A stretch of DNA of 64,000 nt, taken from positions 62,001 to 126,000 of the forward strand of contig CAADGV010000023.1 of assembly GCA_900696645.1 (NCBI GenBank). The letters run 5' to 3'. The stretch is from an uncultured Chlorobiota bacterium. Its GTDB lineage: Bacteria > Bacteroidota > Ignavibacteria > UBA10030 > UBA6906. A model generated the notes under the pieces. The model was not told the origin of the DNA and did not search any database. It saw only the letters and a program-made list of their open reading frames with translations. A program made the position numbers and the translations under genes. Shown in pieces: positions 1 to 64,000 of this stretch (position 1 is its first letter; the number at the start of each line of letters is the position of its first letter).

Positions 1-1
1 G

Positions 2-796
2 AAAGAATTAAGCTATCTCAAAGAGTATATCAACAAGCGGTTTTCCATGAACAGCATTATTCGCGAAAGCGAATCGATGGCCGCGGCTGTCGAGATGCTG
101 CAGAAGATTTCGGCCTACGACAAGCCACTGTTGATTGTCGGAGAACCGGGAACAGGCAAGGACTTGGCTGCGTGGGCTGTCCACCACTCCGGACGCAGAA
201 AAGAAAAGCCGATGGTGGTGTTCGATTGCGCGGCATACCCGCCGAGCATTATGGAAACCGAACTTTTCGGCGACGGCAAGCCTGTTGCACCGCGGAAAAT
301 CGGCAAGATTGAGGAGGCGAATCTCGGAACTCTCTATCTCGACAGAATTGACTGGCTTGCATTGCCTGCGCAGGAAGCAATTCTCAGCATCATTCAAACC
401 AAAACATTCAAACCCCGTTACGGGGGAGCCCCCGTTCCGTGCGATATCCACTTGATTGCTTCAACGACATCTGATTTGAAACTGCTGAGCCGGCAGGGGA
501 AATTCAATGCCCAGTTGTATGATCTCATCCGTCAGTACGAAGTGGTGCTGCCGCCGCTGCGCGAGCGTGACAACGATATTCCTGTTCTTGCCGCTCACTT
601 TGTTGACGAGGCGAACAGGGAGTTCAACCTCTCGGTGTCGGGATTAGAGCCGGGGGCGGTTCGTAAACTGCTCAATTATGCATGGCCGGGCAATGTGAGA
701 GAATTGCGTAATGTGATTCGTGCAGCTATGACACTGGCACAGGGGACGATTCGCGAGAAAGACATCGTTATTCACCGGCAGGGAGTACTGAACTGA
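2..796 (+). CDS. Degenerate sigma-54-activator-like AAA+ ATPase, 3' part
   Basis: The reading frame is open to the left edge, so the gene starts upstream; an internal ATG lies at 47. Numbering from that Met, a Walker A motif GEPGTGKD is at residues 32-39, and the C-terminal signatures LPPLRERDNDIP and WPGNVRELRN place it in the NtrC-type enhancer-binding ATPase family. Family hallmarks are missing: there is no GAFTGA loop after ELFG, Walker B reads LYLDRID instead of LFLDEIG, the sensor I Asn is replaced (ASTTSDL), and both arginine-finger positions of the FREDLYYRL segment are changed (FNAQLYDLI). No Fis-type helix-turn-helix follows; the protein stops soon after the AAA lid. It probably neither hydrolyses ATP nor contacts sigma-54. 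The missing N-terminus may hold a receiver or other sensory domain. Confidence 0.8.
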   Translation, partial: KELSYLKEYINKRFSMNSIIRESESMAAAVEMLQKISAYDKPLLIVGEPGTGKDLAAWAVHHSGRRKEKPMVVFDCAAYPPSIMETELFGDGKPVAPRKIGKIEEANLGTLYLDRIDWLALPAQEAILSIIQTKTFKPRYGGAPVPCDIHLIASTTSDLKLLSRQGKFNAQLYDLIRQYEVVLPPLRERDNDIPVLAAHFVDEANREFNLSVSGLEPGAVRKLLNYAWPGNVRELRNVIRAAMTLAQGTIREKDIVIHRQGVLN

Positions 797-832
797 AAGG
801 CCGGAAATCTCTCGTGAATCAATCGGGGAACG

Positions 833-864
833 ATGGTGAGTGATATGCTCACCATTTTTCTTTT
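833..864 (+). terminator. Intrinsic terminator after the AAA+ gene
   Basis: A perfect 8-bp stem (ATGGTGAG 833-840 with CTCACCAT 848-855) with a 7-nt loop is followed by TTTTTCTTTT. It lies 36 bp after the stop codon and before the pyrE promoter, so it separates the two transcription units. Confidence 0.85.
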
Positions 865-921
865 CGGGATGTGAGATGGCTCTCCACAATTTCTTGCAAA
901 TCCACGGCCATCCTTCGTATA

Positions 922-949
922 TTGGCTACGGATTCTTGTAAACTATTCT
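922..949 (+). promoter_or_regulatory. Putative pyrE promoter
   Basis: TTGGCT (922-927) and TATTCT (944-949) are 16 bp apart, about 30 bp upstream of the pyrE ATG and after the preceding terminator. Assigned by pattern only. Confidence 0.35.
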
Positions 950-980
950 GCCGTAACTACATCCGGACAATTCTCAACGT

Positions 981-1574
981 ATGAATCAAACTGAAGTTCT
1001 TTCCATCTTTAAGCAAACCGGTGCGCTGCTCGAGGGGCATTTCCAACTCACATCCGGACTTCACAGTTCCCAGTACTTTCAGTGTGCCAAAGTTCTTCAG
1101 TACCCAAGTCACGCCGAGTTGTTGTGCGGTACAATTGCCGCGCATTTCGGGAAAGGCAGGTTCGATGCGGTAATTGCCCCCGCGCTCGGAGGTATCGTTG
1201 TAGGACAAGAAGTCGGCCGTCAACTGGGACTCAGAACGATGTTCACCGAACGGAAGGACGGCATCATGCAGCTACGCCGAGGGTTTGACATCGCTAAAAG
1301 CGAACGGGTGTTAGTCTGCGAGGATGTTGTCACAACAGGCGGTTCGGTTCATGAAGTCATCAAAATCGTGAAAGAAAAAGGCGGGCTCGTCGCCGGCGTC
1401 GGCTATATTGTTGACCGGAGCGGCGGGACAGTGAAATTTGAAACAGAGGCCGGAGGAAGCCAGTTTGCAACGCTCTACATGGAGGTTGTTGCATACAAGC
1501 AGGATGTGTGCCCGATGTGTAAACAGGGCATTCCGGTTACAAAGCCCGGCAGTCGTAGCAATGCGGCGGCGTAG
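981..1574 (+). CDS. pyrE: Orotate phosphoribosyltransferase
   Basis: This 197-residue enzyme transfers ribose-5-phosphate from PRPP to orotate, giving OMP in de novo pyrimidine synthesis. The PRPP-binding signature VLVCEDVVTTGGS is at residues 110-122, and the N-terminal segment FQLTSGLHS fits the family. A CPMC pair near the C-terminus (about 178-181) precedes IPVTKPGS, a tail seen in some PyrE subfamilies. There is no clear Shine-Dalgarno sequence before the ATG. It heads a compact run of genes (mscS 32 bp downstream, then Nudix, HAD and nucleoside phosphorylase) that is largely nucleotide-related. Confidence 0.95.
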   Translation: MNQTEVLSIFKQTGALLEGHFQLTSGLHSSQYFQCAKVLQYPSHAELLCGTIAAHFGKGRFDAVIAPALGGIVVGQEVGRQLGLRTMFTERKDGIMQLRRGFDIAKSERVLVCEDVVTTGGSVHEVIKIVKEKGGLVAGVGYIVDRSGGTVKFETEAGGSQFATLYMEVVAYKQDVCPMCKQGIPVTKPGSRSNAAA

Positions 1575-1606
1575 GCAACAATAAATGTATGTAAGGAAGT
1601 ATTGAA

Positions 1607-2689
1607 ATGTCCGGTTGGCTGGAACATATTGTGAACAACAAGCTGCTCTACCATACAATTGTTGCGGTAGTGATTGTGGTTGTGTTTGCGTTCCTCTCAT
1701 CGCTCGTGAAGCGAACGATGGGCTGGTTTGCGCGGAAGGTGTTCGCCAAAACAGAAACCGAACTTGACGACCTGATCGTTGCGACACTGCAACGGAACGT
1801 CAGGTCATTGATGGTCATTTTCGGGCTGCACGTCGGGCTGCGTGAAATACGGAAAGCAGCGGAGCTCGATGATGTGACCTTGCTGCAGATTCTCAGCTAC
1901 GCCGATACACTGGTATATCTTGCCGGCATCTTCGTTCTTGTCAGAGTGATTCTCGGCGTTCTTCGTGTGTTCATCAACTGGTCGCTTGACCGCGTGTCGG
2001 ATGATTCTTCCCAGCTCAAGCGAACGCTGGGTCCGTTGGCGTCCAAAATCGTTGGGTTGATTGTTGGATTGGTGGCGGCGATTATCGTTCTCGATCATTT
2101 TGATGTCAATATCGGAAGTCTGCTCGTCTCACTTGGCGTCGGCTCCCTTGCAGTTGCCCTTGCCGCACAGGATACGCTTGCGAACATGATTGCCGGCTTT
2201 GTCATTCTTGCCGACCGTCCGTTTCGTGTCGGCGACCGGATTGAGTTGCCGTCGGGACAGATTGGCGACGTGCAGCAAATCGGATTGCGCTCGACATTGA
2301 TCATGAATTTCGATAGTAACGTGATTGTCGTGCCCAACGCTGAACTCGTCAAGGGCCGTATCGTGAATTTCGCCTATCCGCATAATCAGATGCGCGCCAT
2401 CGTGAAGGTGAGTGTTGCCTATGGAACAGAAGCGTCACGCGTGCGGTCGATTCTCCTCGATATCGCCCGGAGTCATCCGGATATTTTACCCGACCCTCCG
2501 CCCGATGTGTTCTTTACGGCGATGAACGACTCGGCGCTCGAGTTCACACTTATCGCCCGGGCATCGGATTTCACGAAGCGATACAAAGCCGAATGTGACC
2601 TACGGGAACAAATCTATGAAGCACTCAACAAACACAATATCGAGATTCCGTTTCCTCAACGTGTTGTTCACATGAAAAACCCATCCTGA
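1607..2689 (+). CDS. Small-conductance mechanosensitive channel, MscS family
   Basis: A 360-residue inner-membrane channel that opens under membrane tension and releases solutes on hypo-osmotic shock. Hydrophobic segments occur at about residues 14-34, 95-125 and 145-170. They are followed by the MscS pore helix and beta-domain signature (GVGSLAVALAAQDTL, then ADRPFRVGDRIELPSG) and a cytoplasmic domain ending in IEIPFPQRVVH. The length suits an MscS/YnaI-like member with one extra membrane helix. The stop codon overlaps the ATG of the next gene by one base (TGATG), implying translational coupling. Confidence 0.9.
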   Translation: MSGWLEHIVNNKLLYHTIVAVVIVVVFAFLSSLVKRTMGWFARKVFAKTETELDDLIVATLQRNVRSLMVIFGLHVGLREIRKAAELDDVTLLQILSYADTLVYLAGIFVLVRVILGVLRVFINWSLDRVSDDSSQLKRTLGPLASKIVGLIVGLVAAIIVLDHFDVNIGSLLVSLGVGSLAVALAAQDTLANMIAGFVILADRPFRVGDRIELPSGQIGDVQQIGLRSTLIMNFDSNVIVVPNAELVKGRIVNFAYPHNQMRAIVKVSVAYGTEASRVRSILLDIARSHPDILPDPPPDVFFTAMNDSALEFTLIARASDFTKRYKAECDLREQIYEALNKHNIEIPFPQRVVHMKNPS

Positions 2690-3234
2690 TGGATCTGAAA
2701 CGCCTCAAGCGTGATGTATTGTACACAGGAAAAGTATTTGATCTGATTGTGGATCAGGTCGAGTATCCGTCCGGAAACAAGGGCGTCCGGGAAATAGCCC
2801 ACCACCCCGGCGGCGCGGTTGTTGTGCCGTTGTTCGAAAACGGAACAGTGATGATGGTGCGGCAGCTTCGCTATCCGCTTGGTGTACATGTACTGGAACT
2901 TCCGGCGGGAAAACTGGACAAGGGTGAGGACCCGGCGGTGGCTGCTCGGCGTGAACTCGAGGAAGAGACCGGCTGGCTCGCTTCATCGCTTAACAAACTC
3001 ACATCAATTTATACCACGCCGGGATTCTGTGATGAAGAACTGCACATTTATCTTGCTACAGGTTTGCATCCGGCCGAAGACGGGCACAAGCGCGAAGAGG
3101 GCGAGCGTTCCATGACGATTCATCTCCTTCCTCTTTCTGATGCGGTGAAGATGGCGGAACACGGCGAGTTGAAGGATAGCAAAACTATTATCGGTTTGTT
3201 GCTTGCCCGACGATATCTTGAAAGGGAGAAATAG
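2689..3234 (+). CDS. Nudix hydrolase, ADP-ribose pyrophosphatase type
   Basis: A 181-residue protein with a full Nudix box (GKLDKGEDPAVAARRELEEE, about residues 67-86, continuing TGW) that binds the metal and cleaves a nucleoside-diphosphate bond. The N-terminal strand region (TGKVFDLIVDQVEYPSG) and the LPAGKLD lead-in match the ADP-ribose/NUDT5-like subgroup, so ADP-ribose or a related sugar nucleotide is the likely substrate; exact specificity cannot be read here. Its start overlaps the mscS stop codon, and the next small gene begins 2 bp after its stop. Confidence 0.88.
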   Translation: MDLKRLKRDVLYTGKVFDLIVDQVEYPSGNKGVREIAHHPGGAVVVPLFENGTVMMVRQLRYPLGVHVLELPAGKLDKGEDPAVAARRELEEETGWLASSLNKLTSIYTTPGFCDEELHIYLATGLHPAEDGHKREEGERSMTIHLLPLSDAVKMAEHGELKDSKTIIGLLLARRYLEREK

Positions 3235-3236
3235 CA

Positions 3237-3416
3237 ATGGAACACTCGCCGTATCCCTCAGACAGAACCTATCGGCTCGACCTGAAAGCCTGCATTGTGC
3301 AGGCATGCGGCGGTGAACTGGCGGAAATCTCATACTACGAACGGAACAATTGGGCGACCGTGGAATTGGAATGCGAGAAATGCAAGCGACGATTTGTCGT
3401 GAAAGTGGAGTGTTAG
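3237..3416 (+). CDS. 59-residue Cys-rich protein, possible zinc ribbon
   Basis: This short gene sits between the Nudix and HAD genes with gaps of 2 and 4 bp, and has AGGGAG upstream of its ATG. The product has five cysteines: C19 and C24 (CX4C), C46 and C49 (CEKC) and a terminal C59. The spacing of the two pairs by a short beta-like stretch suggests a metal-binding ribbon. The position and good ribosome binding site argue for a real gene. Function is not recognised. Confidence 0.7.
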   Translation: MEHSPYPSDRTYRLDLKACIVQACGGELAEISYYERNNWATVELECEKCKRRFVVKVEC

Positions 3417-3420
3417 GGGA

Positions 3421-4062
3421 ATGGGCTTTGCCAATATCATTTTCGATTTCGATGGAACGCTGACCGATTCGAAACACGATATTGCGGGCGCACAAGTGTG
3501 GGTGTTGCAACAACTTGGCGTGCAGAATGTCCCGAAAGAAATGCTGTTTCCGTATATCGGAAAAACGCTGGAGGAGACATTCTCCACTCTCCTTCCGGCT
3601 GAGTTGCATGATCGCATTCCGGAGGCGGCGCAAATGTATTCCGACTACTACCGGCCCAGATCACTCGAAACAACAAAGCTCTTTCCGGGAGTCCGTGAGA
3701 CTCTCGAGATTTTCCACTCTCACGGAAAGAGAATGGCAATTGCTTCAACCAAAAAGGGACAAGGTATCCGCCGGGCAACCGATCATTTCGGCATAACGGA
3801 ATTCTTTGTTCAGTTGCAGGGGAGCGACGGCATTCCGTACAAACCCGATCCGTTCATCATCCATTTGATAATTTCCGACCAACAGTGGAACGCAAATGAA
3901 ACGTTGATGGTCGGCGATACCGACAATGATATCCTTGCCGGAAAGAACGCCGGCATTACCACCTGTGCGGTCACATACGGCTCCCTATCCTCGGAACAGT
4001 TGCGGCGGTACAATCCTGATTATCTCATCGACAGCTTTCCGCAACTGCTGTCGCTCGTTTAA
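3421..4062 (+). CDS. HAD-superfamily phosphatase, phosphoglycolate phosphatase-like
   Basis: A 213-residue HAD hydrolase with motif I FDFDGTLTDS (nucleophile Asp and acid/base Asp), motif II in AIASTKKG, a Lys-containing segment (YKPDP), and motif IV GDTDNDILAGKNAG. The helical cap between motifs I and II is of the C1 type found in Gph/PpaX/YjjG-like enzymes. The substrate may be phosphoglycolate, pyrophosphate or a nucleotide; the nucleotide-related neighbours favour the last, but this is inference. It starts 4 bp after the Cys-rich gene. Confidence 0.88.
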   Translation: MGFANIIFDFDGTLTDSKHDIAGAQVWVLQQLGVQNVPKEMLFPYIGKTLEETFSTLLPAELHDRIPEAAQMYSDYYRPRSLETTKLFPGVRETLEIFHSHGKRMAIASTKKGQGIRRATDHFGITEFFVQLQGSDGIPYKPDPFIIHLIISDQQWNANETLMVGDTDNDILAGKNAGITTCAVTYGSLSSEQLRRYNPDYLIDSFPQLLSLV

Positions 4063-4095
4063 TTCTTTCTTTGCTTCACAAGGTCCGAGTGAGGT

Positions 4096-5427
4096 ATGAC
4101 ACCTGTTGAACTCATCCGCAAAAAACGCAACGGCGGCTCGTTGTCGAAGGATGAACTGCATGCGTTCATCACGGGGTTCGTCAACGGTACAATTCCCGAA
4201 TATCAAATGTCTGCCTTTCTCATGGCAGTGTACTTTAACGGGATGTCGGTTGAAGAACGTGCCACGTTCACGGAGGTGATGTTGCATTCCGGCATTGTGG
4301 TCGACCTCTCGATGATCCCCGGCGTGAAGGTGGACAAACACTCCACCGGAGGCGTCGGCGACAAAGTCTCGTTGATTCTTGCTCCGATGGTTGCAGCCTG
4401 CGGAGTTCCCGTACCGATGATCAGTGGTCGCGGCCTCGGACACACGGGCGGCACGCTGGATAAGCTTGAGTCCATCCCCGGTTTCCGAACAGACTTGAGT
4501 ATTGATGAATACAAGAACGTCATTGCGGAAACGGGCCTCGTGCTGATCGGGCAAACGGAAGAGGTCGCTCCGGCAGACAAGAAGATGTATGCCTTGCGGG
4601 ACGTGACGGCAACCGTGGAATCGATTCCTCTCATTGCGGGCAGCATCATGAGCAAGAAACTTGCAGAAGGAATTGATGCGCTTGTGCTCGATGTGAAGAC
4701 GGGCAACGGCGCTTTCATGCAACGGTATGACGACTCGGTGAAACTCGCCGAGGCACTTGTCTCCATCGGCAATTCGATGGGGAAGAAGACAATCGGGTTT
4801 ATTACGGACATGAACCAGCCTCTCGGATTCAACATAGGGAATTGGCTTGAGGTGGTTGAATCAGTCGAATGCCTGAAAGGGAAAAACGTTCCGGATTTGA
4901 TGGAGGTGACGTACGTGTTGGGAGGCACCATGCTCCGGCTCGGCAAGAAGGCTGACTCGATTAACGAAGGGATTGAACGATGCAAGTCAGCGGTCTCGTC
5001 GGGAAAGGCGTTCAACAAATTCCGCGAACTCGTGAAGCGGCAGGGTGGCGATGTCTCGTATCTCGACAATCCGGATTCGTATCCTCGGGCAGCCCATGTC
5101 AAGGAAGTCCGTAGCAAAAAAGGAGGATATATCTCCGGCTTCGCAACGATGGAAATCGGATTGCTCGCGATTGAACTCGGCGCAGGCCGCATAAAGCTTG
5201 ATGACGTTATTGATCCGAAGGCGGGTATCATCCTTACGAAAAAATTAGGGGACAGGGTAGACAAGGGCGAGTTGCTGGCAACAATCCACACAGACAAGGA
5301 GAATATTCTTAACACAGCGAGTGACAAACTGGCCTCGATGATAGAGATTGTTGATCGCCCGGTGACGCCCCCTCCGATAATCGTGTCGTACATCGACGAA
5401 ACTGGAATCAGGTTGTGGTCTTTTTAG
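4096..5427 (+). CDS. Thymidine / pyrimidine-nucleoside phosphorylase
   Basis: The 443-residue enzyme phosphorolyses pyrimidine (deoxy)nucleosides to base and (deoxy)ribose-1-phosphate. The phosphate-binding segment KHSTGGVGDK and the family signature SGRGLGHTGGTLDKLES are intact, and SKKLAEGIDALVLDVKTGNG supplies the substrate-site lysine region. Length fits DeoA/Pdp. DeoA and Pdp cannot be separated by eye, so no symbol is given. It closes the pyrE-led gene run; its start is GAGGTATG, 33 bp after the HAD gene. Confidence 0.93.
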   Translation: MTPVELIRKKRNGGSLSKDELHAFITGFVNGTIPEYQMSAFLMAVYFNGMSVEERATFTEVMLHSGIVVDLSMIPGVKVDKHSTGGVGDKVSLILAPMVAACGVPVPMISGRGLGHTGGTLDKLESIPGFRTDLSIDEYKNVIAETGLVLIGQTEEVAPADKKMYALRDVTATVESIPLIAGSIMSKKLAEGIDALVLDVKTGNGAFMQRYDDSVKLAEALVSIGNSMGKKTIGFITDMNQPLGFNIGNWLEVVESVECLKGKNVPDLMEVTYVLGGTMLRLGKKADSINEGIERCKSAVSSGKAFNKFRELVKRQGGDVSYLDNPDSYPRAAHVKEVRSKKGGYISGFATMEIGLLAIELGAGRIKLDDVIDPKAGIILTKKLGDRVDKGELLATIHTDKENILNTASDKLASMIEIVDRPVTPPPIIVSYIDETGIRLWSF

Positions 5428-5440
5428 AGGCGCCAAGTTA

Positions 5441-5469
5441 TTGACATTCTACCGATTCTAAGCTATTTT
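5441..5469 (+). promoter_or_regulatory. Putative promoter of the CBS-domain gene
   Basis: TTGACA (5441-5446) and TATTTT (5464-5469) are separated by 17 bp. Transcription from here would give a leader of about 170 nt before the CBS gene, containing the hairpin at 5503-5538. Confidence 0.5.
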
Positions 5470-5502
5470 CTTCGTAGGCACATCGCTAGAATTGTCGGTT
5501 TC

Positions 5503-5551
5503 CTCCCGTGCCGCAGGTCGGGTTGTCCGGCGTGGGAGAGGTTGCAACCTC
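5503..5551 (+). other. Structured leader: long hairpin overlapping a 14-bp palindrome
   Basis: CTCCCGTGCCG (5503-5513) can pair along all 11 positions with CGGCGTGGGAG (5528-5538), counting two G-U pairs, around a 14-nt loop. The last base of that stem begins a perfect palindrome GAGGTTGCAACCTC (5538-5551), which could fold alternatively with the same GGGAG segment. No U-run follows, so it is not a standard terminator. It may be a regulatory leader of the CBS gene. Confidence 0.45.
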
Positions 5552-5646
5552 CCTTGTACGCTACCGGTTGTCGTTACCTGTTAAGTTGATACGAATTCAG
5601 TGCACAGCTGTTCTTCACTATACACAACATCAACGAGGGTTTCGCC

Positions 5647-6105
5647 ATGACATCCATTATCAGACAATTGCTTGAAAATCGTCCATTGTTCACGATTGAC
5701 AAGGACGCATCGGTTCAAATGGCGGCCGAATACATGGCAAAGAACAACATCGGCGCATTGCCCGTTGTTGATGCTGAACGGTTGGTGGGGGTGTTTTCAG
5801 AACGGGACGTTATCAACCGGGTCGTTGTTCGCAACCTCGTCCCGGCACAGACTCGGGTTGGTGATGTGATGACGACAAACATCGTTGTAGCAGAATCCGA
5901 CGAGACGTATGAGGATTGTTTGAAGAAGATGAAACAAGCAAACTGCCGTCATCTTCCTGTTGTGGAGGGCGAAACGTTGATCGGGTTCATTTCGTTGCGT
6001 GACCTGCTGCAGGTGGATATTCACGAAAAGGATGACAAGATCGAGTTCCTGAACCACTACATGTTCCACGTTCCCGCGGGCATGGAAAAGAAATACGAAC
6101 GATAA
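5647..6105 (+). CDS. CBS-domain protein
   Basis: A 152-residue cytoplasmic protein made of a tandem CBS pair (about residues 8-62 and 70-128). The repeated pattern is seen in NNIGALPVVDAERLVGVFSE and NCRHLPVVEGETLIGFISLR. Such stand-alone pairs bind adenine nucleotides and regulate partners. The C-terminus (about 130-152) carries a short charged tail. The ferredoxin gene follows after 29 bp, suggesting co-expression. No enzymatic domain is attached and the partner is unknown. Confidence 0.88.
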   Translation: MTSIIRQLLENRPLFTIDKDASVQMAAEYMAKNNIGALPVVDAERLVGVFSERDVINRVVVRNLVPAQTRVGDVMTTNIVVAESDETYEDCLKKMKQANCRHLPVVEGETLIGFISLRDLLQVDIHEKDDKIEFLNHYMFHVPAGMEKKYER

Positions 6106-6134
6106 TCCACCACAACATCCGGAGCCGCTATACC

Positions 6135-6572
6135 ATGCCTGTCGTAACATTCTTCAACGAACACCGCTCATTCGACGTCGAACCCAACACCAATCTTCGC
6201 ACACTCATGCAGAAAGTCAACGTCTCGCCGTATCGCGGACTTGATATTCTACTGAACTGCCGCGGCAATAATTTCTGCGGAACGTGTGCCGTTGAAGTTG
6301 TTGATGGCAAAGGAGCCTCACCTCGCGGCCAGGATGAAGAGGCCACGCTTATGGGTAATCTTGTGATCGCAAAAGTCGTGGATAAGAATTTGCGGTTAGC
6401 CTGCCAGACCAATATCACAGGGGATATTGTCGTTAGAACCTGCCCTTCCCGCATAACGGACAAGCAGAAAACCAAGGAACGCTTTGCGCTGATCGGCATA
6501 GCATCGTTCTTCGGGCTTGTTCTTGCTGCGATGTTCGTGGTTCTCCTTCTCGATATGATTCACCTGTTTTAG
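6135..6572 (+). CDS. 2Fe-2S ferredoxin with C-terminal membrane anchor
   Basis: The 145-residue protein has a plant-type/adrenodoxin-like 2Fe-2S fold. Ligands are C42, C48 and C51 (CRGNNFCGTC) with the fourth at C90 (LACQTN). Unlike soluble ferredoxins it ends in a strongly hydrophobic helix (about residues 117-142), so the cluster domain would be held at the inner membrane, probably on the cytoplasmic side as there is no signal peptide. An acceptor is not evident; the neighbours are a CBS protein and a 63-residue protein. Confidence 0.85.
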   Translation: MPVVTFFNEHRSFDVEPNTNLRTLMQKVNVSPYRGLDILLNCRGNNFCGTCAVEVVDGKGASPRGQDEEATLMGNLVIAKVVDKNLRLACQTNITGDIVVRTCPSRITDKQKTKERFALIGIASFFGLVLAAMFVVLLLDMIHLF

Positions 6573-6644
6573 AGCGGTTAGCATTTTGCCCTTGTCATTC
6601 TTGCAACTCTGCCGTACATTTCGTGTGGGAGAAAGGAGAAAGCA

Positions 6645-6836
6645 ATGTTCGAACGCCTTACACTCGAAGAGACAAAGCTGCTCTCGGATATCATTGAAGA
6701 ATACCTCGCAGATCTTCGGTCGGAAATTGCCTCCACCGATGATTTTGATTACAAAACGGGATTGAAGAAAAAATCCGAAATGCTGCGAGTTATTCTCGGA
6801 AAGTTCGAGAGTGCAGGAACCGTTGTTGTCCATTGA
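6645..6836 (+). CDS. Small acidic hypothetical protein (63 aa)
   Basis: A 63-residue, mostly helical, charged protein preceded by a strong GGAGAAAGGAG ribosome binding site. No motif or signal peptide is visible and it was not recognised. It lies 72 bp downstream of the anchored ferredoxin on the same strand and converges with suhB 9 bp later. The good RBS and compact placement support it as a real gene. Confidence 0.65.
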   Translation: MFERLTLEETKLLSDIIEEYLADLRSEIASTDDFDYKTGLKKKSEMLRVILGKFESAGTVVVH

Positions 6837-6845
6837 GTGATGAAA

Positions 6846-7628
6846 TCAACGGAATCCCTTGCTCAGTACCGTGAGCATTGCATCATGAATGATGCCGTTG
6901 GTAGCGAGCACCTGCTTATTGTAGATCGTTGACTCGCTGCCTGCAAAGTCGGTCACGCTTCCGCCTGCCTCGCGCACGAACAGTATTCCCGCTGCCATAT
7001 CCCAGGGATTGAGATTCACTTCCCAAAACCCGTCGAATCTTCCTGCTGCTACGTACGACAAATCGAGCGCCGCCGAACCAAGCCGCCTGATGCCCCTCGC
7101 CTCCATCAGAAAATTCACAAAGTGCCCGATGGCGTTGTCGGGGTTTTCCGCGATGTCGTACGGAAAACCCGTGACGAGCAGACTGTCAATCAGTTTTGAA
7201 GAAGAAGTCACTTTCAATCGTTTGCCGTTGAGGAATGCTCCGGAGCCTTTTTCGGCGGTGAAGAGTTCATCAAGATTCGGATCGTACACAACGCCCGCAA
7301 CAATCTCTCCTTTGTATTCAATCCCGATCGTAACACAGAAGATGGGGAGTCCGTGCAGAAAGTTTGTTGTGCCGTCGAGCGGATCGATCACCCATTTGTA
7401 ATCGGATCCCGACAAGTCGGGACTTGCGCCACTTTCTTCGGCAAGAATGGCGTGATGAGGATAGTGCCGCTTGATGATACTGATGATGCGTTCTTCCGAG
7501 CCTTTGTCGATTTCGGAGACGAGGTTGCGTTCCTCGCCTTTCTTCGTTTCGATGGATTTGACACGTCCGACATTGTACTTGAGAAACTTGCCCGCTTCTT
7601 TTGCGGCTTCGATGGCGATAGTGAGCAT
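6846..7628 (-). CDS. suhB: Inositol monophosphatase family protein
   Basis: The enzyme removes phosphate from inositol-1-phosphate or similar sugar phosphates; SuhB homologues can also act in rRNA antitermination. The metal site is clear: AEESG (first Glu pair), IDPLDGTTNF and, near the C-terminus, NPWDMAAGILFVREAGG. I chose the ATG at 7628 (MLTIAIEAAKEAGKF, 260 aa) rather than an upstream start, because it matches the usual family N-terminus. It is the last gene of a minus-strand unit with hflX and the BatA-like gene; the gap to hflX is 38 bp. Confidence 0.9.
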   Translation of the reverse strand: MLTIAIEAAKEAGKFLKYNVGRVKSIETKKGEERNLVSEIDKGSEERIISIIKRHYPHHAILAEESGASPDLSGSDYKWVIDPLDGTTNFLHGLPIFCVTIGIEYKGEIVAGVVYDPNLDELFTAEKGSGAFLNGKRLKVTSSSKLIDSLLVTGFPYDIAENPDNAIGHFVNFLMEARGIRRLGSAALDLSYVAAGRFDGFWEVNLNPWDMAAGILFVREAGGSVTDFAGSESTIYNKQVLATNGIIHDAMLTVLSKGFR

Positions 7629-7666
7629 TGTACTCCGTAGTAGGTTTTTGCGCAACTTAAATTTGT

Positions 7667-9049
7667 TTACACAGCATGTTTCTTTGCAAGCGCCTTTTTC
7701 AGCTTATCCGCGTGAATACTGTTCATTCTGAACCGGATAACAATCTGTTCGCCGTGGTACTGCTTGTCCACAATCTCGGCCATGTCGTGAATTTGGGAGA
7801 TGATATGATGGTCAGCTTGGCTGAATGTCATCGTCTGCTCGGCAATATCGTCGTCGAGTAGTTCCATGATTTTCGTCTGTAGCGAGCCAAGATTGATACT
7901 GCGTGAGGCGGAAATGAACACCGCATTCGGGTATTGCTTGCCGAGAAGCGCAACAATACTCCGGTCTTCCAGCCTGTCAATCTTATTGAACACGAAAATT
8001 GTCGGTTTGTTTGCAGCGTGAAGTTCTTCCAGCGTTTCGTTTACTACTTCGATTTGGTCCTCAAACAGCGGATGGCTGATATCAACAACATGAAGCAGAA
8101 TATCCGATTCAACCACCTCTTCCAGCGTACTCTTAAATGATGCGACAAGATTATGCGGCAACTTGCGGATGAAACCGACAGTATCTGAAAGGAGTATTTT
8201 ATGCGCGGGAGAGAGACTTACCGCCCGCACAGTTGAATCGAGCGTGGCGAACAGCTTGTCTTCCACCAACACATCTGCACTGGAAAACCAATTGAGCAGC
8301 GTCGATTTCCCGGCGTTCGTGTAACCGACCAGCGCAACGCGGGGAAATTTATCCCTGCCTTTACGTTGTTCCTTCCGTTCCTTGGCTATGTGTTTGATTT
8401 TCTCCCGCAGGTGGCTGATGCGTGTGCGGATGGCGCGGCGGTCGGTTTCAATTTGCGTTTCGCCCGGACCTTTCGTGCCGATGCCGCCGAACTGCTTCGA
8501 CAAGTGAGTCCACTGCCGGGTCAGGCGGGGAAGCATGTACTGAAGTTGCGCCAATTCGACTTGTGTCTTTGCTTCTCTTGTTCTTGCTCGCGAAGCGAAT
8601 ATGTCAAGAATGATGCCGCTACGATCGACGATCTTGCATTTGATGATACGTTCGAGATTGCGGACCTGAACGGCCGAAAGATCATCATCAAACACAACCA
8701 GATTGATTCTTTCGTTCTCGACAAACTCGGCAAGTTCACGGGCCTTTCCGCTGCCGATGAAATATGCAGGGTCAATGCTTTGCCGTTCCTGAATAAGCGT
8801 CGCAACAACTTCGGCTCCTGCCGATTCAGCAAGCAGTTGCAGTTCTTCAAGATAATCCTCGACACGATTTCGCAATGCATTTGCCCGCTGGCTGCGGTCG
8901 GTTGCGAGCCCGTAATTGGCGCCGAGTTCGCTTTCCCTCAGTGTGCCGGAAAGCGCCCGTGTTGCAACGCCGATGAGAACTGCCCGTTCCTTCTCCGTTG
9001 TTGCAATCAGGTTGATGTCAGATTTTCGTTCGAAGCTCTTTGCACGCAT
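7667..9049 (-). CDS. hflX: Ribosome-associated GTPase HflX
   Basis: A 460-residue GTPase that binds the 50S subunit and splits stalled ribosomes. The N-terminal HflX domain contains the IGSGKARELAEF segment. A coiled linker with the KGPGETQIETDRR signature precedes the G domain: G1 GYTNAGKST, G3 DTVGFIRKLP, and G4 NKIDRL. Length and order match the family. Its start lies 3 bp after the stop codon of the BatA-like gene, so the two are probably co-transcribed and coupled. Confidence 0.95.
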   Translation of the reverse strand: MRAKSFERKSDINLIATTEKERAVLIGVATRALSGTLRESELGANYGLATDRSQRANALRNRVEDYLEELQLLAESAGAEVVATLIQERQSIDPAYFIGSGKARELAEFVENERINLVVFDDDLSAVQVRNLERIIKCKIVDRSGIILDIFASRARTREAKTQVELAQLQYMLPRLTRQWTHLSKQFGGIGTKGPGETQIETDRRAIRTRISHLREKIKHIAKERKEQRKGRDKFPRVALVGYTNAGKSTLLNWFSSADVLVEDKLFATLDSTVRAVSLSPAHKILLSDTVGFIRKLPHNLVASFKSTLEEVVESDILLHVVDISHPLFEDQIEVVNETLEELHAANKPTIFVFNKIDRLEDRSIVALLGKQYPNAVFISASRSINLGSLQTKIMELLDDDIAEQTMTFSQADHHIISQIHDMAEIVDKQYHGEQIVIRFRMNSIHADKLKKALAKKHAV

Positions 9050-9052
9050 GAG

Positions 9053-11230
9053 TTATGTCTTCTGTTCTTTCGACTCACGGCCGATTGCCATTTCGATCAG
9101 CGCAAACAGCAATGCCAACCCAACGAAATACTTCCACAATTCGACACCGAAACGGGATTCCAACACAACAGTGTCGATTTTGTCGGATCGGGAAAGTCGG
9201 CGGATTTGTTCGGGCTTCAATCCGATGCTTGTGAAGAATGCGTTCACGATTTCATCGCTTGCGTGCGTCAGGTCAGTTTCCGAAGACGCAATGTTGACAG
9301 GGGCTGCATGAAGCAACTCGCCTTCTTTTTCGCCTGCAATCTTCCTCAACTCATAAATACCCGCTTCGGCTGAATTCGTGGATGAAAACGATGCTGTGCC
9401 TGTTTGCGTCATGAACTGTGGCACAACCCTCTCGTCGATTCCCGAAGGAGAACGCAACAGAAACGCATCCTTATCCGACCGATTGCTGAGCCTCAGATGA
9501 ATCTTGATTTCCTCGCCCGTTGTGAACGATGCCGCCGCTTCGGTTTGCGAGAGATACAGCCCCGAACGATAAAGCAAGGGAACAAAAATTCCTTTGAGCG
9601 GAAAATCCGACCAGGTCAATCCGGCCTCAACGGAAAAAAGAAGAATCCTGCCGGCTCCGTGTTGATACTCAATCAGGAAACCGGTGCCGTCGGAAAGGGA
9701 GATGATCGTGTGTCCCTTTGCGCCGGCTTGCGGCACGAGGGTACGCAGAACTTTAGGCGATTCGACAGCGTGTTGCGCCGTTTTTCCCGGCTGCTGCTCG
9801 AATAACCCTGCAAACAAGGGATGCTCGAATTCGATTTTCTGAAATGAAAGAAAACTTGAAATGGATTGATCTGCCGATCCGACAAGTTTCGGCGGCAGCA
9901 TTTTCGGCGCGCCGAGTTTCGGGAAGAGAACATCGTTATAGTTGTTGATGTCCATTTCCTTCCCGGCGAACAGCAGCAATCCGCCGCCGCCGTTGACAAA
10001 CTGCGCGATGCGATCCGCCTCTCCGGTTGAGAAATCCCGTACGCCGCTCAGAATAAGTACATCGCTCTTGTTCAGATCATGTGAAGAAAGCTGGGGCTCC
10101 GTGATTTGTTCCACGGCAAACAGTCCCGCAACATTCGTATCCCGGTCGAGCGTCAACGCAAGGGAGGGAAGCCGCGTATCGGCGGCGGCGGCACCAACAC
10201 AAAGCACACGAATGATGTCGGGAACATTCACGACGAAGTGCCGAATGTTATCGGCCTCGAATGCATCATCTTCAAGCTGCAAATAACCCTTGATGATGCC
10301 CCTGCGTTTCGGCACGATAGAAACCACGGGCGACACCGTTCCGCCTTGTTGGATATCCATCGAATGTTGGAACACGCGGGAGCCATCGAGGTACACACTC
10401 AGCGCCGCATTCCGTAACGCTGATGATCCGGAGTTTTGTACCTGAGCTTTGATTGTGAGCGGCTTGTGTTGCGTAACGATCTTCGATGCAATTTCCGCAG
10501 AAGTGATTCCCGCGTTGTCGATGCGAGCGGTTGAGCCGCTGCGGACATCAGCGAGGAAGAGCTTCACATTATCATCAAATAAATCCGAAGTGTCAGCCCG
10601 GCCGGCTTGAGCAAACTGTGTCGCCTGCGCATCGGTAACCAAGTACACTTCACGATTGAAATTCTTCGATTCGCTGATCAGCTTTGCTGCAATGCCCATC
10701 GCATCCCGGAACGGAAGCGTTTCCTGTGAGGGCATCAGGTGTTCCAGCATTGTTCGCAGTGGAGCGGGTGAATGGGCGGCGTTGAACGTTGGCGCATGAC
10801 GAATACTCGACAACGTGACAAGGTGAATTTCATCTCCATCTTTTACGACATCAAGAATCCGGTTGGTAGTTTCTTTCGCTTGAGCGAGAAATGTGCCGCG
10901 TTCGTTTCTGACGTTCATGCTCGGAGAATCATCCAGAAGAATCACAAGCGTAGTTTTTGCGGTCGTGGCGCCGCCAAATCCTGCAAGCGATCCTCGCATT
11001 GCGGGTCGTGAGAATGCCATCACAACCGCAATAATGAGCAGAGTCCTCAGCGCGAGAAGCAACCACTGGCGGATTTTCACCCGCCGCATTTTGGTTTTCT
11101 GCAACTCCTTGAGAAACTGCAGTGTGCTGAACTCAACAGTCTTGAGTTTCCGCAGATTCAGCAAATGAATGATGATGGGGATGGCAGCAGCGATCAGCCC
11201 GAAAAGCAAAAGCGGATTTAAGAACGTCAT
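9053..11230 (-). CDS. BatA-type membrane protein with von Willebrand A domain
   Basis: A 725-residue protein beginning with the BatA N-terminal membrane domain (LNPLLLFGLIAAAIPIIIH, then LRKLKTVEFSTLQFL and RVKIRQWLLLALRTLLI, giving two helices). A vWA domain follows with a MIDAS-like DDSPSM near residue 97. The middle is beta-rich and includes a GATase-like segment, and a hydrophobic helix (YFVGLALLFALIEMAIG) lies at the extreme C-terminus. Related proteins occur in aerotolerance (Bat) clusters, but no MoxR or other bat genes are adjacent here; instead it leads into hflX and suhB. Function unknown. Confidence 0.85.
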   Translation of the reverse strand: MTFLNPLLLFGLIAAAIPIIIHLLNLRKLKTVEFSTLQFLKELQKTKMRRVKIRQWLLLALRTLLIIAVVMAFSRPAMRGSLAGFGGATTAKTTLVILLDDSPSMNVRNERGTFLAQAKETTNRILDVVKDGDEIHLVTLSSIRHAPTFNAAHSPAPLRTMLEHLMPSQETLPFRDAMGIAAKLISESKNFNREVYLVTDAQATQFAQAGRADTSDLFDDNVKLFLADVRSGSTARIDNAGITSAEIASKIVTQHKPLTIKAQVQNSGSSALRNAALSVYLDGSRVFQHSMDIQQGGTVSPVVSIVPKRRGIIKGYLQLEDDAFEADNIRHFVVNVPDIIRVLCVGAAAADTRLPSLALTLDRDTNVAGLFAVEQITEPQLSSHDLNKSDVLILSGVRDFSTGEADRIAQFVNGGGGLLLFAGKEMDINNYNDVLFPKLGAPKMLPPKLVGSADQSISSFLSFQKIEFEHPLFAGLFEQQPGKTAQHAVESPKVLRTLVPQAGAKGHTIISLSDGTGFLIEYQHGAGRILLFSVEAGLTWSDFPLKGIFVPLLYRSGLYLSQTEAAASFTTGEEIKIHLRLSNRSDKDAFLLRSPSGIDERVVPQFMTQTGTASFSSTNSAEAGIYELRKIAGEKEGELLHAAPVNIASSETDLTHASDEIVNAFFTSIGLKPEQIRRLSRSDKIDTVVLESRFGVELWKYFVGLALLFALIEMAIGRESKEQKT

Positions 11231-11362
11231 GTAATTCCGGCAAACCCTCGAATCGAACCTCTATAGCGGATTTTTCTTCCGCTGTTCAAAAAAATTACAT
11301 CAAAACGCGGGTGAGATGCAAATAGCCCTTTCCGGCTACAATTCCGAAGGTCTCTTTGAGTT

Positions 11363-11396
11363 TTGACGAAATCTCCGTATCCTTTTTACATAAAAT
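11363..11396 (+). promoter_or_regulatory. Possible rimO promoter
   Basis: TTGACG (11363-11368) is followed by the AT-rich TACATAAAAT (11387-11396), which offers -10 candidates at spacings of 18 to 22 bp. It lies just upstream of the SD/GTG start chosen for rimO. Weak pattern evidence only. Confidence 0.3.
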
Positions 11397-11412
11397 TCTC
11401 AAAAGGAGAGCG

Positions 11413-12786
11413 GTGCTGGGCAATACGAAGCAAAAAGTGCATGTCATCACGATGGGCTGTGCAAAGAACATCGTGGATTCGGAAAAACTGATGGCGCAAC
11501 TTCAGTTGAATGATATTGAAGTGACGGCAGAAATTGAAGATGCCGACATTGCTGTTATCAACACCTGTGGTTTCATTCATGCCGCAAAGGAAGAATCCAT
11601 CGACATGATTATTGCGAACGTTCAGCGCAAGGCAAAAGGTAAGTTGAAAAAAGTCTACGCGATGGGCTGCCTCACCGAGCGCTATATGGTGGATATGCAG
11701 AAAGAGATTCCCGAGGTTGACAAGTTCTTCGGTTCATCCAACAATCTGAATGGCATTCTGACAGAACTGGGGGCTGAGTACAAGTTCGAATTGTTAGGCG
11801 AACGGATGCTCACAACCCCATTGCATTTCGCCTATCTCAAGATCTCGGAAGGTTGCGACAATCCCTGTTCGTTCTGCGCGATACCAATCATGCGCGGAAA
11901 GCATGTGGGACGTACCGTTGAGGAGATTGTTGCAGAGGGTAAACTTCTTGCGCGCAAAGGCGTAAAAGAACTCGTCATCATCGGACAGGATACAACATAC
12001 TTCGGGATTGACAATTACGGTTCCCGTCGACTTTCCGCATTGCTGACTTCGCTGGCGGATATCGAGGGAGTTGAGTGGGTCAGGTTGATGTATGCCTACC
12101 CGGCGAAATTTCCGAGAGAAGTTTTTGAAGTAATTGCCCAACATCCGAATATCTGCAAATATATCGACATGCCCATTCAGCACGTATCGGACGATGTGTT
12201 GAAATCCATGCGCCGGGGGATATCACAACGTGCATTGCGAGAGTTGATTGATGAAATTCGCAACGGGGTTCCGGGGATTGCCCTCCGTACTACACTGATT
12301 GTCGGCTACCCGAACGAGGGCACCAAAGAGTTCGATGAATTGTTGAATTTTGTGGGAGAGGTGAAGTTCGACAGGCTCGGAGTGTTTACGTATTCCGCAG
12401 AGGAAGGCACGGCAGCATACGGACTTGGCGACCCCGTTTCATCGGATGAAAAAGAACGACGGAAGTCTCTGCTGATGGAACTGCAGCGGAATATCTCGGA
12501 AGAAAAAAACAACAAGCTGGTCGGCAGCACGCAGAAGGTTCTGATTGACAGGAAGGAAGGAAGCCTGTTTGTCGGGCGGACGGAATACGATGCCCCCGAG
12601 ATTGACAACGAAGTGTATGTAAGAAACGGCGGGCATCTTTCAATCGGCAACTTCTGCGACGTTGCAATTGAAAGTGCTTCTGAGTATGATTTGTATGCAT
12701 GTTTTGCGAACGGCGAACATGAGGAGAGATTTGCCTTGGTCGCGCAAGAACACATCACACCATCCGGAGAAAACAAACTTCAATGA
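11413..12786 (+). CDS. rimO: Ribosomal protein S12 methylthiotransferase
   Basis: Radical SAM enzyme that methylthiolates an Asp of ribosomal protein S12. The UPF0004 N-terminal domain has Cys residues in HVITMGCAKNIVDSE, INTCGF and MGCLTERY. The radical SAM cluster is CDNPCSFC (CX3CX2C), and a C-terminal TRAM domain follows (about residues 380-440). The DSEKLM variant and GTTAYGLGD-like region (EGTAAYGLGD) favour RimO over MiaB. I chose the GTG at 11413, with AAGGAG 4 bp upstream (457 aa), over an in-frame TTG at 11356 that lacks an RBS and overlaps the likely promoter. Confidence 0.92.
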   Translation: MLGNTKQKVHVITMGCAKNIVDSEKLMAQLQLNDIEVTAEIEDADIAVINTCGFIHAAKEESIDMIIANVQRKAKGKLKKVYAMGCLTERYMVDMQKEIPEVDKFFGSSNNLNGILTELGAEYKFELLGERMLTTPLHFAYLKISEGCDNPCSFCAIPIMRGKHVGRTVEEIVAEGKLLARKGVKELVIIGQDTTYFGIDNYGSRRLSALLTSLADIEGVEWVRLMYAYPAKFPREVFEVIAQHPNICKYIDMPIQHVSDDVLKSMRRGISQRALRELIDEIRNGVPGIALRTTLIVGYPNEGTKEFDELLNFVGEVKFDRLGVFTYSAEEGTAAYGLGDPVSSDEKERRKSLLMELQRNISEEKNNKLVGSTQKVLIDRKEGSLFVGRTEYDAPEIDNEVYVRNGGHLSIGNFCDVAIESASEYDLYACFANGEHEERFALVAQEHITPSGENKLQ

Positions 12787-12812
12787 CAACGTGTGATTGA
12801 CAAGGAGGCTTT

Positions 12813-14099
12813 ATGAAATTACCGGCTCTTGTTTTAGCTGTGATGCTCGTGCTTGCCCATGCACAGGCGCAGGTAGAAATCTCAAGGAAAGCGGCAGGCG
12901 AGATCATCCCCCCCTTCGATGTTGATGCCATCAGTTTTGCGTCAACAACATCCGATATGACCCGTCTCGATGTGTATGCCGCCATTGCATACGAACAATT
13001 GAGTTTTGTAAAACAAAGCGATCAGTTCACGGCATCGTACGAGATGACCATGGCGCTGTACGATTCCGCGAATGCGCTGGTTGTCGAAAGACTCTGGACC
13101 GAAAATGTCACGACGGCGAGTTTTGAACAATCCGTTTCGCCTTCTTCTTTCAGTATCGTCCGCCGCTCGTTTGATCTTCCGCCGGGACTGTACAGAATCT
13201 CCGTTCTGTATCGTGACCTGGAAAGCAAGGTTACGCGGCGGGTGGCAAAACAACTGACGGTCTCCGACTTCACTCAACCGGGCTTGCATTTGAGCGACAT
13301 CATGCTCATTAGCAGACTCACACTGAGCGGGGACAAGAGGAGTATCACGCCCAGCATTTCCCCGAACGTCGGTAACATCGGCGGCTCAATGTACCTTTTC
13401 TTTGAAGCGTACAATGATTCGACACTCGATTCGGCACAATTCGTTATCACCATTCTTTCCGAGAAGAACGCAGAAATGCTGAAGGCAGACTCTCTCGTTC
13501 CACTGACCCCCGGACGAAATCAGGTGTTCCTCCGCGTCGATCAATCGTCACTTCCAATCGGCGACTACCGACTGTACGTTCAGGCATTCCCGACTTCGTC
13601 GCGTGACAGTTCGTTTGCCTCCACCAGCAGATCAATCACTGTGCGTTGGGGAGGGTTGCCGAAGACTATCCAAGACATTGACATGGCAGTTGACCAACTC
13701 GTGTATATTGCAAAGGATAAGGAGCTTTCCTATATCAGAGAGGCAACTACTCCCGAAGAAAAACAAAAGCGTTTCATCGAGTTTTGGAAGAAGCGTGACC
13801 CTAATCCGAACACAACGCGTAACGAAAAAATGGAGGAACATTACGCACGCATCGAGTATGCAAACAAGTACTTCAAACACTACACCGAAGGCTGGCGAAC
13901 CGATATGGGGATGGTGTATGTTATTTTCGGGACGCCCAGCAATGTTGACCGCCATCCTTTTGATGCCGGGTCGAAACCGTACGAAGTTTGGTCGTACTAC
14001 GAATTGAACCATTCGTTTGTGTTTGTTGATCAGACGGGCTTCGGCGACTACCGTTTGACAACACCAATCTGGGAAGTACAACGGCGGCTGAGAAACTAA
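12813..14099 (+). CDS. GWxTD-domain secreted protein
   Basis: The 428-residue product has an N-terminal signal peptide (KLPALVLAVMLVLAHAQAQ) and an immunoglobulin-like beta-rich middle. A C-terminal GWxTD domain is defined by EGWRTDMGMVYVIFGTP (about residues 355-371). GWxTD proteins are widespread in Bacteroidota, Ignavibacteriota and Gemmatimonadota but their role is not established. AAGGAG lies before the ATG. An Omp85-family gene follows 55 bp downstream, suggesting a shared envelope function, which is inference. Confidence 0.88.
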   Translation: MKLPALVLAVMLVLAHAQAQVEISRKAAGEIIPPFDVDAISFASTTSDMTRLDVYAAIAYEQLSFVKQSDQFTASYEMTMALYDSANALVVERLWTENVTTASFEQSVSPSSFSIVRRSFDLPPGLYRISVLYRDLESKVTRRVAKQLTVSDFTQPGLHLSDIMLISRLTLSGDKRSITPSISPNVGNIGGSMYLFFEAYNDSTLDSAQFVITILSEKNAEMLKADSLVPLTPGRNQVFLRVDQSSLPIGDYRLYVQAFPTSSRDSSFASTSRSITVRWGGLPKTIQDIDMAVDQLVYIAKDKELSYIREATTPEEKQKRFIEFWKKRDPNPNTTRNEKMEEHYARIEYANKYFKHYTEGWRTDMGMVYVIFGTPSNVDRHPFDAGSKPYEVWSYYELNHSFVFVDQTGFGDYRLTTPIWEVQRRLRN

Positions 14100-14130
14100 C
14101 CGCCGCGACGGCCTTCTTGTTGACCTTCAG

Positions 14131-14154
14131 AAGGAGAATGTCTATACTTTCTCC
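14131..14154 (+). promoter_or_regulatory. Possible SD-masking hairpin before the Omp85 gene
   Basis: AAGGAG (14131-14136) is the only good Shine-Dalgarno near the ATG at 14155, but it lies 18 nt away. GGAGAA (14133-14138) can pair with TTCTCC (14149-14154) directly before the ATG, which would mask the SD or change its effective spacing. Confidence 0.3.
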
Positions 14155-15930
14155 ATGAACGGCCGCTTTCCGAGAAATCTTCCGGGGATAGTGACTCTCC
14201 TCTTCAGCACGCTCACTCTCTCTTTCGCAGACTCTTCAATCCGCTCGATTGCAACAGAAGGGAACACAGCATTCACGACCCGCGAAATAAAGGCGTGGAT
14301 GTCGTCGAAAGAAAACCTCCGGTACGCTGCCGCCATTCTCGCAAACGATATCAAGACCATTGTCGAACACTATCGCCGCCGCGGCTATCTTGCTGCATCG
14401 GTGCGGCCTCTTGTTGCTGCTGTTCCCGACGACACATCGCGTGTCGATCTGCTGCTTGAGATAACCGAAGGGAAGCGGACGATTACGGGCAGAATAGCGC
14501 CGCACGGCAATCAGCAGTTCTCTGCCGAAGAGATTCTTATGCTGTTTGATTTGAAGTCCGGCGATCCCCTTGATGAGACAACGCTCGAATCGGATATTGA
14601 CATTCTGTTGGGCCGCTATGAGCGCATCGGATTTCCGTTTGTGCAATGTCATGTTGAGAACATGCAACTGCATTCTGGAAGCGAAACAGACACGCTCGAT
14701 ATTGAATTGAAGATTGACGAGGGAAACAAGGTGACAATCGATGAGATTCGTGTTGAGGGAAATACTGAAACCAACCCGTCCGTTGTTGTGCGCGAGACAC
14801 GAATCGGCCCCGGTGAAGTTTTCAATCCCGCCAAAGTCAATGCCATCAAGGCGCGGCTGAACAGACTGAGCATCTTCTCCGATGTCAGCGATCCGGTACT
14901 GTACATCAGGGACAACACAAGCGGATTGCTCATCAGGGTGAAGGAGGGTAGCACGAATACATTCGACGGCGTTATCGGCTATATTCCCGGAAGCGGCGTT
15001 GATCAATCAGGCTACGTTACAGGACTAGTGTCCTTCTCGATGCGGAACCTCTTCGGTACAGGACGCAAGTTGAGTTTCAAGTGGGCGAGAGAGGACAGGT
15101 TTTCGCAGGAACTGGGTGTGCGCTATCTTGAGCCGTGGATATTCGACTTGCCCGCCAACATGGGCGGCGGTTTCCTTCAGCGTCAACAGGATACGTCGTA
15201 CGTTCGGCGGGTCGTCGATCTCAAAGCAGAACTCATGATTTCGGAAGAACTTTCCGTGGCGGGACTGTTCAATTCTGAGAGGGTGATTCCATCGGCTGGT
15301 GACTCGTTGTTTGCGAGGGTATTCGAAAGTACAATCACCTCCGTCGGCGCCGAGCTTTTGTATGATACGCGGGATGACGCCTTTGGTCCCGCTTCGGGAG
15401 CCCGCTATCGTACCGACTATCAATATGGAAGAAAGAGAATAAGCCGGATTCCGGCCGCCCTTCAAAACACAATCCCTGCACGAGTAACAGTGCAACGATT
15501 CACGCTCGATCTCGATTTCTTTCTCTCAACATTCACCCGTCAGGTTCTTGCGGTCGGAGTTCACGGGCGTGAATTGCGGAGCGCACGGCCGGAGGAGGGA
15601 GAGATGTTCAGATTGGGGGGAAGCCGCTCGCTCCGAGGATTCCGGGAGAACCAATTTCTCGGCTCGCGACTTGCGTGGTCGAATACGGAATATCGCTTTC
15701 TTCTTGCACGACGTTCGTTCTTCTACGGCTTCATTGATGCCGGCTATTACTTCCGTTCGGAGGATGCAGACCGCCTCATCCCGAAAAGTGAGGGCTTCCG
15801 GTATGGGTACGGCATCGGCATTCAATTGGAGACAGGGATCGGTGTACTTGCGGTGAGTTTTGCGATAGGCAGCGATAATCCATCTTTCAGCAACGGGAAA
15901 ATTCATTTCGGACTCGTGAATGACTTCTGA
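14155..15930 (+). CDS. Omp85/BamA-family outer membrane protein
   Basis: A 591-residue protein with a signal peptide (about residues 1-24), two or three POTRA-like domains (about 25-265) and a C-terminal surface-antigen beta-barrel. The barrel contains GGSRSLRGFRENQF, the RGF loop that marks Omp85 proteins, and ends in a beta-strand finishing with Phe (HFGLVNDF). At 591 residues it is shorter than BamA (about 800, five POTRAs), so it is more likely a TamA-like or other Omp85 paralogue. Its 3' end overlaps rnhB by 11 bp. Confidence 0.85.
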   Translation: MNGRFPRNLPGIVTLLFSTLTLSFADSSIRSIATEGNTAFTTREIKAWMSSKENLRYAAAILANDIKTIVEHYRRRGYLAASVRPLVAAVPDDTSRVDLLLEITEGKRTITGRIAPHGNQQFSAEEILMLFDLKSGDPLDETTLESDIDILLGRYERIGFPFVQCHVENMQLHSGSETDTLDIELKIDEGNKVTIDEIRVEGNTETNPSVVVRETRIGPGEVFNPAKVNAIKARLNRLSIFSDVSDPVLYIRDNTSGLLIRVKEGSTNTFDGVIGYIPGSGVDQSGYVTGLVSFSMRNLFGTGRKLSFKWAREDRFSQELGVRYLEPWIFDLPANMGGGFLQRQQDTSYVRRVVDLKAELMISEELSVAGLFNSERVIPSAGDSLFARVFESTITSVGAELLYDTRDDAFGPASGARYRTDYQYGRKRISRIPAALQNTIPARVTVQRFTLDLDFFLSTFTRQVLAVGVHGRELRSARPEEGEMFRLGGSRSLRGFRENQFLGSRLAWSNTEYRFLLARRSFFYGFIDAGYYFRSEDADRLIPKSEGFRYGYGIGIQLETGIGVLAVSFAIGSDNPSFSNGKIHFGLVNDF

Positions 15931-16567
15931 CAAACACCCGGCACCCGCCGTTGATATGCTCCGTTTCGAACGGGAGTTATGGGGAAGAGGCATTCATCAT
16001 CTTGCGGGCATTGATGAAGCCGGCCGCGGCCCGCTTGCAGGCCCCGTGGTTGCCGCTGCCGTCATGTTCGAGCGTGATAAACTGATTCCCGGTGTCAATG
16101 ACTCGAAGCAGCTTTCGCATGAAGAAAGGGAAGAATTGTACCTGCTTATCGTTGCAGGGGCGCTGACGTTCGGCGTTGGCATTGTTCATCATGATGTTAT
16201 TGATTCGGTCAACATTCTGCAGGCAACGTACAGGGCAATGCATGAGGCGACCCGACAATTGTCGATTGTGCCCGAGCATCTGCTTATTGATGGCAACCGC
16301 TTTGCTGAAAACGGGATTCCCTTCACGACAATTATTGATGGCGATGCATTGAGCTTTTCGATTGCTGCCGCGTCGATTGTAGCGAAGGTTACACGCGATA
16401 GATTGATGGTGGAATACGACATCCGGTATCCCGGCTACGGTTTTGCAAAACACAAAGGATACGCGACGCCGGAACATCGTGAAGCAATCAAGCAACTCGG
16501 ATTGTGCGAGATTCACCGACGCTCGTTCACCGTCCGGCCCCAACTGGAGTTCGAGTTCTCCGACTGA
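15920..16567 (+). CDS. rnhB: Ribonuclease HII
   Basis: Endonuclease that cuts RNA in RNA-DNA hybrids and starts removal of misincorporated ribonucleotides. The catalytic DEAGRGPLAGPVVAAAV motif is present, and ILIDGN-like (LLIDGNRF) and AAASIVAKVTRD complete the DEDD site. 215 residues, normal size. The ATG at 15920 overlaps the upstream gene by 11 bp; an in-frame ATG at 15956 would avoid the overlap. yraN follows 1 bp after the stop. Confidence 0.95.
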   Translation: MTSDKHPAPAVDMLRFERELWGRGIHHLAGIDEAGRGPLAGPVVAAAVMFERDKLIPGVNDSKQLSHEEREELYLLIVAGALTFGVGIVHHDVIDSVNILQATYRAMHEATRQLSIVPEHLLIDGNRFAENGIPFTTIIDGDALSFSIAAASIVAKVTRDRLMVEYDIRYPGYGFAKHKGYATPEHREAIKQLGLCEIHRRSFTVRPQLEFEFSD

Positions 16568-16568
16568 C

Positions 16569-16934
16569 ATGATGTTCAAACATTCCACAAAACAATCCGG
16601 CGATGAAGGGGAGGAGATTGCAAAACGCCTTCTCGTTCAAAAAGGGCTGACCATTGTCGAAACGAAGTACCGTTTCGGCAAGTCGGGCGAGATCGACATT
16701 ATCGCAAGGGACGGTGACGTACTTGTGTTTTGTGAAGTAAAGATGCGCAAGACGGAAGAATACGGGGATCCGGAATTTGCCATCACCCCGAAAAAGCAAG
16801 CACAAGTCCGGAAAATTGCCCACGCCTATTTGTATGAACGTAACATCGATAATCAGGAATGCCGCTTCGATGTTGTGGCGATAAAGAAAATCGGCGGTAA
16901 GCAGGAAATCAACTACATTCCAAACGCATTCTGA
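16569..16934 (+). CDS. YraN/UPF0102 family endonuclease-like protein
   Basis: A 121-residue protein with the UPF0102 core: GEEIAKRLL, then FGKSGEIDIIARDGDVLVFCEVK, that is the GEIDL-type and EVK acidic/Lys residues of the Holliday-junction-resolvase fold. Biochemical function is uncertain in the family. I chose the ATG pair at 16569/16572 directly after rnhB; a longer frame beginning at 16443 would lie inside rnhB. The rnhB-yraN pairing is common in bacteria and supports the call. Confidence 0.9.
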   Translation: MMFKHSTKQSGDEGEEIAKRLLVQKGLTIVETKYRFGKSGEIDIIARDGDVLVFCEVKMRKTEEYGDPEFAITPKKQAQVRKIAHAYLYERNIDNQECRFDVVAIKKIGGKQEINYIPNAF

Positions 16935-16961
16935 TCTACACTACCTCAAGGGAGATTCCGC

Positions 16962-18713
16962 ATGAACATTGCCATCGTGATGCTCGTATCGGGCATGGCA
17001 TTGGTATTGGCGTACAGGTACTATAGCAATTACATCAGCCGTGCTGTCGGAGTTGATTCGAACCGCCCGACACCGGCAACAACGAGAAACGACGGCGTTG
17101 ACTATGTCCCGACTCGCCCCCTGGTATTGTTCGGGCATCATTTTGCAGCAATAGCAGCGGCCGGTCCGATTGTCGGCCCGACTCTTGCGTTGTACTTCGG
17201 CTTTGTTCCCGCGTGGTTGTGGATCATGATCGGCGTTGTGTTTATCGGCGCTGTGCATGACTTCACGGCGTTGTTTGTTGCGGTCAGGGAAGGAGGGCGT
17301 TCCGTTGCGGAAGTCGCCCGCAAAACGCTCGGCAAGGCAGGGTTTACATTCTATATCGTGTTTGCAATTGTACTGTGTCTGTTGGTGATTGCAGCCTTTC
17401 TGCAACTCACGGCTGTTGCGCTAACATCCCTTTTGCCGCCCGATGATGTGAGCCTTGGTGCAACAACAGGCGGCATCCATTTGCTCGAGCATGATGGCGT
17501 GATGAAAGTACAAATCGGCGGCGTTGCATCGATGTCGGTGATTATCATGACGGTGCTTGCTCCGTTCATCGGTTGGATGATTTACAAGAAGCGTGCGAAT
17601 CTCTGGCTGATAACGGCAGTTGCGCTTGTCGTGTCGTTCGGATCGATCCTGTTCGGATATTATTATCCGGTCACACTCAACCCGAACAGCTGGATCATCA
17701 TCATCACTTGCTATGTCTTTTTCGCTTCATGGATTCCCGTCTGGATTGTTTTGCAGCCGCGTGACTTTGTGAATGCGCAAATTCTCTATCTCGGGCTTGC
17801 TTCGATGGTGGTCGGTGTTCTTGGAGCCGGAATCGGTGGCGCTGTCATCAATGTTCCGGCGTTCAACCTGGATGAAGCGTTCTCCGCCCCGAATCTTGGT
17901 CTCATCTGGCCGTTTCTTTTCATCACGATTGCATGTGGCGCTGCATCCGGCGCCCACGGACTTGTGTGCGGTGGAACATCCTGCAAGCAACTCTCGAATG
18001 AAAAACACGCCCGCCTCATCGGGTACGGTGGAATGTTGTTGGAGGGATTACTCGCGCTATGTGTGATCCTGCTGATTTCCGGCGGGATGGATTTTGAAAA
18101 ATACAAGAATCTTGTGTATCCCGCAGCCGGCGCCAGCAACGCGCCACTTGCGTTCGCGTTGGGACTCGGAAGCGTTCTCGAAACGGGCGTAGGCTTGCCG
18201 AAAGTGTTCGGCACTATCTGGGGAATCCTTTTGCTCGAAGGCTTTCTGGTTACGACTATTGATACGCTTGTTCGTCTTTCACGCTACTTACTTGAAGAAT
18301 TTTGGGTGACAGTTCTGGACAATCCTCCGGCGTGGCTCAAGAGCCCGATCACCAACAGTCTGTTGATTGTTGCCGGATTTCTTTCACTCACATTCACAAA
18401 TGCCTACCTGAAAATCTGGCCGATCTTCGGCGCGGCAAATCAACTTCTGGCCGCGCTTACGCTCATTGCTGTAACCGCATGGCTCGCACAAAAGGCAAAG
18501 ACGTACTGGTTTACCGCAATTCCGGCGGCGTTCATGGTTCTGACGACTCTGACGTCGCTTGTTATTCTGCTCGGCAGATACATCAGGCTCGAAAGCTGGA
18601 CGTTATTGGTGACGGACATCTTTCTTCTCGGGCTTGCGGTCGGGGTTGTGACTCTGACATTCCGCTATTTTTTCAATTTGCGCGCAAATTTAGCGGCACA
18701 GGTGGGGAAGTGA
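16962..18713 (+). CDS. Carbon starvation protein CstA family transporter
   Basis: A 583-residue inner membrane protein with about 14-16 hydrophobic segments. CstA features are GHHFAAIAAAGPIVGPTLA (residues about 57-75) and the VHDFTALFVAVREGGRSV loop. Family members import peptides or pyruvate during carbon limitation. It is shorter than E. coli CstA (about 700) but within the wider family range. SD AAGGGAG precedes the ATG. No two-component regulator of the CstA/BtsT type is adjacent. Confidence 0.9.
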   Translation: MNIAIVMLVSGMALVLAYRYYSNYISRAVGVDSNRPTPATTRNDGVDYVPTRPLVLFGHHFAAIAAAGPIVGPTLALYFGFVPAWLWIMIGVVFIGAVHDFTALFVAVREGGRSVAEVARKTLGKAGFTFYIVFAIVLCLLVIAAFLQLTAVALTSLLPPDDVSLGATTGGIHLLEHDGVMKVQIGGVASMSVIIMTVLAPFIGWMIYKKRANLWLITAVALVVSFGSILFGYYYPVTLNPNSWIIIITCYVFFASWIPVWIVLQPRDFVNAQILYLGLASMVVGVLGAGIGGAVINVPAFNLDEAFSAPNLGLIWPFLFITIACGAASGAHGLVCGGTSCKQLSNEKHARLIGYGGMLLEGLLALCVILLISGGMDFEKYKNLVYPAAGASNAPLAFALGLGSVLETGVGLPKVFGTIWGILLLEGFLVTTIDTLVRLSRYLLEEFWVTVLDNPPAWLKSPITNSLLIVAGFLSLTFTNAYLKIWPIFGAANQLLAALTLIAVTAWLAQKAKTYWFTAIPAAFMVLTTLTSLVILLGRYIRLESWTLLVTDIFLLGLAVGVVTLTFRYFFNLRANLAAQVGK

Positions 18714-18763
18714 TTCGGTGGATGCAATACGATTTCTCTTCATATTCTGAGTAGGAGGCTGTT

Positions 18764-19102
18764 ATGATAAAAAATGTGGTGATAGTTAGCATTTTACTTC
18801 TGGCAGGTTGTTTTTCTACAACCAGTACGGGGGAATATGGCAGAGATTTTCCCATTGAGCGGGCGAAGTCAATTGTAAAAAACGAAACGACGAAGGAGCA
18901 GGTGACTTCATTATTTGGGCGCCCGTTCAGCACAACGGTAAGCGATAGTGTCGAGACATGGACGTACTCGTATTCCAAATCGAAAGTGTCCGCAAGCCCA
19001 GGGAAAGCAAGCATGACATCAGATACTAAGGTGCTGTACATAATCTTCGATGTGTCTGGTCGAGTCAGCTCATTTACGGTGACTCAGTCGGGTCAAGATT
19101 GA
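18764..19102 (+). CDS. SmpA/BamE-like lipoprotein
   Basis: A 112-residue putative lipoprotein: the N-terminal hydrophobic stretch ends in a lipobox LLAGC (lipidated Cys about residue 16). The motif KSIVKNETTKEQVTSLFGRP, ending in a short beta-sheet (ETWTYSYS), resembles the SmpA/OmlA (BamE-like) fold used by several small outer membrane lipoproteins. The gene looks more AT-rich than its neighbours. GTAGGAGG precedes the ATG. It might assist outer membrane assembly; this is inference. Confidence 0.7.
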   Translation: MIKNVVIVSILLLAGCFSTTSTGEYGRDFPIERAKSIVKNETTKEQVTSLFGRPFSTTVSDSVETWTYSYSKSKVSASPGKASMTSDTKVLYIIFDVSGRVSSFTVTQSGQD

Positions 19103-19175
19103 CTTTAAAGGGATATTGTACTTGCATTGTGAATATTTCAAGTTCGGCGTCTCTCAATCAAAAGGAATGAAATAA

Positions 19176-19976
19176 GTGGAATTTGATTTCATGGAATGGC
19201 TCAATCTGGCCCTGCGCTGGATTCACATCTTTGCAGGTATCATGTGGGTTGGAGCGACCTTCTTTTTCACGTGGCTCGACGGCCGGTTCTCTGAAGGAGA
19301 ACGCAAATCAGGCGAAGGCTCAAATGTCTGGATGGTTCACAGCGGAGGATTTTATGTTGTCGGGAAGCAAAAGGCCCCACGCATTGTTCCCGGACAATTG
19401 CATTGGTTTCGTTGGGAGGCGGCCATAACATGGGCGAGCGGCTTTCTTCTTCTCATCTACCTCTACTACTTCGGCGGCTTAATGGTGGATGAAACGATGG
19501 ATCATCCGACTGCCGTGCTTCTCGGTGTTGTGCTGCTGATTCTCTCATGGCCTGTATATGATTTTTTATGGAAGTCGCCCCTTGCAAAAGACGAACGACT
19601 GGGAACAGCCATTTCATTTCTGTTAGTGGTCGGGCTTGCGTATCTGTTGCACCAATTCATGGGCCCGCGAGCGGCGTACATTCACGTCGGTGCAGTTCTT
19701 GGCGGACTCATGGCGGCGAATGTTTGGATGGTGATCATTCCGTCGCAGCGAAGAATGGTTGCTGCGTTAAGTCAGGGCAAAGAACCGGATAAGAATCTGG
19801 CGCAACGGTCAAAAGGTCGATCAAAACACAATACATTCATGGCTGTTTCGGTTGTGTTCTTGATGATCAGCAACCACTTCCCGACAATCACGTATGGCGC
19901 AACAGAAAACTGGATTGTGCTGTCGATTATGGTGGGAGTAGGATGGGGAGTAGCGAAGATCATTCGTCGGGCTTAA
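19176..19976 (+). CDS. PuuD-like (urate hydroxylase N-terminal domain) membrane protein
   Basis: A 266-residue integral membrane protein with about seven helices. The opening MEWLNLALRWIHIFAGIMWVG, WIHIFAG in particular, and the later GHxWxF-like QLHWFRWEAAITW segment match the N-terminal domain of PuuD-type proteins. Proteobacterial PuuD carries a C-terminal cytochrome c domain; no CXXCH is present here, so this is the membrane part only. A GTG start at 19176 follows AAAGGA by 9 bp; an ATG at 19191 is an alternative. No other urate genes are adjacent. Confidence 0.72.
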   Translation: MEFDFMEWLNLALRWIHIFAGIMWVGATFFFTWLDGRFSEGERKSGEGSNVWMVHSGGFYVVGKQKAPRIVPGQLHWFRWEAAITWASGFLLLIYLYYFGGLMVDETMDHPTAVLLGVVLLILSWPVYDFLWKSPLAKDERLGTAISFLLVVGLAYLLHQFMGPRAAYIHVGAVLGGLMAANVWMVIIPSQRRMVAALSQGKEPDKNLAQRSKGRSKHNTFMAVSVVFLMISNHFPTITYGATENWIVLSIMVGVGWGVAKIIRRA

Positions 19977-20016
19977 TCGAGACTCAAGAAGTTCAACTTC
20001 CGTCATAAGAGATACT

Positions 20017-20376
20017 ATGCCGATACATATTGCGAAGCCCTCTATCATCGAAGCTGCCGGCAACAAGCCGAAGATTATCGAGGAGTATGTAGGCCGCGTC
20101 AACTCGGGAACGTCCGACGCCAGCGTTGCACGAATGCGCAGTCCCGGCGGCTGGGTAGAGCCCGGGCAAACCCCTGAGTTCAACGAGTTCACCGTTGTGC
20201 TGAAGGGGATGTTGCGCGTGACAACGCGTGAGGGCGTTACTGACGTCGAAGCCGGACAAGCCATCATCACACAAAAAGGGGAATGGGTTCAGTACAGTAC
20301 GCCAAGACCGGAAGGAGCGGAATACGTGGCCGTGTGCCTGCCCGCGTTTTCGATGGAGTTGGTACACAGAGACTAA
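20017..20376 (+). CDS. Cupin-domain protein
   Basis: A 119-residue single-domain cupin. The region about 45-110 forms the beta-barrel, with PGQTPEFNEFTVVLKGMLRV and VEAGQAIITQKGEW. The usual metal-binding His pair of motif 1 is replaced by a Gln/Glu arrangement (TPEFNE), so metal binding is uncertain. It lies 40 bp after the PuuD-like gene and probably shares its transcript. Substrate not recognised. Confidence 0.82.
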   Translation: MPIHIAKPSIIEAAGNKPKIIEEYVGRVNSGTSDASVARMRSPGGWVEPGQTPEFNEFTVVLKGMLRVTTREGVTDVEAGQAIITQKGEWVQYSTPRPEGAEYVAVCLPAFSMELVHRD

Positions 20377-20825
20377 CGCGCCAAGCACTTGTTGTGCCGG
20401 TTGTTGTATTTCTTCAGCAGCGAACAGTAAACGGCTTGTTCTCTTCGGCATGCTCCCACGGCATCATTCGGCGGAAAGGCGGAATGAGTGCAATCGAAAT
20501 CGCAGAACTGCGGCAGGTCTTGAGTCTTCGTTCGTCTCTTTTTGGTTGATGGTTTAGATGGCACGTGTGTACGGAATTTTCTCAGTGAAACTTGCCGGAT
20601 TGACTGAGTAAAAGTACATAGTTCTGACAAAAAAAGTTGTCCCCGACATGCCGGAGGTGGACCCGTCATGCGGGGACAGACGGAAATCGTGAGTTCCCCT
20701 GACTTTCTCCCCTTCTCACGCGATTTCCTTCTTTGACCACAATTCCCCGGTGACCGCTGGTGGAGCGATGATCCGGGCTTGTGAGAACCGCTGAAAGAAA
20801 AGATGCGGTTCACATCAATCTTACT
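20377..20825. other. Intergenic region between cupin gene and histidine kinase
   Basis: A 449-bp gap between convergent genes. It holds the minus-strand terminator at 20629-20678 and a short inverted repeat (CTCAGT 20581-20586 with ACTGAG 20603-20608). A possible 21-codon frame at 20484-20549 with weak SD-like bases looks accidental. Nothing else was recognised. Confidence 0.6.
20629..20678 (-). terminator. Intrinsic terminator of the minus-strand signalling cluster
   Basis: Read on the minus strand, TGTCCCCG (20678-20671) pairs with CGGGGACA (20645-20638), extended by a CATG/CATG step after a one-base bulge. The stem is followed by AAC and seven T residues (20635-20629). It lies about 150 bp past the histidine kinase stop codon. 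Confidence 0.8.
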
Positions 20826-22034
20826 TCAATTCCTCGTCTCGGACGCCTCTTCATACTTGCCATCAAATACCTGCCGGACTGCCCGCACAATCTCATCGCC
20901 ATGAAACGGTTTCTGCACTACTCTTTTCGCCCCGGCGCGTAGCAGGTTTTCACGAGTGCTTGGTTCAAGATATCCGCTTGAGAAAATGAAGTTCATTCCC
21001 GGCCTGGAATTCTTCATCTTCATGAAAATCTCCAATCCGTTTTGATGAGGAAGCCCGATATCGGTGAATACAAGATCAATCTCGTGTCCGCTTGCCCTGA
21101 AGATATCCATTGCCTCCTGCCCGTCTTCAGCCGAAAACACTCTGTAGCCAAATTCTTGTAGGGTAGAGGCGAGAAGTTCGCGCAGCATTCGTTCATCCTC
21201 AACAATAAGAATGGTTTCGCTTCCGCGGAGATTGTGCATTGTTGCCGGTTCTTTGTGCCCGGCGTTGCTTTGAACATCGGCAGGGATGTACAGGGAGAAT
21301 GTAGCCCCTTCGCCCAAGTCACTTTCAACCTGCACATATCCCCGCAATGTTCGTGTAATGCCGTGTACTACCGATAAGCCAAGACCTGCGGCTTGATTCT
21401 TTGTGGTAAAGAACGGTTCAAACGCCCGCCGCTTTGTCTGCTCATCCATTCCCTTGCCTGTATCGGCAACGCTCAAACAGATGTAGTTGTTTCCTTGAGC
21501 TTCGGGAAAAAGAGCACGGACATTGTCACCCTTGATTGCCTTCGTCCGTATCGTTATGCTGCCGCTTCCCTGACCGTCAATGATTGCATCACGCGCATTG
21601 AGCGCGAGGTTCAGAAGAGCCTGATGCAATGCAGTCCGGTCGGCAGCCGATTGCGGAAGTTCTTCCTGCAAATCCGTTACGACAGAAATTCCCGCAGGAA
21701 GAATTCCGGAGAACATTTCGACAAACTTCTTCACTTCATCATTGAGCTGAACGTGGACAATGCCGTCGGCTGCTGTACCCGAGAATGCAAGCAATTGCCG
21801 GACAAGGAGTGAGCCGCGGCCGATGGCCGCGTTGATCGCGGCAAGGCGCTTCTTGATCCCTTCGTCCTGCGGGACTGACTTGCCAAGCAATGCCACGTGT
21901 CCTTGAATAATGCTTAACAGATTGTCGAAATCCTGCGCAATGCCGCCGGCAAGAATGCCGATGTTCTCCAGCCTTCTGGATTGGCGAACATGTTCCTCAA
22001 GTGATTGGTGCATACCTTGCATTGATGAGTGCAT
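20826..22034 (-). CDS. Hybrid histidine kinase lacking the phospho-accepting His
   Basis: A 402-residue cytoplasmic protein: dimerisation helix (about 10-70), HATPase domain (about 130-260) with N box NLALNARDAI, G1 DTGKGMD and G2 GLGLSVVHGI, then a receiver domain (about 285-400) with ILIVEDE, acceptor DLVFTDIGLP and the Lys in VQKPFHG. The H box reads GGIAQDFDNLL instead of GGIAHDFNNLL, so residue 34 is Gln and autophosphorylation in the usual way is not possible. There is no sensor or membrane domain. I chose the ATG at 22034; a longer frame would start with TTG inside the upstream gene. Confidence 0.85.
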   Translation of the reverse strand: MHSSMQGMHQSLEEHVRQSRRLENIGILAGGIAQDFDNLLSIIQGHVALLGKSVPQDEGIKKRLAAINAAIGRGSLLVRQLLAFSGTAADGIVHVQLNDEVKKFVEMFSGILPAGISVVTDLQEELPQSAADRTALHQALLNLALNARDAIIDGQGSGSITIRTKAIKGDNVRALFPEAQGNNYICLSVADTGKGMDEQTKRRAFEPFFTTKNQAAGLGLSVVHGITRTLRGYVQVESDLGEGATFSLYIPADVQSNAGHKEPATMHNLRGSETILIVEDERMLRELLASTLQEFGYRVFSAEDGQEAMDIFRASGHEIDLVFTDIGLPHQNGLEIFMKMKNSRPGMNFIFSSGYLEPSTRENLLRAGAKRVVQKPFHGDEIVRAVRQVFDGKYEEASETRN

Positions 22035-22044
22035 TGGCGAAGTC

Positions 22045-22488
22045 TTATATCGTAACTGCAACAGTTGAACTGACCGCAAGCTCGCGGTTCTTTGATGCCA
22101 GATCCTTCAGCAGGGTAATCAGCTCGCCAAACTGCGTTGTTTTGTGAAAGAAATAATCAACCCCCATCCTCATGCTGACTCTCCGGTATTGCTCATACGG
22201 GTAGTTGGTCATGACAATGGCGACCGTCGGTGTGTACATGTTGCTTTTCACCATCCGCAATACATCAAACCCTGTTCCGACACGCAACCGGATATCGAGC
22301 ACGACAACATCGGGCTGTGTTCTTTCTATTGCCTCCATTGCTTCGATGGCAGAACTTGTCTTGCCCACCATCTCGACACCCTCGATTCTGCCGACTGCCT
22401 CGCTGAAGCGGGCAACAAACAGCGACGATTTATCCACGATGAATACTTTCAATCTCTCGCTCCCGACCACTGAACACGTTTCGACCAT
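22045..22488 (-). CDS. Single-domain response regulator
   Basis: A 147-residue receiver domain with no output domain. Acceptor Asp lies in VVVLDIRL, the switch Thr in VMTNY and the conserved Lys in FFHKTTQ. The N-terminal acidic pair is incomplete (IVDKSS, one Asp). It ends 10 bp before the start of the hybrid kinase, so the two are likely coupled. Such stand-alone receivers act by protein contact or as phosphate relays. With the neighbouring kinase lacking its His, its phosphate source is unclear. Confidence 0.85.
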   Translation of the reverse strand: MVETCSVVGSERLKVFIVDKSSLFVARFSEAVGRIEGVEMVGKTSSAIEAMEAIERTQPDVVVLDIRLRVGTGFDVLRMVKSNMYTPTVAIVMTNYPYEQYRRVSMRMGVDYFFHKTTQFGELITLLKDLASKNRELAVSSTVAVTI

Positions 22489-22583
22489 TTCTACCCCGAA
22501 TGTTTCTTGCTCAAGATAAACATTCCTTTGTCATGTGAATATCAATGAGGCAATCGTATTTTGGTAGGAGAATGGCAGGTCGT

Positions 22584-22612
22584 ATTATAGGCGTTTGTCC
22601 TATAACACGAAG
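22584..22612 (-). promoter_or_regulatory. Putative promoter with overlapping inverted repeat
   Basis: On the minus strand a perfect TATAAT (22589-22584) overlaps one arm of the 7-bp inverted repeat TTATAGG/CCTATAA (arms 22585-22591 and 22599-22605, 7-bp spacer). A weak -35 (CTTCGT) would lie 17 bp upstream. This layout suggests a repressed or regulated promoter driving the receiver-kinase pair at 22488-20826. Confidence 0.4.
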
Positions 22613-22676
22613 CTGTGATGTGAAGATACTTCGCTGGCTGCTGTGGAAAGAGGGAGCCGGAGGGCTGCGGGTTTTT

Positions 22677-23306
22677 CTACTCCGTCAGCTTGTGCTCAAA
22701 AACGTACTGCATAATATCGGCGTTGTTGTGCAGATTCATTTTTTCGAGAATATGTGTCCGGTGAGTGCTGATGGTCTTGACGCTGCGGTTGAGAAGTTCG
22801 GCGATTTCGCCTACCGTCTTCCCGCTTCCGATCAGCTTGAAGATCTCAAACTCACGGTCCGAAAGACGTTCATGGGGTGTTGAGACGATTCCATCATCAA
22901 CAGCTTCGGCAAGTTTTTCGGCAACTGCCGCGTTGATGTATTTTCCGCCGGAGGCGATTTTACGGAGGGCATCGACGAGTTCTTTTGCCGCGCTGCTTTT
23001 TGTGAGGTAACCTGCCGCGCCGGCTTTGATAACGCGGACAGCGAACTGATCCTCGGGATACATACTCAAAATCAAAACGGGTAGCTTGGGATGTTTCACT
23101 CGAAGTTCCTTCAGTACGTCGAGCCCGCTGCGACCCGGCAGATTGATGTCCAGCACCAGAACATCCCACGGCCGCATTTCAATCTGCTCGAAAATCTCCA
23201 CTGCATTCTTAGCCTCGCCGATAGTGCCGATTTCCGGCGCTTCGCTCAGCATGTACTTGATTCCCTCCCGAATCAACTGATGATCATCTGCAATAAGAAC
23301 ATCCAT
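22677..23306 (-). CDS. NarL/FixJ-family response regulator
   Basis: A 209-residue two-domain regulator. The receiver (1-120) has DVLIADDHQL, acceptor VLVLDINLPG, switch Ser in LILSMYP and Lys in YLTKSS. The LuxR-type helix-turn-helix (about 145-205) starts with LSDREFEIFKLIGSGKTVGE and has VKTISTHRTHILEKMNL as recognition region. All phosphorylation residues are intact. It lies 72 bp downstream of the epimerase gene stop, on the same strand. Target genes are unknown. Confidence 0.92.
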   Translation of the reverse strand: MDVLIADDHQLIREGIKYMLSEAPEIGTIGEAKNAVEIFEQIEMRPWDVLVLDINLPGRSGLDVLKELRVKHPKLPVLILSMYPEDQFAVRVIKAGAAGYLTKSSAAKELVDALRKIASGGKYINAAVAEKLAEAVDDGIVSTPHERLSDREFEIFKLIGSGKTVGEIAELLNRSVKTISTHRTHILEKMNLHNNADIMQYVFEHKLTE

Positions 23307-23377
23307 GACTCTTCTCCTGTGTCATGCGGAGGAGGTACGCACGATGTCGTGCAGACACGTGCATGGGAATACAAATA

Positions 23378-24358
23378 CTACATAAGTCCTTTCATCCGAT
23401 ACCAGGAGTAGGCCCGGCGAACTGTGTCCTCGAAAGGTGTGATGGTGTAATGCAATTCACGCGTCGCCTTCTCGCATGAAAACCAGTTATATCTTCCGGC
23501 TCCCGAGACGAGATCTTGCGTTATAATCGGCTCTGTGCCGATGAGTTTGCTTCCCCGCTCAATAATTTTTGCCGCAAGCCGGAGTGCGGGTAGAGGGAGT
23601 TTAGCAACGGGTGAAAACCCGCCGACGATGCGTGCCGTTCGCCGGAACACTTCCTTGTGTGTGAGATTTTCTCCGGCGAGAATGTACCGCTCGCCGCTGC
23701 GTCCATTCTCGGCGGCAGCGATGTGTCCCTTCACAACATCGCCAACGTACACGACATTCATTCCACCCTCAACATACATGAATACCTGCCACTTCTTTAC
23801 CCTTCGGAGGATATCGCCGCCATGAAAGTGAATGTCGCGTTCTCCCACAATAACAGACGGGTTCACGATAACTGCATCCAATCCCTGCTTGACGCCATTC
23901 AGAACCTCTTCTTCAGATTTATGTTTCGAATACTTGTATCCCCACGTTTTTGGCCAGTTGAACGGCGTTTCCTCCGTTGCCAGTGCGCCGTTAATCGGGT
24001 AGCCTAGTGCTGCAATCGAACTTGTGTGAACAAGTCTCTGAACTCCTGACGCAAGACAAGCGTGAACAATGTTTCGTGTTCCGCCTACGTTGATCTCGCG
24101 TTGGAGCTCAGCCTTCTCTTTTTCGAACGTCACCAGCGCAGCAGTATGGAACACAGTATCGCATCCCTTCATCGCCTTCTTCAACGACTCGCAATCCCTG
24201 ACATCTCCGATAACATGCTCAACATCTATTCCTTCAATCGCCCTCATGTCGGAACTCTCGCGACGGAGAATCCTGACGTTGCATCCCTTTTCCAACAACG
24301 CTTCCGCAAGATTCGACCCGACAAAACCTGTTCCCCCCGTCACCAGAACGTTCTTCAT
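23378..24358 (-). CDS. NAD(P)-dependent epimerase / dihydroflavonol-reductase-like SDR
   Basis: A 326-residue extended short-chain dehydrogenase. Cofactor site VTGGTGFVGSNLAEAL at residues 5-20; the active site has Ser in HTSSIAALG and YKYSKHKSEEEVL containing the YxxxK pair. It resembles hopanoid-associated or dihydroflavonol-4-reductase-like sugar epimerases; the substrate cannot be set from sequence. Its ATG overlaps the stop codon of the upstream alpha/beta hydrolase by 4 bp (ATGA), a sign of coupling. Confidence 0.88.
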   Translation of the reverse strand: MKNVLVTGGTGFVGSNLAEALLEKGCNVRILRRESSDMRAIEGIDVEHVIGDVRDCESLKKAMKGCDTVFHTAALVTFEKEKAELQREINVGGTRNIVHACLASGVQRLVHTSSIAALGYPINGALATEETPFNWPKTWGYKYSKHKSEEEVLNGVKQGLDAVIVNPSVIVGERDIHFHGGDILRRVKKWQVFMYVEGGMNVVYVGDVVKGHIAAAENGRSGERYILAGENLTHKEVFRRTARIVGGFSPVAKLPLPALRLAAKIIERGSKLIGTEPIITQDLVSGAGRYNWFSCEKATRELHYTITPFEDTVRRAYSWYRMKGLM

Positions 24359-25158
24359 GACTTCCTTATGCGTTCGAGAAAAGCGAGAAGGTGACGATTG
24401 AACGCTTCCGTATTCTCGAGGTTACTCATATGTGCTGCCTTCGGGATGATATGCATCTCGGAGCCGGCGATCTTTTCGTGCATCATGTACGATTGCGCCG
24501 GAGGCGTTGTTACATCATGTTCGCCAACCAGGATAAGTGTCGGGATTGTTATGTTCGACAGGGATGGCGTCGTGTCTGTTCGGGCTGCGAGTGCCAGCAA
24601 TGTGCCCGCAATGCTGAGAGGGGGTGTTGCCGAAATAATCTTCTTGATAAATGAGATGGCATCCGGATTTGTCTTGAACGTTTCCGCGGCGAATACATTT
24701 TTGACAAACGCCTCGGCAAAAACCTCTGATCCGTGTTCACGCACACCCTTCATGCTCTCGAAACGCTTCAGCTTTCCCTCGTTCGTGTCGGCTTCGCTTT
24801 TTGTATCGCAAAGAACCGCCGCTATGAAGCGTTGGGGATTTCGCTCAAGCGCCCTGAGTGTGATGTAGCCCCCCATCGAAAGCCCGACGATGATTGTCTT
24901 CTCAATCTGAAGGTAGTCGAGCAACGCAATCAGATCATCGACGTGATGCTCAATGGTGAATTGCCCTTCGCCCACATAGCTTTTTCCATGGCCGCGAATA
25001 TCATAAGCGACGGCGCGAAAATCCTTTTTCAGAAGTTCAATCTGATTCGTCCACATTTCGTGGCTGAAAGGAAATCCGTGAAGAAAAATAACGGGAGTCG
25101 GGGCATGTGATCCTTCATCAACATAGTAAAAGGGAACGCCGTTGAGGTATGCGAACAT
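24355..25158 (-). CDS. Alpha/beta-fold hydrolase
   Basis: A 267-residue esterase/lactonase-like enzyme. HGFPFSHEMW forms the oxyanion region; the nucleophile elbow GLSMGG carries the catalytic Ser. The Asp is probably in LVGEHDVTTP and the His in PKAAHMSNLE. The start at 25158 has GGAG 6 bp upstream on the minus strand and begins MFAYLNGVPFYYVDEG, the usual family start. It heads the minus-strand cluster ending with the histidine kinase. Substrate unknown. Confidence 0.9.
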   Translation of the reverse strand: MFAYLNGVPFYYVDEGSHAPTPVIFLHGFPFSHEMWTNQIELLKKDFRAVAYDIRGHGKSYVGEGQFTIEHHVDDLIALLDYLQIEKTIIVGLSMGGYITLRALERNPQRFIAAVLCDTKSEADTNEGKLKRFESMKGVREHGSEVFAEAFVKNVFAAETFKTNPDAISFIKKIISATPPLSIAGTLLALAARTDTTPSLSNITIPTLILVGEHDVTTPPAQSYMMHEKIAGSEMHIIPKAAHMSNLENTEAFNRHLLAFLERIRKS

Positions 25159-25474
25159 GGAAGTCTCCTGAAAGGGTACACTCAACGATATTGAAATCAA
25201 ACAAGAGGCGCAAGGTGCTCGCATGTAGTCGAAAAACGACATTCAGCTGCCCGCGGAAACACAATGTCCCACAGAGATTTCGTATAGGAATGGCGTCAAA
25301 GGCACAAGTATCAGGTTGGAATGTGACATTCATCTTGATTGTCTCTGCCCCTCTGTGCCTCCGTGGCAAAACGAGTTGGGGTTTCCAGACCGTATGCCGA
25401 TCCGTTTGCCCATCATACCAGCGTTGCGTATATTGAAACATCTTCACACACATTCTCACCAAAGGAGACCAACA
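25159..25474. other. Divergent intergenic region
   Basis: A 316-bp region between the alpha/beta hydrolase (minus) and M20 peptidase (plus) genes, so it should hold promoters for both; none stands out. It contains CTCTGTGCCTCCGTGG (25351-25366), a word like the repetitive CTCTGTG-type elements scattered in many environmental genomes; see findings. AAAGGAG at 25461-25467 is the peptidase RBS. Confidence 0.5.
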
Positions 25475-26863
25475 ATGGAACAAGTTCTCACCTATCTCGA
25501 CCAAAACAAAGAGCGCTACCTCGCTGAATTAAAAGAGTTGCTCGCCATTCCCAGTGTCAGCACGAACCCCGACAACAAGGGCGACGTACAGCGTTGTGCA
25601 GGTTGGATTGCCGATCATATGACGAACATCGGGCTGCAAAACGTGAAAGTGATGCCGACTCCGGGCCATCCGGTGGTGTACGGCGACTGGCTGAACGCGC
25701 CCGGTAAACCGACCGTGTTGCTGTATGGCCACTATGACGTTCAACCGCCGGAGCCGCTTGAGTTGTGGACTTCGCCGCCATTCGAGGCGACGATTCGAGG
25801 GGAGAATCTCTATGCCCGCGGCTCGGCAGACGACAAGGGCCAGGTGTACATACATCTGAAAAGTATTGAAGCGTATATGAAGAATGTAGGTTCGCTGCCC
25901 GTCAACATTAAATTGCTGATTGAAGGCGAAGAGGAAATCGGCAGCGAACATCTTGTGCCGTTCGTTACGGAACACAAGGAGATGCTGAAAGCCGACCTCG
26001 TGCTCATTTCCGACTCTTCGATGTTTGCCAAAGGCGTTCCTTCCATTTGTTATGCGTTGCGCGGACTCGCGTACATGCAGATTGACCTCGTCGGGCCGAA
26101 CAAGGATTTACATTCCGGCTCGTTCGGCGGCACTGTGCACAACCCGATTCAGGCGTTGAGCGAAATCATCGCACAGTTACACGACAAGAATGGCAAGATC
26201 ACAATTCCCGGTTTTTACAAAAATGTTCGTCCGCTGAGCAAAAAGGAGAGGGATGCCTTCAAGAAGCTGCCATGGAGCGACAAGAAGTACGCGAAAGAGC
26301 TTGGCGTGGGACAGTTGTATGGCGAGAAGGGATTCTCGACGCTCGAGCGTGTGTGGGCACGGCCAACACTTGAGTGTAACGGTATTTGGGGCGGATTTAC
26401 CGGCGAAGGTGCAAAGACAGTACTGCCGTCGAAAGCTTCGGCGAAAATTTCCATGCGTCTCGTTCCAGACCAGAAATCGGATAAGATTGCAAAGCTGTTT
26501 GAGAAACACATCAAGAAGATTGCCCCGAAGACGGTCAGCGTCACGGTTCGCAGTCTGCACGGCGGCGAAGCGGCGATTACCCCCATTGATTCGCCCGGCG
26601 TGATGGCCGCGGTCGCGGCACTGGAGAAGGGCTTCGGCAAGAAGCCGTTGTACCAGCGCGAGGGCGGTTCAATTCCCATTGTTGTGCAATTCAAAGAAGT
26701 ACTCGGACTGGATACTGTGTTGCTCGGCTTCGGCTTACCGGATGAGAATGCGCACGCTCCTGACGAATTTATCAATCTTGATAATTTCTTCGGCGGTATG
26801 CGGACAAGCGCGCATTTCTTTGCAGAACTGCCGAACTACATGAACGGGAAGAAGAAGAAATAG
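25475..26863 (+). CDS. M20 family metallopeptidase (dipeptidase-like)
   Basis: A 462-residue cytoplasmic metallopeptidase. Zinc-site motifs are LLYGHYDVQPPEP (His/Asp), GSADDKGQ (bridging Asp), EGEEEIGSEHL (catalytic Glu and ligand), LISDSS, and APDEFI-like HAPDEFINL near the C-terminus (final ligand His). The dimerisation domain lies between about 200 and 320. It groups with the CNDP/ArgE-like M20 dipeptidases. I chose the ATG at 25475, 7 bp after AAAGGAG; an upstream in-frame extension lacks an RBS. A terminator follows. Confidence 0.93.
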   Translation: MEQVLTYLDQNKERYLAELKELLAIPSVSTNPDNKGDVQRCAGWIADHMTNIGLQNVKVMPTPGHPVVYGDWLNAPGKPTVLLYGHYDVQPPEPLELWTSPPFEATIRGENLYARGSADDKGQVYIHLKSIEAYMKNVGSLPVNIKLLIEGEEEIGSEHLVPFVTEHKEMLKADLVLISDSSMFAKGVPSICYALRGLAYMQIDLVGPNKDLHSGSFGGTVHNPIQALSEIIAQLHDKNGKITIPGFYKNVRPLSKKERDAFKKLPWSDKKYAKELGVGQLYGEKGFSTLERVWARPTLECNGIWGGFTGEGAKTVLPSKASAKISMRLVPDQKSDKIAKLFEKHIKKIAPKTVSVTVRSLHGGEAAITPIDSPGVMAAVAALEKGFGKKPLYQREGGSIPIVVQFKEVLGLDTVLLGFGLPDENAHAPDEFINLDNFFGGMRTSAHFFAELPNYMNGKKKK

Positions 26864-26888
26864 GCGAGGAAATTTTCCGGATGTTGAT

Positions 26889-26940
26889 TGTGGGGAAGGG
26901 CGTCGTTCGTTGCTTCTTCCCCACAGTTTCAATATATTTT
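26889..26940 (+). terminator. Probable terminator after the M20 peptidase gene
   Basis: TGTGGGGAAG (26889-26898) pairs perfectly with CTTCCCCACA (26916-26925) around a 17-nt loop. It is followed by GTTTCAATATATTTT, an interrupted U-tract. The 10-bp stem is strong; the tail is less typical. Confidence 0.5.
26910..26940 (+). promoter_or_regulatory. Possible tRNA-His promoter
   Basis: TTG (26910-26912) and TATATTTT (26933-26940) are 20 bp apart, ending 19 bp before the tRNA, similar to the Bacteroidota TTTG/TAnnTTTG arrangement. The TATATTTT element lies downstream of the terminator stem. Weak evidence. Confidence 0.3.
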
Positions 26941-26959
26941 CGTGTATTTCTAAGGTATT

Positions 26960-27033
26960 GCCGACGTAGCTCAGTTGGTTAGAGCACCAGATTGTGGATC
27001 TGGGGGTCGCAGGTTCGAATCCCGCCGTCGGTA
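26960..27033 (+). tRNA. tRNA-His (GTG anticodon), lacking encoded G-1 and C73
   Basis: A full cloverleaf is visible: acceptor GCCGACG (26960-26966), T8 A9, D stem GCTC/GAGC, anticodon stem CCAGA/TCTGG with loop TTGTGGA (anticodon GTG at 26994-26996), 5-nt variable loop, and T loop TTCGAAT. The base before position 1 is T and position 73 is A, so the G-1:C73 identity pair of most bacterial tRNA-His is absent. Pair 1-72 is G-T and the T stem has one A-C mismatch (27011/27023). CCA is not encoded. The discriminator A73 resembles alphaproteobacterial tRNA-His. Confidence 0.92.
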
Positions 27034-27128
27034 CTGACTTCTCCCACACACGAGGATTGCAGCAGTTACACATGTCTAACGTTTGACCAACCGAGGATCG
27101 GACCTCCAGAGCCCCCAGAGGCCGCTCA

Positions 27129-27803
27129 ATGAAAAAAATCCGCGTCTTACTTATCGAAGATAATCGCTTGCTCCGCGAGGGCCTTGCAGCCATGCTGAGA
27201 GAGCAGCCGGATATTACCGTCGAGCCCGCGTCGGGAAACAGTGATGCCGTGCTGAAAGGGAAGCGGTTGAAGCCCGATGTAGTTCTTCTTGATGTCGGAC
27301 TTCGAAGTCAAAGCAGTTTACGGGTACTCAAGCTGATTACAAAGAGAAGGCCCGACGCAAGAGTGATTGTCATGGATCTTGCTCCCGTTCACGCCGAGTT
27401 GATCGAGTATGTGCGGGCAGGTGTTGCCGGGTTTGTTCTGAAAGACGCGACGTTTGATGACTTTCTTAGAACAATCAGGGCTGTTGCAAAGGGAAGGAAG
27501 GTGCTTCCTCCCCTGATGACAGACTCCCTCTTCTCACAAATCATTGAACATGCCGTTGTGCAGAAGAAAAGAATTGCCTTCGCATCCGTGAAAATGACGA
27601 GCCGTGAACGCGAGGTCGTTGCGCTGATTGCAGAAGGGCTGAGCAACAAAGAAATCGCCAAACGCCTTTTTCTTGCCACAGATACCGTGAAGGGTCACGT
27701 GCACAACATTCTGGAGAAACTCGCCCTGCATACTCGCCTCGAGATCGCCTCGTACGCTCACGCAGAAAGTTCTTCCCTCAAGGCAAAAACTTCAACCCGC
27801 TAA
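27129..27803 (+). CDS. LuxR-type response regulator with altered switch residue
   Basis: A 224-residue NarL-like regulator. The receiver (1-125) has the acidic pair in LLIEDNRLL, acceptor Asp in VVLLDVGL and Lys in GFVLKDAT, but the switch Thr/Ser is an Asp (VIVMDLAP). The HTH (about 155-215) starts MTSREREVVALIAEGLSNKE with VKGHVHNILEKLAL. A linker (125-155) is rich in basic residues. The gene downstream encodes a protein similar to residues about 98-153 of this one. No kinase is adjacent. Confidence 0.9.
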   Translation: MKKIRVLLIEDNRLLREGLAAMLREQPDITVEPASGNSDAVLKGKRLKPDVVLLDVGLRSQSSLRVLKLITKRRPDARVIVMDLAPVHAELIEYVRAGVAGFVLKDATFDDFLRTIRAVAKGRKVLPPLMTDSLFSQIIEHAVVQKKRIAFASVKMTSREREVVALIAEGLSNKEIAKRLFLATDTVKGHVHNILEKLALHTRLEIASYAHAESSSLKAKTSTR

Positions 27804-27903
27804 TCTCCACCTCTAAAGGACCAGTCCCTTTTTCCACCCTTCGGGCTATACTTCCTGATTAGCCTCCTTGTTATGTTACATCCATTCAAAAGGATGGATA
27901 ATC

Positions 27904-28164
27904 TTGCCAGTCAAGCAGAGTTCCGGTCGTCATCATAAGCCGGAAAAGAAAACATCTCGTCCGAACAAAAGGAAGAGTATTGAAGATTTCGTCAAGGAAG
28001 GCGTGGAACGCTTCATTATGAGGGAATCCACAATCGAAGACTTCCTGAAAACGATGCGGTCTGCATCAGGAAAAGGGTTCGCATACACCCATCAGTTGAC
28101 GCAGGAAGTCTTCTCGAAAATCGTCAAAGAGGCAATCAGAAAACGTAAGCGGCAAGGGAAGTAG
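27904..28164 (+). CDS. Receiver-domain C-terminal fragment, related to the upstream regulator
   Basis: About 86 residues, with a basic N-terminus (KQSSGRHHKPEKKTSRPNKR). The rest matches the last part of the neighbouring regulator's receiver: FVKEGVERFIMRESTIEDFL here versus YVRAGVAGFVLKDATFDDFL there, and the similarity runs on through VFSKIVKEAIRKRKR. It thus holds only alpha4-beta5-alpha5 and the linker; there is no acceptor Asp and no HTH, and the conserved Lys is Arg. I propose the TTG at 27904 with AAAGGA 9 bp upstream; an earlier TTG at 27868 has no RBS. It may be a decayed paralogue or a small interaction module. Confidence 0.6.
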   Translation: MPVKQSSGRHHKPEKKTSRPNKRKSIEDFVKEGVERFIMRESTIEDFLKTMRSASGKGFAYTHQLTQEVFSKIVKEAIRKRKRQGK

Positions 28165-28190
28165 TTCATCCACAAACAGAAGGAGCAACA

Positions 28191-29759
28191 ATGCGGAAAC
28201 TGCGTATTGGTGTTATTGATTTGGTCAGCAAAGGACCGACGCGGGCGCTGTGGGCACGTGTCATGAACGCAAATCTCGCCAGCATCATGCCTCAGGCCGT
28301 TGCTCTCTGGTGCAAGGAAGAAGGCCATGACGTGACGTTTCTCTGTTACACCGGCTTCGAAAATCTTGCAGAAGAACTTCCGGCAGATGTTGATCTTGTC
28401 TTCATCGGAGCATTCACGGAAGCCGCGCAACTTGCGTACGCGTTGAGCAATCAATTTCAATCCCGGGGAGCGGTTACCGTAATCGGCGGGCCGCACGCCC
28501 GATGCTATCCGCAGGATGCGCAAAAGTACTTCGATTATGTTTTGGGCTTTACAGACAAGCGGATCATCAAGGATGTTCTTGATGATTGCTCGCACCATCG
28601 GCCGCTGGGAATCCGTCTTGCGGCGATGCAGCAGCCATCGCACATACCGGGTGTGCGTGAGAGGTGGGAATTTATCGAGTCCACGCTTCGGAAAGCTCCG
28701 CTGATAAAAATGGTGCCGATGCTCGGCAGCATCGGGTGTCCGTACACGTGCAGCTTCTGCATTGATTCAACAGTGCCATACCAGGCGTTGAGTTTTGATG
28801 TGATGAAGGACGATCTCCGGTTTCTTCTTACCAAATTCCGGCGTCCGCTCGTCGGGTGGCACGACCCGAACTTCGGTGTTCGATTCGATGATTTTATGGA
28901 TGTGATTGAAGAGGCAGTTCCGCCCGGCAAGATCGATTTCGTCGCGGAGAGCAGTCTCTCCCTCCTTTCGGAACCCCACATGAAGCGGCTCAAGCACAAC
29001 GGGTTCAAGGCGCTTTTGCCGGGGATTGAATCGTGGTACGATCTGGGCGAAAAATCCCGGACAGGTAGGGCGCAGGGAATGGAAAAAGTGCGGCAAGTGT
29101 CCGATCACGTCAACATGATTTTGAGGTACATCCCTTACATTCAGACGAACTTTGTGCTGGGGCTCGACTCGGATGCGGGAGCAGAACCCTTTGAACTGAC
29201 GAAGCGATTTGTTGATCTTACGCCAGGCGCATTTCCCGGTTACTCGCTTCTTTCGGCATTCGGACAGGCGGCCCCTCTGAATCTGGAATATCAACGTAAT
29301 GACCGTGTGATTCCCTTTCCGTTTCATTTTCTCAATAACAACGGCGCCATGAATTTGAAACCGCAGAACTATGCATGGTCCGAGTTCTACGGGCATGTGA
29401 TCGATTTGACCGGATACACATTCTCGCCGAAGGCAATTTTCCGGCGTGTGAAGGCAACCAACGCATTCGTTCCCCGATGGCTCAATGTGGTCAGGGCAAT
29501 CTCATCCGAAGGGTACGGGAGGATAAACCATTACACTGAAGTACGCCGAATGCTCGAGCATGATTCCAAGTTCAGGAATTTCTTCGAAAGTCAAACACAT
29601 GAGATTCCGCAATTCTATTCGGACAGCGTGCGGAAAGACCTCGGCTCGATGTGGCACTGGCTTCCCGAGGGCTCGTTGTATCACGACCCCAACGCATACC
29701 TGAAATCAGAATCGGAAATCAGTACAGCGATTGTTGAAGTTGAGCGTTTGGTTGCTTGA
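28191..29759 (+). CDS. B12-binding-domain radical SAM protein
   Basis: A 522-residue protein. The N-terminal half (about 1-135) has a Rossmann-like cobalamin-binding fold (LVFIGAFTEAAQLAY, VTVIGGPHARCYP) without the DxHxxG motif, as in many members of this class. The radical SAM core follows with the cluster CPYTCSFC (C183, C187, C190). The C-terminal third is not recognised. Substrate unknown. AGAAGGAG lies before the ATG, 26 bp after the receiver-fragment gene. A bidirectional terminator separates it from the convergent cysteine peptidase gene. Confidence 0.88.
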   Translation: MRKLRIGVIDLVSKGPTRALWARVMNANLASIMPQAVALWCKEEGHDVTFLCYTGFENLAEELPADVDLVFIGAFTEAAQLAYALSNQFQSRGAVTVIGGPHARCYPQDAQKYFDYVLGFTDKRIIKDVLDDCSHHRPLGIRLAAMQQPSHIPGVRERWEFIESTLRKAPLIKMVPMLGSIGCPYTCSFCIDSTVPYQALSFDVMKDDLRFLLTKFRRPLVGWHDPNFGVRFDDFMDVIEEAVPPGKIDFVAESSLSLLSEPHMKRLKHNGFKALLPGIESWYDLGEKSRTGRAQGMEKVRQVSDHVNMILRYIPYIQTNFVLGLDSDAGAEPFELTKRFVDLTPGAFPGYSLLSAFGQAAPLNLEYQRNDRVIPFPFHFLNNNGAMNLKPQNYAWSEFYGHVIDLTGYTFSPKAIFRRVKATNAFVPRWLNVVRAISSEGYGRINHYTEVRRMLEHDSKFRNFFESQTHEIPQFYSDSVRKDLGSMWHWLPEGSLYHDPNAYLKSESEISTAIVEVERLVA

Positions 29760-29784
29760 GTCGGGAGAAGAAGTAGCTTGCAGC

Positions 29785-29815
29785 AAAAAAAGGGCATCAG
29801 GTGGTGCCTTTTTTT
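29785..29815. terminator. Bidirectional terminator between convergent genes
   Basis: GGCATC (29793-29798) pairs with GGTGCC (29803-29808; one G-U pair) around a 4-nt loop, flanked by A7 (29785-29791) and T7 (29809-29815). It can therefore stop transcription from the radical SAM gene and from the opposing cysteine peptidase gene. Confidence 0.88.
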
Positions 29816-29836
29816 GTGTCTCGTTTGTCGGAGAGA

Positions 29837-30748
29837 CTATTCGTACACGGGCGAAATGCCGTAGTTGCTCGCCGCCCACAAGGCAAGGATGGAGGTAATG
29901 CCGGCGATCGCCCGCTTCTCGTCCTCATCGTGAATTACAAGACCGTATGTATCTGCAACAAAGTGCATGTTCTGAAGAACTTTGAACGCAGCCCTTCGAT
30001 TGATACTTCCGTGCCAGTAGTCCACTTGATCGAGAATCATCTGCTCGTGCCGGCGAAGAAATTCGCCCAATGAGAACACTCGCTTGCTCAGCGAAGTACG
30101 CGGCTTCGCAATCGTCATCAAGTCGGCGAGATATTGATCCCACAGCCGCGACAACGCCCGATTCTCCGGTCGGCGCAGATACCGGGCTAATTCAAGCGAG
30201 AACTTGGCTTTCGTTTGAACCCGAAACCGCGGAACAACAGGATGCAGGTCGTAGATCTTCTCCCAATGCTTCTCGTCAAATTCATCCTGCTCGTTGTAGA
30301 CCCACCGGCTTTTGAGTTCATTCCATGCAAGAATCGTGAGTACCGCCTCTTCGCGGCTGTCAAGAAGAATGAACTTGCCGCTTTCTGCTTTTACGACAGT
30401 GACCCAGTGGCTCCATTCATAAATACAAATAAGCACCGGAATGCCGCGGCGAAGAAACCGTACCAACTCTGTGCGGGCGCTTTCGGCGTCGTGCCTTCGC
30501 ACCATCTCCAAATCGCAGTCGTAGAACCGAGCCGCTCGTCCGAGTTGTACTTCGTCCGTTCCGTTTGCCGAGCGGCTTCCCGCAATGCGTGTAATGGTTC
30601 CCTCTTCTGCAAATATCCCGAGTGTGATAAGTGCATGCTTCAGCGCGAAGGGTCCGCACTGCCACAAGTTCGGTTGTTGTTGTATTCCCATTGACCACTG
30701 TTGTTGGAAAAGGCTATCAAAGCTATTCAAAGTTCGCCCCATTCGCAA
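29837..30748 (-). CDS. C39-like/papain-fold cysteine peptidase
   Basis: A 303-residue protein with a likely catalytic triad: Cys31 in WQCGPFALKHAL preceded by an oxyanion Gln, His114 in EWSHWVTVV and Asp130 in ILLDSRE. The peptidase domain covers about 18-135. The rest is helical with no match that I recognise, containing basic stretches and a Trp-rich end. There is no signal peptide or ABC transporter domain, so it is not a bacteriocin-exporter C39. It is divergent from the ATP-grasp gene; starts are 65 bp apart. Confidence 0.75.
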   Translation of the reverse strand: MRMGRTLNSFDSLFQQQWSMGIQQQPNLWQCGPFALKHALITLGIFAEEGTITRIAGSRSANGTDEVQLGRAARFYDCDLEMVRRHDAESARTELVRFLRRGIPVLICIYEWSHWVTVVKAESGKFILLDSREEAVLTILAWNELKSRWVYNEQDEFDEKHWEKIYDLHPVVPRFRVQTKAKFSLELARYLRRPENRALSRLWDQYLADLMTIAKPRTSLSKRVFSLGEFLRRHEQMILDQVDYWHGSINRRAAFKVLQNMHFVADTYGLVIHDEDEKRAIAGITSILALWAASNYGISPVYE

Positions 30749-30813
30749 CGGGTTCTGTTGCTTCTCCCTCGCGTATTTCAGATATTTTTTCGGGGGAAGA
30801 TCGAGGAATACCA

Positions 30814-31872
30814 GTGAAAACCAAGAAAACCAGAGTTCTCGTCCTCTACAACCAGGTCGGGAAAGATGAATATGAAGACTTACGCAAGGTTGACCCCCTT
30901 TCCTTGGGCTTCAAGACGGAATACCCCATCCATGTGTCCACTGTCAAGGAAGAGTACAACGCCATAGTCAAAGCCTTGCGGTCCGAGGGATTCAGGGCGC
31001 GGGCGGTCAATGTCGAAGAGAACCTGCACAAGCTGGAAACCCTGCTGCATCGAAACCCGCCGGATGTTGTGTTCAACCTGATTGAGTTTTTCCACGACAC
31101 ATCGAGACTTGAGGGATCGGTTGCGGGGATGTACGAAATTCACCGCGTAGCCTACACCGGGGCGCCGCCGTTTGCCCTTGAATTGTGCCAGCGCAAAGGA
31201 TTGACGAAGCAGGTTCTGCTGGCCAACGGCGTTCCGACTCCGCGCTTCCGACTTCTTTTCCACCCTACTGTTCCGAAACGACATGGGCTGCATTACCCGC
31301 TCATCATCAAGCCTGCGCGGGAAGATGGCAGCAGCGGCATCGACAAGGAATCTGTTGTATATGATTACTCCGGATTGACGTCACGACTCGAAAAGGTGTT
31401 CGCCACCTTTGCGCCCCCGATTATTGTAGAAGAATTCATTGAAGGGCGCGAGCTTCATGTTTCCATTTTGGGAAATGATCCTCCGGTTGTGCTTCCGATA
31501 ATTGAATTTGATTTTTCGGAATTTCTACCCGACCACCCGACGATTATCAGCTACGCGGCAAAGTGGGATCCGCTTGATGAAGCATATCATCGCATGCATT
31601 CGATGTGTCCGGCCAAACTCCCGAAGCGGGTTCAGAAGAAGATTGAAGAGATTGCGTTGCGCGCATACAAACTAACCGGATGCCGTGACTATGCCCGGCT
31701 TGACATCCGCCTCGACAAGAACAATCACCCGTTTGTTCTTGAAGTGAACCCGAATCCCGATCTGACGGAAGGCGTCTCCTTCATGGAGTCTGCGGAGAAG
31801 GCAGGGATTTCCTTTTCTGAAACGCTTAAAATGATAGTGGAATTTGCTTTGCAGCGAAAGCCGGTGAAGTAA
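30814..31872 (+). CDS. ATP-grasp ligase, D-Ala-D-Ala ligase-like
   Basis: A 352-residue ATP-grasp enzyme. The ATP site is in LIIKPAREDGSSGI and IIVEEFIEGRELHV; metal ligands are in DIRLDKNNHPFVLEVNPNPD. The N-terminal domain (1-110) is shared with D-Ala-D-Ala ligases, but the overall sequence is divergent, so the product may be another dipeptide-like or amide bond. The GTG start at 30814 has GAGGA upstream. It diverges from the cysteine peptidase gene and is followed 2 bp later by the convergent clpS stop codon. Confidence 0.82.
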   Translation: MKTKKTRVLVLYNQVGKDEYEDLRKVDPLSLGFKTEYPIHVSTVKEEYNAIVKALRSEGFRARAVNVEENLHKLETLLHRNPPDVVFNLIEFFHDTSRLEGSVAGMYEIHRVAYTGAPPFALELCQRKGLTKQVLLANGVPTPRFRLLFHPTVPKRHGLHYPLIIKPAREDGSSGIDKESVVYDYSGLTSRLEKVFATFAPPIIVEEFIEGRELHVSILGNDPPVVLPIIEFDFSEFLPDHPTIISYAAKWDPLDEAYHRMHSMCPAKLPKRVQKKIEEIALRAYKLTGCRDYARLDIRLDKNNHPFVLEVNPNPDLTEGVSFMESAEKAGISFSETLKMIVEFALQRKPVK

Positions 31873-31874
31873 GC

Positions 31875-32207
31875 CTATTCGGCCGGTTCAAGTGTTGCAG
31901 ACATTGAGCCTTTGCAGTTCGGCATCCGCCAATCTGCGCCGTACGATTCGATTTGTTGCTTCTTGTGTTCAGCCCGTTCTTTATGCGTTGTGTCAACAAT
32001 GACACGCTTCTTCGCATCCACCTCACATGCCATCTCGTACGCCGTTGCCATGCTGTGACCGAAAATATCCATCAGCATTTCGATCACATAGTCGTACGTA
32101 TGATCATCATCGTCGAGCAGCACGACATGATAGCGCGGGATGAGCCGGGTAACGTCTTCCTCAGTTACCTCGACATCTTCTTTTGTGAGAACGTCTTCGT
32201 TCGCCAT
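31875..32207 (-). CDS. clpS: ATP-dependent Clp protease adaptor ClpS
   Basis: A 110-residue adaptor that delivers N-end-rule substrates to ClpAP/ClpCP. The core YHVVLLDDDDHTYDYVIEML and the later AYEMACEVDAKKRVIV correspond to the ClpS fold and its ligand pocket. The start at 32207 gives an acidic N-terminal tail (ANEDVLTKEDVEVTEEDV), as usual; an upstream ATG would add an unrelated stretch. No clpA gene is adjacent. It ends 2 bp from the convergent ATP-grasp gene with no terminator between them. Confidence 0.92.
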   Translation of the reverse strand: MANEDVLTKEDVEVTEEDVTRLIPRYHVVLLDDDDHTYDYVIEMLMDIFGHSMATAYEMACEVDAKKRVIVDTTHKERAEHKKQQIESYGADWRMPNCKGSMSATLEPAE

Positions 32208-32358
32208 CGAAGTGGGTGATTTGGTAAGATAAGGTAGCAAATTTGAGTAGCAAGACGCAATTCTCCCGTTCACATGCCCGCCGGTCGTTTTCCCGGAATT
32301 GATTTAGAGCCACATTTCCGGTAGATTTAGAGGCGTGTTGATGCAAAAATGTTTGTAT

Positions 32359-32405
32359 TCCGCCTGAGGCGGACAAGCCCGCAGGTGGCGGATAAAGCCC
32401 GCCTG
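32359..32405. repeat. Palindromic REP-like repeat in the hisS leader
   Basis: A perfect TCCGCCT-G-AGGCGGA palindrome (32359-32373) overlaps two direct copies of GGCGGA(C/T)AA(A)GCCCGC (32368-32382 and 32387-32402). The second half can form another hairpin (CAGG...CCTG with GGC...GCC). It ends 24 bp before the hisS ATG. It looks like a REP-type element, or a structured leader. Confidence 0.6.
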
Positions 32406-32428
32406 TAATCCACTTTACGAGTTTCCCG

Positions 32429-33871
32429 ATGTCCGAACAACAAATTGTAGAGCCAAGATTGCTTCGCGGCTTTCGAGACTATCTTCCCGCGCAAATGAAT
32501 GCGCGGCTGAGGATGATCGCCGCGATCCGGAATGTGTATGAACGATACGGATTTCAACCTCTCGACACGCCGGCTCAGGAATATCGCGTCACGCTGATGG
32601 GCTACGGCGAGGAAAACACGAAGCAGATATTCGCTTTTCAGAACCCGGAAGAAGAAGACGTTGCCCTTCGCTTTGATCTCACCGTTCCGCTTGCCCGCGT
32701 TGTAGCACAATATCCCGATCTCGTGTTGCCGTTTCGCCGCTACCAGGTCGCGCCGGTGTGGCGTGCCGACAAGCCGGACCCGGGACGGTTTCGTGAGTTC
32801 ATCCAATTTGATCTGGATGCAGTAGGCACGTCATCGCTTGCAGCAGACGCAGAGATTCTCTGTGCAATGCATGATACGTTGAAGGCATTAGGCATCGAAC
32901 GCTTTAAGGTCAGATTCAGTGACAGAAAAGTGCTGAATAGCTTGTTGGACTTTGCAGGAATCTCTCACGATTCTGCGCACAGCGTCTTCCGCATTCTCGA
33001 TAAGTTGGAGAAAATCGGGATTGATGGTGTCTCCGCAGAATTGACGGAGGGGAGGATTGACGCGTCGGGAGACAAGATTCCCGGATTGGGATTGAACAAC
33101 AATCAGGTTGAGCGAATCAAGGAGTTCATTGCAGTCCCGAAAGGAAAGCGGCGTGAAGTTCTTTCCTCGCTCGAATCACTATTTACGAAAGTAGAGTCGG
33201 CGAAAGAAGCGGTTGAAGAATTGCGTTTTGTCTGTAACTCGCTTGATGCTCTTTCCATCTCTGAAGATCACGTGCAGCTTGATCTCAGTATTGCCCGGGG
33301 ACTTGACTACTACACAGGCCCCGTTTTTGAAGCGAGCCTTGACGATGCACCTGAGTTCGGCTCGGTATTCGGGGGCGGACGGTATGACGGATTGGTAGAA
33401 AGATTCCTCGGAAGAAAAATCCCCGCAGTCGGCGCCTCGATCGGTGTTGACCGGCTTTTTGCCGCAATGGAAATGCTCGGCTTGCACCGGCTTGCGCCGT
33501 CAACGGCGAAAGTCATTGTTACGGTGATGGAGCCATCACGTCTTTCTGCGTATCAGAAGCTGACACGAGAATTGCGCGAAGCAGGCATCAACACGGAAAT
33601 GTATTTGGGAGAAGAAAAGACACTCGGCAAACAATTACAATATGCCAACCGCCAGCAAATTCCTCTTGCCGTCATCATCGGCAGCGATGAGTTTGCGAAG
33701 GGTGAGGTGACAATCAAAAATCTGAAACTCGGCGGCGAGTTGCAGGATAAGAAGAAAACCGCTCAAGGCAAGGAACGCGAGGAATGGCTGAAACTTTCCC
33801 GGACAGTGCAGGTTACAGTTCCGTTAGCCGAAACAACACATCAAATTAAAAAAACACTCGAAACAATCTGA
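32429..33871 (+). CDS. hisS: Histidyl-tRNA synthetase, alphaproteobacterial/eukaryote-like type
   Basis: A 480-residue class II synthetase. Motif 1 region LRGFRDYLP; motif 2 RRYQVAPVWRADKPDPGRFR; His-specific motifs ARGLDYYTGPVFE and GGGRYDGLVERF, then motif 3 GASIGVDRL. Where the common bacterial enzyme has RPEGT and RHERPQKGRYRQF, this one has RFDLTVPLAR and the KPDPGRFREFIQFD variant, as in alphaproteobacterial and eukaryotic enzymes. The anticodon-binding domain is C-terminal (about 360-480). The encoded tRNA-His in this window also lacks G-1:C73, which fits. Confidence 0.93.
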   Translation: MSEQQIVEPRLLRGFRDYLPAQMNARLRMIAAIRNVYERYGFQPLDTPAQEYRVTLMGYGEENTKQIFAFQNPEEEDVALRFDLTVPLARVVAQYPDLVLPFRRYQVAPVWRADKPDPGRFREFIQFDLDAVGTSSLAADAEILCAMHDTLKALGIERFKVRFSDRKVLNSLLDFAGISHDSAHSVFRILDKLEKIGIDGVSAELTEGRIDASGDKIPGLGLNNNQVERIKEFIAVPKGKRREVLSSLESLFTKVESAKEAVEELRFVCNSLDALSISEDHVQLDLSIARGLDYYTGPVFEASLDDAPEFGSVFGGGRYDGLVERFLGRKIPAVGASIGVDRLFAAMEMLGLHRLAPSTAKVIVTVMEPSRLSAYQKLTRELREAGINTEMYLGEEKTLGKQLQYANRQQIPLAVIIGSDEFAKGEVTIKNLKLGGELQDKKKTAQGKEREEWLKLSRTVQVTVPLAETTHQIKKTLETI

Positions 33872-33888
33872 AACAACTGAACACGAGC

Positions 33889-33927
33889 CATCAGGGCGGA
33901 TTGTTCAACCTGCCCTGATGATTTTGT
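33889..33927 (+). terminator. Intrinsic terminator after hisS
   Basis: CATCAGGGC (33889-33897) pairs perfectly with GCCCTGATG (33912-33920), extended inward by GG/CC across a bulged T. ATTTTGTT follows. It ends about 20 bp before the next ATG, so part of the downstream expression may come from readthrough. Confidence 0.7.
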
Positions 33928-33945
33928 TAATGAAAGGACTGAAGC

Positions 33946-35469
33946 ATGTCAATAGTATTAGATGGTTCATCACTCACAATTGAAAAACTGGTTCGTATCG
34001 CACGACACGGAGAAAAAGTCGAACTTGCCCCTGCCGCGCTCGAACGAATCAAAGTCTGCCGCGCAATGCTTGAAGATAAGCTGCGGGCTAAAGAAGTCAT
34101 GTACGGCACTAACACGGGCATCGGCGAGTTTTCTGAAATTGTCTTGAATGACGAACAGGTTCGCGACTTTCAACGCTATCTGATCTATAACCACGCTGCG
34201 GGAATCGGAGACCCTGCACCAATTGAGCATATCCGCGCAGCGATGGCAAGCCGCATCAATGTGCATGCGCATGGGAACTCCGCGTGCAGGCCGGAGATTA
34301 CCATGACATATGTCGAGATGCTGAACAAAGGTGTGACACCCGTTGTGTGCCAGAAAGGATCGGTGGGTGCATGTGGCGATCTTGCCCCAATGGCACAAGC
34401 CGCATTGTTGCTTATGGGAGAAGGTGAGGCGTTCTATAACGGCGAGCGACTTCCGGGTCGTGTTGCGATGGAACGGGCGGGAATTCCTGTTCCGGGTCTT
34501 CATGCGCGTGACGGGTTGGCGGCGATAAACGGCTCAAATTTGCTTACCGCGATGAGCGCCGTTCATTTGTATGATATCAACCGATGGTTGAAGCAGGCGG
34601 AGATTGCGGCGGCAATGACGCTTGAGGCCTTGTTCGCCAATCTGAAACCGTATGATACGAGATTGCATGAGTTGCGCGGTTTCCCCGGCGCCGTCCGGAC
34701 TGCAAAAGCGATCATGCGCTGTATTCAGGGAAGCGACCTCACAACGGGTAAGATGAAAACCAAAGTCCAGGATGCATACTCTATGCGATCGACTCCGCAA
34801 GTGATCGGTGCAGCGCATGACGCCGTAGCGTGGGCAACGAAGCAAGTCGAAACCGAACTCAACGGCGTTGCAGACAATCCCATTTTCATTCCCGACGCGA
34901 AGCTTACTCTGACCGGAGCAAATTTTCAGGGGTCGCCCGTCTCGTTGCCGATGGATATGATTGGTGCAGCCGTGACGATGGTGTGTGTCCTTTCGGAGCG
35001 CAGACTGAATCGTCTGACAAATCCCGCCCTTAGCGTCGGGCTTCCTGCATTTTTGACCAAGGATCCGGGGTTCTTTTCGGGATTGATGTTGAGTCAGTAC
35101 ACGGCGGATACACTCATTACCGAGCAACGCATTCTCTCCGCTCCGGCATCGATTCTTTCTATTCCCGCGGCAGCAGATCAGGAGGATTTTGTTTCGATGG
35201 GAATGAACACTGCAATAAAGAATGGTCAGATTCTCGAGAACGCTTACGGAGTTGTCGGAATCGAATTCATGGCGGCGGCTCAAGCAATCGAGTTCCGTCA
35301 GTTTACACCGGGACTTGGCGTAAGAACGGCGAAAGATGTGATTCGCAATCATGTGAATCGTCTCGAAGAGGATCGCCCGCTCTTTCCTGATCACAACGCG
35401 ATGCAGACGCTTGTCAAGTCGTGCGAGATACTGGAAGCCGTAGAGAATACTGTAGGAAGTCTGCAGTAA
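33946..35469 (+). CDS. HAL/PAL-family aromatic amino acid ammonia-lyase with Cys in the MIO triad
   Basis: A 507-residue member of the histidine/phenylalanine ammonia-lyase family. Active-site landmarks: Tyr53 in VMYGTNTGIG, His83 in NHAAGIG, Asn195-region NGSNLLT, Tyr/Arg in VQDAYSMRSTPQV and SERRLNRLTNPALS, Glu in ADQEDFVSM. The cofactor MIO normally forms from Ala-Ser-Gly; here the tripeptide is A142-C143-G144 in GSVGACGDLAP (Cys codon 34372-34374). QEDF replaces QEDH of histidases, so the substrate may not be histidine. AAAGGA precedes the ATG; no other hut genes are present. Confidence 0.88.
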   Translation: MSIVLDGSSLTIEKLVRIARHGEKVELAPAALERIKVCRAMLEDKLRAKEVMYGTNTGIGEFSEIVLNDEQVRDFQRYLIYNHAAGIGDPAPIEHIRAAMASRINVHAHGNSACRPEITMTYVEMLNKGVTPVVCQKGSVGACGDLAPMAQAALLLMGEGEAFYNGERLPGRVAMERAGIPVPGLHARDGLAAINGSNLLTAMSAVHLYDINRWLKQAEIAAAMTLEALFANLKPYDTRLHELRGFPGAVRTAKAIMRCIQGSDLTTGKMKTKVQDAYSMRSTPQVIGAAHDAVAWATKQVETELNGVADNPIFIPDAKLTLTGANFQGSPVSLPMDMIGAAVTMVCVLSERRLNRLTNPALSVGLPAFLTKDPGFFSGLMLSQYTADTLITEQRILSAPASILSIPAAADQEDFVSMGMNTAIKNGQILENAYGVVGIEFMAAAQAIEFRQFTPGLGVRTAKDVIRNHVNRLEEDRPLFPDHNAMQTLVKSCEILEAVENTVGSLQ

Positions 35470-35601
35470 GCTTCTGCGTTTAGTTCTCAACTAATCGAAG
35501 ATTGTGTTGCATCGTTAGCGCATCTTGAATTCTCTTCCGAAGATCTCTCACGGATTGCCCATGTGATATTCCCCTATTCCTTCACATCTACGGAGCCTCT
35601 C

Positions 35602-36165
35602 ATGGCAAAAAAATCCCTGGTCAAAGTGCCAACCATCGGCGAGCGGATTCTCACAATTCGTGGCCAGCGCGTAATGCTGGATCGTGACCTTGCCGAGTTG
35701 TACGGCGTCGAAACCAAATATCTGAACCGTCAAGTGAAACGGAATCGGAAACGTTTTCCGACGCAATTTGTGTTTCAGCTTTCCCGAAAAGAGACCAAGG
35801 AACTGGTGACAAATTGGCACCGGTTCGAGCCGCTGAAGCATTCGTCGACGATGCCGTACGTGTTCACCGAACACGGCGTTGCGATGCTTGCGTCGGTGCT
35901 CAATAGTGCAAGGGCGGTCGAAATCAGCATTTTCATCGTGCAAACATTCGTGAAGTTGAGAAAGATGATGCACTCGCACAAGGAATTGTCAGCGCAGCTT
36001 TCGCTGCTCAAGATGCGGGTAGATCGTCATGATGAAGAACTTCACAGCATTGTTGAAGCAATTCAACAACTCATTACCCCTCCCGATCCTCCCCCGAAAC
36101 GGCGAATCGGGTTTGGTGTTGAAGAACCCAAAGCGGAATATAAAGTCTCGAGAAAAGCTACATAA
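35602..36165 (+). CDS. ORF6N-domain DNA-binding protein
   Basis: A 187-residue protein. The N-terminal ORF6N domain (about 10-95) has the pattern ILTIRGQRVMLDRDLAELYG, KYLNRQVKRN, RFPTQFVFQLS and TEHGVAMLASVLNS. A coiled C-terminus (about 110-165) with heptad-like KMRVDRHDEELHSIVEAIQQ and a basic tail follow. ORF6N proteins are common in phages and mobile elements but also stand alone in Bacteroidota. No phage genes flank it. I chose the ATG at 35602 rather than one at 35563. Confidence 0.85.
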   Translation: MAKKSLVKVPTIGERILTIRGQRVMLDRDLAELYGVETKYLNRQVKRNRKRFPTQFVFQLSRKETKELVTNWHRFEPLKHSSTMPYVFTEHGVAMLASVLNSARAVEISIFIVQTFVKLRKMMHSHKELSAQLSLLKMRVDRHDEELHSIVEAIQQLITPPDPPPKRRIGFGVEEPKAEYKVSRKAT

Positions 36166-36282
36166 CAATTCGGTCGGCCTGATTGCGGAGACTATGATAT
36201 GAGAGCAATCACAAGGTTTTTGGTTTGCGTGGTGACAGTTCCGGTTTGTCAGGCATTTTCCCGGTTCAACGAAGGTGGACTC

Positions 36283-36660
36283 ATGCAACATCCCAATTCA
36301 GAATTCCAGGCTACGCTTGATGCGGTTCGCCGGTTCAATGATGCATTCAATCGCCATGATGTTGACGGAGTGATGGCATTGATGACAGATGATTGCGTGT
36401 TTGAGAACACCAATCCGCCGCCCGACGGCGCAACATATCGGGGACAGGACGAAGTCCGTGCCGTGTGGGAGAAGTTCTTTGCAGCGAATCCTGATGCAGT
36501 ATTTGAGGTTGAAGAGATGTTCGATTCAGGCGATCGATGCGTTGTCAGGTGGATATACAGGAAAACGAAAGAAGGAAAACCGTGGCATCTCCGGGGAGTC
36601 GATATTTTCGAAGTGCGGGATGGCAAGATTGCCGGGAAACGTTCGTACGTAAAGGGGTAA
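36283..36660 (+). CDS. SnoaL-like/NTF2-family protein
   Basis: About 125 residues with an NTF2-like fold: helical start (FQATLDAVRRFNDAFNRHDV), DGVMALMTDDCVFENTNPP, then RGVDIFEVRDGKIAGKRSYV at the end. These small proteins act as polyketide cyclases, isomerases or ligand-binding domains; no residue pattern fixes the role. I chose the ATG at 36283, with GAAGGTGG upstream; an ATG at 36199 would add a hydrophobic, signal-like stretch and cannot be excluded. The pabB-pabC gene follows after 1 bp. Confidence 0.75.
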   Translation: MQHPNSEFQATLDAVRRFNDAFNRHDVDGVMALMTDDCVFENTNPPPDGATYRGQDEVRAVWEKFFAANPDAVFEVEEMFDSGDRCVVRWIYRKTKEGKPWHLRGVDIFEVRDGKIAGKRSYVKG

Positions 36661-36661
36661 G

Positions 36662-38392
36662 ATGATCAACGTTATCATCGTTGATTCGGCTTCGGGTGAA
36701 TGGAGGCAATTCACTGAACCGAAAGAAATCGTTGTTGTGCATGACATACGCGGGATTATTCCTTCGTTGAGGAACGTTGAACATCGCGTCAACAATGAAC
36801 AATTGTACGCGGCAGGATTCATCAGTTATGAGGCATCTCCGGCATTTGACAAGGCACTGCGTGTGCGACTTCACGATTACGCCTTCCCGCTCATGTGGTT
36901 CGGATTGTTTGAAAAATCGGCCGTCATCCGGTTGCAGGGAGCGGGCCTGTGTCCCCGACTCGAATGGAGGCCGACGATCTCCCGCCAATCGTACAACGAT
37001 GCCATCGCGCTCATCAAGAATCATATCGCCGCAGGCGATACGTACCAGGTGAACTTCAGTTTTCGGATGACGGCTTCATGTGATGCAGCCCCGTATGATC
37101 TCTTCCTGCAACTCACACGAGCACAGCCTTCTCGTAATGCAGCATTTATCGAGACGGACGACTTTGCAATCTGCTCTGCATCGCCGGAACTCTTCTTTTC
37201 GATCGATGGCGAGAATGTCCTCGCCCGACCGATGAAGGGAACAGCTCCTCGATGTCCCACACTCAAGCACGACACATCACAAGCAGAATTCCTGCGATCA
37301 TCCGAAAAGAACCGTGCCGAGAATGTGATGATCGTTGATATGATGCGGAACGACATCGGCCGTATCGCTAAAGTCGGCACGGTCGAAGTGCCCTCGCTCT
37401 TTGACGTGGAGAAGTACCCGACCGTCTGGCAAATGACGTCGGCAGTTGCTGCGAAGTCAAGCGCTTCAATCCTCGAAATCCTGGAGGCGCTGTTTCCGTG
37501 CGCCTCGGTTACCGGTGCCCCGAAGGCCAGCACGATGGGAATTATTGCTGAACTTGAATCTACACCCAGGAAGATCTACACAGGCGCAATCGGCTTCATT
37601 GCGCCGGATCGCAAAGCACAGTTCAATGTCGCAATTAGAACTGTTCTTATTGACAAACGATCAAAGGTTGCCGAATACGGTGTCGGAGGAGGGGTTGTAT
37701 GGGATTCAACACCCGAAGGTGAGTATGATGAATGCCTGACGAAGGCGCGGATTCTCACCGAGGTTCGCCCGCAGTTCAATTTGTTTGAGACCCTCTTGTA
37801 CACGAACGAGGATGGTTATTTTTTGCTGGATGAACATCTTACCCGCCTCAGGAATTCGTGCGAGTATTTCGGGCTTGCGTTTGACAAGAACGTTGTACTG
37901 AAGATCTTGCACAAAGCAGAGCAGCAGTTCTCACACGGTTCGTTCCGTGTAAAGGTGGAACTGCATCCCAACGGGCTCCCCGCGCTTGAAACGAAACCGA
38001 TTGATGCCGCAGTGCTGAGCATACCGGTTCGTGTACGTCTTGCGTCTGCTCCGGTTGACTCGAACAATCTCTTTCTCTATCATAAAACTACTAATCGCAC
38101 AATGTACGACGATGCGCTTGCTTCCGTTTCCGATTGCGACGATGTGATTCTCTGGAATGAACGCGGCGAGATTACCGAATCAACCATCGCGAATGTAGTT
38201 GTTGAAATCGACGGGGAGTTGGTTACGCCGCCGGTTGAATGCGGGTTGCTGGCGGGAACGTATCGTGCACAGTTGTTGTACGAAGGCAAGATCAAAGAAC
38301 GCATAATCGCCAAAGATGAATTCATGAACGCAAAACGGGCATTCCTCATCAACTCGGTCCGTAAATGGCGCGAACTAAGGATTGTGACGTAG
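36662..38392 (+). CDS. Aminodeoxychorismate synthase component I - lyase fusion (PabB-PabC)
   Basis: A 576-residue bifunctional folate-pathway enzyme. The PabB-type chorismate-binding domain (about 1-355) has NFSFRMTA, ASPELFFS, RPMKGTAPR, NRAENVMIVDMMRNDIGR and ASVTGAPKASTM. The aminodeoxychorismate lyase domain (about 360-576) of the branched-chain aminotransferase fold has the PLP Lys in LYHKTTNRTMYD and EITESTIANVVVE. Together they would turn chorismate into 4-aminobenzoate; the glutaminase PabA is not in the window. It starts 1 bp after the previous stop. Confidence 0.92.
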   Translation: MINVIIVDSASGEWRQFTEPKEIVVVHDIRGIIPSLRNVEHRVNNEQLYAAGFISYEASPAFDKALRVRLHDYAFPLMWFGLFEKSAVIRLQGAGLCPRLEWRPTISRQSYNDAIALIKNHIAAGDTYQVNFSFRMTASCDAAPYDLFLQLTRAQPSRNAAFIETDDFAICSASPELFFSIDGENVLARPMKGTAPRCPTLKHDTSQAEFLRSSEKNRAENVMIVDMMRNDIGRIAKVGTVEVPSLFDVEKYPTVWQMTSAVAAKSSASILEILEALFPCASVTGAPKASTMGIIAELESTPRKIYTGAIGFIAPDRKAQFNVAIRTVLIDKRSKVAEYGVGGGVVWDSTPEGEYDECLTKARILTEVRPQFNLFETLLYTNEDGYFLLDEHLTRLRNSCEYFGLAFDKNVVLKILHKAEQQFSHGSFRVKVELHPNGLPALETKPIDAAVLSIPVRVRLASAPVDSNNLFLYHKTTNRTMYDDALASVSDCDDVILWNERGEITESTIANVVVEIDGELVTPPVECGLLAGTYRAQLLYEGKIKERIIAKDEFMNAKRAFLINSVRKWRELRIVT

Positions 38393-38393
38393 A

Positions 38394-38873
38394 ATGTCAG
38401 TATTCCTTTGGGTTGTTGCAGTTATCCTGGTTATTACCGGCATAGTCGGTGTCGTTGTTCCGGTTCTTCCCGGAACCTCGCTTGTTTTTGTCGGACTTCT
38501 CATTGCGGCTTGGGCGGATGGCTTCGTGAAAGTAAGCTGGTTCACGATAGGAATCCTGGGCTTACTTGCCGTAACGTCATTCGGAATAGATTTCTACCTG
38601 GCGAGTTTCGGCGTGAAAAGGTTCGGGGCAAGCAAACTGGCGATGTTTGGCGCAACAGCAGGCATGCTCGTTGGTATGTTCTTCGGGATTGTGGGACTGC
38701 TTGTGGGCCCGTTTGTCGGAGCATTCCTCGGCGAGTTGGTCATGAGGAAGGATCTCAAGCAAGCCGGTAAGGCCGGCGGGGGCGCATGGCTCGGACTTGC
38801 AATCGGCATAGCAGCCAAGATTGCGTTGGTGTTTACGATGATCGGGATTTTTGTTCTGGCATACATTTTCTGA
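38394..38873 (+). CDS. DUF456 family membrane protein
   Basis: A 159-residue hydrophobic protein with four to five predicted helices and glycine-rich segments: VVAVILVITGIVGVVVPVLPG at the N-terminus, then FGASKLAMFGATAGMLVGMF and GPFVGAFLGELVM. This pattern (PVLPG, then GAxxG repeats) is that of DUF456 (YqgC-like) proteins of unknown function. It starts 1 bp after pabB-pabC. Confidence 0.85.
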   Translation: MSVFLWVVAVILVITGIVGVVVPVLPGTSLVFVGLLIAAWADGFVKVSWFTIGILGLLAVTSFGIDFYLASFGVKRFGASKLAMFGATAGMLVGMFFGIVGLLVGPFVGAFLGELVMRKDLKQAGKAGGGAWLGLAIGIAAKIALVFTMIGIFVLAYIF

Positions 38874-38949
38874 GTTGATGATTTACCAGTCTTTGAACGA
38901 GTCAGAATTATGGTTTCTTTAAGAATGGCGAACGAAATGAGATATCGGA

Positions 38950-38978
38950 TTGTTACTTCAAGGCACAAACTCTAAACT
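38950..38978 (+). promoter_or_regulatory. Putative osmC-like gene promoter
   Basis: TTGTTA (38950-38955) and TAAACT (38973-38978) are 17 bp apart, 35 bp before the ATG of the OsmC-family gene. No operator was recognised. Confidence 0.4.
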
Positions 38979-39012
38979 TCACAATCATTTACGCAGAAAG
39001 GAAACACACATC

Positions 39013-39426
39013 ATGAAACGATCAGCAACAGCAGTATGGAACGGCTCCGGCAAAGAAGGCAAGGGTGTCGTTTCGGTGCAAAGCGGTTTCATCAAGAACC
39101 AGGCTTATACGTATGCCTCGCGCTTCGAAAATGCCGTCGGAACCAATCCCGAAGAACTGGTTGCAGCGGCACACGCCGGATGCTTCGCCATGAAGCTGAG
39201 TTTTGTTCTCGGTGCGGCAGGCTTCACACCGGACGCCCTCAACGTGACATGCACTGTGAACCTCGAACAGGGCGCAATCATTGAGAGTCATCTTGAATTG
39301 AAGGCAAAAGTTCCCAGTATTTCCGCGGAGAAATTTGCGGAATGCGCAAACGAAGCAAAGGCTACTTGCCCCATCTCGAAATCGTTGACTGCAAAAATCA
39401 CGCTTGATGCGAAGTTGGAAGGATGA
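39013..39426 (+). CDS. OsmC-family peroxiredoxin
   Basis: A 137-residue thiol peroxidase that reduces organic or fatty-acid hydroperoxides. The peroxidatic Cys is in [14 protein letters not shown] (about residue 57) and the resolving Cys in ATCPISKSL (about 120). Length and the [11 protein letters not shown]-terminus are typical of the OsmC/YhfA class. I chose the ATG at 39013; the earlier in-frame start lacks an RBS and lies in the promoter. Confidence 0.92.
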
Positions 39427-39492
39427 AGAAACCATAACGGGGTTCGGGTGTCAAAGCCCGGTCCCCGATCAGCTTCCGGTGAATGAAGGAAC

Positions 39493-39855
39493 ATGATGGA
39501 GAAAGTCAATCTCAGCGAGAAATTCAGTCTGTTCAGCGAACACTGGCAGCCGAAGATTGTTGCGGAACTGAATGGGCAGGCCGTGAAGCTTGCAAAGGTG
39601 AAGGGTGAGTTCGTGTGGCATCATCACGATGCGGAAGACGAGTTGTTTTTCGTTGTGAAAGGGACCCTTACCATCAAGTTTCGCGACAAGGACATTGTGT
39701 TGAACGAGGGCGAAATGATAGTGGTGCCGAAGGGCGTTGAACACAAACCCGTTGCCGAAAACGAAGTATGGTTGATGTTGTTTGAGCCGATACAGACGTT
39801 GAATACGGGCAACGTGGAAAATGAACGGACAGTAGAAAGTCCCGAGAGGATATAG
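39493..39855 (+). CDS. Cupin-domain protein (metal-binding type)
   Basis: A 120-residue single cupin. Motif 1 is intact (FVWHHHDAEDELFFVVKGTL), giving two His and one Glu metal ligands. Motif 2 is VPKGVEHKPVAE. A metal-dependent dioxygenase, isomerase or storage role is possible; no specificity is visible. It lies 66 bp downstream of the OsmC-family gene with an AAGGAAC-type RBS (ATG at 39493 or 39496). Confidence 0.88.
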   Translation: MMEKVNLSEKFSLFSEHWQPKIVAELNGQAVKLAKVKGEFVWHHHDAEDELFFVVKGTLTIKFRDKDIVLNEGEMIVVPKGVEHKPVAENEVWLMLFEPIQTLNTGNVENERTVESPERI

Positions 39856-39914
39856 ATCCGTAAAGATATCATCGTATAATTCAGTTCCTCGAATATTCCG
39901 GGGAGAATTGAGAG

Positions 39915-40919
39915 ATGGAAGAGATTCGGCAAAACATTATTACGCGTGATTGGGTGATCATTTCCAAGACGCGTGCCGGAAGACCCAACGAATTTGCCGG
40001 AAAGAAAAAAGAGCGGCAAGTACTGCCTGCGTACGATTCCCGCTGCCCCTTCTGCGCGGGGAACGAGCACGAAACGCTGGATGAGTCCTTCGCCATTCGC
40101 GGCAACGATGGATGGAGAGTCCGTGTCGTCCCGAACAAATTTGCCGCTCTTTCACCTCATGGCCAGCGCAACCGCCGTGTTGCGGGAGTCTTTCGATCCA
40201 TGCCGGCAGTTGGCATTCAAGAGGTTGTCATCGAGCATCCGCGGCACGACACGACCTTGGCGCTGATGCCGGAGGCACATGTTGCAGATGTCATTCGTGC
40301 TTACCGGCAGCGCTATGAGCATGTCCGCAAGGATGAACGCATCGAAGCCATCATTATATTCAAAAATCATGGTGAAGCCGCAGGTACCAGCCTTCAGCAC
40401 CCGCACTCGCAGCTTGTCGCAACCCCTATTGTCCCGAACCAGTTTCGGGTCCGCATAGACGAATCGATCCGCTACTTTGATGATATGGGCGAATGCGTCT
40501 ATTGCCGGACGATTGCCGAGGAACTTGCCTCACGCGAGCGTGTGATTGAGGAAAACGAGCACTTTGTTGCGTTCATTCCTTATGCGGCCTTGTCTCCGTA
40601 TCATATGTGGATTTTCCCCAAACGGCATGCTTCCTCGTTTGATGATATCACTGATGCCGAGGTCATGAGTCTTGCGCCGATTCTCAAATCTGTTCTCGCT
40701 CGACTCTATGTTGCGCTCGACGACCCGGATTACAACTATTCAATTCGTTCTCTCCCGACGGCCGGGTTACGCACAGAATATTTCCACTGGTATGTCACTA
40801 TTATTCCGAGGATCACAAAGACCGCCGGGTTTGAGTTTGGAAGCGGAATGTTCATCAATACTTCTGTCCCTGAGGAAAGTGCTGCCGTGCTCCGCGATGT
40901 AGAGGTTGACCGGCTTTAA
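39915..40919 (+). CDS. galT: Galactose-1-phosphate uridylyltransferase
   Basis: A 334-residue HIT-superfamily enzyme exchanging UMP between UDP-glucose and galactose-1-phosphate (Leloir pathway). The active site is [15 protein letters not shown], with the nucleophilic His in HPHSQ. Zinc/iron ligands lie in CPFCAGNE and CVYCRTI, and [11 protein letters not shown] matches the C-terminal lobe. No galK or galE is adjacent, so a broader UTP-hexose or ADP-sugar role is possible. A perfect TATAAT occurs at 39875-39880 upstream, without a clear -35. Confidence 0.92.
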
Positions 40920-41017
40920 GTGCGAATCGGAACAATTGTACTTGTGCGAGAACCTTTTCGGTTCATTCGTTGTATTACTTGATGTGGAGAAATCAAAGAA
41001 AACAGGAGAAGATAGGA

Positions 41018-41530
41018 ATGACCGAACGCATTATTGTCCTTGGAGTTGTGATGGTGTTGGGAGTGGCCACACTCTACTCTGCCGGACCAAAACTCAAGAT
41101 ATACTCTCTGGAGAAGAAAGGGTACCTTATGCTTGACAAGGTTGTCAAATCCGACGAGGAGTGGAAGAAACAACTCACTCCTCTTCAATACGAAATTACT
41201 CGCAAGAAAGGAACGCAGCGTGCATTCACCTGCGAGTATTGGGACAACAAGGAGAAAGGATTATACAAGTGTGTCTGTTGCGACATTGATTTGTTCACTT
41301 CCGATGCAAAGTATCAGTCCAATACAGGCTGGCCGAGTTTCTGGAAGCCTGTTGCGGATGAGAATGTGAAAGAGGAACGTGATACCAGCCATGGTATGAT
41401 ACGCACCGAAATTCTCTGTGCACGGTGTGATGCACATCTCGGCCATGTATTTGACGATGGGCCGGAGCCGACGGGAAAGAGATACTGCCTCAATTCCGCT
41501 GCACTCAGATTCATCAAAAGCGGGAAATAG
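41018..41530 (+). CDS. msrB: Peptide-methionine (R)-S-oxide reductase, exported
   Basis: A 170-residue MsrB. Zinc ligands are in CVCCDIDLF and [13 protein letters not shown]; the catalytic Cys is in [12 protein letters not shown] hydrophobic N-terminal segment ([21 protein letters not shown]) indicates a signal peptide or anchor, so the enzyme repairs oxidised Met in periplasmic proteins. I chose the ATG at 41018, after AGGAGAAGATAGGA, over an upstream in-frame ATG. A strong terminator follows. Confidence 0.93.
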
Positions 41531-41565
41531 AACCTGAAATAATTGAAAAATAGTCTCGTTTCTTT

Positions 41566-41604
41566 GAACGCCACTCCGTATCTTGCGGGGTGGCGTTCGT
41601 TTTT
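41566..41604 (+). terminator. Intrinsic terminator after msrB
   Basis: A 13-bp stem, GAACGCCACTCCG (41566-41578) with CGGGGTGGCGTTC (41586-41598; one G-U pair), has a 7-nt loop and is followed by GTTTTT (41599-41604). Confidence 0.9.
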
Positions 41605-41662
41605 CCGATGGCTCAGGCGAGCGCAATTTCGCCACAATCACTTGTGCACTCACACCAATTGA

Positions 41663-44600
41663 ATGGATATTTCTCTCAGACTTATTGACACGCTTGCTTC
41701 ACCCGAAGTTGTTGCACGCGGCCGTGCGTACTTCCATGACGGGCGTGTCCACCTCGACCATATTACCGACACCTTTGCTCGCGCAATGGTGGATGGTTCC
41801 GATCTGTATACGGTTGAGATACACGGCGATGCCTCCGGCATCGAAGCAAGCTGCACGTGTCCCTTCCAATGGGAGGGGAAATGCAAACATATCGTGGCGG
41901 CGATGTTTGCAGTTTTATATAGCAACGCGAAAGTCGACTATGACCCGCGTCAACTTGAGTTAAAGAAGCGTGAAGATCAGGCCACAACGTGGGTGCAGAA
42001 TGTCCGCCCGTTTCTTGCTCCATCCATAAATGACCCGGCCGAGGGAAAGGCGGATACGTCATGGCGGCTTGTGTACAGCCTGAAAATCAACGGCAGGCGC
42101 CGTCATCTGTACCCCATCAAACTCAAGCTTTCCAAAGAAGGCTTTGACGGGCAGGGAACATTGCTGAGACGTTACGATCTCTTTGGCGATCCTCATTTCG
42201 ATTTTGTTGACCGGGTGATCCTGGAGCGTATCGAAAAGGACTTCTGCACAATCGTGCCGGATCAAGCGGCTACCGGGCTGTCCGATCACATGGATGACGA
42301 CCATTCGTGGTCGATGAATGATATCATCATGGGCGATCTGTTCAACTTGCTTGTGAACAAAGAATTGTACCTCACTCATCAAACACACTATACCTTTCGA
42401 AGGCTTCATGTGAGTGCCGAGCCCGCTCGCGTGAACCTCAACGTGAGCGAGACAAACGGAGGAAGCATCGCAATTCTACCGGAACTGGAATGGCGGGGAA
42501 TGGTACATCCGTTCCCCGAAGATGCGGAGATTCTCTCAATTGACACTCCGTGGATTCTCTTCGGCAACAACGTTGTGAGGCTGGCCGGTACCAACGCGGC
42601 AGGATTCCAGACAATGCAGATGTTGAGAGACAAAGTAGTCGTGCCGCCTGCCGACCATGATGAATTCATGGACGAAATTCTTCCGCGGTTGGTAAGACGG
42701 TTCAGAGTCCGCTCCGAATTATCGACCATCAAGACAATCGAAACCGACCCCACTTTCAGAATCTATCTGAGTGAGTACAATGACAAGCTGAATATCCAGT
42801 TACGTTTTGCCTATCACAACGTGGAAGTCACCGAAGGTCAGGCAAATGAATCTGAGTACAACGCAATGTCGCAGGAATTGCTTGTTGAGCAAGGGAAGTT
42901 CGTCTATGTTCATAGAAGTCCGGACATGGAATCTCGAGCAGTCAAGAAGTTGATGGATTCATCCCTGACTCCCTATACACGGCACGACGGCTCGAAGCAT
43001 TATTTCCCGGTGATGGATCCGCTTGAGTGGCTGCTAAAGAAGCTTCCGGTTCTTGCCGGAAACGGATTTGAAATCTTCGGTCAGGAAAATCTGAAAAAGC
43101 ACCGGTTGCGCGCCGAACGCCCGAAATTCGGTATCCGGGTGTCATCGGGGATTGACTGGTTTGACCTTCGGGTTGATGTGCAGTTCGAGGAGAGTTCTAT
43201 TCCATTTCAGTCGTTTGTGGAAGCAATCCGAAGAAACGAACAATTTGTCAAGCTCGATGACGGAACATTTGGCGTCATGCCGGAACAGTGGGTGAAGAAA
43301 TTCGGACGGGTCGTTGCGCTGGGGGCCGCGGGGGACAATCTGCTGAAACTTCCCCGGACACACATCGGCCTGCTTGCCGAACTTTCCGATGGAGCCGATG
43401 AGTTCGAGAGTGATGAACAATTTGAGCAAATGCGGCAGCGCCTGCAATCATTTACCTCAATCGATACTTGCGAACTCCCCGGTTCGTTTCACGGCGAGTT
43501 GCGTCCCTATCAGAAAGCAGGTTTTGACTGGCTGCATTTCCTTCGTGAGTTTGGCGTTGGAGGAATTCTCGCGGATGACATGGGGCTTGGCAAGACGGTG
43601 CAGACACTTGCTTTGTTGCAACATGTGTATGACAATGGAGAGAGTCTTCCCAGCTTGATCGTTGTGCCGACATCTCCGCTGTTCAATTGGCAGAAGGAGA
43701 TTGAACGATTCACGCCGCAACTGCGCACGCTGCTCTATACAGGATCCGATCGCAAACAGCATCTTGAATTGTTTGACAAGTATCATCTGATTGTAACAAG
43801 CTACGGTATTCTCAGGCGTGATGTTGACATATTGAAGCAGAAGAAATTTCTGTATGTTGTTCTCGACGAATCTCAGAACATCAAGAATCCGGTGTCGATC
43901 AACGCACAGGCAACGCGAGCCCTGAGGGCACGACACAGGTTGGCGCTTTCGGGAACGCCCGTTGAAAATAACCTGAACGAACTCTGGTCGCAGTTTGCGT
44001 TTCTCAATCCGGGAATGTTGGGCTCCGAGCGTGTGTTTTCGGAACAATTCGCGAAGCCAATCGAGAAGTTTGCCGACGAACAGGCCTCAACAGCCTTGAA
44101 GCAGCTCATTTTTCCTTTCATCCTTCGACGCACGAAAGATCTTGTGGCCACCGAACTTCCCCCGAAAGTCGAGTCGGTGGTGTATTGTGAGATGGATGCT
44201 GAACAGAAGCGGCACTACGAGTACTGGCGCCGGTACTACCGTGAATCCATCTTGAACAGTATTGAAACGGTCGGGTTTCAGAAAAGCAAAATCAAAGTCC
44301 TTGAAGGATTGATGCGATTGCGGCAGGTGTGCTGTCATCCCCGGCTGGTAGAAGTCGGCTATGGCGGAACGTCCGGCAAGTTCGATGTCTTCAGCGAAAT
44401 GCTCGAGGACATTCTCGCCGAGGGCCACAAGGTATTGGTCTTTTCGCAATTCGTGAAAATGCTGACCGTGCTGCGTGAGTATTGTGATCAGAACAAGATT
44501 GTGTACGAGTACCTCGACGGCAGCACAACCAACCGGAAGGAACGAGTGGAGAGATTCCAATCTGATGATCATGTAAGGCTGTTTCTCATCAGCCTGAAAG

Positions 44601-44878
44601 CGGGAGGCACGGGTTTGAATCTGACTGCCGCCGACTACGTCATCCACTACGATCCATGGTGGAACCCTGCTGTAGAAATGCAAGCTACAGACCGAACGCA
44701 TCGCATCGGGCAGACGAAACAAGTGTTCTCCTACAAACTCATTACCCGGGAAAGTGTTGAAGAGAAGATTCTTGCACTGCAGGAAAAGAAGAAAACCCTG
44801 GTAACGAGTATCATCACAACGGATAGCGGCTTCATGAAAACACTGACGAAGCAAGATGTGGAGGCGTTGTTCAGTTAA
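41663..44878 (+). CDS. SNF2-family helicase with N-terminal SWIM zinc finger
   Basis: A 1071-residue protein. A SWIM finger near residues 55-80 has the CxCx(n)CxH pattern (SCTCPFQWEGKCKHIV). The SNF2 core covers about 610-1070: motif I ADDMGLGKTVQT, motif II LDESQNIKN (DESQ in place of DEAH), motif III ALSGTPVENNLNELW, and motifs V-VI LKAGGTGLNLTAADYV and ATDRTHRIGQTK. It translocates on double-stranded DNA, probably remodelling protein-DNA complexes or aiding transcription. It is alone in its unit; a cobalamin adenosyltransferase gene follows. Confidence 0.93.
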   Translation: MDISLRLIDTLASPEVVARGRAYFHDGRVHLDHITDTFARAMVDGSDLYTVEIHGDASGIEASCTCPFQWEGKCKHIVAAMFAVLYSNAKVDYDPRQLELKKREDQATTWVQNVRPFLAPSINDPAEGKADTSWRLVYSLKINGRRRHLYPIKLKLSKEGFDGQGTLLRRYDLFGDPHFDFVDRVILERIEKDFCTIVPDQAATGLSDHMDDDHSWSMNDIIMGDLFNLLVNKELYLTHQTHYTFRRLHVSAEPARVNLNVSETNGGSIAILPELEWRGMVHPFPEDAEILSIDTPWILFGNNVVRLAGTNAAGFQTMQMLRDKVVVPPADHDEFMDEILPRLVRRFRVRSELSTIKTIETDPTFRIYLSEYNDKLNIQLRFAYHNVEVTEGQANESEYNAMSQELLVEQGKFVYVHRSPDMESRAVKKLMDSSLTPYTRHDGSKHYFPVMDPLEWLLKKLPVLAGNGFEIFGQENLKKHRLRAERPKFGIRVSSGIDWFDLRVDVQFEESSIPFQSFVEAIRRNEQFVKLDDGTFGVMPEQWVKKFGRVVALGAAGDNLLKLPRTHIGLLAELSDGADEFESDEQFEQMRQRLQSFTSIDTCELPGSFHGELRPYQKAGFDWLHFLREFGVGGILADDMGLGKTVQTLALLQHVYDNGESLPSLIVVPTSPLFNWQKEIERFTPQLRTLLYTGSDRKQHLELFDKYHLIVTSYGILRRDVDILKQKKFLYVVLDESQNIKNPVSINAQATRALRARHRLALSGTPVENNLNELWSQFAFLNPGMLGSERVFSEQFAKPIEKFADEQASTALKQLIFPFILRRTKDLVATELPPKVESVVYCEMDAEQKRHYEYWRRYYRESILNSIETVGFQKSKIKVLEGLMRLRQVCCHPRLVEVGYGGTSGKFDVFSEMLEDILAEGHKVLVFSQFVKMLTVLREYCDQNKIVYEYLDGSTTNRKERVERFQSDDHVRLFLISLKAGGTGLNLTAADYVIHYDPWWNPAVEMQATDRTHRIGQTKQVFSYKLITRESVEEKILALQEKKKTLVTSIITTDSGFMKTLTKQDVEALFS

Positions 44879-44971
44879 GCTCGTCTTGCCGGATCAATTC
44901 GTATTCGGCAGCCTCGTTGCTTGTCAGGGGGTGAATGCCTAAATTCCGACACAGATTTGCGAACTATACCA

Positions 44972-45514
44972 TTGAAAATCTACACCAAAACCGGCGACAA
45001 AGGTGATACCTCACTCTTCGGCGGACAGCGCGTTCCCAAAGACGCACTACGTATTGAAGCGTACGGCACCGTCGACGAATTGAATTCCGTTCTCGGTATT
45101 GTGCGTGCCGACAACACGGATGCAGAAATTGATGCGGTTCTCGACAGAGTTCAGAATGATCTGTTTGAACTTGGGGCAGACCTTGCAACACCGAGATCCG
45201 CTGCAACGAAGCAGGTCAAGCGTATCGAACCTAAAGATTCCAAACATCTTGAAAAGAGCATTGATTCGTTCGAGATGCATCTCAAGCCGTTGCGCTCGTT
45301 TATTCTCCCGGGCGGATCACCGGTTGCATCGCGGCTTCACTTTGCCCGAACCGTGTGCCGCCGCGCAGAACGGACGGTTGTTCGCCTGTCACGTAACGAG
45401 GATATCGGAGACGGAATTACGATCTTTCTTAACAGACTTTCGGACTTGCTGTTTGTGATGGCGCGGTATGCGAATCACGTTGCCAATATCCCTGAAACAA
45501 AGTGGAAATCGTAA
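44972..45514 (+). CDS. PduO-type ATP:cob(I)alamin adenosyltransferase
   Basis: A 180-residue enzyme transferring the 5'-deoxyadenosyl group of ATP to cob(I)alamin. The family start KIYTKTGDKGDTSLFGG and the catalytic CRRAERTVVRL helix are present. The best start by homology is the TTG at 44972, giving MKIYTKTGD; two other in-frame TTG codons upstream (44921 and 44957) are possible, and none has a strong SD. It overlaps, or abuts, the M28 peptidase gene depending on that gene's start. Cobalamin use fits the radical SAM gene at 28191. Confidence 0.92.
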   Translation: MKIYTKTGDKGDTSLFGGQRVPKDALRIEAYGTVDELNSVLGIVRADNTDAEIDAVLDRVQNDLFELGADLATPRSAATKQVKRIEPKDSKHLEKSIDSFEMHLKPLRSFILPGGSPVASRLHFARTVCRRAERTVVRLSRNEDIGDGITIFLNRLSDLLFVMARYANHVANIPETKWKS

Positions 45515-47828
45515 CTTGCTCACAAAACTCACCCTTCTTCTCCCGCTTCTTGTTCTCTTCTTCTCCGATTCTTTTTCACAAAAGACAGAATTCTCCCAAG
45601 AGAATGCCATCCCCATTCTGAAGACTCTCGTGCTGGATATCGGCCCCCGCCCGATGGGCTCGCCTGCCGAACAACGTGCGCTGAATTTTGCCGCCGGGAA
45701 GTTCAAGGAATACGGCTGCGACACAAGTTACGTTCTGCCGATGACGGTTGCCGCGGGAGTCAACACGAGAAGCGGCGTGGCTGTCGGCGTGAAGAAGGGG
45801 AAGACCAACCGCATTATTGTTATTGGCGGGCATATCGATTCTTCCGGACCGGAAATACCCGGCGCAAACGACGATGGCTCCGGAACCGCATGTGTGATTG
45901 AACTTGCGCGTGTGATCTGCAGGCGCGAAACCGAATCAACTGTGTACTTCTGCTGTTGGGGCGGTGAAGAACAGGGTTTACGCGGCTCCACATTCTTTGT
46001 GAATAATTTCGAGCATCTCGACAGCGTGGTTCTCATGTTGCAACTCGACATGGCCGACGGCTCAAGCCATCTTATCGCTGATCCGGATGGCAGCAATGCA
46101 AGTGCTCCGTCGTGGCTGGTGAAATCGGCGTTCGATATTTTCTATCACGACTTGGAAAAATCCGGACTGGTATATCACACCGCCTCGTCAACGCTGAATC
46201 TTGCCGCGGGTGGCGCATTCGGTTCAGATCATATTCCGTTCATCGACAAGGGAATTCCCGCAATCGACTTCACGAGCGATGTTACGTTCCCGATTCACAC
46301 GCCGCAGGATAATTGGGAGAACTTCACCCCATCGGGACTGAAGCGATCGGGCGATCTTGTGCTGAAGTTGTTCGAGAAGTATGACGGCGGCGTGCCTTCA
46401 CGAACAACGGAACAATATCAGATGATTCAATTCGGGTCACAGGTGTTCTTCATCTCATATCCGGTCATTTGGGTGTTTATCGGAATTTCTCTCGCGGTTG
46501 CAGTTGTTGCATTTGTCCGTGCCCGCAAGAACCGGATTGTTCCTGACCCGGAAAAGAAAATCAAATGGTCACGATTCAAACTCATTGGTGCTGCACTCGT
46601 TCTTCAACTATTTGTCTGGAGTTCAGAAACAGTTGTCGGACTGATCGGGGGATATCGTTTTCCGTGGGTGAACAATGAAACAGGATTTCTCATTCTCGGC
46701 GTGCTGTGCGGACTGATAGGGTTGTGGTTTGTTCTGCAGGCTGTCGGACGATACAGATTGAGTGAGGATGCGTATGTGTTCGTCCGTCCTGCGTTGGTTT
46801 CTCTTTTTGTCATGACGCTGCTTTCAACGTATCTCACTCACGAACTTGGAATGTATCTGGCTGCTTCGCTGTTATGCATGTCCTTGGCGACATTTGTCAA
46901 GAAACCCGCGGCGAAGCTTGTTTTTTTCGCTGCTGCATTTCTCGTGATGTACAAACTTATCTTTTTTGACGGATTAGGATTGTTCCAGCGCGGCCTCGCG
47001 CAGAATCAAGTTTCCGTTTTCTGGCAGAAGGGCTTGTTTCATCTTGGCTACGTTGTCGTCTTTACGGGATTGTCGCTCCCGTTTGTGTACGGCTTTGCCG
47101 CCATGTACCGGGGCTCGGGAGTTGACTTGTTCTGGTTAAGAAGATTGAGAAAGGGAAGCGGGCTTCTTGTGATATCACTCGCCGCTGTCAGTGTTGCCAC
47201 ATATCTTCTCGCGCAACCTGTGTACGACAATCTGTGGTTCAACAACGTTCGGGTTGCTCATCAGTATCAAATCGGCGCCGATACAAGTTCGTTGACCATC
47301 AAAAGTTCAGAGTACTTTGAAGGATTAACCGGCACAATCAATGGACGCGACACCACATTGACCGGAAGGCAGAATTATGCAGCGGTTCAGGAAGCGAAGG
47401 GGTTCTCAGTGAATTGGGTCGGCGTGTCACAATCAGTTGATGAACCGGCGAAAATCTCCGACTCGACCTGGCGAATCGAGCGTGTGCTTGAACTTCACTC
47501 TCAATTCAGGCCGTTGTCGGTAAGTGTGGTGTATGAAAGCGATCAACCCTTCGAAGTACAATCACAATGGGCGCACGGACCGCAAGTCCGGGATCGCAGA
47601 TTGCGGGAAACAGAGATGCGGAAAGTGTTCCGGTGGTATTCCTTTCCCGATACATTGTTGAGGATTCCGGTGACCTTCACGCTGCGCGATACGCAACGCG
47701 TAACCGAACGTGTTGAAGTGGTGTTTGACTCTGTCGCGTTTCCAATCAGGTTGCAGCGTGAGTTTACCAATATCGAATACCGGACAACCATCTCCGCCGT
47801 TGATTCATTTGCAATTGCGAAGCGATGA
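45468..47828 (+). CDS. M28 aminopeptidase-like protein with C-terminal membrane region
   Basis: A 786-residue protein. A signal-type N-terminus (LTKLTLLLPLLVLFFSDSFS) precedes the M28 domain (about 45-310) with zinc motifs IGGHIDSSG, ANDDGSGTA, GGEEQGLRGS and HTPQD. About eight hydrophobic helices (about 325-600) follow, then a beta-rich C-terminal part. The layout resembles other membrane M28 peptidases with an extracytoplasmic catalytic domain. The ATG at 45468 overlaps the upstream gene by 47 bp; a TTG at 45516 directly after that gene is an equal candidate. The stop overlaps the next ATG (ATGA). Confidence 0.85.
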   Translation: MRITLPISLKQSGNRNLLTKLTLLLPLLVLFFSDSFSQKTEFSQENAIPILKTLVLDIGPRPMGSPAEQRALNFAAGKFKEYGCDTSYVLPMTVAAGVNTRSGVAVGVKKGKTNRIIVIGGHIDSSGPEIPGANDDGSGTACVIELARVICRRETESTVYFCCWGGEEQGLRGSTFFVNNFEHLDSVVLMLQLDMADGSSHLIADPDGSNASAPSWLVKSAFDIFYHDLEKSGLVYHTASSTLNLAAGGAFGSDHIPFIDKGIPAIDFTSDVTFPIHTPQDNWENFTPSGLKRSGDLVLKLFEKYDGGVPSRTTEQYQMIQFGSQVFFISYPVIWVFIGISLAVAVVAFVRARKNRIVPDPEKKIKWSRFKLIGAALVLQLFVWSSETVVGLIGGYRFPWVNNETGFLILGVLCGLIGLWFVLQAVGRYRLSEDAYVFVRPALVSLFVMTLLSTYLTHELGMYLAASLLCMSLATFVKKPAAKLVFFAAAFLVMYKLIFFDGLGLFQRGLAQNQVSVFWQKGLFHLGYVVVFTGLSLPFVYGFAAMYRGSGVDLFWLRRLRKGSGLLVISLAAVSVATYLLAQPVYDNLWFNNVRVAHQYQIGADTSSLTIKSSEYFEGLTGTINGRDTTLTGRQNYAAVQEAKGFSVNWVGVSQSVDEPAKISDSTWRIERVLELHSQFRPLSVSVVYESDQPFEVQSQWAHGPQVRDRRLRETEMRKVFRWYSFPDTLLRIPVTFTLRDTQRVTERVEVVFDSVAFPIRLQREFTNIEYRTTISAVDSFAIAKR

Positions 47829-48727
47829 AAGGGAAGAAAAAATACAATCGTACGGCGACGGCAACAAGCGCATTCGGAACAGCGGGCCGCATCGGCCACG
47901 ATGCTTCGAAATTCTACGCAAGCAAACTGTACGATGGGTTGCGGTCAGAAGAGAACGGAGCGCAAGACGAAAACCCGGTCCCGCCTGCGTTGCGTGATAC
48001 AATTATTTGTGCAAGCAGCGAGAGGATGGATCTTCCCGATAATTCCATCCACGTGATGATCACCTCTCCTCCCTACAACGTTACGAAAGAATACGATGAC
48101 GATCTTACGCTGGATGAGTATCGTCTGTTGCTGAAGAGAGTCTTTGCCGAAACCTACCGCGTGTTGGTAGATGGAGGAAGAGCCTGCGTCAATGTTGCGA
48201 ATCTCGGACGCAAGCCGTACATCCCGCTGCACGCCTACATTATTCATGATATGCAGGAAATTGGATACAAGATGAGGGGGGAGATTATCTGGGACAAAGC
48301 ATCGAGCGCAAGTCCCTCGACAGCGTGGGGAAGCTGGCAATCCGCCAGCAATCCGACGCTGCGCGACATTCACGAATACATACTCATCTTCTCAAAAGGC
48401 AACTACTCCCGATCAAAAGGGGAGAAGAAGAACACAATCAAGAAAGAGGAATTCCTCGAATTCACAAAAAGTGTCTGGCGATTTCCCGCAGAACGGGCGA
48501 AGCGTGTCGGGCATCCCGCGCCGTTTCCTGTCGAGTTGCCGCGCCGCCTGATTGAGCTGTACACTTTTGCAGGCGACGTTGTGCTTGATCCGTTCTGCGG
48601 CAGCGGCACAACATGTCTGGCGGCAAAGAAATGCGGCCGTTCATACGTGGGATACGATGTGAGTGAGAAGTATGTCAAGCTTTCTCAGCGTCGCCTTGAG
48701 TTGGATAGTTCTTTGGAATTGAAATAG
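47825..48727 (+). CDS. Orphan DNA methyltransferase, beta class (probably N4-cytosine)
   Basis: A 300-residue SAM-dependent DNA methyltransferase. The catalytic motif TSPPYNV is near residue 78, and the SAM-binding motif LDPFCGSGTT near 257, giving the motif IV-before-I order of the beta class. TSPPY is typical of N4-cytosine or some N6-adenine enzymes. A variable target-recognition stretch lies between about 150 and 225 (SKGEKKNTIKKEEFLEF). No restriction endonuclease is adjacent, so it appears to be orphan. Target sequence unknown. Start overlaps the M28 gene by 4 bp. Confidence 0.88.
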   Translation: MKGKKKYNRTATATSAFGTAGRIGHDASKFYASKLYDGLRSEENGAQDENPVPPALRDTIICASSERMDLPDNSIHVMITSPPYNVTKEYDDDLTLDEYRLLLKRVFAETYRVLVDGGRACVNVANLGRKPYIPLHAYIIHDMQEIGYKMRGEIIWDKASSASPSTAWGSWQSASNPTLRDIHEYILIFSKGNYSRSKGEKKNTIKKEEFLEFTKSVWRFPAERAKRVGHPAPFPVELPRRLIELYTFAGDVVLDPFCGSGTTCLAAKKCGRSYVGYDVSEKYVKLSQRRLELDSSLELK

Positions 48728-48731
48728 GTTG

Positions 48732-49490
48732 ATGGAAACTGTTCTCAACGTTCAGAATCTCTCCAAGCGCTACAACGGCCTTATCGCCGTTGACGGCGTC
48801 AGCTTTGATGTCTTCTCGCGGGAAATCTTCGGAATTCTCGGCCCGAATGGCGCGGGTAAAACCAGCACGCTCGAAATGATTGAAACACTCAGGCCAATCG
48901 ACGGCGGTGAAATCATACTCAGCGGCCTCGACGTCAGAACCCGGCCGCAGCAGGTGAAACGCATCATCGGTGTACAGCTGCAATCGTCTTCGTTCTTCGA
49001 CAAGCTGAATCTGAAGGAACTCCTGGAGTTGTTTGGAGAGATGTACGGGCGTCGCGTAGATCCGATGCGGTTGCTTGCAGAAGTGGAACTTGAGGATAAG
49101 GCGAAGTCTCAAGTGGTACATCTTTCGGGCGGACAGAAGCAACGATTCTCGATTGCGGCGGCACTCGTGAACGACCCGGTTGTTCTCTTTCTGGATGAAC
49201 CAACAACAGGCCTTGACCCGCAATCACGAAGACACCTCTGGGGTGTTATCAAGCGCATCCGCTCGGAGGGGAAAACTATTGTTATCACAACACATTACAT
49301 GGAAGAAGCGGAAGAACTTTGCGACCGGGTTGCCATCATGGATAAAGGGAAGATCATTGCGCTCGATAAGCCGCAAGTGCTGATCAGCAAACTCGTCTCT
49401 GGCGGATTCAAGAAGGAACGGGTCGAGCGGCTCGCCAATCTCGAGGATGTGTTCCTGAGTTTGACAGGGCATTTGTTGAGGGAGGATTAG
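48732..49490 (+). CDS. ABC transporter ATP-binding protein
   Basis: A 252-residue ATPase subunit: Walker A GPNGAGKTST, Q-loop in VQLQSSS, signature LSGGQKQRFS, Walker B VLFLDEPTTG, and H-loop in VITTHYMEE. It is of the ABC-2 exporter (DrrA/NatA) type but ends soon after the core domain, without the long C-terminal tail. It pairs with the permease gene 5 bp downstream. The substrate (drug, lipid or polysaccharide) cannot be set. Confidence 0.93.
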   Translation: METVLNVQNLSKRYNGLIAVDGVSFDVFSREIFGILGPNGAGKTSTLEMIETLRPIDGGEIILSGLDVRTRPQQVKRIIGVQLQSSSFFDKLNLKELLELFGEMYGRRVDPMRLLAEVELEDKAKSQVVHLSGGQKQRFSIAAALVNDPVVLFLDEPTTGLDPQSRRHLWGVIKRIRSEGKTIVITTHYMEEAEELCDRVAIMDKGKIIALDKPQVLISKLVSGGFKKERVERLANLEDVFLSLTGHLLRED

Positions 49491-49495
49491 CTCTG

Positions 49496-50563
49496 ATGCG
49501 TCTCAAATGGAAATTGTTCATCGCGTCAATGAAGATGCTTCTGCGTCAAAGGGAGGCGATTCTCTGGTCGCTTATCCTGCCGTTGTTCATGATACTGCTT
49601 TTTAGTTTTGTTCGTTTCGACGGCATCGGGCGTGTGGAATTAGGCATTGTCAATGAAGCCGGTGTGCACGCGTCAGGACTGCTGACCGCCTTGAGAGAGG
49701 TTAAGACGCTGAAGATGTTTGAGGGCGAGAGAGAATCCGAGCTTCAGTTGTTGAAGAAGGGGGAACGGGCCGTCGTACTTATTGTGCCGCCGGACTACCA
49801 ACCCGGTTACGCACTTGAGATGGCAGCCTTCACTAATGACGCGAAGCCACAGGAATCACAACTCGGCCTGTTGATTCTACAACGTGTGCTGGATGAGATT
49901 ACGTTTGCCGAACGCGGCGAATCCGGACGCATCAAACTGAATGCGCAGATGGTAGAAAGCCGCAACCTCACGTACTTCGATTTCGTTGCCCCCGGCATCC
50001 TTTCAATGTCGATTATGCAGCTTGGTATTTTCGGTGTTGCGTTCGGCTTCGTGTCGATGAAGAAACGGGGGATTCTCCGCCGCTTGTTCGTCACGCCCAT
50101 CAACCCGAACGATTTCATTATATCATCTGTTGCAATGCGTCTTGTTCTTGTCATGACGCAAATCGTGATCATGACGCTTGTTCCATACTTCTTTCTCGAT
50201 CTGCATTTCATCGGGAGTTTCTGGAGGATGTTCGTTGTCGGCATGTTCGGTGCAATTGTGTTCCTTGCGCTTGGCTTCGCCATTGCGGGTACGAGCAAGA
50301 GCGAAGATCAGGTCGCGCCGCTTGCCAATATTATTGCGATGCCCATGATGCTGCTGTCGGGGATCTTCTTCAGCCGCGACTCGCTGCCGGGGTTTATCCG
50401 CTCTGTTGTGGATCTTCTTCCGCTTTCATATTTGGCCGATGCAATGCGTTCCATTGCAATCGATGATGCAACTCTTACGCAGATTTTGCCGCAACTCGGC
50501 GGGTTGGGTGTATGGTCTGTCATTTCAATTATTATTGCGGTGAAGATGTTTCGGTGGGAGTGA
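49496..50563 (+). CDS. ABC-2 type transporter permease
   Basis: A 355-residue membrane protein with one N-terminal helix (about 20-40), a large extracytoplasmic loop (about 45-165) and five helices toward the C-terminus (about 165-350), the usual ABC-2 layout. It contains the RRLFVTPINPNDF segment and the ABC-2 signature-like stretch MLLSGIFFSRDSLPGF. The partner ATPase is encoded immediately upstream. Together they form a two-gene exporter; cargo unknown. Confidence 0.92.
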   Translation: MRLKWKLFIASMKMLLRQREAILWSLILPLFMILLFSFVRFDGIGRVELGIVNEAGVHASGLLTALREVKTLKMFEGERESELQLLKKGERAVVLIVPPDYQPGYALEMAAFTNDAKPQESQLGLLILQRVLDEITFAERGESGRIKLNAQMVESRNLTYFDFVAPGILSMSIMQLGIFGVAFGFVSMKKRGILRRLFVTPINPNDFIISSVAMRLVLVMTQIVIMTLVPYFFLDLHFIGSFWRMFVVGMFGAIVFLALGFAIAGTSKSEDQVAPLANIIAMPMMLLSGIFFSRDSLPGFIRSVVDLLPLSYLADAMRSIAIDDATLTQILPQLGGLGVWSVISIIIAVKMFRWE

Positions 50564-50603
50564 GCGTTGTATGTATCAGAGAAGGGCGGCAACGAAACTT
50601 TTC

Positions 50604-50632
50604 TTGACTCTTCTCCACCTTCTTTGTATTAT
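50604..50632 (+). promoter_or_regulatory. Putative nuo operon promoter
   Basis: TTGACT (50604-50609) and TATTAT (50627-50632) are 17 bp apart. A leader of about 85 nt would precede nuoA and contain the hairpin at 50662-50686. Confidence 0.5.
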
Positions 50633-50661
50633 TATTCGGGTTAACTTTCTCTCCGTTCATA

Positions 50662-50686
50662 TGTCGTTTGTACTTGGTCAACGACA
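50662..50686 (+). other. Hairpin in the nuo leader
   Basis: TGTCGTT (50662-50668) pairs perfectly with AACGACA (50680-50686) around an 11-nt loop, 40 nt before nuoA. No U-run follows. It could stabilise the transcript or bind a regulator; this is inference. Confidence 0.3.
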
Positions 50687-50726
50687 CACAACACGCATCA
50701 CCTGATTCTCAGGAGACACCTACTTC

Positions 50727-51164
50727 ATGCTCACCGAATTTGGACGGGTATTTCTGTTTTTCCTCGTAGGGTTGGTATTTGTTGCAGGCGGTTTGATTTT
50801 TGCCTGGTTGTTGCGCCCCAACAGACCCTATCCGAGCAAACTCACCACATACGAATGTGGCGAGTCGCCCATTGGTGACACTCGAGTCCGCTTCAATATC
50901 CGCTTCTACGTTATTGCCCTCATCTTTATCATCTTCGATGTTGAAGTCGTATTCTTGTTCCCTTGGGCTACTGTTTTCAAAGAGTTGGGCTGGTTTGCGT
51001 TTATTGAGATGTTCGTGTTTCTCACCATTCTGTTCGTCGGGTACGCATACGTATGGCGCAACGGCGACCTTGACTGGGACAAGCCGGAGCCGAAAATTCC
51101 GAAGTACGAGAAGGGAGTAGGCGTGAGAGAAACGCATTTAATGGAAGAAGAAGTTGTTGCATGA
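50727..51164 (+). CDS. nuoA: NADH-quinone oxidoreductase subunit A
   Basis: A 145-residue membrane subunit with three helices (about 7-30, 60-85 and 92-112). The TM1-TM2 loop carries [17 protein letters not shown], with the Cys used in the conformational loop, and [21 protein letters not shown]. The acidic/basic tail beyond 115 is longer than in E. coli. AGGAGA precedes the ATG by 10 bp. It begins the 11-gene nuo operon. Confidence 0.95.
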
Positions 51165-51186
51165 CCTCATAGACTGAAGAGGAATT

Positions 51187-51681
51187 ATGGGTCTTTTAGA
51201 CCAGAAATTTGAGAACAGTAACGTCATCATCACCTCGATGGACAATCTCCTGAACTGGGCACGATTGTCGTCGATGTGGGGCATGCAATTCGGACTTGCG
51301 TGTTGTGCAATTGAAATGATGGCCACGGGCGCTTCGCATTACGATACCGATCGTTTTGGCATCTTCTTCAGGGGAACACCGCGCCAATCCGACGTGATGA
51401 TTGTTGCGGGAACCGTAACACTCAAAATGGCGTCTCGCATCAAAACGCTGTACGATCAAATGTCCGAGCCGCGCTATGTGCTTTCGATGGGTAGTTGCGC
51501 AAACTGCGGCGGCCCGTATTGGGAGCACGGGTATCACGTGCTCAAAGGAGTTGACAGGGTAATTCCTGTTGATGTATACGTTCCGGGATGCCCTCCTCGA
51601 CCCGAAGCGCTGATCGAAGGGCTGATGAAACTGCAGGAAAAAATCCGCAACGAAAGCCTCGCAAAACGAAAGTCAGCCTGA
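51187..51681 (+). CDS. nuoB: NADH-quinone oxidoreductase subunit B
   Basis: A 164-residue PSST subunit carrying the N2 4Fe-4S cluster next to the quinone site. Ligands are the twin Cys in [10 protein letters not shown], the Cys in [11 protein letters not shown] and the Cys in [12 protein letters not shown]. Conserved segment [19 protein letters not shown]. The gene lies 22 bp after nuoA, with GAGGAATT as RBS. Confidence 0.96.
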
Positions 51682-51721
51682 TGCCCGTCCCTCCATCACC
51701 AACAAGAAACTATCGATCTGC

Positions 51722-52201
51722 ATGATCCCCCAGGAAATCCACGACAACATCAAAACACGGTTTGGTGACGCAGTCGTCGAAGCGAAGATCGACGGCGTTA
51801 TTGATCCGTGGGTGAAGATTGCGCCGGATAAAATCAAAGAAGTCGCTTTGTTCCTGCGTGACGATGAAGCTCTCGCATTCGACTCGCTCATGTGTCTTAG
51901 CGGAATCGATTACACCGGCGGGAAGTTAGGCGTCGTCTATCATCTACACTCGATCAAGTGGAATCACAAGATTACACTCAAGGTAGATGTTACTGTCGAA
52001 AATCCGCATTGCGTGTCGGTTGAATCCGTTTGGAAAACTGCCAACTGGCATGAGCGCGAAGCGTTTGATATGTACGGGATTATTTTCGATGAACATCCCG
52101 ACCTGCGTCGGATTTTGATGCCGTATGATTGGGAGGGACATCCTTTACGCAAAGACTATCAAGTGCCTGAGTTTTACAATGGCATGAAGGTGCCGTATTA
52201 A
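51722..52201 (+). CDS. nuoC: NADH-quinone oxidoreductase subunit C
   Basis: A 159-residue 30-kDa-type subunit of the hydrophilic arm. Recognised by WHEREAFDMYGIIFDEHPDLRRIL and DWEGHPLRKDY at the C-terminal signature. It is separate from NuoD. The stop overlaps the nuoD start by 1 bp (TAATG). Confidence 0.94.
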   Translation: MIPQEIHDNIKTRFGDAVVEAKIDGVIDPWVKIAPDKIKEVALFLRDDEALAFDSLMCLSGIDYTGGKLGVVYHLHSIKWNHKITLKVDVTVENPHCVSVESVWKTANWHEREAFDMYGIIFDEHPDLRRILMPYDWEGHPLRKDYQVPEFYNGMKVPY

Positions 52202-53376
52202 TGGAAACACTTGAAGAGAAAATTGATGCACGTCCGATGACGATTCCCGGTTTCGGCAGGGCATTGCGCTCCGAGGAAATGGTCATCAACATGGGGCCCC
52301 AACATCCGTCCACACACGGTGTCTTGCGGTTGGAATTGATTGTTGACGGCGAGATTGTTGTTGACGCAATTCCGCACATCGGCTATCTGCACCGGTGCTT
52401 CGAGAAGCATGCCGAACACATGACGAATTACCAGCAGGTGATTCCATACTGTGACCGGATGGACTATGTCGCCGCGATGAATGCGGAGTTCGGCTATGTT
52501 GTTGCGTGCGAGAAGTTGCTCAACATCAAAGTACCCGAGCGGGTTGAGTACATCCGTGTTATCATGGCGGAATTTCAGCGTATCGCAAGCCACCTGATTG
52601 CGATCGGAACGTACGGCATGGATATCGGAGCGTTCACGCCGTTCCTGTTCTGTATGCGGGATCGTGAGGCAATTCTCGACATTTTCGAACAGACATGCGG
52701 CGCCCGTCTTCTTTACAACTACATGTGGATCGGCGGATTGTCGCACGATGTGCCGGCGGATTTTGCGGAGAAGGTGAAGCGATTCTGCAAGATGTTTCGC
52801 GGTACCATCAAGGAGCTCAACAATCTTCTCTCGTACAACAAGATTTTTGTTGAGCGTACCGCAAATGTCGGCGTGTTGCCTGCCGATGTTGCTATCAACT
52901 ACGGCGCAAGCGGCCCGGTGCTGCGCGGTTCGGGCGTGAAGTTCGATTTGCGGAAGAACGATCCCTACTCGGTGTACGACAAACTCGAGTTCGAAATCCC
53001 CACAGGAAAAGGATTAAAAGGAACCACCGGCGACTGCTGGGATCGATATATGGTTCGCGTTGATGAGATGGAACAGAGCGTCAACATTATCGAACAGGCC
53101 GTTGACAAGCTGCCTCCGGGCGATGTGCAATCCGCAATCCCCAAGCGGATTCGCCCGGATGCCGGCGAAGTGTATGTTCGCACCGAAACGCCGAAAGGCG
53201 AAATCGGCTACTACGTTGTTGCCGACGGCACAGCAAGTCCGTTCAGAGTGAAAGTCCGGCCACCTTGTTTCGTCAACCTCGCGGTCTTGCCGGCGATAAG
53301 TCGCGGAGCCATGATTTCGGATGTGATTGCGATCCTCGGCAGCGTCGATATTGTGCTGGGCGAGGTGGACAGGTAA
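52201..53376 (+). CDS. nuoD: NADH-quinone oxidoreductase subunit D
   Basis: A 391-residue 49-kDa-type subunit forming the quinone pocket with NuoB. It carries MGPQHPSTHGVLRLEL, HIGYLHRCFEKHAEHM (quinone-site His), and PKGEIGYYVVADGT. The C-terminus lacks the Ni-binding Cys of the related hydrogenases and has the expected end (LGSVDIVLGEVDR). The next gene is nuoH; nuoE, nuoF and nuoG, usually found here, are missing. Confidence 0.96.
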   Translation: METLEEKIDARPMTIPGFGRALRSEEMVINMGPQHPSTHGVLRLELIVDGEIVVDAIPHIGYLHRCFEKHAEHMTNYQQVIPYCDRMDYVAAMNAEFGYVVACEKLLNIKVPERVEYIRVIMAEFQRIASHLIAIGTYGMDIGAFTPFLFCMRDREAILDIFEQTCGARLLYNYMWIGGLSHDVPADFAEKVKRFCKMFRGTIKELNNLLSYNKIFVERTANVGVLPADVAINYGASGPVLRGSGVKFDLRKNDPYSVYDKLEFEIPTGKGLKGTTGDCWDRYMVRVDEMEQSVNIIEQAVDKLPPGDVQSAIPKRIRPDAGEVYVRTETPKGEIGYYVVADGTASPFRVKVRPPCFVNLAVLPAISRGAMISDVIAILGSVDIVLGEVDR

Positions 53377-53407
53377 TCATCACGCATGACGATGTATTGA
53401 AACGCCT

Positions 53408-54433
53408 ATGAAAGAATTCCTCATCGACATACTTCAAAACGAAATTCTTGTGTACGTGCTGATGGCTGCTGTTCCGTTGGTGTGGATCATCCCGTTCGCA
53501 TTGTTTGCGGTGTGGTGGGAGCGCAAAATCTCCGCCCACATGCAGGATCGACTCGGCCCGATGCGTACAGGGGGCTGGCACGGTTGGGCACAGACGATTG
53601 CCGATATTCTGAAACTCATACAGAAAGAGGATATTATTCCAGCTGCTGCGGACAGGAAACTCTTCAATCTTGCGCCGTACGTTGTGTTCGTCGGTTCCTT
53701 CGCGGCCTATGCCGCCATCCCGTTCAGTGCAGCCTATGTTGGCAGCGAAATCAACATCGGGCTGTTCTACATTCTTGCAGTCTCGTCATTTGTTGTTGTC
53801 GGATTGTTGATGGCCGGATGGGCATCTAACAACAAATGGTCGTTGTTCGGTGCAATGCGTGCTGCGGCACAAATTGTCAGCTACGAAATTCCGGTTGCGC
53901 TTTCGTTGCTTGCCGTTGTCATGATCGTCGGCACGTTCGACTTGCAGGAAATCAACCGGGCACAATCGGGGTATTTCTGGAACTGGTTCGTCTTTCAGAA
54001 ATTTCCTCTTCTCTTCGTCGCCGCAACCATTTACTTTGTTGCATCACTTGCGGAAGTCAACAGAACGCCGTTCGACATTCCTGAAGCGGAATCCGAGCTT
54101 GTCGCGGGCTATCACACGGAATACGGCGGGATGAAGTTTGCGCTTCTTTTTCTCGCGGAGTATGCCAACATGTTTGCCGTTTCAGCAATTGCCGCGACAG
54201 TGTTCTTCGGCGGCTGGAACTCGCCTTTCGGCGATTTCATGTCCGGACCGGTTTGGGGACTCTTCTGGTTCATCAGCAAAGGTATGGCCTTCATCTTCGT
54301 CCACATGTGGCTTCGGTGGACGTTGCCTCGCCTGCGTGTCGATCAATTGATGTATGTGGGATGGAAGGTGTTGATTCCGTTTTCGTTTGTGATTGTGCTC
54401 GGAGTCGGGTTCTGGGTGATGCTCGCCCGTTGA
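53408..54433 (+). CDS. nuoH: NADH-quinone oxidoreductase subunit H
   Basis: A 341-residue membrane subunit with eight helices forming the quinone-chamber side of the membrane arm. Hallmarks are [18 protein letters not shown], then [26 protein letters not shown], and [16 protein letters not shown] at the end. It starts 31 bp after nuoD, directly where nuoEFG would be in the 14-gene order. Confidence 0.96.
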
Positions 54434-54455
54434 GTTGAGACAAAAGGGAAAGTTC

Positions 54456-55109
54456 ATGGGTACATATTTCAAGAATATCTGGGAAGGGATCTGGACGGTT
54501 CTCGTCGGGATGAAAATCACCTGGTCGCATTTGTTCACGCCTGCGGTGACAATTCAGTACCCCGACGTAAAGCTGAAACTTCCGGAACGGGCGCGCAACC
54601 GGCTGTATGTCAACATGGATGATTGCATCGGCTGCGATCAATGTGCAATGGCGTGTCCGGTTGATTGCATCACGATCGAAACACTCAAGTCAACTCCCGA
54701 TGTTGATCTTGGCCTGACTTCCGTCGGAACGAAAAAGCGGCTGTACGTTCCGCGCTTCGATATCGATATTGCAAAATGCTGTTACTGCGGTTTGTGTGTT
54801 CCTCCGTGTCCGACCGAGTGTATCAAGATGACGGACGTATACGAGTTCTCGGAATACGAACGCAACAATCTGATTTACCGGTACGCTACCATGACTCCGG
54901 CAGAGATTGACGCGGCAAAAACGAAACTGGCCGCGTACGAAAAAGAGCAGGCGGAAAAGAAAGCCGCTGCTCCGCCGAAACCGGCGGCCCCGGCACCTGC
55001 CCGCGTTCCGGTCGGCGCAAAGCCGGCAGGTGTGCCCGCTGCCAAACCTGTTTCATCACCTGCCCCGGCACCTGTTGATCCGCCGGAGAATCCTGAAAAT
55101 AAATCGTAG
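54456..55109 (+). CDS. nuoI: NADH-quinone oxidoreductase subunit I, with Ala/Pro-rich tail
   Basis: A 217-residue subunit holding clusters N6a and N6b. The two 4Fe-4S motifs are DCIGCDQCAMACPVDC and KCCYCGLCVPPCPTEC. The N-terminal segment (YFKNIWEGIWTVLVGMKIT) fits. Unlike typical NuoI the last 60 or so residues are an Ala/Pro-rich tail (from about 157, with AAAPPKPAAPAPARVP). I chose the ATG at 54456, with AAAAGGGA upstream, over an earlier start that runs into nuoH. Confidence 0.94.
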   Translation: MGTYFKNIWEGIWTVLVGMKITWSHLFTPAVTIQYPDVKLKLPERARNRLYVNMDDCIGCDQCAMACPVDCITIETLKSTPDVDLGLTSVGTKKRLYVPRFDIDIAKCCYCGLCVPPCPTECIKMTDVYEFSEYERNNLIYRYATMTPAEIDAAKTKLAAYEKEQAEKKAAAPPKPAAPAPARVPVGAKPAGVPAAKPVSSPAPAPVDPPENPENKS

Positions 55110-55113
55110 CGCT

Positions 55114-55620
55114 ATGGAATTGTTTGATATTGCCTTCTTCGTTTTTGCCTTCATCACCGTCGTCTCGGCATTCATCGTCGTCTTCTCGAAGAGCGTTATC
55201 TACTCTGCTTTTTCGCTGCTCTTTACCTTCTTCGGCGTTGCGGCATTATACGTTTTGCTTCACGCCGATTTTATTGCCGTAACGCAAGTGCTGATTTATG
55301 TCGGCGGAATTCTTGTTCTGATGCTGTTCGGCGTGATGCTGACGAACAAGATCGTGAACGTTGAGTTGAAGACCGGAACATTGCATACTATTCCGGCTCT
55401 TCTTCTCGTATCCGTCGTTGCCGGTACGCTCGGCGGTTTGTTCTATTCAACGTGGAAAGGCGATGTTGCGCCGCCGCCGCCGCCGTTCGAGTCAACAACG
55501 AAAACGCTCGGCGAGATGCTCATGACGAGCTATCTCTTGCCGTTTGAAATAGCATCGGTTCTCCTGCTTGTTGCCCTGATGGGGGCAGCGATGTTTGCCC
55601 GAAGACGAACGAAAACGTAA
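55114..55620 (+). CDS. nuoJ: NADH-quinone oxidoreductase subunit J
   Basis: A 168-residue subunit with five helices; VYSALxL-like SKSVIYSAFSLLFTFFGVAALY and ADFIAVTQVLIYVGGILVLMLF (the pi-bulge helix) identify it. The loop before the last helix has a run of five prolines. I chose the ATG at 55114, 4 bp after the nuoI stop; the longer frame into nuoI is not credible. Confidence 0.94.
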   Translation: MELFDIAFFVFAFITVVSAFIVVFSKSVIYSAFSLLFTFFGVAALYVLLHADFIAVTQVLIYVGGILVLMLFGVMLTNKIVNVELKTGTLHTIPALLLVSVVAGTLGGLFYSTWKGDVAPPPPPFESTTKTLGEMLMTSYLLPFEIASVLLLVALMGAAMFARRRTKT

Positions 55621-55631
55621 CACAACGAATT

Positions 55632-55976
55632 ATGGAAACCTTTTTCGCTGAATTCATCCGCTGGCTGCCGAAGGTCGGGCTTTCCCACTTCCTGATTGTC
55701 AGCGCTATTCTCTTTGCTCTCGGCATCTACGGCATTTCGACACGCCGCAACGCAATTATGGTGTTGATGGGTGTTGAACTGGTGTTGAATGCCGCGAACA
55801 TCAACTTCGTTGCATTCTCGCGCTACGGAGGAGTGAATTTTGACGGACAGGTGGCCGCCATTTTCGTCATTATCCTTGCGGCGGCCGAGGCTGCGGTTGC
55901 TCTGGCAATTGTTCTTAATATTTACCAGCGCTTCCAGACCGTGAACGTGGATGAAATCAGCACGATGAAGGAATAA
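55632..55976 (+). CDS. nuoK: NADH-quinone oxidoreductase subunit K
   Basis: A 114-residue subunit with three helices and the two buried Glu residues used in proton transfer (MGVELVLNAANINF and AAAEAAVALAIVLNIYQ). The N-terminus is slightly longer than in E. coli. It starts 11 bp after nuoJ. Confidence 0.95.
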   Translation: METFFAEFIRWLPKVGLSHFLIVSAILFALGIYGISTRRNAIMVLMGVELVLNAANINFVAFSRYGGVNFDGQVAAIFVIILAAAEAAVALAIVLNIYQRFQTVNVDEISTMKE

Positions 55977-56021
55977 AGGAATGTTGACCCCGAACATTGT
56001 TCAATTAGAATTGACTGTGTG

Positions 56022-58094
56022 ATGTCTCAAGAATTGTTGATGTATCTCTCTGTTGCGATCCTTCTGTTGCCGTTGATCGGTTTCGTGAAGGTGATCTTCT
56101 TCGGGAAGAGGTTGCCCCGTCAGGGTGATTGGCTGGAAACGCTCGCCATTTCGGTTGCCCTTCTGCTCTCGCTTCTTGTTCTTTACCAGAAACTGACGCT
56201 GTATCATGCGGAAACACTTTCGCTCAACTTTACGTGGATAGATTTTCATGATGTGCCCGGCATCGGGCCGCTCAAGATTATCCTGGGCTTCTCGATCGAC
56301 AATCTTGCCGCTATTATGCTTGTTGTCGTGACGCTGATCAGCACGCTCGTGCATTTCTTCTCGATCGGCTATATGCAAGGCGACGTCCGTTACTCGCGCT
56401 ACTTTGCATTTCTCGGCATCTTCTCGTTCTCGATGCTGATGATCGTTCTTGCGAACAACCTGTTTCTCCTGTACGTCGGTTGGGAGTTGGTCGGTTTGAG
56501 TTCGTACCTTCTCATTGGACATTGGTATGAAAAGAAGAGTGCATCGGATGCGGGCATGAAGGCATTCATCACCAACCGTATCGGCGACGTTGGTTTCTTT
56601 GTCGGCATCATGATTCTCTTCGGGACATTCCACACGTTTGGCTTGACGGAGATTTTCGAGCAGGTGAAAGCCGGCAATCTTCCCTTCGGCAGTGAATGGT
56701 GGTTGACTGCCGCGGGCGTGCTGATTTTCTGCGGGGCGATCGGCAAATCGGCACAATTTCCGCTGCACGTCTGGTTGCCCGACGCAATGGAAGGTCCGAC
56801 TCCCGTCAGTGCCTTGATTCATGCCGCAACGATGGTAGCGGCAGGCGTATACTTGGTTGCACGAACGTTCCCGCTGATGACGGCTGATGCATTGATGGTG
56901 ATTACCTACATTGGAGCAACTACAGCGTTCATTTCTGCAACGATAGCGGTTGCGCAGAATGACATCAAGAAAGTTCTTGCTTACTCTACAATCAGCCAGC
57001 TTGGGTATATGGTGATGGGTCTCGGTGTCGGGGCGTATTCAGCCGGCTTCTTCCATCTTGTAACGCATGCAATGTTCAAGGCAGGTCTCTTCCTCGGCTC
57101 CGGGTCGGTGATTCACGCGATGCATCATGCTCTCCACCATCAGCATGACCATCACACCGACCCGCAGGATATTCGCAACATGGGGGGATTAAAGGCAAAG
57201 ATGCCGGTGACATTCTGGACATTCCTTATATTCACGCTTGCGATTTCGGGCGTTCCCCTTACATCCGGTTTCCTGAGCAAGGACTCGATTCTTGCAGGCA
57301 CTCTTGCGTTCGGCAACCTGACGGGACACATTCTTATCCCCATTGTAGGATTCTTTGTTGCCGGACTGACTGCTTTCTATATGTTTCGAATTGTCATCCT
57401 GACATTCTTGGGCGAACACAAAAGTCCTGAGCGTTTCAGTCTCATTCATGAATCACCGAAGGTGATGACGGTGCCGTTGATGATTCTTGCCGCGCTCTCG
57501 TTCTTCTTCTTCTACAGTATGAACCCGTTGGATGGAGCAGAGGGCTGGATTTCCCAGGCTACCCAAAGGCCGGAAACGGTTGTGCCGGCTTCGGTAGCGG
57601 CAGCATCAACGGAAGTGTTTGAAGAAGCACATCATCATGCCCATTACACGGCAATGTTCCTTTCGCTGGCGGTTGCCGGACTCGGAATCCTCATCGCCTT
57701 CGCCACATATCACTGGAAGAAAATCAGCGCCGACAAAGTCGCTGAGAACTTCAGCGGGCTTCACAAGTTCCTGCTGAACAAATGGTATTTCGATGAACTG
57801 TATGGTGTCATTGCTATTGGTGCGTCGCTTCGGCTGACGGAAATCCTGAAATGGTTTGACAATACAATTATCGACGGCATTGTGAACGGGTCCGGATGGA
57901 TAACGAAGGTCACTTCCGCGATCAGCGGCTGGTTTGACAATTGGGTGATTGATGGAGCGGTGAATGCCGTTGCGTATATCTCGGGCTTTTTTGGAATTGC
58001 GTTGAAGAAAACCCAGACCGGGAAAGTGCAAACCTACGTGGCGCTTGCCGTGTTTGGCGTTATGGTGTTTTATTTTGCGATGCGGTTACTGTAA
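56022..58094 (+). CDS. nuoL: NADH-quinone oxidoreductase subunit L
   Basis: A 690-residue antiporter-like subunit with 16 or more helices and the long lateral helix at the C-terminus. Recognised by YVGWELVGLSSYLLIG, FPLHVWLPDAMEGPTPVSALIHAATMV and DIKKVLAYSTISQLGYM. A His-rich cytoplasmic loop (HHALHHQHDHHTDPQD) precedes the conserved MGGLKAKMP. The ATG at 56022 is preceded by a GTG at 56019; no clear SD. Confidence 0.95.
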   Translation: MSQELLMYLSVAILLLPLIGFVKVIFFGKRLPRQGDWLETLAISVALLLSLLVLYQKLTLYHAETLSLNFTWIDFHDVPGIGPLKIILGFSIDNLAAIMLVVVTLISTLVHFFSIGYMQGDVRYSRYFAFLGIFSFSMLMIVLANNLFLLYVGWELVGLSSYLLIGHWYEKKSASDAGMKAFITNRIGDVGFFVGIMILFGTFHTFGLTEIFEQVKAGNLPFGSEWWLTAAGVLIFCGAIGKSAQFPLHVWLPDAMEGPTPVSALIHAATMVAAGVYLVARTFPLMTADALMVITYIGATTAFISATIAVAQNDIKKVLAYSTISQLGYMVMGLGVGAYSAGFFHLVTHAMFKAGLFLGSGSVIHAMHHALHHQHDHHTDPQDIRNMGGLKAKMPVTFWTFLIFTLAISGVPLTSGFLSKDSILAGTLAFGNLTGHILIPIVGFFVAGLTAFYMFRIVILTFLGEHKSPERFSLIHESPKVMTVPLMILAALSFFFFYSMNPLDGAEGWISQATQRPETVVPASVAAASTEVFEEAHHHAHYTAMFLSLAVAGLGILIAFATYHWKKISADKVAENFSGLHKFLLNKWYFDELYGVIAIGASLRLTEILKWFDNTIIDGIVNGSGWITKVTSAISGWFDNWVIDGAVNAVAYISGFFGIALKKTQTGKVQTYVALAVFGVMVFYFAMRLL

Positions 58095-58129
58095 TTCGAT
58101 TCTGAATTTTCTCACATAGGTATGGAAAT

Positions 58130-59785
58130 ATGGAATTCTCAATTCTCGGTGTAGGCGCCCTCACGTGGGTGACGTTTCTGCCGGTCGTCGGTATGATCAT
58201 CGTTCTGATGATCCCCAAGGAGCAGCGCAATGCCATCAAGTGGTCGTCGCTGGCCTTCGTGGGACTTCAACTGATTGTCGCCTTCGCGCTGGTAATGAAA
58301 TTCGACAAGGGATTGGCGGGCATCAACACGCAGGAAGGGATGCAGTTTGTTGAAAAGGCGACATGGATTGATATCAAAAGTGTTGCGTGGTTCGGCAGAA
58401 TTCACATTGAGTATTTGCTCGGCGTCGACGGATTGAGCATTACGATGGTGTTGTTGACAGCTCTCATCAGCTTTGTTGCCGTCATTTCATCGTGGACGAT
58501 AGACAAATCACTCAAGGGCTACTTTGCTCTGCTTCTCTTGCTCGACACCGGAATGATGGGTGTGTTTGTGTCGCTCGATTTCTTCCTGTTCTATGTATTC
58601 TGGGAAGTGATGCTGCTTCCGATGTATTTTCTGATCGGCATTTGGGGAGGCCCGCGTAGGGAATATGCGGCAATCAAGTTCTTCCTCTACACACTCTTCG
58701 GCTCCGTTCTTATGCTGCTCGTGATGATCGCCCTCTACTTCAGCGTGAACGTGTACATCGATGCAAACGGCGTAATGTATTCTGTAACTGAAGCGATGCA
58801 GAGAGGTACAGAGGGTCTTGAAAAAATCTACACCTTCAATATGCTGCAAATGATGAATCCGGGGAATTTTGTGCCCGATTCGCTGCTCGCCGGTCTCGAT
58901 ACGTCGTGGCGCTATCTTGCATTTGTCGGATTGTTTATAGGCTTTGCGATTAAGATACCGAGTTTTCCGTTCCACACATGGTTGCCGGATGCACACGTGG
59001 AGGCGCCCACGCCTATCAGCGTTATTCTGGCGGGCGTTCTCCTGAAGCTTGGCACTTACGGCATTATGCGTATCAGCATTCCGATTTTCCCCGATGCGAT
59101 GATTCACTACGCATGGTGGATTGCGTTGCTCGGCGTGATCAGTATGGTGTACGGGGCGTTGGTGGCAATGGCGCAGACGGATTTCAAGAAGTTGATTGCA
59201 TACTCGAGTATCAGCCACATGGGTGTTGTTACGCTCGGCATGGCGTCGATGAATACCCAGGGCATGACGGGCGCCGTGTTCCAGATGTTCAACCACGGAA
59301 CCATCACGGCAATGCTCTTCTTGATAGTGGGCGTGATTTATGACCGTGCCCACACTCGCGGGTTGAATGAGTTCGGCGGACTCATGAACAAAATGCCGAA
59401 ATACGCGGCAATAATGTCTATTGCGTTCTTTGCGGCCCTTGGCTTGCCGGGACTAAGCGGATTCATCAGTGAGGCCTTTTCGCTGCTCGGTGCATTTCAG
59501 ACATTCCGGACTCTGACGATCATCGGCGCGATTACTATTGTCTTCACAGCAGGCTATATGTTGTGGACTTTGCAGCGTGTGTTCCTTGGTACGTTGCCGG
59601 AGAAGTGGAAGGACTTGACCGATATGGATGGTCGGGAGATGGTGATGCTTGTGCCTCTTGCTGTCATTATCATCTTCCTCGGCATTTATCCTTCACCTGT
59701 CCTTGATTTGATGAATACGTCGCTGAATCATCTTGCGGAATTGCTGCATACCGCTCAAGGCGCCGTGATGATGGGCGCACGTTAA
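58130..59785 (+). CDS. nuoM: NADH-quinone oxidoreductase subunit M
   Basis: A 551-residue antiporter-like subunit with about 14 helices. Landmarks are FYVFWEVMLLPMYFLIGIWG, FPFHTWLPDAHVEAPTPISV, and DFKKLIAYSSISHMGVVTLG, including the key Glu and Lys residues of the proton channel. It starts 36 bp after nuoL. Confidence 0.95.
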   Translation: MEFSILGVGALTWVTFLPVVGMIIVLMIPKEQRNAIKWSSLAFVGLQLIVAFALVMKFDKGLAGINTQEGMQFVEKATWIDIKSVAWFGRIHIEYLLGVDGLSITMVLLTALISFVAVISSWTIDKSLKGYFALLLLLDTGMMGVFVSLDFFLFYVFWEVMLLPMYFLIGIWGGPRREYAAIKFFLYTLFGSVLMLLVMIALYFSVNVYIDANGVMYSVTEAMQRGTEGLEKIYTFNMLQMMNPGNFVPDSLLAGLDTSWRYLAFVGLFIGFAIKIPSFPFHTWLPDAHVEAPTPISVILAGVLLKLGTYGIMRISIPIFPDAMIHYAWWIALLGVISMVYGALVAMAQTDFKKLIAYSSISHMGVVTLGMASMNTQGMTGAVFQMFNHGTITAMLFLIVGVIYDRAHTRGLNEFGGLMNKMPKYAAIMSIAFFAALGLPGLSGFISEAFSLLGAFQTFRTLTIIGAITIVFTAGYMLWTLQRVFLGTLPEKWKDLTDMDGREMVMLVPLAVIIIFLGIYPSPVLDLMNTSLNHLAELLHTAQGAVMMGAR

Positions 59786-59819
59786 TGCGTTTGTACGATT
59801 TGCTAACTCTGATCTGAAT

Positions 59820-61319
59820 ATGACGGAACAAATTCTTCACGACTTACGCTTGTTTTATCCCGAGACAGCCCTTGTACTTGCTTTCCTCGCGGCGATTATC
59901 GCAGATCTGATTTTCCGGCGATCAACCAAGGTAGTCGCCTTTGTTGCTCTGGCGGGTCTTGCAGTGACGGGCGTTCTTGTTCTTGGACAATCGACGATGC
60001 ATGCATCAATCTTCAGCAACATGATAGCCGTCGATTCGTTTGCGTTCTTCTTCAAACTGCTCATTGTCTTTTCGGCGGTTCTGATTGTTGTGTTCTCCTT
60101 GAGTTCTGCCGAGCTGAATTCCGCCGGAAGGAGACTCGGGGAATACTACTCGTTGCTCCTTGCGCTGACGTTGGGTATGATGTTGATGGCCGGGGCAAGC
60201 AATCTGCTGATGATGTATCTTGCGCTCGAACTTTCTTCCATCACCTCTTACATCCTTTCGGGCTATACTCGTGAGGCACAGGATTCCAGTGAGGCGTCGC
60301 TCAAGTACGTTATCTATGGCTCGCTTTCGTCGGGATTGATGTTGTATGGCATTTCGATCATTTACGGAATGACAGGCTCTCTTGATCTCTACACAATCAA
60401 CCAGGTGCTTGCAGGCGGAGAGGTGAACAGTCTCGCGTTACTCATTGCCGGGATTCTTGTGATTGCAGGCTTCGGCTACAAGATTTCGGCTGTGCCGTTC
60501 CACTTCTGGACGCCCGATGTGTACGAGGGCGCCCCGATTACAATCACAGCATTTCTCTCCGTAGCCTCGAAGGCAGGCGGCTTTGCAATGATGATTCGCT
60601 TCTTCAAGGTCACGTTCTTCGATTCAAGCATTTTGACTTTGCCGGAGGGCGCATGGGAAAGTGTTCAAGGATTTGACTGGGTCGCGGTGATCGTTGCCCT
60701 GTCCGTGTTAACGATGACATTCGGGAATCTTGTCGCAATCTGGCAGAACAATCTCAAACGTATGCTGGCGTACTCCAGTATTGCACACGCCGGCTATATG
60801 TTGATGGGTATTGTGGTTCTGAACAACGAAGGTTTGGCGGCAATCATGCTCTACTTTGTTGTGTACTTGTTTATGAACCTCGGTGCCTTCTACATTGTGA
60901 TGCTGGTTGCGAACAAAATAGGCAGCGAGGATATCGACGACTACAGGGGTATCGGACCGAAGGCGCCTTTGGCGATGGTGGCACTCTCCATCTTTCTCGT
61001 ATCGCTGACGGGTTTGCCTCCGACTGCAGGGTTCATCGGAAAACTCTATTTATTTGCGGCATTGCTGAATAGCGGATGGGTTTGGTTGGCAGTGGTTGGG
61101 GCGCTGAACAGTGTAGTTTCGCTATACTACTACGTGCGGGTGTTCAGGAATATGTATTTGCGGTCGGATGAGCGCCACTCGAACGTTTCCCTCGATTTCA
61201 GTTTTGCCCAGAAACTCGTCATCATGTTTCTGCTTGTCCCGACGTTGTTGTTCGGCCTCTACTTCACCCCGCTTGTGCAACTGGCTCAGGCGTCGGTGAA
61301 GATATTCGGAACACCCTGA
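59820..61319 (+). CDS. nuoN: NADH-quinone oxidoreductase subunit N
   Basis: A 499-residue antiporter-like subunit with about 14 helices. Landmarks are ALELSSITSYILSGYTR, VPFHFWTPDVYEGAPITITA and NLKRMLAYSSIAHAGYMLMG. It completes nuoABCDHIJKLMN and is followed by a strong terminator. Confidence 0.95.
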   Translation: MTEQILHDLRLFYPETALVLAFLAAIIADLIFRRSTKVVAFVALAGLAVTGVLVLGQSTMHASIFSNMIAVDSFAFFFKLLIVFSAVLIVVFSLSSAELNSAGRRLGEYYSLLLALTLGMMLMAGASNLLMMYLALELSSITSYILSGYTREAQDSSEASLKYVIYGSLSSGLMLYGISIIYGMTGSLDLYTINQVLAGGEVNSLALLIAGILVIAGFGYKISAVPFHFWTPDVYEGAPITITAFLSVASKAGGFAMMIRFFKVTFFDSSILTLPEGAWESVQGFDWVAVIVALSVLTMTFGNLVAIWQNNLKRMLAYSSIAHAGYMLMGIVVLNNEGLAAIMLYFVVYLFMNLGAFYIVMLVANKIGSEDIDDYRGIGPKAPLAMVALSIFLVSLTGLPPTAGFIGKLYLFAALLNSGWVWLAVVGALNSVVSLYYYVRVFRNMYLRSDERHSNVSLDFSFAQKLVIMFLLVPTLLFGLYFTPLVQLAQASVKIFGTP

Positions 61320-61342
61320 ATTCTCACATCACCACCACCCGA

Positions 61343-61377
61343 AAAGCAAACAAGCCCCACATGGGGCTTTTTGCTTT
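61343..61377. terminator. Bidirectional terminator of nuo and birA-coaX
   Basis: AAGCCCC (61352-61358) and GGGGCTT (61363-61369) form a 7-bp stem with loop ACAT. AAAGCAAA (61343-61350) and TTTGCTTT (61370-61377) can extend it after a bulged C. The U- and A-rich flanks suit both directions; the last bases overlap the coaX 3' end. Confidence 0.88.
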
Positions 61378-62152
61378 AAGAAGGCCTTTGTTTCACCCGT
61401 TCATGAATCAGTTTGATACCCTCGAGCACAAGTGCCGGCTCGCAGGCATCGATAATGGTTGTGTACTTGCCAATCAATGTTGAGAGGCCTCCTGTTGCCA
61501 CTACTCTGGCATCAATTCCCAATTCCTTCTTGAATCGTTGTATCATTCCTTCTACTGCATCGATCGTGCTGAACATAACTCCCGCCTGAATTGCGGAGCG
61601 CGTGTCTGTGCAGATTGCAGAGGCTGGCGGGTGAAGCTCGATTGAGGGAAGTTGTGCGGTTCTCTTCGAAAGGGCATCGGCCGTTGATTTCACGCCCAGG
61701 GAGATTGCCCCGCCAAGGAAATCGCCATTCTCTGCCACGACGCCATACGTTGTTGCAGTGCCGAAATCAACAATGATGAGCGGCCCGCCGAATTTCTTGT
61801 ACCCGGCAACGGCGCTGCAAATCCTGTCGGACCCGAGGGAGGAGGGATCAGTGTAGCGGATAGTGATGCCAAGGTCCAATGTACTGTTGACGACTACAGG
61901 CTCAATGTTGAGGCGTTCTCTTGCCAAAGTGCTGAAGAGAGAGGTAAGAAATGGAACGACAGAAGATATCCCGAAACCCGTAATGCTGTCCGAAGCGACG
62001 TTGTGTTCTGACAGAAAGGCCCGAATCACACCCCATGTTTCTTCTGTGCTGCGCTGAACCGTGCTGGAAACGCTGAGGCTTCCCGCCTGCTTTTCGCCAT
62101 CGAACAGGGCGCAGCTTATCGTAGAATTTCCGATATCGAGTGCAAGAAGCAT
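61376..62152 (-). CDS. coaX: Type III pantothenate kinase
   Basis: A 258-residue ASKHA-fold kinase phosphorylating pantothenate, the first step to CoA. The phosphate motif LALDIGNSTISCALF at the N-terminus, LGSDRICSAVAGY in the middle and VDFGTATTYGVV are the CoaX signatures. Its start overlaps the birA stop codon by 1 bp, a pairing seen in many bacteria (birA-coaX). Confidence 0.94.
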   Translation of the reverse strand: MLLALDIGNSTISCALFDGEKQAGSLSVSSTVQRSTEETWGVIRAFLSEHNVASDSITGFGISSVVPFLTSLFSTLARERLNIEPVVVNSTLDLGITIRYTDPSSLGSDRICSAVAGYKKFGGPLIIVDFGTATTYGVVAENGDFLGGAISLGVKSTADALSKRTAQLPSIELHPPASAICTDTRSAIQAGVMFSTIDAVEGMIQRFKKELGIDARVVATGGLSTLIGKYTTIIDACEPALVLEGIKLIHERVKQRPS

Positions 62153-62994
62153 CAGGGGTTTGTGACTGCGAACGCGGCAACCGGTTCATTCTTGAGGGCA
62201 GCGATCTGGTCGGCCGCATCTCCCACTATCGTCACATCTCCCGCAAACAACGTTTTTTCTGATCCGTTCGTTTGCAGTACAATTCCCCCATCCTTACTCA
62301 GTCCCTTGACAACGCCATTGATGATGTTGCCCTGTTGGGATACGACAATGGGCTTGTTGAGCATTGTGGAGCGGGTTAGCCATGTGGGAATTGTTGACTC
62401 GAAACCGTTCCGGAGAGAATTCGTATAGGATGATTCAAAAGACGAGAGAATATGTCTGAATAGTTGAACTCTGTCAATTTCCTGACCGGTCTCCAATTTG
62501 AGCGAAGTCGCCTTTTGCATTAAATCCGAAGGGAATTTGGTTTGGTTCACATTGATGCCTAATCCCACCACTACATACTCCAAAATACCCTGTTGAATCG
62601 AGCCTTCGATGAGAATACCGGCCACTTTCCTCTTGCCGATGAGCAAGTCGTTGGGCCACTTGCATTCTACTTTGAGAGCGGTTGCACGCTCAATTGCCTG
62701 CGCAACGGCGACTGCCACATAGAGCGGTAAAAGGTTTACGGCTTCCGGTGAGATTTTTGGTCGAAGAACGATAGAGAATGTAAGATTCTCCTCAGGATTG
62801 GCCTGCCAACTTCTTCCGAGGCGTCCTTTTCCGGCTGTCTGCTCTTCGGCAATAACCACGACACCTTCAGCGGCGCCGATATTTGCAACTGCCTTTGCAC
62901 AGTTGTTTGTTGAATCGATGGACTGAAATGTGAAAATCTTGTTGCCGAACGTCTTCGTTTTCAAGCCCTTGCGAAGTACACGCTCTGTAAACAT
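62152..62994 (-). CDS. birA: Biotin--[acetyl-CoA-carboxylase] ligase, no DNA-binding domain
   Basis: A 280-residue group I biotin ligase. The biotinyl-AMP site is in AGKGRLGRSWQANPEENLTF, and CKWPNDLLIGKRKVAGILIE and VVGLGINVNQ follow. The N-terminal winged helix of E. coli-type BirA is absent, so it does not act as a biotin repressor. The C-terminal SH3-like domain is at about 225-265. Confidence 0.93.
   Translation of the reverse strand: MFTERVLRKGLKTKTFGNKIFTFQSIDSTNNCAKAVANIGAAEGVVVIAEEQTAGKGRLGRSWQANPEENLTFSIVLRPKISPEAVNLLPLYVAVAVAQAIERATALKVECKWPNDLLIGKRKVAGILIEGSIQQGILEYVVVGLGINVNQTKFPSDLMQKATSLKLETGQEIDRVQLFRHILSSFESSYTNSLRNGFESTIPTWLTRSTMLNKPIVVSQQGNIINGVVKGLSKDGGIVLQTNGSEKTLFAGDVTIVGDAADQIAALKNEPVAAFAVTNP

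Positions 62995-64000
<1,006 letters not shown>

Follow-up and report, generated by a model that had tools for sequence, protein, structure and literature searches.

Nearly all life uses an extra G at position -1 (G-1) of tRNA-His. In E. coli HisRS, Q118, i.e. the Gln of motif 2, acts together with R123 to read C73 and G-1 (PMC10100707). The closest described relative of the pair reported here is that of the alphaproteobacterial RRCH group (Rhodobacteraceae, Rhizobiales, Caulobacterales, Hyphomonadaceae) and most SAR11, for which A73, U72 and the anticodon form the tRNA-His identity set in Caulobacter crescentus (review, PMC9976931), G1:U72 plus A73 being the recognition set of the alphaproteobacterial HisRS (PMC7590224). 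Replacement of the motif 2 Gln by Gly is a feature of this type (PMC3937112, Figure S1 legend), and according to the same paper its A73/no-G-1 identity probably originated 'only once in bacteria', and it has been used as a signature that ties most SAR11 to one alphaproteobacterial clade (PMC3937112). The cytosolic tRNA-His of Trypanosoma brucei and Acanthamoeba likewise does without G-1, but their HisRS does not resemble the G-1-independent enzymes of bacteria (PMC4284800); a further account of G-1-independent tRNA-His names only Alphaproteobacteria and protists (PMC6471195). Our search of the open-access literature returned no report of an A73/no-G-1 pair outside Alphaproteobacteria.

The window, i.e. 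the whole stretch of 64,000 nucleotides analysed here, shares with the RRCH pair an unencoded G-1, G1:U72, A73, the absence of Thg1, a HisRS of the same clade and the loss of both Gln and Arg from motif 2, but differs in its host, which belongs to the Bacteroidota/Ignavibacteria by its nearest relatives and by the RpoB tree. As the best explanation of the sequence data, of the missing canonical parts, and of the distribution, gene trees and linkage, we consider it highly probable that the window carries a G-1-independent His pair of alphaproteobacterial type, which took the place of the ancestral canonical HisRS and G-1:C73 tRNA, its own tRNA most likely having come with hisS. The mechanism as such is already known; the hosts, the displacement within one order, the gene linkage and the grouping into a single clade that crosses phyla appear to be new.

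The tRNA-His gene and its acceptor end

The features of the window are as follows:

26959, + strand: base -1, a T by base-by-base reading, expected to be removed with the leader by RNase P (predicted cleavage site)
26960..27033, + strand: tRNA-His(GTG), positions 1-73 (ARAGORN, then base-by-base cloverleaf reading)
26994..26996, + strand: anticodon GTG (ARAGORN and base-by-base reading)
27011, + strand: A51 of the T-stem mismatch A51:C63, its partner C63 lying at 27023 (base-by-base reading)
27032..27033, + strand: U72 (T27032) and A73 (A27033), the alphaproteobacterial-type His identity bases (identity role: PMC9976931, PMC7590224)
32429..33871, + strand: hisS, the sole HisRS gene of the genome and a member of the A73-linked clade (TIGR00442, 387 bits, cut-off 286.75; single copy; tree)
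32762..32800, + strand: HisRS motif 2 loop RADKPDPGRFREF, residues 112-124, with K and D at the positions of canonical R and Q

ARAGORN calls a single tRNA in the window, tRNA-His(GTG) at 26960-27034 on the + strand, and in the base-by-base reading the span given in the preliminary description, 26960-27033, corresponds exactly to positions 1-73. This reading also bears out that G-1:C73 is not encoded, T26959 and A27033 standing in place of the canonical bases. We excluded an alternative register restoring G-1:C73, T8-A9 and the 7-bp acceptor fixing the frame. Pair 1-72 is G26960:T27032 (G1:U72), and CTGA follows A27033, supplying C74 at 27034 and leaving the remainder of CCA unencoded. Since G1:U72 with A73 is the alphaproteobacterial recognition set (PMC7590224, PMC9976931), the window tRNA is of that type at positions -1, 1, 72 and 73, and the earlier statement that it is 'not a textbook alphaproteobacterial copy' does not hold. 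Neither does the A-C pair of the T-stem mark a departure from the alphaproteobacterial type, as had been suggested: the window shares the A51:C63 mismatch with its nearest congener (G001), while a third congener (G002) has a perfect T-stem, and the mismatch recurs only in four Kryptoniota-like tRNA-His (L193, L194, L195, L198), showing no link to the identity switch. Judged by this distribution, it is a local oddity unrelated to His identity.

The possibility that the gene is degenerate, mis-assembled or a contaminant, the real tRNA-His being missing from the assembly, has in its favour that some tRNAs are indeed missing. We consider its probability negligible: the tRNA scores 70.4 bits against the Rfam tRNA model, and the same type is found in independent genomes of f1, the window's family, and of f4, a family of the same order, with a matching HisRS where both were found. 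As the tRNA-His is identical in G001 and the end pattern without a fixed G-1, with G1-U72 and A73, is common to all f1 and f4 genomes in which tRNA-His was located, it is neither a sequencing error nor a pseudogene. In the window genome, tRNA-Glu(CTC) and two tRNA-Leu have the G1-U72/A73 end as well; since this end does not by itself single out tRNA-His, the anticodon or further elements must contribute. An anticodon switch of another resident tRNA is not favoured, the best non-His tRNA of the genome (Thr) being 77% identical, compared to 85% for the best A73 tRNA-His of other phyla.

The window genome (G000; 4.2 Mb, 100% complete, 0.09% contaminated) contains one tRNA-His among its 44 tRNAs, so the second copy that the preliminary description proposed to look for is absent from this set, in an assembly that lacks some tRNAs. 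tRNA-Ile(GAT) and tRNA-Ala(TGC) are missing despite the 100% completeness, which probably reflects an unassembled rRNA operon. There is likewise one HisRS gene, and the genome has no canonical tRNA-His/HisRS pair. One f1 genome (G019) holds two tRNA-His copies (L166, L170), both of A73 type and on separate contigs.

RNase P would cut before G1, leaving a normal acceptor end of 7 bp that carries G1:U72 and A73, of which HisRS would read A73 and U72 with the help of the anticodon. A G-1 added after transcription opposite A73, giving a eukaryote-like identity, would be a different route. Eukaryotic cytosolic tRNA-His, to which Thg1 adds G-1, has A73 as its discriminator as well, and the window HisRS is nearer to the human enzyme, HARS (E 1e-61), than to E. 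coli HisRS (E 1e-28). However, U72 is an alphaproteobacterial and not a eukaryotic element, and the Thg1 family (PF04446) is absent from all 21 genomes searched, i.e. the window genome and 20 relatives, the same search being positive in Methanosarcina acetivorans. As far as a genome can tell, this answers the question raised in the preliminary description of a G added at -1, which we regard as very improbable and do not expect here.

HisRS motif 2 and its covariation with base 73

An alphaproteobacterial-type hisS near the tRNA, also noted in the preliminary description, lies 5.4 kb downstream on the same strand; directly 3' of it, again on the same strand, is hutH, encoding histidine ammonia-lyase (33946-35469). 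In the encoded motif 2, the residues facing a normal G-1:C73 would have changed from R-P-Q to K-P-D, resulting in a loop presumably no longer built for this pair. The Gln is replaced by Asp (KPDPG) and not by Gly, unlike in the RRCH enzymes with KPGPG; Gly at this position is found in Alphaproteobacteria and Hydrogenedentota. As Asp, Gly, Asn, Ala and Lys at the Gln position all occur with A73, the window pair would, to judge from these sequences, work like the alphaproteobacterial type without being a member of the RRCH sub-type.

The covariation sample comprises 87 genomes, contributing 70 A73 and 17 C73 rows. The canonical R-Q of motif 2 (R-P-Q) is present in 13/17 C73 genomes versus 0/70 A73 genomes, the remaining C73 genomes having R-T (2), R-G (1) or K-Q (1). 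At the same two positions, A73 genomes show K-G (32), K-D (28), N-K (5, Phycisphaerae with a 2-residue insertion) and single other forms, while the equivalent of R123 is kept in 86/87 rows. On the tRNA side, G at -1 is encoded by 17/17 C73 genes and by 8/70 A73 genes, 62/70 of the latter lacking it. The difference extends into the anticodon arm, A38 being found in 66/70 A73 tRNAs versus 1/17 C73 tRNAs and A31:U39 in 68/70 versus 1/17.

A single change of base 73 suffices for the 86 rows of a HisRS tree from which the motif 2 region was left out, and likewise for a tRNA tree made without positions -1, 1, 72 and 73; with only one change on the tree, the covariation is no test of repeated coevolution and a sign test has no power. 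On these trees, the tRNA trait is one that follows the HisRS gene and not the host.

Several genomes depart from the two main forms. In five Phycisphaerae loci (L074, L075, L076, L079, L082), the motif 2 loop is two residues longer (NPYEKRGRFREF) and the tRNA-His has G1-C72 with A73, which makes it a variant of the A73 system without U72. A long-branch alphaproteobacterium (G414; L239, L269) has RPGKG in motif 2 yet a G-1:C73 tRNA-His, so losing the Gln is not in itself accompanied by A73.

Distribution of the two systems in the host class and across bacteria

The nearest named relatives of the window are Ignavibacteriae MAGs, confirming the host of the Bacteroidota/Ignavibacteria group that had been proposed; with an A73-type tRNA and HisRS in such a host, the suggested non-standard His identity outside Alphaproteobacteria stands as well. 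Among 60 relatives compared, f1 and f4 have a HisRS 52-92% identical to that of the window, while the families f2, f3, f5 and f6 of the same order have distant HisRS only, the canonical HisRS of the sister families being ~30% identical over the aligned parts. All f1/f4 tRNA-His end in G1-U72/A73, and in f1/f4 genomes in which both genes were found the A73 type is always paired with the matching HisRS. The canonical pair of f2, f3, f5 and f6 has in common with the window the anticodon GTG, the cloverleaf and a class II HisRS, but differs by G-1, G1-C72, C73 and another tRNA body (20/20 tRNA-His fetched).

A search with canonical HisRS was positive in 53/61 genomes of the class, identity falling from ~60% within the order to ~45% in far families; among these 61 genomes, canonical HisRS is absent from the sampled f1 and f10 genomes and also from G464 and the 68%-complete G466. 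A73-type HisRS was found in just 5/296 genomes of the phylum, i.e. three of f1 and two of f10, a family grouping with Kryptoniota-like genomes on the RpoB tree; both f10 tRNA-His also end in G1-U72/A73. The presence of canonical HisRS throughout the class and its absence from f1 and f10 indicate that it was displaced there, and the rarity of the A73 type in the phylum marks the A73 pair as the derived, displacing one. From this distribution, the canonical system most likely came first in the class and was lost where the A73 pair now occurs; the pair would thereby have replaced the ancestral canonical HisRS and G-1:C73 tRNA in the lineage of the window. How many times it was gained in the order depends on whether f1 and f4 are sisters (RpoB AU test, p = 0.076).

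Vertical inheritance from a class ancestor with the A73 pair, the canonical families having regained the normal pair, would have to account for a canonical HisRS that is present in nearly all class families with an identity falling with taxonomic distance, and for the scarcity of the A73 type in the phylum. A single clade of f1/f4 and Kryptoniota-like HisRS, which would suit it, is neither shown nor rejected (p = 0.50), and the tRNAs of these groups are 92% alike; overall, we judge vertical inheritance improbable. In the four Kryptoniota-like loci sharing the T-stem mismatch, the tRNA-His is 92% identical to that of the window and the HisRS only ~53%, a likeness that may reflect either a separate tRNA exchange or shared ancestry.

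Beyond the phylum, relatives of the window HisRS stand under record titles of Hydrogenedentota, Planctomycetota (Phycisphaerae), Zixibacteria, Coatesbacteria, Marinimicrobia, Cloacimonadota, Verrucomicrobiota, Omnitrophota, Abditibacteriota, Acidobacteria, Nitrospirota and Alphaproteobacteria, i.e. ~12 phyla counted by record title, which can be wrong for MAGs. Where located, their tRNA-His has A73, mostly with U72, the one exception being a Patescibacterium (L095). The A73-linked HisRSs, except for L124, form one clade (SH-aLRT 95 in one tree; 98/98 in another), within which the alphaproteobacterial RRCH-type HisRS is one twig, lying inside a 100/100 group with Marinimicrobia, Coatesbacteria and a Phycisphaerales bacterium. 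Close outside rows with C73 are Alphaproteobacteria (GER[PA]Q motif) and a Patescibacterium (EKPQ). These are trees of one gene, drawing on MAGs and with sampling biased to relatives of the window HisRS, and the root of the A73 clade, hence the donor, is not settled by them.

The HisRS of L095 is sister to the A73 clade and has EKPQ in motif 2, and its G-1:C73 tRNA-His (460-536) lies 14 bp upstream of hisS (551-1798), from which we consider that the tRNA-His/hisS linkage may predate the identity switch. L124, an uncultured bacterium, has the HisRS motif EKPQ and a tRNA-His (8007-8080) with G at -1, G1-C72 and A73, a combination that looks intermediate.

Linkage of tRNA-His with hisS and the origin of the pair

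An A73-type hisS is preceded on the same strand by tRNA-His, at a distance of 23-211 bp, in 21 loci from at least seven phyla, a few of these loci being duplicates of the same genome. Their hosts are Hydrogenedentota, Zixibacteria, Coatesbacteria, Phycisphaerae, Verrucomicrobiota, Abditibacteriota, Marinimicrobia, f4 and one f1 genome (G012), the two genes being 65-181 bp apart in f4 and G012. Among the canonical Ignavibacteria and alphaproteobacterial loci searched, mostly over ~0.7-1.5 kb upstream only, not one shows this linkage, so that a linked pair in relatives of the window contrasts with an unlinked one in the Alphaproteobacteria sampled. In other f1 genomes, tRNA-His is 2.5-8.3 kb upstream of hisS on the same strand, and in at least one f1 genome on the opposite strand; the spacing in f1 gives the impression that two once adjacent genes were separated.

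The linkage suggests the pair moving as a unit, and we hold it to be likely that in the lineage of the window tRNA-His arrived jointly with hisS, as a linked tRNA-His/hisS unit. An alternative is that only hisS was transferred and the resident tRNA-His adapted in place by losing G-1 and changing C73 to A73 and C72 to U72, as Ardell and Andersson reportedly proposed for Alphaproteobacteria. Joint transfer is not decided by the tRNA sequence alone, which offers too few columns: an AU test over 71 columns does not reject f1/f4 tRNA-His grouping with their canonical sisters (p = 0.38), and the identity of the tRNA body is the same either way, 79% to the canonical sisters and 79% to the A73 tRNAs of other phyla. 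Adaptation in place would nevertheless have to explain that the whole tRNA differs from that of the sisters, i.e. in the D-stem (GCTC/GAGC versus GTTC/GAAC), at base 26 (A versus G), at 31:39 (A:U versus G:C) and at base 38 (A versus C), that these differences are mostly common to the A73 tRNAs of other phyla, and that f4, one f1 genome and members of other phyla have the two genes linked. We therefore regard a transfer of hisS only as unlikely.

Joint transfer may be part of a wider history according to which the G-1-less A73 identity arose once, outside Alphaproteobacteria, where tRNA-His adjoins hisS, and spread across ~12 phyla as an exchangeable orthogonal unit displacing the universal pair. 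We put this forward tentatively, doubt and belief being nearly balanced. Alphaproteobacteria would then be one recipient, and the trait would not be a unique alphaproteobacterial invention.

If the pair is mobile in ~12 phyla, the A73/no-G-1 identity would be weak as a unique phylogenetic marker. The enzymes with KPD, KPG and NPYEK in motif 2 would widen the choice of orthogonal His pairs available to code engineering. If true, the reading proposed here would represent a natural orthogonal synthetase/tRNA pair replacing the resident one, making a change of an identity rule testable in one bacterial order.
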